Shown in pieces: positions 1-22,552 of a stretch of 22,552 bases of DNA; the first letter of the stretch is position 1; the number at the start of each line of letters is the position of its first letter. Source of the stretch: a virus. Location of the stretch: positions 1-22,552 of IMG/VR virus record IMGVR_UViG_3300036770_005438; one strand, given 5' to 3'. The notes below the pieces were generated by a model. That model did no database searches and was not told the DNA's origin. It saw only the letters and a program-made list of their open reading frames with translations. The position numbers were made by a program, and so were the translations under genes.

Positions 1-488
1 GCCTACAGGCCGTGTGGAACGACGAAAACACGGGGGTCGCGGCGAAGGTTACGCATATCGCGCTCGGTTCCAACGGCTACAACCCGAGCAAGGGACAGAT
101 CAGCCTTCAGGCGGAAAAGAAGCGCTACCAGATCGCCGACGGCCAGCGGGTCAGCGACACGCAGATTCACGTCACCGCCCTGGCGGATGACAGCGCCGAA
201 TTCTGGGTCAAGGAAGTGGGCTTCTTTCTGGAGGACGGCACCCTGTTCGCGGTGTGGTCGTCGACCGGCGCCCTGGCCTACAAGTCCGCGCTTGTGCCGC
301 TGCTGCTGGCTTTCGATTTGGTGCTGGACGCGCTGCCGGCCGGTTCGGTGACGGTGGTGGGAACCGGCGCAAATCTGTCGCTTGCCGCCTGGGGCGAGCA
401 GTTCGCCGCGCAGTCGGCGGCCATCGTCGACAACATGGCGCGGCATGTCGACATGCTGTTCCGCGTCATGGCGCTGGAAAAGGGCTAA
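1..488 (+). CDS. Tail fibre / tail-collar fibre protein, 5' end missing
   Basis: The reading frame is open from the window edge, so the true start lies to the left; about 162 residues are visible. The motif AKVTHIALGSNGYNPSKGQ followed by a V/I-rich segment resembles the N-terminal collar-binding region of P2 gpH-like tail fibres (DUF3751-type proteins), which attaches the fibre to the baseplate. The visible part ends in an Ala-rich amphipathic stretch that includes MARHVDMLFRVMALEKG and stops soon after it. A complete P2 gpH is far longer, so this is either a short fibre base or only the attachment piece, with the distal parts encoded by the following genes. It is the first gene of the + strand tail module, in the position P2 gives to gene H, upstream of sheath and tube genes. 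The family assignment is from recall. Confidence 0.72.
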   Translation, partial: LQAVWNDENTGVAAKVTHIALGSNGYNPSKGQISLQAEKKRYQIADGQRVSDTQIHVTALADDSAEFWVKEVGFFLEDGTLFAVWSSTGALAYKSALVPLLLAFDLVLDALPAGSVTVVGTGANLSLAAWGEQFAAQSAAIVDNMARHVDMLFRVMALEKG

Positions 489-497
489 GGGGGCAGC

Positions 498-866
498 ATG
501 GCTGCGAGTGACTTGGAGCTGACCGCCGGCACGACCTTCGGGTTTGCCGTGACCTGGCAGCAGAAGAGCGGCGAAACCCTGGCCCCTATCGACATCACCG
601 GATGCACGGCGCGCTTTCAGGTGCGCGACGCCAAGACCGATGAACTGTTGATCGACGCGCAGACCGAAGGGCGCGGCATCGAGATACCGGCCGGCGCTGA
701 CGGGCTGATCAAGGTTTCGCTCGGCCCGGAGGTGACGCGGGGGCTGTCGCCGCGCGCCATCGGCCAGGCGGTCTATGAGCTGCGCGTTTACTTCCCGTCC
801 GGGGATGCCTACCCGGTTTTGCCGGCGGGCTTTCTGGTGATCAAGCGGGGGGTGATCCGTGATTAG
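498..866 (+). CDS. Phage tail-associated protein of unknown function (122 aa)
   Basis: A 122-residue soluble protein 9 bp downstream of the fibre gene. It has the pattern of a small beta-sandwich: DLELTAGTTFGFAVTWQ, then DITGCTARFQVRD, then YELRVYFPSGDAYPVLPAGFLVIKRGV. The theme ITGCTARFQVRDA ... VYELRVYFPSGD...VLPAGFLVI recurs in small phage proteins beside tail fibres, some of which resemble the N-terminal domain of lactococcal baseplate proteins (BppU-like). I therefore expect a structural or fibre-attachment role. Its stop overlaps the start of the next gene by 8 bp, indicating translational coupling. No catalytic motif is seen. Confidence 0.7.
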   Translation: MAASDLELTAGTTFGFAVTWQQKSGETLAPIDITGCTARFQVRDAKTDELLIDAQTEGRGIEIPAGADGLIKVSLGPEVTRGLSPRAIGQAVYELRVYFPSGDAYPVLPAGFLVIKRGVIRD

Positions 867-1173
867 TCAAACGCAGTCGGTGACCCTGACGCGGCCCGTG
901 CTGCAAGTGGCCAGGCTGACCCAGGGCGAACGCCTGGCCGCCGTCTCGATTCAGCCCGAGCCGCATTTCTTTGTCATTGCCGTGGGTGTGCAAGGGCCTG
1001 TCGGCACGGTGGCCGAGAACGTCTTGGCGCGCGCAGCCGCCGCCGAACAGGCGGCGCTGCAAGCGACCGACCTGGCGGCCGAATCGGCCCAGGTGCTGAC
1101 CGAGCTGATACAGCAACTCAAGGGCGCCTTTGACTATCACGCCGGCGCGATCAGCGCCCAAGGGGGTACATGA
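859..1173 (+). CDS. Small tail-fibre-associated protein (104 aa)
   Basis: It begins at GTG 859, overlapping the end of the previous gene, and its TGA (1171-1173) overlaps the ATG of the next, so the genes form a translationally coupled set. The N-terminal half is predicted beta-rich (TLTRPVLQVARL ... PHFFVIAVGVQGPVG). The C-terminal half is a long Ala/Gln-rich helix (ARAAAAEQAALQATDLAAESAQVLTELI, given here as a description of the region around residues 56-85). The GPVG element and the Ala-rich helix are common in fibre proteins that trimerise. A structural part of the fibre complex is the likely role; nothing suggests an enzyme. I do not recognise a named family. Confidence 0.62.
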   Translation: MISQTQSVTLTRPVLQVARLTQGERLAAVSIQPEPHFFVIAVGVQGPVGTVAENVLARAAAAEQAALQATDLAAESAQVLTELIQQLKGAFDYHAGAISAQGGT

Positions 1174-1838
1174 TGGGGGCGGTTACCGCGACCCTGGAAA
1201 GCCTGCTGACGGCCGTCAACGGCCTGATGGGGGTGATTGACGGCAAGCTGCGCAACAAGGCCGACAAGGCCGAGATTTACACCCGCGCCGACCTTGACGA
1301 CCCGCTGCGCACCCTGGGCGCGAATGCGGCCAGCGCCTCGCGCTTGAAAATTGCCCGGCTGATTACGTTGCTTGGCGACGCCCAGGCCGAAGGCGCGTTC
1401 GATGGCTCTGGCAATTTCGCCTTACAGGTGACGGTGCCGGGCCTGGCGGATAAAGCCGACAAGGTCGACACGCTGACGCCGGCGCAGATTGACGCCCGCA
1501 TTCAAGCGCTAGTCGGCGCGGCCCCTGGGGCGCTGGATACGTTGGTCGAGCTGGCGGCGGCGCTGAACAACGACCCGGACTTCGCCGCCAGCATGACCAC
1601 GGCGCTGGCCACCAAGGCCGACAAGGCGACGACTTACACCATCGCCCAGGTCGACGGCGCCTTCCTGCTGAAAACCGCCAAGGCGGCGGACTCGGCCAAG
1701 CTCGGCGGCAACTTGCCGTCGTACTTCGCCACGGGCGCCGCCTTGACTTCGTTGGAAGCCGAGGTCGCCGACGGCTTCACCCGCCTGGCTGCCGCATTCA
1801 ACAACGGCGCCAATCAGATCAATGGAACAGGAGCTTAA
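1170..1838 (+). CDS. Tail fibre protein, repeat-containing (222 aa)
   Basis: A 222-residue fibre-type protein. The start is the ATG at 1170, with a purine-rich AAGGGGG a few bases upstream; a second ATG follows at 1173. The motif NKADKAEIYTRADLD near residues 28-42 is echoed later by TKADKATTYTIAQVD, and LDTLVELAAALNNDPDFAASMTTALATKADKA is a hallmark segment of phage fibre shafts in Proteobacteria (the segment spans about residues 122-153 and is quoted by its key words only). The end, AAFNNGANQINGTGA, is short and hydrophilic. This is probably the shaft or connector, with the receptor-binding part supplied by the next gene, 3 bp downstream. Confidence 0.78.
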   Translation: MMGAVTATLESLLTAVNGLMGVIDGKLRNKADKAEIYTRADLDDPLRTLGANAASASRLKIARLITLLGDAQAEGAFDGSGNFALQVTVPGLADKADKVDTLTPAQIDARIQALVGAAPGALDTLVELAAALNNDPDFAASMTTALATKADKATTYTIAQVDGAFLLKTAKAADSAKLGGNLPSYFATGAALTSLEAEVADGFTRLAAAFNNGANQINGTGA

Positions 1839-1841
1839 AAA

Positions 1842-2669
1842 GTGAGCTTAGAAACTCAAATCACGGCGCTGGTTGCGGCGGCAAATAGTTTGACTGGTGC
1901 GGTAAACGGAAAGATTAACGAGATCAATGCAAAAGTCGCGGCAGCAACGGATTCAGTTCCGGGCGTGGTGCGTGGTCTCGCCAATCAAACTTTCTTTATC
2001 GACGCTATCGACGGTAATGATGCTAACGCAGGCACGTCGTCTGCAAGTCCTCTGAAAACAGCGGCCGCCGCATCTGCGAAATTCGTTAGCGGCTCGCAGG
2101 TCACGCTGTATTTCAAGACAAAGCAAACCCACGCCGTAAGTTTTTTTATGCCTTCGGGGCGTATTAGCGTTAACACTTGGGGGTCGGCTGACATCAAAGA
2201 CCCGAACGACCGCGCGACGCTGAAAGCCCAGCTCAGCATTTTGGATGCGCTGGGTAATCAGCAGCTTGCAGGGCCTGGTTTGGCGTCCGGTCAAATGTTT
2301 TTCACTGGCGTTAACATTATCTGTGATGCCGACTCGGCGGTCCCTATGTCGTCAGACGCATCGTTTGTTCGATATACGAATTCCCATACAGCAGTAATGC
2401 TGTATTACTGCGACATCACGCTAGGAAATGTGCCGTTTGCAACTATGTATACGGGATATTCGGCGCGCGATATTTACATGGCTAGTGTAAGTATCAAGTC
2501 GAAAGCCGGATATGAGGCTAGCGCTTGCGTGTTGAAAAACAGGAACTCCACGCCTCCTACTGTTCGCTTCGAGGCTCATGCTGTGAGTTTGACCGGAATT
2601 ACTGGCGGATGGCCGCAGCTTCTGCCGCCAAAGAGCGCTGATAACTATCTTGGCAATGTGACTCTGTGA
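1842..2669 (+). CDS. Tail fibre / receptor-binding protein, likely beta-helical (275 aa)
   Basis: It starts at GTG 1842, 3 bp after the previous stop. The first 45 residues repeat the short N-terminal helix seen in the gene before it (SLETQITALVAAANSLTGAVNGKI compared with TATLESLLTAVNGLMGVIDGKL), probably a shared attachment or trimerisation element. After it comes FFIDAIDGNDANAGTSSASP, an opening motif of parallel beta-helix proteins such as tailspikes, followed by irregular beta-rich sequence. The DNA is conspicuously poorer in G+C than both neighbours, with runs such as TTTTTTT and many A/T-ending codons, which suggests recent transfer of a receptor-binding module. I see no diagnostic active-site motif, so hydrolase activity cannot be claimed. 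Confidence 0.72.
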   Translation: MSLETQITALVAAANSLTGAVNGKINEINAKVAAATDSVPGVVRGLANQTFFIDAIDGNDANAGTSSASPLKTAAAASAKFVSGSQVTLYFKTKQTHAVSFFMPSGRISVNTWGSADIKDPNDRATLKAQLSILDALGNQQLAGPGLASGQMFFTGVNIICDADSAVPMSSDASFVRYTNSHTAVMLYYCDITLGNVPFATMYTGYSARDIYMASVSIKSKAGYEASACVLKNRNSTPPTVRFEAHAVSLTGITGGWPQLLPPKSADNYLGNVTL

Positions 2670-2676
2670 GGGCGCA

Positions 2677-2976
2677 ATGATTAAAAAATTAAGTTACAAC
2701 GGATTGGATTATTACAACGTGCCTTTCGACGGCGGCGGCCTGGGCATTCCTGCGGATGTTCTGGTTGCGGCAATCAATGCCCAGGCGTGGGAGCTGATTC
2801 GCGCCGAGCGCGACCGCCGCATCGCTGCGACGGATTACACGCAAATGCCCGATTCGCCACTGTCGACCGAGCGGCGGCAGGCGTTCGCCGATTACCGCCA
2901 GGCCCTGCGCGATATTCCCCAGGATCACGCCAGCCCCGACGCTGTGGCCTGGCCTGAGCCGCCCGCTCTGAGCTGA
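2677..2976 (+). CDS. Tail fibre assembly / tail chaperone-like protein (99 aa)
   Basis: A 99-residue protein 7 bp after the fibre gene, preceded by GAGGGCGCA. The C-terminal pattern WELIRAERDRRIAATDYTQ ... DSPLSTERRQAFADYRQALRDIP followed by VAWPEPP is the well-known signature shared by phage tail fibre assembly proteins and related small proteins (a region of the DUF4376/Caudo_TAP type). These proteins usually chaperone the preceding fibre gene product. The N-terminus (IKKLSYNGLDYYNVPFDG) is still AT-rich, like the preceding fibre gene, while the conserved C-terminal part returns to high G+C. The composition break therefore falls inside this gene, consistent with recombination at conserved flanks. 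Confidence 0.75.
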   Translation: MIKKLSYNGLDYYNVPFDGGGLGIPADVLVAAINAQAWELIRAERDRRIAATDYTQMPDSPLSTERRQAFADYRQALRDIPQDHASPDAVAWPEPPALS

Positions 2977-2982
2977 CAACCG

Positions 2983-3004
2983 AAGCCGCGAAAGCGGTTT
3001 TTTT
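2983..3004 (+). terminator. Intrinsic terminator after the fibre genes
   Basis: A 7-bp stem (AAGCCGC / GCGGTTT with one G-T pair) closed by a GAAA tetraloop and followed by a T-run. It lies 7 bp after the stop of the fibre assembly gene, in the position expected to end the fibre transcript. Confidence 0.8.
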
Positions 3005-3013
3005 GTGCCCGCC

Positions 3014-3044
3014 GAAAGCCCCCGCCCTGGGGGCTTTCCTGTTT
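3014..3044 (+). terminator. Second hairpin / terminator in tandem
   Basis: A 10-bp perfect stem (GAAAGCCCCC / GGGGGCTTTC) with loop GCCCT, followed by a weak T-rich tail. It sits just upstream of the ribosome binding site of the next gene and forms a tandem pair with the terminator at 2983. Confidence 0.55.
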
Positions 3045-3055
3045 CTGAGGTGAAC

Positions 3056-3727
3056 ATGATTCAAGCAAGCGCCGCCCGGGTGGGTGGCTTCGACTTTGTG
3101 CTGGCCGCGTTGCAGTGGCTGGCCCTGCTGGCGGTTCGCCTGGTGCTGATCGTCCTGGGCCTGCCGCTGGTGGCGGTGGCCATCCTGTTCGTGGTGCCGG
3201 GCTACTCGCTGAGCGACGGCCGGCGCATCGTCAATCTGCCTCGCTGGGCCTGGCTGTGGGGCAACGACTTCGACGGCCTCGACGGCGACAAACGCCGGTG
3301 GTGGGCGGACAACTGCGACGCCCTGGTGTTGTTCGGCCTGTTACCGCTGCTGCGCCGGCTCGGCCTGCCGCTCGGCGCGTTACCCGTCACGTCCTGGCTT
3401 GCCCGCTGGTGGTGGGCCGCGATCCGCAACCCGGTCAATAACCTGCGCCTGGTGCCCGGGGTGAGCTGCCCGGTCAGCGAATGCGCCATCGCCTACCTGG
3501 GGCAATACAGCGTCGAGGACAAGCCCGGCAAAGGCGGCTGGCAGTTCGTCAGAGCGACGCGGCGGGGCGGCCTGTCCCGTTGGTATGGCTTCTATGCCGT
3601 GCGCGAGCGCAGCGCTACCACGGCCGCCGTGGTGCGCCTGGGCTTCAAGATCAAGCCCGAGCACGAGGGTAGTCAGGAGCCGGCCAAGGGCATGACCTTC
3701 AAGGCCAGCTTGGCCAAGGACATCTAG
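3056..3727 (+). CDS. Phage membrane protein of unknown function (223 aa)
   Basis: The ATG at 3056 has a good ribosome binding site (TGAGGTG) and is preferred over an in-frame upstream start that would lie inside the preceding hairpin. The N-terminal third has one long or two short membrane segments (LQWLALLAVRLVLIVLGLPL then VAVAILFVVPGY, about residues 18-50). It is followed by WLWGNDFDGLDGDKRRWW and a hydrophobic, Trp-rich region (TSWLARWWWAAIRNPVNNLR). This combination recurs in phage proteins of unknown function, which I recall as the DUF7338 family but did not check. The C-terminal half is soluble and basic. It is bracketed by terminators on both sides, so it may be a moron-like insert between the fibre genes and the sheath gene rather than a virion part. 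Confidence 0.66.
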   Translation: MIQASAARVGGFDFVLAALQWLALLAVRLVLIVLGLPLVAVAILFVVPGYSLSDGRRIVNLPRWAWLWGNDFDGLDGDKRRWWADNCDALVLFGLLPLLRRLGLPLGALPVTSWLARWWWAAIRNPVNNLRLVPGVSCPVSECAIAYLGQYSVEDKPGKGGWQFVRATRRGGLSRWYGFYAVRERSATTAAVVRLGFKIKPEHEGSQEPAKGMTFKASLAKDI

Positions 3728-3758
3728 CGCCGGCCCTGCCGTCGCCCCGCAACCCATC

Positions 3759-3786
3759 AAGCCCCCGTCTTCGGGGGCTTTCTTCT
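3759..3786 (+). terminator. Intrinsic terminator upstream of sheath gene
   Basis: A 9-bp stem (AAGCCCCCG / CGGGGGCTT) with loop TCTT, followed by TCTTCT. It lies between the membrane-protein gene and the sheath gene and ends just before the sheath ribosome binding site (GGAGAGAAAG). Confidence 0.75.
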
Positions 3787-3802
3787 ACTGGAGAGAAAGC
3801 CA

Positions 3803-4945
3803 ATGGCAGCCGATTATCTGCACGGGGTCGAGCAATATTTCCTCGAAAACCTCGACCGTCCTATCGAAGTCCTGGCGGCGTCGACCATCGGCCTGGTGGC
3901 CACCGGCGACGATGCCGACCCGCTGGTCTTCCCGCTCGATACCCCGGTGCTGTGCAACAGCGACAAGCTGATCGCCAAGGCCGGCGCGACCGGCACCCTG
4001 CGCAATGCGCTGAAGGACATCTATCGCCAGACCGGCGCGGTGGTCGTGGTGGTGCGCGTCGCTGCGGACGCCGAGGAAGCGCCGCAACTGGCCAACGTGG
4101 TCGGCAACGTCGACAACGAAACCGGCCAATACACTGGCCTAAAAGCCTTGCTGGCCGCCGAATCGCTGGTCGGTGTGCGCCCGCGCCTGATCATCGCCCC
4201 GGAGTTCAGCCACCTGACTGGTATCGGTGCGGAAATGGAGGCCGTCGCCAAGAAGCTGAACGCTATCCCGATCATCGACGGCAGCCAGGCGGGCTATTCC
4301 GCGGTGATCGCTGAATGCGCGCTGTATCAGGAAGCGCTGTTCGTCAATTGCGGCGTCAAGCTGCTGGACGATGACACCGGCCAGGTCGTGACCCGCAAGG
4401 CGTCGGCCACCGTGGCGGGCCATATCGTGCGCGTCGACAACGAAGAGGGCTATTGGCACAGCCCGTCGAGCCGCAAGATTTTCGGCATCCTCGGCACCGA
4501 CGAAGTGATCGACCACGCCATCGGCAGCACGACCAGCAAGGCCAACCTGTACAACAGCAAGAACGTCACGACCATCGTGAACCAGCAAGGCGGCTGGTAT
4601 CTGTACGGCAACCGCCTGGCCAATAAGGTCATGCTGCCCCACCAGCGCATCCGCTACATCGTGGGCGATTCGATCCTGTACGCGCACCAAGAATTGCTCG
4701 ACCGCAACGTCACCAAGGGCTATGTCGACGGCGTGAAGAACCGCGTCAACAAGCTGTTGCGCCGGCTGATGTCGCGCGAGGTGATCAGCGGCGGCGAATG
4801 CTGGGTCGACAAGGAACTGAACGTCGCCGCCATCGGCACCGGGCAAGTCTATTGGGACTACGACCTGGGCTTCTACGACGTGGCCGAGCGCATGACGTTC
4901 CGCCAGCACGTCACCACGCGCTACAACGAAGCGATTTTCGAATAA
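3803..4945 (+). CDS. FI: Contractile tail sheath protein (P2 FI-like)
   Basis: This 380-residue protein matches P2 gpFI-type sheath subunits in length and in several stretches: LHGVEQYFLENLDRPIEVL near the start, TGTLRNALKDIYRQTGAVVVVVRV at about residues 60-85 (quoted as a region), PRLIIAPEFSH, VNCGVKLLDDDTGQ, and a C-terminal domain with NRLANKVMLPHQRIRYIVGD and VYWDYDLGFYDVAERMTFR. Sheath subunits polymerise around the tube and contract during infection. It is followed 12 bp later by the tube gene, the P2 FI-FII order. The start is the ATG at 3803 after GGAGAGAAAG. Assignment is firm. Confidence 0.95.
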   Translation: MAADYLHGVEQYFLENLDRPIEVLAASTIGLVATGDDADPLVFPLDTPVLCNSDKLIAKAGATGTLRNALKDIYRQTGAVVVVVRVAADAEEAPQLANVVGNVDNETGQYTGLKALLAAESLVGVRPRLIIAPEFSHLTGIGAEMEAVAKKLNAIPIIDGSQAGYSAVIAECALYQEALFVNCGVKLLDDDTGQVVTRKASATVAGHIVRVDNEEGYWHSPSSRKIFGILGTDEVIDHAIGSTTSKANLYNSKNVTTIVNQQGGWYLYGNRLANKVMLPHQRIRYIVGDSILYAHQELLDRNVTKGYVDGVKNRVNKLLRRLMSREVISGGECWVDKELNVAAIGTGQVYWDYDLGFYDVAERMTFRQHVTTRYNEAIFE

Positions 4946-4956
4946 GGGGGTGATCC

Positions 4957-5469
4957 ATGGGCGCAAAACTGCCGAGCATTCTGGTCGACATGAATGCTTT
5001 TTTTCAGGACGAATCGTTCGCGGGCGTCTGCAATACCGTCGCGCTGCCGAAGATCGTGGTCAAGACCATGGACGCGGTCATGGCTGGCGTTGCCGGCGAC
5101 ATCGAGCGCGACCTGGGCCGGCTGGAAAAGCTGGAAGCCGAGGTGACCATTTCCGACTACCCGGAGAAGGTGACCGACCTTGTCGGCTCGCGTGAAAGCC
5201 GCGACGAAGTCTTCACCATTCGCGGCGCCGTCGACCGTGACGGCGTAATCAAGACCGTGATCGTGCGCATGCAAGGCTTCTGGAAGTCCACCGAGTTCAA
5301 CGAGTGGGCGCCCGAGAAGGAAGCGACCATGAAATTCGGCGTCGCGGTCGAGTTCTTCCACTTCGAAGTCGACGGCAAGGAACGCATCTACATCGACAAG
5401 ATGAACAACATTTTCCGCATCAACGGCAAAGACCGTAACAAGGAAATCCGCCAGGCGCTGGCCCAATAA
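4957..5469 (+). CDS. FII: Tail tube protein (P2 FII-like)
   Basis: A 170-residue protein of the usual size for P2 gpFII, the subunit of the inner tail tube. Typical elements are SILVDMNAFFQDESFAGVC near the N-terminus, LPKIVVKTMDAVMAGVAGDIE, and FFHFEVDGKERIYIDKMNNIFRINGKDRNKEIR at the end (about residues 133-165, quoted as a region). It directly follows the sheath gene, with ribosome binding site AAGGGGGTG before ATG 4957. A GTG/ATG start a few bases upstream in another frame is a shadow. Assignment is firm. Confidence 0.94.
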   Translation: MGAKLPSILVDMNAFFQDESFAGVCNTVALPKIVVKTMDAVMAGVAGDIERDLGRLEKLEAEVTISDYPEKVTDLVGSRESRDEVFTIRGAVDRDGVIKTVIVRMQGFWKSTEFNEWAPEKEATMKFGVAVEFFHFEVDGKERIYIDKMNNIFRINGKDRNKEIRQALAQ

Positions 5470-5476
5470 GGGCCGG

Positions 5477-5490
5477 CGTCACGCGTCACG
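5477..5490 (+). repeat. 14-bp dispersed motif, copy 1
   Basis: CGTCACGCGTCACG, identical to the copy at 20912-20925 and to the reverse complement of 14865-14878. This copy is in the short gap after the tube gene, 10 bp before the first TTAGCGAA octamer. Confidence 0.6.
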
Positions 5491-5500
5491 AATTCCATAA

Positions 5501-5524
5501 TTAGCGAATCAAGGATTTAGCGAA
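5501..5524 (+). promoter_or_regulatory. Octamer pair (TTAGCGAA x2, 16-bp phase) over the gene E ribosome binding site
   Basis: TTAGCGAA occurs at 5501-5508 and 5517-5524, exactly 16 bp apart, and the second copy abuts the ATG of gene E. The same octamer and phasing occur on the three accessory promoters. The Shine-Dalgarno-like AAGGA lies between the copies. A protein bound here could affect expression of gene E or block transcription, or the site may serve as an extra centromere-like site. Confidence 0.6.
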
Positions 5525-5776
5525 ATGACTACCCCCGTCACCCTGAAGCGCCCGCTCAAGCGCGGCGAAACCGAAATCACCGAAGTGACCTTCCGCGAGC
5601 CTGGCGCCGGCGAGCTGCGCGGCCTGGATATGTTCGACGTGATCCGCATGAACGTCACCGCGCACCGTACCCTGGTGCCGCGCATTTCCAACATCACCGC
5701 CAATGAATTCGACGTGCTGTCGCCGAAAGACCTGATGGCGGTGCAAACGGAGGTGGTCGCTTTTTTCATGGAGTGA
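5525..5776 (+). CDS. E: Tail assembly chaperone, unshifted product (P2 gpE-like)
   Basis: An 83-residue protein with the position, size and sequence style of P2 gpE: TTPVTLKRPLKRGETEITEV, FREPGAGELRGLDM, then SPKDLMAVQTEVVAFFME. It lies between the tube and tape-measure genes, where long-tailed phages encode the overlapping pair of tail assembly chaperones that coat the tape measure. It ends at a TGA just after the run CTTTTTTC, where a -1 frameshift would add the E' extension. The start ATG 5525 directly follows an octamer operator. Confidence 0.88.
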   Translation: MTTPVTLKRPLKRGETEITEVTFREPGAGELRGLDMFDVIRMNVTAHRTLVPRISNITANEFDVLSPKDLMAVQTEVVAFFME

Positions 5777-5937
5777 CCGCCGTTCCGCGCGACGTGATGG
5801 AGGCGGAAGCCGACATCTTCCTGGTCTTCACCGGCTGGGACGCGCTGACGACGGAGCGCATGACGCTCGCCGAGCTTATGCGCTGGCACCGCATCGCCCT
5901 GGAGCGCTACGAACAGGGTAAGGCCGGGCAGTCCTGA
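5761..5937 (+). CDS. E': Tail assembly chaperone extension E', reached by -1 frameshift
   Basis: The zero-frame codons GCT TTT TTC form the classic slippery heptamer T_TTT_TTC at 5761-5767. After a -1 slip, reading continues as HGVTAVPRDVMEAEADIFL ... MTLAELMRWHRIALERYEQ and stops at TGA 5935-5937, giving an E+E' protein of about 137 residues from 5525. The stretch MTLAELMRWHRIALERYEQ matches the small GpE' family (typically ...L..L..W...A..R). In P2 and relatives the E+E' fusion is made the same way and is needed with gpE for tail assembly. There is no good independent start, so E' is best annotated as a frameshift product. Confidence 0.86.
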   Translation, partial: FFHGVTAVPRDVMEAEADIFLVFTGWDALTTERMTLAELMRWHRIALERYEQGKAGQS

Positions 5938-5940
5938 GAG

Positions 5941-5961
5941 GGGCCGCCCGGCCCTTTTTTT
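5941..5961 (+). terminator. Terminator-like hairpin before the tape measure gene
   Basis: GGGCC / GGCCC stem with loop GCCC followed by seven T. It sits between E' and gene T, inside what should be one operon, so it may attenuate transcription or require antitermination. Confidence 0.65.
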
Positions 5962-5974
5962 ATGGGGTGGGGAA

Positions 5975-8512
5975 ATGTCGACCAACTCTATGCGGCTTAA
6001 CCTGATCATGGGCCTGGTGGACAAGATCACCGGCCCGATTCAGAAGGTCACCAGCGAAACCACGAAGATGGGCGACAAGATCAAGTCGACCCAAACCGAG
6101 CTGGCCAAGCTCGGCAGCACGTCCAAGGACATCGAGCACTTCAAGGCGTTGCAGGAGCGGGGCGCCAAGACCGGCGACGCCCTGGCCGCCGCCCAGGCCA
6201 AGGCCAAGGCCCTGGGTCAGCAACTGGCAGCCACTGCCGAGCCGTCGCGCAAGATGACGGCCGAGTTTGAGAAGGCGACGGCCCAGGTCAAGCGCTTGCA
6301 GGCGCAGCAGCAGGCCGAGCGCCTGGAGCTGCAACAGACCGGGGCGAAGCTGAAAGAAGCGGGGGTCAATACCGGCAAGCTGGGCGAGGCTACGCGCCGA
6401 ATCGAGGTGCAGACCAAGCGCTATAACGAGCAGTTGGCCAAGGAACAAAAGGCCCTTGCCGGCGTCGCCGAGCAACAGAAGCGCGTCGCCGACATCAAGA
6501 AGCGCAACAGCGAAATGCGGATGTCTGCCACCGCTGACGCGGTCGGCGTGGGCGCCACGGTGTTCGGTATCAAGAAGCTGGTCGACGCCTATGGCGACGT
6601 GGCGGCCGCCCAGGGCGAAATCCGGTCGCTGAAGATCGACGACCCGGGTATCGAGGCGATCACCGCCAAGGCCAAGGCGTTCTCTGATCAGTGGGCGGGA
6701 ACCACTACGGGCGACTTTATCCGCGCGTCCTACGACATCAAGTCGGGTATTGCCAGCCTGGGCGACGCGGCGGTCGGCGAGTTCACCCGCATCGCGGCCC
6801 TGACGGGCGCCGCGACCAAGGCCAGCACGGCGCAAATGACCAACCTGTTCGCGTCGGGCTATGGCATCTATCGCAAGCAGTTCGAAGCGTTCGGCGCCTC
6901 GACGGTCGAGGGCTGGCAGAAGCTGAGCGCCGAGGAACGCGACATCAAGTTCGGCGAATACTTTTCGGCGGGCATCGCGACCAGCGTGCGGGCGTTCAAG
7001 ACCAACGGCCAGGAAATGAGCAGCGCCATTTCTGCCCTGGGCGCGACCGCCACGTCGGCCAACGTGCCGTTTGCTGAACAGTTGTCGATCCTGGGTCACC
7101 TGCAAGCGACGATGTCGGGCAGCGAGGCGGCGACCAAGTACCGGGCGTTTCTGAACGCGGCGTCGAAGGCCGGCGATGCTCTGAGCCTGACCTTTCTGGA
7201 CGCTAACGACCAGTTGCGCTCGATGCCCGAGATTCTGGAAGAGCTGCGCGGCAAGTACGGCGACACCCTCGACGCGGTCGAAGCGGCCGAGCTGCAAAAG
7301 GCGTTCGGCACCGAAGAGGCGGTCGCACTGATCAAGCTGCTATATCCAGAGGTTGACGCGCTCAAGGCCAGCATGGGCAGCCTTGACGACAGCCTGCGCG
7401 GCGGTATGACGACCACGGAAGAGATGGCCCGCGCGATGCAGCAAGGCCCGGTCGCCGTGTTCGGCCTGTTCGGCCAGCGCCTGGGCAACCTGTCGGCCGC
7501 TGTCGGCAAGCTGTTCGCCCCGGCCATGGTGTTCGCCGCCGACAGCCTTGGGCAGTTGGCGGGGTTCGTCACGATGCTGACCGAGCGCTTCCCGTTCCTG
7601 TCGACCGTGGTGGCCTATGCCATCGTCGGGCTGATCGCGCTGAAGGTGGCCACCATCGGCGGCCGCTTCGCCTTCGCCTTTATGTCCGACGCGATGCTGT
7701 TGGCCAGCAAGTCGCTGGCGTTCTTCACGCTGACCAACCTGCGCGCACAAGCGGCGTTACTGGTAACGCGCGTTCGCGCCATGGGCGCAGCCGCCGGGGT
7801 GTTCCTGATGGGCGCCGCGTCGCGGGCCTTTGCTGTGGGCGCTGCGCTGATGACGGCCGCGCAGTGGGCGCTAAACGCCGCGATGATGGCCAACCCTATC
7901 GGGCTGATCATCCTGGGCATCATGGCGCTGATTGCCGTGGTCGCCCTGGTGGTGCGCTATTGGGAACCGCTGTCGACGTTCTTTAGCGGCCTGTGGGATG
8001 GGATCAAGGCGGCCTTTGTCATGGGCTGGGAGGTTATCAAGTCCCTGCTGATGTTCAGCCCGCTCGGCCTGGTGATTCAGGCATGGGAGCCGCTGACGGG
8101 GTTCTTTTCGACGCTGTGGGAAGGCATCAAAAATTCCTGTGGCGCGGCTATCGACTGGATCGCCGAGAAGGTCATGGGGCCTATCGAGAAGATCAAGAAC
8201 TTCGCCGGCGGGATCTTCGGCAGCGATTCGCCGGCGGCCGCTGCTGCGCCTGCTGGTGGCGGGGCTGCCGGCGCCGAGCCTGGCACGGTGGGTGCCGGTG
8301 GTGTGCAGGCTGCCGCCGTGGGTGGCGTGGCGTCGCCTGCTGGCCGCACTGCTGCGCCGCAGCAGGTCAACCAGTACGGCGGAATCACCGTACAGGCTGC
8401 CCCGGGGATGTCTGAAGAGCAGGTCGCGAAGAAGGTGCGCGCCGAGCTGGATGCACGCGACCGCCAGGCCGCGCGCGGGCAGCGTGGCCGCCTGGGCGAC
8501 AACGCCGACTAG
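5975..8512 (+). CDS. T: Tail tape measure protein (P2 gpT-like)
   Basis: At 845 residues this is the longest gene and fits the length of P2-type tape measures. It opens with LNLIMGLVDKITGPIQKVTS, typical of the family, and continues as Ala/Lys/Gln-rich coiled coil to about residue 180. A globular TP901-like core follows (FIRASYDIKSGIASLGDAA, LFASGYGIYRKQFEAFG, QEMSSAISALGATATSANV). Two hydrophobic zones follow: VVAYAIVGLIALKVATIGG, and the NPIGLIILGIMALIAVVALV segment. WEPL repeats and an Ala/Gly/Pro-rich linker near residues 755-790 end the protein. The tape measure sets tail length and helps DNA pass the membrane. A 445-codon open frame on the opposite strand is a codon-bias shadow. Confidence 0.93.
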   Translation: MSTNSMRLNLIMGLVDKITGPIQKVTSETTKMGDKIKSTQTELAKLGSTSKDIEHFKALQERGAKTGDALAAAQAKAKALGQQLAATAEPSRKMTAEFEKATAQVKRLQAQQQAERLELQQTGAKLKEAGVNTGKLGEATRRIEVQTKRYNEQLAKEQKALAGVAEQQKRVADIKKRNSEMRMSATADAVGVGATVFGIKKLVDAYGDVAAAQGEIRSLKIDDPGIEAITAKAKAFSDQWAGTTTGDFIRASYDIKSGIASLGDAAVGEFTRIAALTGAATKASTAQMTNLFASGYGIYRKQFEAFGASTVEGWQKLSAEERDIKFGEYFSAGIATSVRAFKTNGQEMSSAISALGATATSANVPFAEQLSILGHLQATMSGSEAATKYRAFLNAASKAGDALSLTFLDANDQLRSMPEILEELRGKYGDTLDAVEAAELQKAFGTEEAVALIKLLYPEVDALKASMGSLDDSLRGGMTTTEEMARAMQQGPVAVFGLFGQRLGNLSAAVGKLFAPAMVFAADSLGQLAGFVTMLTERFPFLSTVVAYAIVGLIALKVATIGGRFAFAFMSDAMLLASKSLAFFTLTNLRAQAALLVTRVRAMGAAAGVFLMGAASRAFAVGAALMTAAQWALNAAMMANPIGLIILGIMALIAVVALVVRYWEPLSTFFSGLWDGIKAAFVMGWEVIKSLLMFSPLGLVIQAWEPLTGFFSTLWEGIKNSCGAAIDWIAEKVMGPIEKIKNFAGGIFGSDSPAAAAAPAGGGAAGAEPGTVGAGGVQAAAVGGVASPAGRTAAPQQVNQYGGITVQAAPGMSEEQVAKKVRAELDARDRQAARGQRGRLGDNAD

Positions 8513-8516
8513 CAAT

Positions 8517-8532
8517 TTAGCGAAATAGCTAA
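8517..8532 (+). promoter_or_regulatory. Octamer pair TTAGCGAA-ATAGCTAA after the tape measure
   Basis: The 16 bases TTAGCGAAATAGCTAA differ by one base from the TTAGCGAATTAGCTAA sites flanking the parA promoter. The site starts 4 bp after the stop of T and runs into the stem of the following terminator. No promoter is obvious next to it, so it is either an extra partition/binding site or a roadblock element. Confidence 0.6.
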
Positions 8533-8553
8533 GCCGCCCCCGGGCGGCTTTTT
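8531..8553 (+). terminator. Intrinsic terminator after the tape measure
   Basis: AAGCCGCC / GGCGGCTT stem followed by TTT, between T and U. Its left arm overlaps the octamer site. Confidence 0.75.
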
Positions 8554-8565
8554 CGTGGGGGCTAC

Positions 8566-8994
8566 ATGGCAGAAACGATGATGGCGCTGGGCGACTTCCG
8601 CTTCAGCGTGCGAACAGCCGAATACCAGAGCCTGGCGACCTCGATGTCGTGGCGCTGGGCGAAAAAAGACCGCTATGGCCGCAAGCCTGGAAAGCAGTTC
8701 CACGGCCCGGACAGCACGACCAAGACCCTGGAAATCACCATACACCCGGACAGCCGCGCCGACGTGGTGCTGTTCGACCGCCTGCGCGCCATGGGTGACG
8801 CCGGCGAGCCGCTGCGCCTGGTGGCAGGCGGCACGGCCCTTGTCGGGGGCGTGCTGAAGCAATCCGGCGCCGACCTGGGGCTGTGGGTGATCGACAGCCT
8901 GAGCGTGGCCGACGAGCACTTCATGCAGGACGGCACGCCCCTTGTGCGCAAGGGGTCGCTTGCCATTTCCGAATACGGCGAAGACGAGGACTAG
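8566..8994 (+). CDS. U: Tail completion protein U (P2 gpU-like)
   Basis: A 142-residue protein. MMALGDFRFSVRTAEYQSL at the start, the WRWAKKDRYGRKP segment and GKQFHGPDSTTKTLEITI are typical of P2 gpU. Later parts, GDAGEPLRLVAGG and GLWVIDSLSVADEHFMQDG, also match that family. gpU acts in tail completion or termination. The gene follows T and is followed 2 bp later by X, the P2 order T-U-X-D. Start ATG 8566 was chosen because the family begins directly with the MMALGDF motif. Confidence 0.93.
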   Translation: MAETMMALGDFRFSVRTAEYQSLATSMSWRWAKKDRYGRKPGKQFHGPDSTTKTLEITIHPDSRADVVLFDRLRAMGDAGEPLRLVAGGTALVGGVLKQSGADLGLWVIDSLSVADEHFMQDGTPLVRKGSLAISEYGEDED

Positions 8995-8996
8995 CG

Positions 8997-9200
8997 ATGC
9001 AGTACCGCACCCGCCCGGGCGACATGCTCGACGCCATCTGTCACCGCTACTACGCGGGCCGCCCCGAGGCAACCGAGGCGGTGCTAGAAGCCAACCCGGG
9101 GCTTTGCCAGCTTGGCCCCGTGCTGCCCGAAGGGCGCTTGATCGAGCTGCCCGACCTGCCGGCCGCCGAGGCGCCTGGGCAGGTTTCGCTGTGGGACTAA
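8997..9200 (+). CDS. X: Tail protein X (P2 gpX-like)
   Basis: 67 residues: YRTRPGDMLDAICHRYYAG followed by VLEANPGLCQLGPVLPEG and IELPDL. This is the compact LysM-like fold of P2 gpX, a small baseplate or tail-tip protein. The start is ATG 8997, 2 bp after the U stop, because the family begins at this methionine; a longer frame starting inside U is spurious. The gene lies directly before D. Confidence 0.93.
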   Translation: MQYRTRPGDMLDAICHRYYAGRPEATEAVLEANPGLCQLGPVLPEGRLIELPDLPAAEAPGQVSLWD

Positions 9201-9210
9201 GGGGGGAATC

Positions 9211-10254
9211 ATGGCCAAGGCCGACTATCGAATCACGGCAAACGACAACGACATCACCGCCGCCATCCGCAAGCGCTTTCTGAAGCTGACGCTTCAGGAT
9301 TCCGCCGGCGAGGATAGCGACACGGTGGCCATCGAGCTGGACAACCGCGACAACCTGATCCGCCTGCCGTCGACCGGCGCGGAACTGAAGGTCTGGATTG
9401 GCGAGCCTGGCGCCCTGGTGTTCAAGGGCGCCTATCAGGTCGACGAGCTGGAAGAGCCGCTAGACGATCAGGCGCTAGTGATCCACGGCAAGGCGGCGAA
9501 GATGCTGGGCGGGATCAAGGCCCCGCGCGACGCCACCTTCGACGGCATCACCCTGGGCGCCCTGGTGGCCAAGATGGCCGCCGAGCATGGGTATGTTCCG
9601 GCCGTGTCGCCGGCGCTGGCGGCGCATGTGTTCACCCACATCGACCAGCGCGCGGAATCCGATATGAACCTGCTGACGCGCCTGTCGCGCGAGCTGGGCG
9701 CGGTGGCCAAGCCGGTCGGCGGGCGCCTGGTGGTGGTGCCCAAGGGCGAAGCCAAGAGCGTGACGGGTAACGCGCTGGCGGTGACGGTGATCGACGACCC
9801 GGAGAACAGCAGCGGCCGGGTCACCATCCAAGAGCGCAACGACTACCAGTCGGCGGTCGCTTACTGGTTCAGCGAGGCCGAACAGCGCAAGGTGCCGGCC
9901 GTCGCGGGGATCGTCGCCGGTGCGGTGGCCATCTTCGGCGAGGCCGCCCAGGACGCCGGCCAGGCGGTCGATGATGCCGCCAGCGTGACAGGCCCGCGCT
10001 ACATCATTCGCAAGACCTACACCGACCAGAAGAGCGCCCAGGAAGCGGCAGCGGCCAAGCTGAAGCAGTTGCAGCGCGGCAAGTCGACAATGTCGATAAC
10101 CCGGCCGCTGACCCCTGGCATTGTCGCCGAGGGGCGGCTAGACGTGCGCAACCATCGAGCCAGCGCTAACCGGCTGTGGCAAGTCGAGTCGGTCACCCAT
10201 GTGGTGGGCGGCGAATATGCCTATTCGTCGGCCGAGTGCGTGACACCTTCCTGA
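9211..10254 (+). CDS. D: Baseplate hub / late control protein D (P2 gpD-like)
   Basis: A 347-residue protein of the P2 gpD family, structurally related to the T4 gp27 hub. Visible family features are ADYRITANDNDITAAIRKR at the start, LTLQDSAGEDSDTVAIELD, FDGITLGALVAKMAAEHG, the AESDMNLLTRLSRELGAVAK helix, and the end NRLWQVESVTHVVGGEYAY. It forms the hub above the spike. Ribosome binding site AAGGGGGG precedes ATG 9211. It is the last phage structural gene before the plasmid replicon; in P2 itself the activator gene ogr follows D, and no ogr-like zinc finger is seen here. Confidence 0.94.
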   Translation: MAKADYRITANDNDITAAIRKRFLKLTLQDSAGEDSDTVAIELDNRDNLIRLPSTGAELKVWIGEPGALVFKGAYQVDELEEPLDDQALVIHGKAAKMLGGIKAPRDATFDGITLGALVAKMAAEHGYVPAVSPALAAHVFTHIDQRAESDMNLLTRLSRELGAVAKPVGGRLVVVPKGEAKSVTGNALAVTVIDDPENSSGRVTIQERNDYQSAVAYWFSEAEQRKVPAVAGIVAGAVAIFGEAAQDAGQAVDDAASVTGPRYIIRKTYTDQKSAQEAAAAKLKQLQRGKSTMSITRPLTPGIVAEGRLDVRNHRASANRLWQVESVTHVVGGEYAYSSAECVTPS

Positions 10255-10285
10255 CGAATGGGTCAATTTGCCATCACTGTTTATC

Positions 10286-10314
10286 TGTCCAGCTTTTCGG
10301 CGCGGGCGTAGAAT
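10286..10314 (+). promoter_or_regulatory. Putative promoter of the small gene before repA
   Basis: The hexamer TAGAAT (10309-10314) is identical to the -10 of the three accessory cassettes and is likewise followed by GC. A weak -35 (TGTCCA, 10286-10291) lies 17 bp upstream. The transcript would start about 35 bp before ATG 10354. Confidence 0.45.
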
Positions 10315-10353
10315 GCTCGCCCCGCGCGTTAAGCAGTAGCAAGGAGCAAGGCA

Positions 10354-10548
10354 ATGTCACAAAACGGAAACCCTTTGATCGGTGAGAGCAAGGGCGATAC
10401 CATCGAAAGAACCTATGAGTTCGTCGAATGGCTGCTGATTCAGGCAGGCCACGGCGGGGCTACCCATCCGGGCATGGTGACCCAATTGCGCCTGGTGCTC
10501 GATGGCATCGGCAGCTTGCGGGACGATACGGGCGGGGAAAAAAATTAA
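10354..10548 (+). CDS. Small protein upstream of the replicon (64 aa)
   Basis: A 64-residue protein with an excellent ribosome binding site (AAGGAGCAAGGCA) before ATG 10354. The centre, DTIERTYEFVEWLLIQAGHG followed by HPGMVTQLRLVLDGIGSL, looks like two amphipathic helices. I do not recognise the family. It sits between gene D and repA, with its own promoter. The position suggests a replicon-associated function such as copy control, but no motif demonstrates this; leader genes with this placement exist upstream of several plasmid rep genes. Confidence 0.6.
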   Translation: MSQNGNPLIGESKGDTIERTYEFVEWLLIQAGHGGATHPGMVTQLRLVLDGIGSLRDDTGGEKN

Positions 10549-10578
10549 ACAGTTTTAGTGTTCAAGCCGTGGGGCCAG

Positions 10579-10587
10579 TGCTATGAT
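10579..10587 (+). promoter_or_regulatory. Putative repA promoter (extended -10)
   Basis: TGCTATGAT, an extended -10 element (TG-n-TATGAT), with only a weak -35 around 10560. Transcription from about 10594 would give a leader of roughly 190 nt ahead of repA that contains the antisense target. Confidence 0.5.
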
Positions 10588-10596
10588 TTTGGCGCT

Positions 10597-10615
10597 TGCC
10601 CGGCTTGAACGGGCA
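10597..10615 (+). promoter_or_regulatory. Leader stem-loop with GCTTGAA loop
   Basis: A 6-bp stem (TGCCCG / CGGGCA) at the 5' end of the predicted repA mRNA. Its loop contains GCTTG, complementary to CAAGC at 10665-10669 in the main copy-control hairpin, so a loop-loop contact is possible. Confidence 0.4.
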
Positions 10616-10639
10616 GAAGAAAGAGAAAAAACAAGGGTT

Positions 10640-10718
10640 TAGAAAAAAGAAAACCCCAGGCCGGCAAGCCTAGGGTTTTCGGTGATCGGCACAAGCAAAA
10701 GCTCTACGCGACCCAGCA
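10640..10718 (-). ncRNA. Predicted CopA/RNAI-like antisense RNA controlling repA
   Basis: On the minus strand a promoter can be read as TTGCTT, a 17-bp spacer, then TAAACT (the -10 is AGTTTA at 10725-10730 on the + strand). It directs a short RNA of about 75-80 nt. This RNA ends in a strong hairpin (AAAACCC, one mismatch, AGGC, six-base loop, 10650-10679) followed on the minus strand by CTTTTTTC, so the hairpin is both an intrinsic terminator and the likely target-recognition loop. Its loop side carries CUUG, fitting the YUNR U-turn rule of plasmid antisense RNAs. The same hairpin would form in the repA leader. This is the CopA/CopT layout of IncFII, IncB/I and IncL/M plasmids. Ends are approximate. 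Confidence 0.62.
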
Positions 10719-10748
10719 AGTCAGAGTTTAGCGGCCGGTCACCTTCTA

Positions 10749-10765
10749 AGCAAGCCCGTTGCTTG
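10749..10765 (+). promoter_or_regulatory. Hairpin just upstream of the repA ribosome binding site
   Basis: CAAGC (10751-10755) and GCTTG (10761-10765) can form a 5-bp stem with loop CCGTT, directly before AGGGAAAG, the repA ribosome binding site. GCTTG could alternatively pair with CAAGC in the copy-control hairpin (10665-10669), forming a long-range pseudoknot of the kind that activates repA translation in IncB/I and IncL/M plasmids. Confidence 0.42.
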
Positions 10766-10781
10766 GCAGGGAAAGAAGCTG

Positions 10782-11753
10782 ATGACCGACGCAACGCCCA
10801 TGCTTGGGCGGCCTTCCGTTATGTGGGGGCGCATGCCGTACCCGTACCCCGGGGAAAACCTGGGCACGGGCAACCGCTGCGGCCACAATCCGAACAGCCC
10901 CGAGTTTCACTTGTTCCGTGACCCTGAGTGGATGGCGGGCATTCCGCACACCATCCGCAAGCTGATGGACGCGGCCAAACTCTACTATGACGCCCCGCTG
11001 GCGACCCTGCCGAGCCTGGCCAACCTCAACGGCCGGCGCAACAAGTCGGGCGACCCGCGCAAGAACCGTTCGGAAGCGCGCGCCGCTGAAGTGCTGGTCA
11101 TGCGCGCCATTCTGCTGATGACTGAATTTGCCTCCCTGCGCGTTGGCGTGCCGAAGCCTGACGGCGGCTTCATCCCGCGAAGCTGCACCGACCTGGCCGC
11201 CGTGGCTGGCCTGCTGAAGAAGAAGGCCGCCCCCGAGGAAGACGACGAACCGTCGCCCAGGTTCTGGCGGGCGTTCCGCCGGCTGCGCAAGGCCGGCGCC
11301 ATCGACGTGCATTTGCAGTACGAAGAGAAGCCCGACGGCAGCAAGCGCGCGCGGCCTGCCATCAAGCGCGTAAACCCCCATTTCCTGATCGCCCTGGGCG
11401 CCGTCTCATGCGAGGCCCTGGAGCGCTTCCGCACCTATTGTTCGAATCAACTGAAGAAGCTACGGCGCGGCTACCGTGCCGAGCATCCGACCAAGTCGGA
11501 CGCCGCCGCCGCGCGCGACAGCCTGCGCCGAAGCCAGGGCGAAAACGGCGTCCAGACCTTCGCCCTGGGCAATCGCCGGCAGGCCGCCCGCCTGAAGGCC
11601 ACCGGCCGCGACGTGTATCAGGCCGAGCTGTTGGCCTATCAAGCCGACCTAGCCAAGCGTAACCCCGACCTGTCAGCGCGCGACATCGCCCGCCGCGTCA
11701 TGTACGAGTTCCCCACCTTTACCGAGTGGGAACGATCCCGCCAAGACGAATAG
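10782..11753 (+). CDS. repA: Plasmid replication initiator, RepA-like
   Basis: A 323-residue basic protein. HTIRKLMDAAKLYYDAPLA near residues 50-70, the winged-helix-like part FWRAFRRLRKAGAIDVHLQY followed by ARPAIKRVNPHFLIALG, the Arg/Lys-rich helix CSNQLKKLRRGYRAEHPTKS, and the C-terminal ARDIARRVMYEFPTFTEWER all resemble IncFII/IncL-type RepA initiators (RepA family, PF02387-like). These bind the origin in cis and recruit the host replisome. The context supports this strongly: a long leader with a predicted antisense RNA, and downstream an AT-rich non-coding stretch. The start ATG 10782 overlaps a TGA (TGATG), so translation may be coupled to a tiny leader frame; that frame would need a TTG start. 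The family call is from recall. Confidence 0.72.
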   Translation: MTDATPMLGRPSVMWGRMPYPYPGENLGTGNRCGHNPNSPEFHLFRDPEWMAGIPHTIRKLMDAAKLYYDAPLATLPSLANLNGRRNKSGDPRKNRSEARAAEVLVMRAILLMTEFASLRVGVPKPDGGFIPRSCTDLAAVAGLLKKKAAPEEDDEPSPRFWRAFRRLRKAGAIDVHLQYEEKPDGSKRARPAIKRVNPHFLIALGAVSCEALERFRTYCSNQLKKLRRGYRAEHPTKSDAAAARDSLRRSQGENGVQTFALGNRRQAARLKATGRDVYQAELLAYQADLAKRNPDLSARDIARRVMYEFPTFTEWERSRQDE

Positions 11754-11781
11754 CCGTCTACAACGCCCCGCCCTGCCTTCT

Positions 11782-11803
11782 AGCCCTGCCATCGAGCAGG
11801 GCT
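11782..11803 (+). terminator. Hairpin after repA
   Basis: Perfect 8-bp stem AGCCCTGC / GCAGGGCT with loop CATCGA, 29 bp after the repA stop. It lacks a T-run, so it may be a rho-dependent stop or an origin-associated structure. Confidence 0.45.
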
Positions 11804-12530
11804 TAGCCCGTGGCCGCGCCCTGCCGCGCGGCGCCATCTTGGCCCCGTCCGGGGCATTTCCGGCCCATTCCAGCGTCACCCGCCACCCATTCCAGCGCCT
11901 CGATCGTTCTTGCCAGGGCGCGCCTGTGGTTCTGCCTGAAATTAAGTGTTTTGGCATAAATTTAGGTGTTCTTAGAATTTTTTAAGTAGCCCCTGTGCTT
12001 CTGCCTTTTCTCTGAAAGAGAATCTTTAGGTCTACCCCGCCAGCGGGATAGCCCCTGTTTTAATGCCTCGGCAAGCCGAGTGGCTTTCTATAGGCAGCCG
12101 TGCCGGCTGCAAAGTTGCCGCCCGCACTTCCTGGCTACGCCAGGGCGGGACGTGGCCGCGCGGCCGCACCTGCGCGCAGTCCTGAACCCGGCCCGTTCCA
12201 GTTGCTGCACGCCGAGGAAGTCCGCGCCGTACCTGTGCCGCCGTGCGCCGGCGTTTCGCGCCTTCACGCGCCTGGCCTGCGGCCGCGCCGCTACGCGTCG
12301 CCAGCGAACAGGTCAGGGGGTGGGCCTTGCCTCTTTCGTCGATCCTGGCCGCCTCTGCGCTCGCCTGGGGCGATAAAGGCGGAAAGCCACACCACGGCCG
12401 CCCGGAAGGGCGGTGCGCACTGCTGGCCTTCCTGGGCGGCTTTCTGGATGGCTGGCCCGGCCTGGCCGGCTGTCGACGCCTTGTCGCTGGCGTTGCCGCC
12501 TGCTGCCGGCGGTTTCTGTGCGCCTCAATA
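11804..12530. other. Non-coding region downstream of repA, candidate replication origin
   Basis: About 730 bp without a convincing gene. From 11939 to 12070 it is distinctly AT-rich, in contrast to the rest of the replicon. This part carries a direct repeat TTTAGGT (11961-11967 and 12025-12031), an inverted repeat TTCTCT-GAA-AGAGAA (12008-12022) and a stem CTCGG-CAAG-CCGAG near 12065. In IncFII-type plasmids the origin lies downstream of repA, so this is the natural candidate; I found no clear DnaA box. From 12080 to 12530 the DNA is very GC-rich. Three overlapping frames are open there, but they are Arg/Pro/Ala-rich and resemble nothing, so I reject them as genes. Confidence 0.5.
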
Positions 12531-12616
12531 ATTAGCTATTGCGCGAATTAGCGAAGCCTGTAGAATGCGACGCACGGCCAGGCGATCCCGCCCAGGCCAA
12601 GCCCGGAGCCTTACCG
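12531..12616 (+). promoter_or_regulatory. Accessory promoter-operator-leader cassette, copy 1
   Basis: Octamers TTAGCTAT (12532-12539) and TTAGCGAA (12548-12555) lie 16 bp apart and overlap a promoter: -35 TTGCGC (12539-12544), 16-bp spacer, -10 TAGAAT (12561-12566). The leader contains GGCC...GGCC and ends with CGGAG, the ribosome binding site. The cassette measures 86 bp to the ATG, as in copies 2 and 3. Confidence 0.78.
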
Positions 12617-12871
12617 ATGACCAAGAAAAAGCAAATCGCCGCCCTGACCCTGAATCTGCAAACCGCCGAAGCCGCGTTCGCCGAGGCCGACCGCTTGATG
12701 GATTCCTGGGCGCCTGAAGATGGCGCCGCCACCGGCGCGGAAATCGAAGCCCGCTATGATGCCGCCCGCGCCCAGGTGACCGCCTGCCGCGACGCCCTGC
12801 GCGCCGCGCAGTTTGCCGGCCGATACGTCTGCCCGCATTCTGCCGCCCTGGTTTCGGCCAACATCGACTAA
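12617..12871 (+). CDS. Accessory protein of cassette 1 (84 aa)
   Basis: ATG 12617 follows CGGAG at 8 bp and matches the start position in the two other cassettes. The 84 residues begin TKKKQIAALTLNLQTAEAAF and continue as Ala-rich helices: a probable coiled coil to about residue 40, then a second helix with ARYDAARAQVTACRDALRAA. The tail FAGRYVCPHSAALV has one Cys-His pair. I do not recognise the family. It shares an almost identical promoter with the other cassette genes, so it is likely co-regulated with them by whatever binds the TTAGC octamers. The next gene, after a hairpin, is probably co-transcribed. Confidence 0.65.
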   Translation: MTKKKQIAALTLNLQTAEAAFAEADRLMDSWAPEDGAATGAEIEARYDAARAQVTACRDALRAAQFAGRYVCPHSAALVSANID

Positions 12872-12878
12872 TCGGCCC

Positions 12879-12902
12879 GCCGCCGGCATCGAGGCCGGCG
12901 GC
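12879..12902 (+). terminator. Intergenic hairpin (attenuator-like)
   Basis: Perfect 9-bp stem GCCGCCGGC / GCCGGCGGC, loop ATCGAG, without a T-run, between the cassette 1 gene and the next gene. It could stabilise the upstream mRNA or reduce read-through. Confidence 0.4.
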
Positions 12903-12921
12903 CTGCCTTGGAGGTTCCGCA

Positions 12922-13320
12922 ATGTTTTCTTTCGTTCGTGACGGGTCACGCCTTGAAGGTGCGCCCGAGGATTTGCCCGAAGCCTGCCGCCAGGCCCTGC
13001 GCCTGCGCGCGCAGTTGCTGGAGGATGGCGAGCCGGTCGACTGCCTGACGGTGCTGGGCCTGGATCGCCCCGGGCTGTTCCTGGCGCCTCGCCCTGAAGG
13101 CTTGCGGCCGACCGCTGAAGAGGTGCGCGCCCTGGCTTCGCTGGCGGGGCTGAGTGGTTCCCAGGTCGCGCGCCTGGTCGGCAGTACGCCGCGCAAGTTC
13201 CGCGCCTGGGTCGGTGGGGAGGATGGCATGCCCTGGGCTGCCTGGCATGTGCTGGCCATCTATGTCGGGCTGGCCGAGCCGGTACGCTTTCCGCTGCCTG
13301 CTGCGATGCTTGCTAATTAG
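12922..13320 (+). CDS. Putative helix-turn-helix DNA-binding protein (132 aa)
   Basis: ATG 12922 has a strong ribosome binding site (TTGGAGGTTCCGCA). Residues 65-115 read as a helix-turn-helix of the XRE type: EEVRALASLAGLSGSQVARL, then STPRKFRAWVGGEDGMP and AAWHVLAIYVGL. This is the recurrent pattern of small phage and plasmid regulators in which the recognition helix is followed by W.xG...MP.xxW. The first 60 residues are a separate, Leu-rich part. It may regulate the cassettes or be an accessory protein; no operator can be assigned to it. The TAG stop (13318-13320) lies inside the first octamer of cassette 2, so the gene abuts the next promoter. Confidence 0.62.
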   Translation: MFSFVRDGSRLEGAPEDLPEACRQALRLRAQLLEDGEPVDCLTVLGLDRPGLFLAPRPEGLRPTAEEVRALASLAGLSGSQVARLVGSTPRKFRAWVGGEDGMPWAAWHVLAIYVGLAEPVRFPLPAAMLAN

Positions 13321-13401
13321 CTATTGCGCGAATTAGCGAAGCGTGTAGAATGCGACGCACGGCCAGGCAATTCCGCCCAGGCCAGCCCCGGAGCATTCCC
13401 G
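13316..13401 (+). promoter_or_regulatory. Accessory promoter-operator-leader cassette, copy 2
   Basis: TTAGCTAT (13317-13324) and TTAGCGAA (13333-13340), -35 TTGCGC (13324-13329) and -10 TAGAAT (13346-13351), with a leader nearly identical to that of copy 3. The first octamer contains the stop codon of the upstream gene. Confidence 0.8.
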
Positions 13402-13737
13402 ATGATCAACGTACTGACCGCCCTGAATATCGCACCCTACGCCGCCGCCAATGATCGCGAGTTCGGCAGTTCCTCGACCCGCCTGAAGATCGCCGACTTC
13501 CGCGCCCTGGTCGATTCCCTGAACTGGACGCGCGACTGGCTGACTGGCGGCACTCGCGAAGAGTTCAAGCGCCAGGACATCCCGGGCCAGTTGGGCGCCG
13601 CCATCGCCCGCCTTGAAGGTGCCTTGCCGCTGGTTCCGGCGCGCTACGCCGCCGACCTTGAGTCGGCCCGCTCGGCCATCGAGTGCGCCCAGCGCACTAT
13701 CGAGCGCTGGCACGCTGCCCCGGCGGTCACCCGCTGA
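13402..13737 (+). CDS. Accessory protein of cassette 2 (111 aa)
   Basis: A 111-residue protein with start ATG 13402 after CGGAG. The sequence is INVLTALNIAPYAAANDREF, then STRLKIADFRALVDSLNWTR, then two predicted helices (LGAAIARLEGALPLVPARYA and ADLESARSAIECAQRTIERW). It has no membrane segment, no signal peptide and a single Cys. I do not recognise it. It has its own promoter cassette and its own terminator, making it a self-contained expression unit, typical of plasmid accessory or anti-host genes, but no function can be read from the sequence. Confidence 0.65.
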   Translation: MINVLTALNIAPYAAANDREFGSSSTRLKIADFRALVDSLNWTRDWLTGGTREEFKRQDIPGQLGAAIARLEGALPLVPARYAADLESARSAIECAQRTIERWHAAPAVTR

Positions 13738-13752
13738 ATTCCCATCCCGCCG

Positions 13753-13780
13753 AAGGCCGCCAAGCGCGGCCTTTTTATTT
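13753..13780 (+). terminator. Intrinsic terminator of cassette 2
   Basis: AAGGCCGC / GCGGCCTT stem with loop CAAGC, followed by TTTTTATTT, 16 bp after the stop. It cleanly ends the cassette 2 transcript before cassette 3. Confidence 0.82.
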
Positions 13781-13794
13781 GTGCTAATAGGCTA

Positions 13795-13880
13795 ATTAGC
13801 TATTGCGCGAATTAGCGAAGCGTGTAGAATGCGACGCACGGCCAGGCAATTCCGCCCAGGCCGGAACCGGAGTAGACCCG
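13795..13880 (+). promoter_or_regulatory. Accessory promoter-operator-leader cassette, copy 3
   Basis: TTAGCTAT (13796-13803) and TTAGCGAA (13812-13819), -35 TTGCGC (13803-13808) and -10 TAGAAT (13825-13830). From 13795 to about 13861 it matches copy 2 base for base, diverging only just before the ribosome binding site. Confidence 0.8.
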
Positions 13881-14210
13881 ATGACCGCACAAGCCAAGAT
13901 TCTGACCCCCGCCCAGCAAGTCGCCGAAACCATCCTTGCCCAGCTCGGCGCCCGCCGCTTCCTGGCCATGACTGGCGCCCGTGATCTGGTGGCCACTGCG
14001 AAGGGACTGCAATTCAAGTTGCCGGCCAACTTCGCCACCGGCGGCGTGAACATGGTTCGCGTCGAGCTGGAGCCGAGCGACACCTATAGCGTGATCGTCG
14101 GCCGCTTCCGCGCCCTGGAGTTCAAAGAGAAGGGCCGCGAAGAACTGGTCTATTGCGACCAACTGCAAGCCGCTTTCACCCGCCTGACTGGCCTCGATAC
14201 CCACCTGTAA
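13881..14210 (+). CDS. Accessory protein of cassette 3, conserved plasmid/phage-type small protein (109 aa)
   Basis: A 109-residue protein starting at ATG 13881. The motif RRFLAMTGARDLVATAKGLQ followed by LQFKLPAN, VNMVRVELEPSDTYSVIVGR and a C-terminal LVYCDQLQAAFTRLTGL is a family I have seen on bacterial mobile elements: an AMTGAK-type start, beta strands, DTY, then a helix beginning Y.D.L...F...TGL. Its function is not known to me. The fold should be a small alpha-beta domain. It is controlled by cassette 3 and separated from the following gene by a stable hairpin. Confidence 0.7.
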   Translation: MTAQAKILTPAQQVAETILAQLGARRFLAMTGARDLVATAKGLQFKLPANFATGGVNMVRVELEPSDTYSVIVGRFRALEFKEKGREELVYCDQLQAAFTRLTGLDTHL

Positions 14211-14218
14211 GGAAGCAA

Positions 14219-14238
14219 GCCCCGGCGAGAGCCGGGGC
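14219..14238 (+). terminator. Hairpin between cassette 3 gene and the next gene
   Basis: Perfect 8-bp stem GCCCCGGC / GCCGGGGC with a GAGA tetraloop and no T-run. It resembles the hairpin at 12879 in position after the first gene of a cassette and may set relative expression of the downstream gene. Confidence 0.4.
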
Positions 14239-14254
14239 GTCTGGAGTGCGAACG

Positions 14255-15430
14255 ATGGCGAAGAAAAAAGCCAAGCCCCTGGAGCGCGAAGAGCGGCCCG
14301 AGTTCCTGGCCATGCTGGCCAGCCTGCCGGATGACATCGAGGCGATGCACGCCCGCGCCGGCCGCCTGCGCGCGATCTATAACGACGCGATCATCGCCGG
14401 CGATGAAGACGCCCGCGCGGCGGCCACCCTGGAGCATGACGCCATTGTCTACAAGCTGAACGGCGGCACGTTCTTCGGCTGCCGTGGCGACGACACACGC
14501 CCCGGGCGCGTGCTCGATGCCCAGCATGTGGCCAAGCCTGGCCAGGTGCCGCATTGGGGGCAGGATGGCGAATTTCTGGTCGAGGTCGACGGGGTGCGCG
14601 TGCTGGTCAAATACGAATGCCAGGGGCTGCGCTCGGCGCCGGGCTTCGACGCGACGGCGGTAGACTTCGACAAGCCGTTTATCAGCCCGACCGGATACCA
14701 AAGCGTCTACCTGACCGTTACCGATCACATGGGCCGCACGCTTGAACAGGCGGTGCGCGCCGAGATTGCCGCGCAGATTGCAGCCGAGGGGCTGAAGTCG
14801 ATCACGAAAGAGGATTTGCGGTGGATCGAGAAGCGCCCGGCCTGGCTGGTCGACGTGCTGGCAGGCGTGACGCGTGACGGACAACTGGCCATGTTTGGCG
14901 ACCAGCCCGAGCCGAAAAAGCCCTTGAGCGGTGCCGAGCGGCAGAAGCGCCGCCGCGACAAGCTGCGTGAGCTGAAGGAAAAAGAGGGGCTAAAGCCGGT
15001 CATGCTGACCGATTTGGAGCGCCTCATGCTATTCGCTGCGCTTGACCTTGAGAACGCCATAAAGCCGCATGACGAACAGTCCGCGCCGTTGCACCTGGCG
15101 TTGCTTCAGAAGATTTACCCCGGGGCGAGCTGGACGGATGAAGCCCAGCGTATTGCGGCGGGCATTTTGAAAAGTGACGCGAATCAGCAGGCCGCCGACC
15201 GCTGGAGGATCGAGGCCGACCGCCAGCGAGCCGAGGCCAGCCGCTGGGCGAAGCGCGCCCAGGAAGCCGAAAGCACCTTGCGCAAGTCGCCCGACCTGGC
15301 GGCCCGTGTGGCCTGGCTTGAGCAGGAAAACGCCCAGGTAATCGAAGAGCGCGGCCGGGCGTTCCGTGCTGTCGAGGTACTAACGCAGCGCCTGCGCGAC
15401 GCGGGCCTGTCGACGGACTATCGGGGGTGA
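14255..15430 (+). CDS. Plasmid accessory protein of unknown function (391 aa)
   Basis: ATG 14255 follows CTGGAG; longer frames that start within the preceding gene are rejected. The N-terminus (AKKKAKPLEREERPEFLAML, then a helical part) leads to an alpha-beta domain with GGTFFGCRGDD, VEVDGVRVLVKYECQG and DKPFISPTGYQSVY, about residues 65-165. A basic stretch, LSGAERQKRRRDKLRELKEK, lies in the middle, and the last 100 residues are a predicted coiled coil (DRWRIEADRQRAEASRWAKR ... VAWLEQENAQVIEERG). The FISPTGYQS motif occurs in plasmid-borne proteins of unknown role, so I call it plasmid accessory. The basic helix could contact DNA. It heads the run of small overlapping genes, the first of which starts at GTG 15427 over its stop. 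Confidence 0.68.
   Translation: MAKKKAKPLEREERPEFLAMLASLPDDIEAMHARAGRLRAIYNDAIIAGDEDARAAATLEHDAIVYKLNGGTFFGCRGDDTRPGRVLDAQHVAKPGQVPHWGQDGEFLVEVDGVRVLVKYECQGLRSAPGFDATAVDFDKPFISPTGYQSVYLTVTDHMGRTLEQAVRAEIAAQIAAEGLKSITKEDLRWIEKRPAWLVDVLAGVTRDGQLAMFGDQPEPKKPLSGAERQKRRRDKLRELKEKEGLKPVMLTDLERLMLFAALDLENAIKPHDEQSAPLHLALLQKIYPGASWTDEAQRIAAGILKSDANQQAADRWRIEADRQRAEASRWAKRAQEAESTLRKSPDLAARVAWLEQENAQVIEERGRAFRAVEVLTQRLRDAGLSTDYRG
14865..14878 (-). repeat. 14-bp dispersed motif, copy 2 (inverted)
   Basis: CGTGACGCGTGACG, the exact reverse complement of CGTCACGCGTCACG at 5477 and 20912. This copy is inside a coding sequence. Confidence 0.6.
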
Positions 15431-15735
15431 GTGTGACGGATAACGACTTTCTACACCGCCAGTTGATCCGCCTGGGCGACATGATCGGCGACGGCCTGGC
15501 TGACGAACCTGGCGGCGCCTGGATCAAGCGCGAATATGCGCAGACCATGCGGGCGCTGGGCATCGCGCCGAAGCGCCGCAACCGTTCCGCGCAGATAGAC
15601 GAACGCATGCGGCAGCGTGTCGCCGAGGTGAAGTGTTCGGCCTGCGCTGGCGAGCTGAAGCAAACCCGCGCGGGGTCGACCCGTGCCAAGTGCGGCGCCT
15701 GTGGTGCGCTGTTCCAACTGCTGAAACTGAAGTGA
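15427..15735 (+). CDS. Zinc-ribbon protein (102 aa)
   Basis: It starts at GTG 15427, overlapping the previous TGA (GTGA), with GGGGG just upstream; a second GTG two codons later is also possible. The N-terminal 65 residues are helical and rich in Arg. The C-terminus is a four-cysteine zinc ribbon, C70-x2-C73 and C89-x2-C92 (VKCSACAGEL ... AKCGACGALFQ). This ribbon resembles those of phage Com-type and general nucleic-acid-binding proteins. It is the first in a series of small Cys-rich genes. Confidence 0.72.
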   Translation: MSVTDNDFLHRQLIRLGDMIGDGLADEPGGAWIKREYAQTMRALGIAPKRRNRSAQIDERMRQRVAEVKCSACAGELKQTRAGSTRAKCGACGALFQLLKLK

Positions 15736-15746
15736 GGCGACCGCCC

Positions 15747-16046
15747 ATGATCGAGCAGAACCCCGACCATCCTAACGGCACCTGTGAAGCCTGCGGCGGC
15801 CCGTGCGCTGTCTGCGGCTGCCGCTACTGCCCGCCCTGTTATGACCGCGTGACGCTCGCCGGTCGCCCCCTTGAGCTGGGGGACTGGATCGAGGCCGACT
15901 TTACGTTCCCGAGCCAGCACACCCGCGCCGCGCAACTGAACACGCCCGAGGCGGTGGCCTACGGCGCCGAGCTGCTGGCCGACCCGTCGAGCGGCTGGCG
16001 TCGCGCTTCCCGTGACTGGAAGGCCAGGCAAGCCGCCGCAAACTGA
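15747..16046 (+). CDS. Cysteine-rich protein (99 aa)
   Basis: Start ATG 15747, 11 bp after the previous stop, preceded by GTGAGGCGA. Seven cysteines crowd residues 13-31 (CEACGGPCAVCGCRYCPPC), a dense metal-binding knot suitable for one or two zinc ions. The remainder is a soluble domain with LAGRPLELGDWIEADFTFPS and a helix starting NTPEAVAYGAELL. I do not recognise the family. A longer frame that starts upstream overlaps the preceding gene and is rejected. Confidence 0.66.
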   Translation: MIEQNPDHPNGTCEACGGPCAVCGCRYCPPCYDRVTLAGRPLELGDWIEADFTFPSQHTRAAQLNTPEAVAYGAELLADPSSGWRRASRDWKARQAAAN

Positions 16047-16059
16047 AAGGAACCCGCTC

Positions 16060-16329
16060 ATGATCGAGCCGACCGACGCCCAAGCCGCCGCCCTGGCGCT
16101 GCCTGGCGATGACTGGCCGGCCGCGCGCCGAAGGGCCAGGCGACTGTTAGCCGCCGTGCGCGAGTGCCGGCCGTGCCCGCTGTGCGCGCCAGGTGGCGAG
16201 CTTGACGACGGGTTGCGCGGCTGGATCGACGACGACAAGACAGAGTGCGTTTACTGCGCCGGTTTCATAGATTCGGTCGAGCAGTGGCACGCCGAGCACG
16301 ACAGCGACCTGTCGCCGGACTGTACATAA
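16060..16329 (+). CDS. Small zinc-binding protein (89 aa)
   Basis: ATG 16060 follows GAAAGGAACC. Residues 16-33 form an Arg-rich helix (DDWPAARRRARRLLAAV), followed by C36, C39, C42 and C63, C66 (CRPCPLC ... CVYC). Two knuckles 20 residues apart suggest a zinc ribbon with an extra Cys; the end contains one more Cys (DCT). It could bind nucleic acid. It is followed by an intrinsic terminator. Confidence 0.64.
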   Translation: MIEPTDAQAAALALPGDDWPAARRRARRLLAAVRECRPCPLCAPGGELDDGLRGWIDDDKTECVYCAGFIDSVEQWHAEHDSDLSPDCT

Positions 16330-16359
16330 CGGGATATATGTTCAATAGACCCCCACGGA

Positions 16360-16384
16360 AGCCGACCCCCTGGTCGGCTTTTTA
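16360..16384 (+). terminator. Intrinsic terminator
   Basis: AGCCGACC / GGTCGGCT stem with loop CCCT followed by TTTTT, 30 bp after the preceding gene. It divides the small-gene cluster into two transcripts. Confidence 0.85.
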
Positions 16385-16478
16385 CTGCCCGCCGGCTACC
16401 AGACCCCCGGCAAGTGGCATACCATTACCCCGCCTGCTGGTTTGACGCAGACCCCGACACCCTGGAGAACCCGACACC

Positions 16479-16829
16479 ATGACCGACGCCACCCGTTCCG
16501 ATACCCCGTCAGCCACGCACCGCTTTTTCATCTACGACCCGCAAGGCTGGGAGTTCGTGTATTTCGACAGCCCCGAAGCGCGCGACGCAGCGAAAGACGG
16601 CATCATTCAAAGCTACCTTGACGACGGTTGGGATGAAGCCGTTGAACAGATCGTCGCCGGCGAGGTGACCCACACCTGCGAAAAGATCAACGTCGAGCAG
16701 CGTCCCGAGGTGGTCGACGAAGACGGCCACGCCGAGGACGGCACCTATTGGGCCGAGGAATGGGCCTACAAGTGCAACTATGACCTGTTGCCGCTGGTGG
16801 CTGAGCCGGCCGAGGCGGCGGCAGCGTGA
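16479..16829 (+). CDS. Acidic small protein (116 aa)
   Basis: The ATG at 16479 follows TGGAGAACC. The 116 residues are acidic: HRFFIYDPQGWEFVYFDSPE, then AKDGIIQSYLDDGWDEAVEQ, a repeat-like stretch CEKINVEQRPEVVDEDGHA and GTYWAEEWAYKCNYDLLPL. It resembles single-domain phage or plasmid proteins that contain DDGWDE..E.I.AG.VTH (a family found on Pseudomonas mobile elements, recalled only). No catalytic motif. The GTG of the next gene overlaps its stop by 4 bp, so it begins the second small-gene operon. Confidence 0.66.
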   Translation: MTDATRSDTPSATHRFFIYDPQGWEFVYFDSPEARDAAKDGIIQSYLDDGWDEAVEQIVAGEVTHTCEKINVEQRPEVVDEDGHAEDGTYWAEEWAYKCNYDLLPLVAEPAEAAAA

Positions 16830-17068
16830 CCGCCCGTGACCGTAACGAAGCCCGCCGCCGGCTCGATGGTGGTTTGATCGAGCACGCCCGCCAGTGGGAG
16901 GTCGACGGCGACCTGATCCGCTGCCGCACCTGTGGCCGTGGCCACCTGGCCAGCAAGGCCGGCGAATCGTTCGTGCATGCTGAAGGCTGCGCCGCGCGTT
17001 CCGACTTTGCCCGCAACCCGTGGCGCGACCTGGCCGACCTGCTGCGCGGCCTGCCGGCGGGCGAGTGA
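16826..17068 (+). CDS. Small zinc-finger-like protein (80 aa)
   Basis: Starts at GTG 16826, overlapping the previous TGA (GTGA). Residues 33-36 are CRTC and are followed by H40, H51 and C55, enough for one zinc site (RCRTCGRGHLAS ... FVHAEGC). The N-terminus is basic. Its own stop overlaps the next ATG (TGATG). Function unknown; it belongs to the run of Cys/His-rich accessory proteins. Confidence 0.62.
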   Translation: MTARDRNEARRRLDGGLIEHARQWEVDGDLIRCRTCGRGHLASKAGESFVHAEGCAARSDFARNPWRDLADLLRGLPAGE

Positions 17069-17370
17069 TGGCCTGTTATACGCTCTACGATGCGGCCCGC
17101 GCGCCGCGTGGGCATATCTGCGGCGACCTTGGCCCCCACTGCGCCGAATGCGGCGACGTGGGCGGCTATCTGTGCGATTACCCGGTGGGCGAGGGGCAGA
17201 CCTGCGACCGCGCCCTGTGCGAGTACCACGCCCAGGAACACGGCCCGGAGCTGCATTACTGCGCAGCCCATACCGAGGCGTTCGCGGCCTTTCGTGACGC
17301 CGGCGGCGTCCGCCAGGTGCTGGAGAACGTGACCCCCTACAAACGCCCGCCGAAGAGGCCAAGAACATGA
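17068..17370 (+). CDS. Cys/His-rich, B-box-like zinc protein (100 aa)
   Basis: ATG 17068 overlaps the preceding stop. Ten ligands are regularly spaced between residues 3 and 68 (HICGDLGPHCAECGDVGGYL, then C36, C46, C51, H54, C65 and H68 in CEYH...CAAH). This spacing allows two interleaved zinc ions, like a RING or B-box. ALCEYHAQEHGPELHYCAAH is the most recognisable part and occurs in small proteins on plasmids. The C-terminus is very basic (YKRPPKRPRT), so DNA or RNA binding is possible. Function not known. Confidence 0.68.
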   Translation: MACYTLYDAARAPRGHICGDLGPHCAECGDVGGYLCDYPVGEGQTCDRALCEYHAQEHGPELHYCAAHTEAFAAFRDAGGVRQVLENVTPYKRPPKRPRT

Positions 17371-17525
17371 CAGCGGCACAGCAAGCGGCTATCGCCGCGC
17401 TACAGCGTGACGGCTTCGCCCTGGAGTACCACGGCCGACACGTCGCCCGGCTGGCCCGTGGCAATGACTATCGGCTAGTTCGTCATGACGGCACGCAGCG
17501 GCGCGCCAAGGGGGCGCGGCGATGA
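17367..17525 (+). CDS. Very small basic protein (52 aa)
   Basis: A 52-codon gene that overlaps its neighbours at both ends: ATG 17367 overlaps the previous stop, and its TGA 17523-17525 overlaps the ATG 17522 of the next gene (ATGA). It encodes MTAAQQAAIAALQRDGFALE, then YHGRHVARLARGNDYRLVRH and a basic end. GF.L...GR.VARL..G..YRLVR is a two-strand pattern like very short plasmid proteins that bind DNA or a partner. The coupling to both neighbours is the main evidence that it is real. Confidence 0.6.
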   Translation: MTAAQQAAIAALQRDGFALEYHGRHVARLARGNDYRLVRHDGTQRRAKGARR

Positions 17526-17845
17526 TGGTGCCCGCGCTGAAGCCTTGCCCGCGCCCGTTCTGCGACGGCCCGGCGCGCCTGCTGGATGAAGAAGGCTTCC
17601 ATTGGATCGAGTGCGGCGCCTGCCGGCATCGGCTGTCGGTTCGGCGTGATCCGTCACCCGCTGACCTGGCCGGCCTGGTCGCTGCCTGGAATGCGGAGCC
17701 GTTGCCGCCGGCCGAGGCGCTGCCGGCATTCCTGCGCGCCCAGGCGGCCACGGCCTTCGGCGAGGTGCGCGCGAATCTGCTGGACTCTGCCGAGCTGATC
17801 GAGCGGCAGGCGGCGGCCCTGGTGCAACAAGCGGTGCGGGCATGA
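17522..17845 (+). CDS. Lar-like zinc-ribbon protein (107 aa)
   Basis: LKPCPRPFCDGPARLLDEEG then HWIECGACRHRL and LAGLVAAWNAEP follow the plan of Lar / restriction alleviation-type proteins (LKPCPFCGG ... V.C..CGA ... A...WN). One change stands out: the first knuckle is C-x4-C (C9, C14) rather than C-x2-C. Rac prophage Lar reduces type I restriction, but many family members have no proven role. After residue 60 there is a C-terminal helical extension that the short Lar family lacks. ATG 17522 is favoured over ATG 17525 because GGGGG lies 8 bp upstream. ATG 17842 of the next gene overlaps the stop. Confidence 0.7.
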   Translation: MMVPALKPCPRPFCDGPARLLDEEGFHWIECGACRHRLSVRRDPSPADLAGLVAAWNAEPLPPAEALPAFLRAQAATAFGEVRANLLDSAELIERQAAALVQQAVRA

Positions 17846-18078
17846 GGCAGGCTTACACCGAGGAAGCCTTGCAAGCGCTGATCGTCAGCGGCGCCGCGCG
17901 CGAGTTCCTGGCCAGGCGCGGGCCGGGTGGCCAGGGCTGGACGTTTGCCGTGCGCCTGGGGGCGCACTGGCTGCCCGTTCGGTCGCGCCGCGAGCCGCTG
18001 CGCGTATGGGCCAGCCTGACGGCGGTGGAGCGCTTCGCCGCTGGCCTGGGCGTGCGGTCGTTTATCGTCGAGCTGTGA
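17842..18078 (+). CDS. ParC-type partition-associated protein (small plasmid protein, 78 aa)
   Basis: 78 residues in an overlapping start (ATGA). LIVSGAAREFLARRGPGGQG then WTFAVRLGAHWLPVRSRREP and the end VWASLTAVERFAAGLGVRSF (then IVEL) resembles short proteins that databases label ParC family partition-associated, typical theme: GGPGGWSL.VR.G...L...RG..R.FASLDTA...LR.LGI..F.VD. Function of that group is not established, but it is found on plasmids near partition genes. Here the gene faces the parA operon and the two converge at the terminator. Confidence 0.62.
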   Translation: MRQAYTEEALQALIVSGAAREFLARRGPGGQGWTFAVRLGAHWLPVRSRREPLRVWASLTAVERFAAGLGVRSFIVEL

Positions 18079-18088
18079 CGCGTCACGC
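18075..18088. repeat. Palindromic variant of the 14-bp motif
   Basis: GTGACGCGTCAC is a 12-bp perfect palindrome continuing into CG, so it shares 11 bases of the 14-bp motif (ACGCGTCACG with flanks). It overlaps the stop of the preceding gene and lies upstream of the terminator. Confidence 0.45.
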
Positions 18089-18098
18089 CGCAATAAAA

Positions 18099-18121
18099 AA
18101 GCCCCGCACTTGGCGGGGCTT
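18099..18121 (-). terminator. Terminator between convergent operons
   Basis: AAGCCCCGC / GCGGGGCTT stem with loop ACTTG. On the minus strand it is followed by TTTTTT, so it mainly ends the partition/control operon coming from the right; on the + strand the tail is TTGTTC, a weaker stop. Confidence 0.85.
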
Positions 18122-18139
18122 GTTCGTTCCTGGGTTGGA

Positions 18140-18376
18140 TCAGCGCGGGGCGATCCCGGCTTCGGCGAACGCGCGTTGCAGCTTGGCCACCGCGTCGCGC
18201 GCTTCGTATGTCTCGGCTTCATCCACGGCACAGGCGCGCAGTTCGGCCCATGACAGGCGCTTGAGCAGTTGGGCGAATGCCCAGGTTTCCGCCTCGGTGA
18301 GTTCGGCCAGGCCGCTGGCGGGCTGCTGGGCGCCCTGCTGGTGATGGGTGGTCACGGTGAAATAAGGCTGAGTCAT
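18140..18376 (-). CDS. Conserved small plasmid/mobile-element protein (78 aa)
   Basis: A minus-strand gene whose ATG overlaps the stop of the gene before it (4 bp). LTEAETWAFAQLLKRLSWAE then LRACAVDEAETYEARDAVAK and AFAEAGIAPR form one helical domain, the pattern ALTEAEAWALAQFLKR..W...R..A.D..EAY.M.DA...V...L...G.AP. I recall it from plasmids and integrative elements (possibly listed as DUF7706); function unknown. It is the last gene of the partition operon, directly before the terminator. Confidence 0.7.
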   Translation of the reverse strand: MTQPYFTVTTHHQQGAQQPASGLAELTEAETWAFAQLLKRLSWAELRACAVDEAETYEARDAVAKLQRAFAEAGIAPR

Positions 18377-18570
18377 ACGGGCGCCCCGCTGTGCTGGTGG
18401 GTGTTGTTTGGCGTATTGGCGGCGGCGCCTGCCTGGTGGCGGGCAACGTCCGATAGGCTGTCGAGGGCGCGGCGCATTTCTTCGGGCGTGTAGTGGCTGG
18501 CGTCGCGGGAAAGCTCGCCCAGCTTCTTGCTGAAGTAATGGTCGTCAAGACCCCATTGATTTTTTGCCAT
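18373..18570 (-). CDS. Small protein of partition operon (65 aa)
   Basis: 65 residues: AKNQWGLDDHYFSKKLGELS then RDASHYTPEEMRRALDSLSD and a low-complexity tail. N.WGLDD.YF.KKL......YTPEE..R.L..L is a short pattern seen in plasmid operons. The start follows a ribosome binding site (GGAGTGCCACC on the minus strand), 10 bp after the previous stop. It has no recognised function; it is positioned between two other tiny genes in one transcript. Confidence 0.66.
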   Translation of the reverse strand: MAKNQWGLDDHYFSKKLGELSRDASHYTPEEMRRALDSLSDVARHQAGAAANTPNNTHQHSGAPV

Positions 18571-18580
18571 GGTGGCACTC

Positions 18581-18721
18581 CTACGCGGCCAGGGCCTGAT
18601 AGATCATTTCGCGGCTGATGCGGCCGCAACGGTTCAGGTAGCGCGCGAGCTTCCAGCAATTGAGCTTGCGCAGTTCTTCCAGTGGCATGGCGGAAATTTC
18701 GTTATACTCGGCGTCTGACAT
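18581..18721 (-). CDS. Very small protein of partition operon (46 aa)
   Basis: On the minus strand, ATG at 18721 with ribosome binding site AAAGGTGA and stop TAG at 18581-18583. The protein is MSDAEYNEISAMPLEELRKL, then NCWKLARYLNRCGRISREMI and YQALAA. L.KL...KLARYLNRCG.I..E....L is a compact helical bundle similar to short proteins in Pseudomonas plasmid operons. It is too short for a function call. It is separated by 10 bp from the next gene in the transcript and preceded by a strong hairpin. Confidence 0.6.
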   Translation of the reverse strand: MSDAEYNEISAMPLEELRKLNCWKLARYLNRCGRISREMIYQALAA

Positions 18722-18761
18722 AGCGTTCACCTTTAGTCGGGTTCGGGCGGTGTGTTACCGG

Positions 18762-18789
18762 GCGCCGAGGTGGTCGAAGACCTCGGCGC
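18762..18789 (-). terminator. Strong hairpin between the RHH gene and the distal small genes
   Basis: Perfect 10-bp stem GCGCCGAGGT / ACCTCGGCGC with an 8-base loop, 11 bp downstream (in minus-strand direction) of the RHH gene stop. It has no T-run in either direction, so it is more likely an RNA-stability or attenuation element than an efficient terminator. Confidence 0.45.
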
Positions 18790-18800
18790 TCGATCCTTTC

Positions 18801-19079
18801 TTAGTTGCTGGGTTCCCAGCCTTTTTTGCTCATGTAGTCCGCAAGCGCTTCCTTGAGTGCATCCACCTGGGCGACTTCATGCGTCGCGCAGAAGAGTCGG
18901 AAATTCTTGCGAAACTCTGGCGACACCTTGAAGCCCAGGTCGACCAACTTGCTGTCGCTGCCGGTGCTGGTGTTGTTGCCAATGGCAGGCGTGTCGGCGG
19001 CAGACTTCGGCGGCTCGCCCTTGCCGCGCGGCGGCTTCGGGGTCTTGATCTGCGGGGCGGTGCTGGTCTTGTTGGTCAT
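18801..19079 (-). CDS. Ribbon-helix-helix protein, likely centromere-binding partner of ParA (92 aa)
   Basis: The first 44 residues are disordered and basic (TNKTSTAPQIKTPKPPRGKG). They are followed by LVDLGFKVSPEFRKNF, a strand and first helix, and by RLFCATHEVAQVDALKEALA, the second helix, about residues 45-85. This is the ribbon-helix-helix plan of ParG/omega-like centromere-binding proteins, whose flexible tails touch the ParA ATPase. It is encoded just downstream of parA and across a cluster of TTAGC octamers, as expected of a type Ib partition pair. It probably binds the octamers, represses the operon and loads the centromere. Alternatively it is only a small regulator. No direct sequence match to a named family member is claimed. 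Confidence 0.72.
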   Translation of the reverse strand: MTNKTSTAPQIKTPKPPRGKGEPPKSAADTPAIGNNTSTGSDSKLVDLGFKVSPEFRKNFRLFCATHEVAQVDALKEALADYMSKKGWEPSN

Positions 19080-19107
19080 GCGGGCATTCCTGCGGTGAAT
19101 TCGTGTA

Positions 19108-19140
19108 TTAGCATAATAGCGATTTAGCTAAATCGCTAAT
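19108..19140 (-). promoter_or_regulatory. TTAGC octamer cluster between parA and the RHH gene (candidate centromere/operator)
   Basis: Reading on the + strand there are four octamers in 8-bp phase: TTAGCATA (19108), ATAGCGAT (19116), TTAGCTAA (19124), then inverted TTAGCGAT (19132). Bases 19117-19138 form a perfect 22-bp palindrome. On the minus strand a possible -10 (TAATAC) for the RHH gene lies directly downstream, so the site can act as operator and partition site. Confidence 0.65.
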
Positions 19141-19143
19141 CTT

Positions 19144-19782
19144 TTAAATCAGTTCTTCGAATTTGGCGATGGCCGACTGTACGACCTGCATGGCCTGTTC
19201 GCGTGGCGACTTGTACGGCGTTTCGATCAGCGATTGGCCGGCGTCCAGCGCGCGGCTATAGGCGGGCTTGTGCTGGATGGAGCCTTCTAGGGTGGCAAAG
19301 CGGGTCTTGCCCAGGTACTCGCGCGCGGCCTGAACCTCGGCGGTGCTGGTGGCTTTGCACAGGGCGAAGACGATGCGGCGCGGCTCGATGCCGTGTTTGT
19401 CGGCCAGGGTGTTCGCCAGGGTGACGGTCGGTTCTAGGTCGTCGACCGACAGGCCGGTCGGCAGGATCATCAAGTCGCATGCCTTGGCGATTTCCACCGT
19501 CTCGGTGCTGGCGTGCGGGGCGCCGTCGAAGATCAACAAGTCAGCGTCGCCGGCCTTGCTGATGGCGGTGGCCACGTTGCCGAACATCTGTACGGGCACG
19601 TCTGGCGTGATGCCGTTGCGCAGTCGGCGCTGTTGCCAGGCGGTGCAGGTGCCTTGCTTGGTATCGAGGTCGGCGATTTTTACCGACCAGTCATTGGTCG
19701 CGAACGCCGTGCCGAGTGCGCGGGCGAGGGTGGATTTCCAGACGCCGCCCTTCTGCGAGCCGAAACCGATCTTGTAACCCAT
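19144..19782 (-). CDS. parA: ParA-family partition ATPase (212 aa)
   Basis: A 212-residue ParA of the small type Ib kind with no N-terminal DNA-binding domain. The deviant Walker A motif is residues 11-18, KGGVWKST, where Trp replaces the usual Gly; both lysines (K11 and K16) are present. D40 in KIADLDTKQG is the Walker A' aspartate, and D86 in LLIFDGAPH is the Walker B position. Typical partition features LMILPTGLSVDDLEPTV and FALCKATST follow. Such ATPases move plasmids with a small partner, here the RHH protein 64 bp downstream. ATG 19782 follows AAGGAG. Two octamer pairs flank the promoter, so it is likely autoregulated. Confidence 0.9.
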   Translation of the reverse strand: MGYKIGFGSQKGGVWKSTLARALGTAFATNDWSVKIADLDTKQGTCTAWQQRRLRNGITPDVPVQMFGNVATAISKAGDADLLIFDGAPHASTETVEIAKACDLMILPTGLSVDDLEPTVTLANTLADKHGIEPRRIVFALCKATSTAEVQAAREYLGKTRFATLEGSIQHKPAYSRALDAGQSLIETPYKSPREQAMQVVQSAIAKFEELI

Positions 19783-19804
19783 GGGCTTAACTCCTTTGCG
19801 AGAA

Positions 19805-19887
19805 TTAGCGAATTAGCTAACTTTGCGCAGAGTATAAGCGCGCGTTCGCGCAGTGCAAGCTAATTATTGAATTAGCGAATTAGCTAA
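19805..19887 (-). promoter_or_regulatory. parA promoter flanked by two TTAGCGAATTAGCTAA operators
   Basis: On the minus strand -35 TTGCAC, a 16-bp spacer and -10 TATACT lie between two identical 16-bp sites, TTAGCGAATTAGCTAA at 19805-19820 and 19872-19887. Each holds two octamers in 8-bp phase and is almost palindromic. The spacing between sites is 67 bp, allowing cooperative binding across the promoter. The distal site contains the stop codon of the upstream gene, so read-through can add to parA expression. Confidence 0.75.
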
Positions 19888-20332
19888 AGATGACGAAGCC
19901 GCCGCGCGCAGCGATGGCGGTGCTGCTGGAGGTGCTGCGGTGGCCGCCGCGACTGCTGCCGGAGCCGGCGCGGGTAAGGCGGGTGAGGCTGGAGGGTGCG
20001 CGCGAGCGGCTGGGGGTGCGATTGCGCACGGCATCGAAGTCGCTTTCGGCGACGCATGCCAGGGCGAGCAGTACGCATAACGCGCGCGGGAACAGTACGC
20101 CGAGGGTAAAGCCCCGGGCGATCATGTGGGGGTGGGTCTTGGCGCCGAGCTTGGCTTTGATGCTGGCTTCTATGTAGCGAATCGCGACCTTGTCGGTTTC
20201 GATGGCGGCCGCGATGGTGTTGGGGTTCTCGCCATCGGCGAGGCCGACCAAGACACGCAATTCGCGCCAGGTGAGCGCTTGGCCTGGGACGCCGACAACG
20301 TCTTCGCCCTGGATTTCCATTTCTGCCTGCAT
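19880..20332 (-). CDS. LuxR-type helix-turn-helix protein with hydrophobic segment (150 aa)
   Basis: The minus-strand ATG at 20332 has ribosome binding site AAGGAAG; a longer frame continues upstream but overlaps the gene before it. Residues 19-80 form a LuxR C-terminal HTH: LTWRELRVLVGLADGENPNT, then IAAAIETDKVAIRYIEASIK and AKLGAKTHPHMIARGFTLGV. This is followed by one short hydrophobic stretch, FPRALCVLLALACVAES. The rest is an Arg/Ser/Gly-rich tail. No response-regulator receiver domain precedes it. The combination of HTH plus one membrane-like segment occurs in small regulators of Pseudomonas mobile elements. It lies directly upstream of parA in the same direction and may control the operon, or bind the octamers. 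Confidence 0.7.
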   Translation of the reverse strand: MQAEMEIQGEDVVGVPGQALTWRELRVLVGLADGENPNTIAAAIETDKVAIRYIEASIKAKLGAKTHPHMIARGFTLGVLFPRALCVLLALACVAESDFDAVRNRTPSRSRAPSSLTRLTRAGSGSSRGGHRSTSSSTAIAARGGFVIFS

Positions 20333-20358
20333 GTCTGTCTTCCTTGGTCGGTGTTGAT

Positions 20359-20640
20359 TTAGGCCGCCTGGCCGGCGGCTTTTAGCTGGCCGGCGATGTT
20401 CGCCAGCTTTTGGAGTTCTTCGGCCAGCTCGAAGGCGACCGCCGCCGCCTGGTCGAGCACGTCGGTATCCCCCGAATTGATGGCGTGCATGATCATGTGG
20501 GCGATGCCGTTGGCGCCGCCGGCCTTGCGTTCCAGCTTGATGCAAAGGGCTTGTTGCACGTCTTCGGTGAACGGGTGCGCGCCGCTGCTGGTGGCAATGA
20601 TGGCGAGCGTGTCGAAGCGTGCGATCAAATCGGTGGTCAT
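20359..20640 (-). CDS. Small helical protein, first gene of the partition operon (93 aa)
   Basis: 93 residues, starting at the minus-strand ATG 20640. LIARFDTLAIIATSSGAHPF, then TEDVQQALCIKLERKAGGAN, HMIMHAINSGDTDVLDQAAA and FELAEELQKLANIAGQLKAA: an all-helical soluble protein without DNA-binding signature. It lies 26 bp before the LuxR-type gene, with an ACAC-N5-GTGT palindrome 31 bp upstream of its start, so the whole operon may be under repressor control. Family not recognised. Confidence 0.64.
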   Translation of the reverse strand: MTTDLIARFDTLAIIATSSGAHPFTEDVQQALCIKLERKAGGANGIAHMIMHAINSGDTDVLDQAAAVAFELAEELQKLANIAGQLKAAGQAA

Positions 20641-20670
20641 GGGGGCGATACTACCTTGTATTCATGTTAA

Positions 20671-20687
20671 TTACACTTAAAGTGTAA
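20671..20687 (-). promoter_or_regulatory. Repressor-type operator in front of the partition operon
   Basis: TTACACTTAAAGTGTAA is a 17-bp perfect inverted repeat around one central base, with core ACAC-N5-GTGT. The same core at the same spacing stands in the repressor/Cro intergenic region at 21437. On the minus strand it overlaps TTTACA, a plausible -35. Confidence 0.6.
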
Positions 20688-20700
20688 ATTGAGTGTGCAG

Positions 20701-20725
20701 ATAAGCCCCTTTATGGGGCCTTATA
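20701..20725 (-). terminator. Possible terminator of the repressor gene
   Basis: On the minus strand ATAAG-G-CCCC / GGGGCTTAT forms a stem with one bulged G and loop ATAAA, just after the repressor stop. The T-run is poor, so it is only a candidate. Confidence 0.4.
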
Positions 20726-20729
20726 GTTT

Positions 20730-21389
20730 TTAGCGTATGTGGGTTATCAGCTTGACGCGGCCGAGGATTCGCAGCTTGGCCAGTTCGCCCGGGGTCATGA
20801 CCTGGTCGGGGTAGTGGTCGCGGGCCTCGGCCTGAATGCTATAGGTGCCGTCGAGCTGTTGCTTGATCCAGCGCAACCAAGGCCGGTCGCCGACCATGAT
20901 GGCGAATATGTCGTCACGCGTCACGTTGGTGACGCTTAGGTCGAGCATGACCGGGTCGCCTTGTTCGATGACGCCGCCCATGCTGTCGTCGGGCGCGCTC
21001 ATGAGCAGCATCCGGCCCTTGTCGAGCTTGATTTCATCGAGCCAGGTTATGCGCGGCGCATAGAAGTCTTCGCCCAGGTCGGCGGTGCCGCTGGCGGTCG
21101 GGATGGTGGAAAGGGCGGGTACGGTGAAGCGCCCGGCCTCGGGCGCGGTGCCGTCGTCGTCGCTAATGGCGCCCAGGTAGGCCGGCGGTTTGCCGAAGAG
21201 CGCGCCGAGGGCGATCAGCATTTCGAGCGGTGGCGTATTGATCGCCAGTTCCCAGTTGCCGTACCGCGACGGGATGATCTTTTGGCCGCTGGTCGTCGAT
21301 AGGTACGCCGCCGTCTCGTTGAACGTCCAGCCTTTCGCTGTGCGGCACGACTTCAGGCGCGCACCGATCTTCTTGCGGATGTCAGACAT
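20730..21389 (-). CDS. Phage repressor, XRE HTH plus S24-type C-terminal domain (219 aa)
   Basis: CI/LexA-like repressor. The N-terminus (IRKKIGARLKSCRTAKGWTF, then ETAAYLSTTSGQKIIPSRYG and NWELAINTPPLEMLIALGAL) is an XRE HTH. The second half has the peptidase S24 fold: SAPDDSMGGVIEQGDPVMLD with nucleophile S136, then IFAIMVGDRPWLRWIKQ. In LexA and UmuD the catalytic Lys is 37 residues after the Ser; here residue 173 is Arg, with Lys only at 176. Self-cleavage may be impaired or need another alignment. Ala85-Gly86 (PEAGRF) is a possible cleavage site. It probably maintains the lysogenic state and represses the divergent gene. The start is ATG 21389, well supplied with a ribosome binding site. 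Confidence 0.86.
   Translation of the reverse strand: MSDIRKKIGARLKSCRTAKGWTFNETAAYLSTTSGQKIIPSRYGNWELAINTPPLEMLIALGALFGKPPAYLGAISDDDGTAPEAGRFTVPALSTIPTASGTADLGEDFYAPRITWLDEIKLDKGRMLLMSAPDDSMGGVIEQGDPVMLDLSVTNVTRDDIFAIMVGDRPWLRWIKQQLDGTYSIQAEARDHYPDQVMTPGELAKLRILGRVKLITHIR
20912..20925 (+). repeat. 14-bp dispersed motif, copy 3
   Basis: CGTCACGCGTCACG, identical to 5477-5490. It lies inside the repressor gene and is followed by a further GTTGGTGACG. Confidence 0.6.
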
Positions 21390-21435
21390 TGAGATTCCTG
21401 AAGGGGTGTATAGGGGAGTTACCTAGTCAGGAATA

Positions 21436-21451
21436 TACACGCAAAGTGTGA
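21436..21451. promoter_or_regulatory. Repressor operator in the lysogeny switch
   Basis: TACACGCAAAGTGTGA, core ACAC-N5-GTGT with the same spacing as 20671. A degenerate third site, ACAC-GAATA-CTGT, is at 21500-21512. The placement between the repressor and the divergent gene is the classic operator arrangement. Confidence 0.6.
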
Positions 21452-21528
21452 ATAACACTAAAAACAGCTTGCAAATACGTGAAGCCGTGGCCAGTATTTA
21501 CACGAATACTGTTAATAACGGATTTACT

Positions 21529-21759
21529 GTGGAACTAAACCCCTGGATTGACAGCCTTTCGACCAGCGACGGCCCCGCCGCCGCTGCCGAGCTGCTGGGG
21601 GAAAAGCGCCGGACGGTGGATTCGTGGCGCCGTTTCGAGCGGGTGCCGTCGTTTCGTTCGGCGCTGAACATCGTGAAAAAGAGCGGCGGTCGCGTCGATT
21701 TTAACGGCATCTATAACCCGTTCTGGCGGGCGCTGGAGGAAGGGCGTGCGAAGTTCTAG
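21529..21759 (+). CDS. Cro-like small HTH protein, divergent from the repressor (76 aa)
   Basis: Translation as LNPWIDSLSTSDGPAAAAEL then LGEKRRTVDSWRRFERVPSF and RSALNIVKKSGGRVDFNGIY. The pattern AAELLGEKRRTVDSWRRFER with a following RVPS is a compact HTH like Cro or CII-type proteins. The start is uncertain. GTG 21529 is preferred because upstream DNA is AT-rich and holds operators; a longer frame from GTG 21448 would begin inside one operator and span another. The gene sits opposite the repressor, the usual place of the lytic-switch regulator, and overlaps the next gene. Confidence 0.66.
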   Translation: MELNPWIDSLSTSDGPAAAAELLGEKRRTVDSWRRFERVPSFRSALNIVKKSGGRVDFNGIYNPFWRALEEGRAKF

Positions 21760-22018
21760 GTCAACGGTGCAGAGCAAAAAGCACTGCCGTTGCACTTCGC
21801 GCCAGTGCGGAAAGCGGTTCAAGGGATACCCGAGGGTAACCGCTTGCCCATCCTGCGGGCGCGAGAGTCGGTTAGACCGCTGGGCGCAGTCCAAGCCGTG
21901 GCGCGCCAATATCTGCGACTGCGGCGCTTATGTGTTCCGGCATCGCCTTGGTAGCGGCGCCTGTTACGGCTTTATGCCTTTCCCTGTTCTTCCGGGTGTT
22001 TCCGGTTTGCCGTTCTGA
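21746..22018 (+). CDS. Zinc-ribbon early protein (90 aa)
   Basis: GTG 21746 has GGAGGAAGG just upstream and overlaps the end of the Cro-like gene. Cysteines at 14, 16, 21, 34, 37, 57, 59 and 73 (HCRCTSRQCGKRFKGYPR, TACPSCGRES, ICDCGAYVFRHRLGSGAC) suggest two zinc knuckles. The pattern CGKRFK.YP....CP.CG is common to small early proteins of phages, often beside replication genes. A nucleic-acid-binding role in early development or replication is the natural guess; the function is not known. Confidence 0.72.
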   Translation: MRSSRSTVQSKKHCRCTSRQCGKRFKGYPRVTACPSCGRESRLDRWAQSKPWRANICDCGAYVFRHRLGSGACYGFMPFPVLPGVSGLPF

Positions 22019-22034
22019 TTGTTGAGGGTCTGCG

Positions 22035-22552
22035 ATGCGTGGTTTCAGGGTTCCGGCTGGTCTGTCTGAGCTGGTCATTTCGAGAAAGCTGGAACAGCGC
22101 TTCGGCCTGCTGGGCTTCGCTCGCATGGTCAAGCTGGTGGAGCTGGTCGCGAACCTGAGCACGCCGGATTCGCCCACGTCCGCGGTGGTCGCTTGGGGCG
22201 ACTTCATGATCGCGGTGGGTTGCAACCAAGAAACGGCCGCCGAGTTCCTGGCTTATTGCGAGCTGGCCCTGGTGCTGAATCGTTCGAACGAAGAAGGCCG
22301 CTTGCGCGTGACCCTGCGGGGCGAGCTGGCGGCGATGGTCGCCAGTGAGGCCGCCCCGATTGTCGAGGGTGCCCCGGTGCTGTTCGCGACGGATAAGCAG
22401 TGGATCAACTGGTTTATTGCCGAGCTGAATTGCCCGGCTTACCTGGCGCATGACCCGGCCACCCGGCAGCTATTCCGCCGTTGGTGCGCCACGAATGTGA
22501 CCGTTGAAGAAGCAGAAGCCGCCGTAGAGCTGGCGATTAAGGCAGGCGAGGC
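22035..22552 (+). CDS. Possible phage replication protein, 3' end missing
   Basis: An open frame from ATG 22035 (after GAGGGTCTGCG) runs to the window edge, 172 complete codons. The N-terminus RGFRVPAGLSELVISRKLEQ then RFGLLGFARMVKLVELVANL resembles the first domain of phage replication proteins of the DUF4373/DnaD-like type, in which a winged helix decides DNA binding. The later part, WINWFIAELNCPAYLAHDPA then TRQLFRRWCATNVTVEEAEA, is like DnaT-type segments. It follows the switch genes, as replication genes do in lambdoid and P2-like early operons. The assignment is tentative. Confidence 0.55.
   Translation, partial: MRGFRVPAGLSELVISRKLEQRFGLLGFARMVKLVELVANLSTPDSPTSAVVAWGDFMIAVGCNQETAAEFLAYCELALVLNRSNEEGRLRVTLRGELAAMVASEAAPIVEGAPVLFATDKQWINWFIAELNCPAYLAHDPATRQLFRRWCATNVTVEEAEAAVELAIKAGE

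Follow-up and report, generated by a model that had tools for sequence, protein, structure and literature searches.

Overall organization of the element

The window analysed here, that is, the whole 22.6-kb stretch of DNA held in an IMG/VR virus record, carries phage structural genes and partition genes together. Its P2-like tail genes encode a tail sheath, GpU, a tail assembly chaperone, and a tape measure protein, and the window also encodes ParA, an S24/CI-like repressor (positions 20730-21389), and a LuxR-like protein (19880-20335). Most closely related to it are a 38.5-kb IMG/VR contig (L008/L050; RHH protein 98% identical) and the plasmids pHN2 of Pseudomonas sp. HN2 and pPAC1.3b of P. 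aeruginosa. Among these, pHN2 and the 38.5-kb contig are the closest complete relatives, and the trait of the pHN2 group, phage structural and partition genes on a circular element, is found here as well. Because the P2-like tail genes, ParA, and the S24 protein occur together with phage-plasmid relatives, the window is a fragment of a phage-plasmid and not of a conjugative plasmid; as judged from its sequence, it is part of a Pseudomonas phage-plasmid of ~38.5 kb.

In the pHN2 record (L006/L010, NZ_CP085886), which is 82 kb long, the same proteins are encoded at two places (for example, WP_227974554.1 at 1-426 and 41246-41671), which suggests that an element of ~41 kb is present as a head-to-tail dimer or has been duplicated by an assembly artefact. 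Near the S24 repressor gene of the window (20660-20690) lies a palindrome, TTTACACTTAAAGTGTAAA, which differs from the octamer described below, recurs in the related locus L011 (6120-6140, 6869-6889, and 6932-6952), and is probably the operator of the S24 repressor itself.

Three 86-bp cassettes

The preliminary description of this DNA had singled out three near-identical 86-bp units, and these are borne out to the base: the distance from ATTAGCTATTGCGCG to the ATG is exactly 86 bp in each. The units, cassette 1 (12531-12616), cassette 2 (13316-13401), and cassette 3 (13795-13880), lie on the plus strand and are 91-93% identical to each other over the 86 bp. When compared over 96 nt, the in-register copies span 12529-12624, 13314-13409, and 13793-13888, with copies 2 and 3 being 92% and 85% identical to copy 1. 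Each cassette is composed of 8-bp repeats, ATTAGC[GT]A, at a spacing of 16 bp, a putative TTGCGC-N16-TAGAAT promoter, a predicted 5'-end hairpin, and a ribosome-binding site; the -35-like TTGCGC, the -10 TAGAAT, a GGCC...GGCC segment, and GGAG are found at fixed offsets in all three. In cassette 1, the octamers are at 12531-12538 and 12547-12554, the -35-like element at 12539-12544, the -10 at 12561-12566, the leader hairpin at 12576-12598, and GGAG at 12605-12608. The corresponding positions are 13316-13323, 13332-13339, 13324-13329, 13346-13351, 13361-13383, and 13390-13393 in cassette 2, and 13795-13802, 13811-13818, 13803-13808, 13825-13830, 13840-13862, and 13869-13872 in cassette 3.

Between the two well-matched octamers lies a third, the 3' half of which is kept and the 5' half altered to TTGCGC, as expected if the same octamer must double as the -35 element. 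A strict sigma-70 scan calls no promoter at the cassettes, since the -35 matches at just 3/6 positions; the promoter assignment is based on the spacing and on conservation in relatives. The octamer, counted as ATTAGCKA, occurs 13 times in the window as compared with 0.38 expected, a number reached in 0/100 shuffles. Outside the cassettes, copies are found on either side of parA and ahead of the RHH gene and of two tail genes.

Genes behind the cassettes

Cassette 1 precedes two genes instead of the single one implied earlier: orf84 (12617-12871, plus strand), which encodes a small protein whose sole relative found is in the near-identical contig L050, and, ~50 bp further on, a gene for a 132-residue HTH protein (12922-13320, plus strand; HTH_31 match below the curated cut-off). 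The stop codon of the HTH gene is overlapped by cassette 2. In pHN2, L027, L030, and L034, the HTH gene stands directly behind the operator. The genes had been said to share no sequence, which holds for their proteins (best blastp E value of 0.22) but not entirely for their DNA, as orf84 and the HTH gene have a 35-nt GC-rich stretch in common (E = 6e-6).

Cassette 2 is followed by gene 3 (13402-13737, plus strand; 111 residues), relatives of which are found behind the same cassette in L008, L027, L030, and L035. The search for plasmid relatives of gene 3 returned none, and its two weak viral matches (L048 and L049) were judged to be due to chance. A terminator-like hairpin (13752-13774, plus strand) ends the gene-3 unit ahead of cassette 3. 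Behind cassette 3 lie gene 4 (13881-14210, plus strand; 109 residues) and, downstream of it, a gene for a KlcB-like protein of 391 residues (14255-15430, plus strand), the first ~150 residues of which are 40-45% identical to IncP-1 KlcB. Relatives of gene 4 are present in 885 plasmid records, mostly from E. coli and Salmonella, of which 747 are predicted to be conjugative. The model of the gene 4 product has a pLDDT of 65.7, and its best PDB match (E = 0.09) is not meaningful. An anti-host or defence role, as suggested initially, finds no support from PADLOC, which gave no match for the five cassette genes.

The partition locus and its RHH protein

ParA (19144-19782, minus strand) is a 212-residue protein that matches CbiA above the cut-off, ParA_partition below the cut-off, and a PHROG ParA-like family, and is a small Walker-type ParA lacking an N-terminal DNA-binding domain. 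Directly behind parA lies the gene for a 92-residue RHH protein (18801-19079, minus strand), an order that is conserved in the collected loci, and we propose that this protein is both centromere-binding protein and repressor. Its profile matches SvtR/56B (E = 6e-4), and its Pfam match falls below the cut-off. The predicted structure is of low confidence (pLDDT of 63.9) and comprises two C-terminal helices and a low-confidence N terminus; the nearest folds are RHH proteins, at E values above 1. The N-terminal tail contains a conserved motif, GEPPxSAADT..VGNNT, which is a candidate ParA-contact region.

Tandem arrays of the cassette octamer flank the parA promoter and also precede the RHH gene. 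On the minus strand, these arrays are located upstream of the RHH gene (19107-19140), between the parA -10 element and start codon (19804-19819), and upstream of the parA promoter (19863-19886), the last being the likely centromere/operator. The 3' end of the LuxR-like gene extends into one of the par arrays. The locus thus displays the traits of a type Ib-like system: a small ParA, an RHH protein with a flexible N terminus encoded behind parA, and short tandem repeats at the par promoter. ParA and the RHH protein are always co-inherited, and therefore the share of ParA in what follows is inseparable from that of the RHH protein.

The cassette as a module in related elements

A search for the unit in related elements, which had been put forward as a check, shows that it recurs before at least seven gene families. 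The ~20 cassettes collected share the octamer, TTGNGC, a 16-bp spacer, and a TAGAAT-like -10, with a leader hairpin in most, and stand before orf84, gene 3, gene 4, the HTH gene, and genes for proteins of 74, 68, and 67 residues. The cassette core is found in eight IMG/VR contigs; seven are RHH-positive, and the eighth is a 4.9-kb fragment. The leader, conserved in the three cassettes of the window, is not the fixed part of the unit that it had appeared to be: it is separable, and the same operator occurs without it at the HTH genes of L034 and pHN2 and at the klcB-like genes of L011 and L032. Hairpins are predicted for each of the twenty leaders examined, with a mean fold z-score of just -1.2; covariation among these twenty leaders is not above controls, and the cassette leader has no Rfam match.

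The unit had also been viewed as a control element duplicated to recruit genes into one regulon. The reuse of one control unit within a single element-encoded regulon stands, but the unit is the parA-rhh operator itself, used across the family of phage-plasmids and found before integrase and tail genes as well, and a fresh duplication is less likely, since relatives have cassettes at the same genes. In L027, L030, and L035, gene 3 and gene 4 each already have a cassette, which makes homogenisation within lineages likelier than fresh duplication. The gene-4 cassette of the window is matched at 77-80% by those of pHN2, L030, and L034, as compared with 91-93% among the cassettes of the window. 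From these sequence comparisons, concerted evolution is the more likely source of the likeness of cassettes within a genome. In pHN2 (L006, 19911-20030), the gene-3 position is occupied by an operator whose -10 has decayed and by a terminator behind it, with the gene itself missing.

That the three units are a recent repeat without any regulatory role is scarcely credible despite their 91-93% identity within the window, as several other elements keep the unit, with a diverged leader, ahead of the same genes, and the operator is retained even where the genes and leaders are different ones.

The octamer follows the RHH protein across 35 loci

Thirty-five loci with relatives of the RHH protein, some of them near-duplicates, were gathered from plasmids, phages, genomes, and IMG/VR; a profile search of genome contigs with the RHH alignment gave just two plasmid loci. 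In the collected loci, parA directly precedes rhh and tandem 8-bp repeats are near. Par arrays are detected at the scan threshold in 34/35 loci and are visible by eye in the 35th. When each locus is scanned with its own octamer, arrays outside par are found in 31/35 (shuffles, 0.0 per locus), the loci without them being the plain P. syringae-group plasmids L012, L021, and L022 and the short contig L031. Octamer arrays are absent from five elements that lack the RHH gene.

The octamer differs among groups: TTAGC[GT]AA in the Pseudomonas type, TTAACGAA in the Edwardsiella/Vibrio type, TAACGC in the Halomonas type, and a GAATTC-based repeat in L028 and L031. The putative DNA-contacting strand of the RHH protein, with contact positions that we take to correspond to those of Arc, varies in parallel, with D-x-G/N-x-K accompanying TTAGC, P-x-N-x-K accompanying TTAAC, and P-x-N-x-R accompanying TAACGC. 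There are exceptions to this rule, in that L020, L028, and L031 have D-x-N-x-K yet contain mixed or other repeats. In a cross-motif control, the 21 Pseudomonas-type loci contain 113 arrays of the AGC motif and 0-2 of each of eight other motifs, and the PxNxR loci contain 30 AACGC arrays and 0 of other motifs; the PxNxK loci, which are more AT-rich in these regions, contain a few control-motif arrays too. The earlier suggestion that the RHH protein is a regulator of the cassettes is thus supported at the level of sequence, in that the octamer occurs with the RHH family and changes with it.

The genes found within ~100 bp behind arrays encode integrase (13 loci), gene 4 (7), gene 3 (5), RdgC-like proteins (5), HTH proteins (4), GpU (4), and KlcB-like proteins (3). 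In the window, an array on the plus strand (8508-8531) lies between the tape-measure and GpU genes, ahead of the GpU gene (8566-8994), and is directly followed in the 8508-8560 region by a terminator-like hairpin, AGCCGCCCCCGGGCGGCTTTTT; similar arrays precede GpU in L011, L013, and L035. A second plus-strand array (5500-5523) surrounds the ribosome-binding site of the gene for the tail assembly chaperone (5525-5776), where positions 5500-5527 read ATTAGCGA ATCAAGGA TTTAGCGA AATG and the Shine-Dalgarno sequence lies inside the middle octamer. The tail-gene arrays are not at clear promoters. In related phage contigs (L037-L042), TAACGC-type arrays are seen 26-28 bp before RdgC-like genes. The Halomonas plasmid pZM3H1 (L015, 21226-21716) likewise has an octamer array ahead of a toxin gene of the RelE/ParE type, and by analogy with what has been reported for pSM19035, the toxin-antitoxin operon of pZM3H1 may be under par control.

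Natural exchanges of the partition module

The phage-plasmid pPL-38ph retains the LuxR-like protein (60% identity), the S24 protein (52%), the integrase (62%), and the KlcB-like protein (41%), with a ParA and an RHH protein that are unrelated to those of the window. It contains no octamer arrays. Instead, GATATC/GTATC repeats are found upstream of its parA, its RHH gene, and its klcB-like gene. The P. aeruginosa PA59 plasmid displays this same pattern with a third type of repeat, AATTCATAATTAT. When regions upstream of parA are compared with those upstream of the cassette or klcB-like genes, 6-30 window pairs match at 16/20 or better within an element and 0 between elements, with at most 1 in shuffles. 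Within-element matching of this kind indicates that the operator of an accessory gene follows the resident partition module. In the region examined of pA506, which has another ParA, such sharing of repeats was not found. As the swaps occurred in two elements with unrelated ParA and RHH proteins, they argue against the LuxR-like and S24 proteins and toward the partition protein as the regulator.

Proposed mechanism and alternatives

We propose, with a probability of roughly three in four, that the 86-bp units act as modules of operator, promoter, and leader under the control of the partition system of the phage-plasmid itself. On the strength of the sequence comparisons, the RHH protein very probably binds the cassettes, and it probably represses them. 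In this proposal, the RHH protein would serve as ParB, the protein that binds the centromere, in a type Ib-like system of a small ParA plus an RHH protein, and its dimers would bind neighbouring octamers side by side. At parA and rhh, about four contiguous octamers would provide both centromere and autoregulation. Each cassette has two good octamers and, between them, a third that appears to have been altered into the -35 element (TTGCGC), such that bound RHH protein would cover the -35 and the spacer and block RNA polymerase. Given about four contiguous octamers at par and two good ones plus a compromise in the cassettes, the latter are proposed to be operators and not centromeres, the short array presumably being too small to act as a centromere. 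The RHH protein would repress the cassettes in an established lysogen; upon entry into a cell lacking it, as in infection, or upon its dilution, the cassettes would fire until it accumulates. Both the repression in the established state and the burst are modelled on ArdK and RP4, and we give this entry-burst role an even chance. Transcription probably begins near the A in CACGGCC, which would place the 5' end of the mRNA 2-3 nt ahead of the stem-loop GGCC.GGC..GCC..GGCC. From its 5'-terminal position, we guess that this hairpin may stabilise the mRNA.

Could the dispersed arrays be additional centromeres (parS) that raise partition efficiency, with promoter overlap being incidental or regulation a side effect? 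The repeat is indeed that of the par arrays, and phage N15 has four separate centromere sites (PMC7205306), with sop being linked to late gene expression by a title cited in PMC11652158. Against this stand the middle octamer of the cassettes, altered to TTGYGC at the -35 with a fixed 16-bp spacing, and the klcB-like upstream regions, which adopt the repeats of the resident system. The arrays are also short, whereas ParA activation by omega takes at least four contiguous repeats. We therefore regard this explanation as unlikely.

Activation of the cassettes by the RHH protein, for example through displacement of a silencer or recruitment of RNA polymerase, appears improbable. The weak -35 resembles that of activated promoters, but the octamers lie over the -35 and the spacer and not solely upstream, which is the usual geometry of a repressor, and the known RHH-ParB and ArdK precedents repress at or over the promoter (PMC9499535, PMC9723621).

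The LuxR-like or S24/CI-like protein, as an element-encoded regulator, could in principle control the cassettes, in which case the octamers around parA would be its sites, and the overlap of one par array with the 3' end of the LuxR-like gene would fit. This is very unlikely. pPL-38ph has both proteins yet no octamer arrays; eleven tabulated loci have octamer arrays without a LuxR-like gene, and the plain plasmids L012, L015, and L022 have parA-rhh arrays without one. For the S24 protein, the different palindrome near its gene, with its recurrence in L011, points to other sites. A LuxR-type regulator of the octamers, one of the two candidates named in the preliminary description, is accordingly ruled against by its pattern of presence and absence and by pPL-38ph.

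Comparison with known systems

The octamer regulon proposed here is reminiscent of the omega/delta system of pSM19035, with a small ParA, an RHH protein, and short tandem direct or inverted repeats at par promoters. Omega, an RHH-ParB, binds tandem 7-bp repeats at the copS, delta, and omega promoters; a pair of repeats is enough for tight binding, whereas ParA is activated only by contiguous runs of four or more (PMC9499535). Through copS, the omega repeats control a gene outside the par pair (PMC9499535); here, par repeats also sit at other genes, which would be controlled similarly. Because the octamer, ATTAGC[GT]A with its variants, differs from the 7-bp WATCACW of omega, the present system is not filed as an omega member, and the comparison gives no sequence relation. 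The targets differ as well: here they are the accessory, integrase, and tail genes of phage-plasmids, and the promoter-leader cassette is modular. Similar to the sop system of N15, partition sites are dispersed over a temperate phage-plasmid (PMC7205306), and the array before GpU recalls the effect of the N15 partition genes on late gene expression, as reported in the title cited in PMC11652158. SopB, however, is an HTH-type ParB that uses four inverted-repeat sites, IR1-IR4, in place of an RHH protein, octamer arrays, and repeated promoter cassettes.

Direct repeats at the -35 with unrelated genes behind are shared with the ArdK (CUP-type) regulons of R388 and pKM101, in which one small regulator acts on repeated promoters with direct repeats at the -35 of unrelated entry-phase genes (PMC9723621). 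Unlike the RHH protein, ArdK is an HTH protein of the KorA family and not a partition protein, and the R388 repeat is TTGACA and not an octamer array. Among ten window proteins, family searches gave no ArdK/KorA-family match and no KorA, KorB, or KorC homologues.

Among the Kor regulators of IncP-1 plasmids, KorB is the partition protein. A likeness to Kor-controlled operons, drawn in the preliminary description, holds as an analogy: KorA, KorB, and KorC repress operons of small genes plasmid-wide, one of the regulators is a partition protein, and the regulon described here includes a KlcB relative, encoded downstream in the cassette 3 unit. The main differences are that the regulator here is an RHH protein and that the operators are tandem octamers. 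The IncP-1 klc/kle operons burst on entry into recipients (PMC7314908), with klcA raised 224-fold and kle genes 22-50-fold in new RP4 transconjugants.

Implications for phage-plasmid biology

Partition proteins that act as regulators are already known from omega, KorB, and N15 sop. The features that appear to be new are the presence in phage-plasmids of a large regulon of this RHH-octamer kind, the modular cassette of promoter and leader, the extension of the regulon to integrase and tail genes, and a change of operators upon exchange of par; a search of open-licence papers returned no description of an RHH-octamer regulon in phage-plasmids. It is about an even bet that, in a broad phage-plasmid family, the RHH partition protein acts as a global switch coupling segregation to entry, integrase, and virion genes, and that upon replacement of the par module the accessory operators are rewritten to match, so that the partition protein dictates the code of the regulon.

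If true, this would constitute a molecular link between plasmid inheritance and phage life, in which a single small protein would both segregate the copies and keep entry, integration, and virion genes silent. The octamer code and the matching contact residues would allow the regulons of many uncultured phage-plasmids to be read from sequence, and the octamer variants would be ready-made specificity pairs. Looking behind par operators would, in addition, be a systematic route to early, possibly host-takeover, genes.
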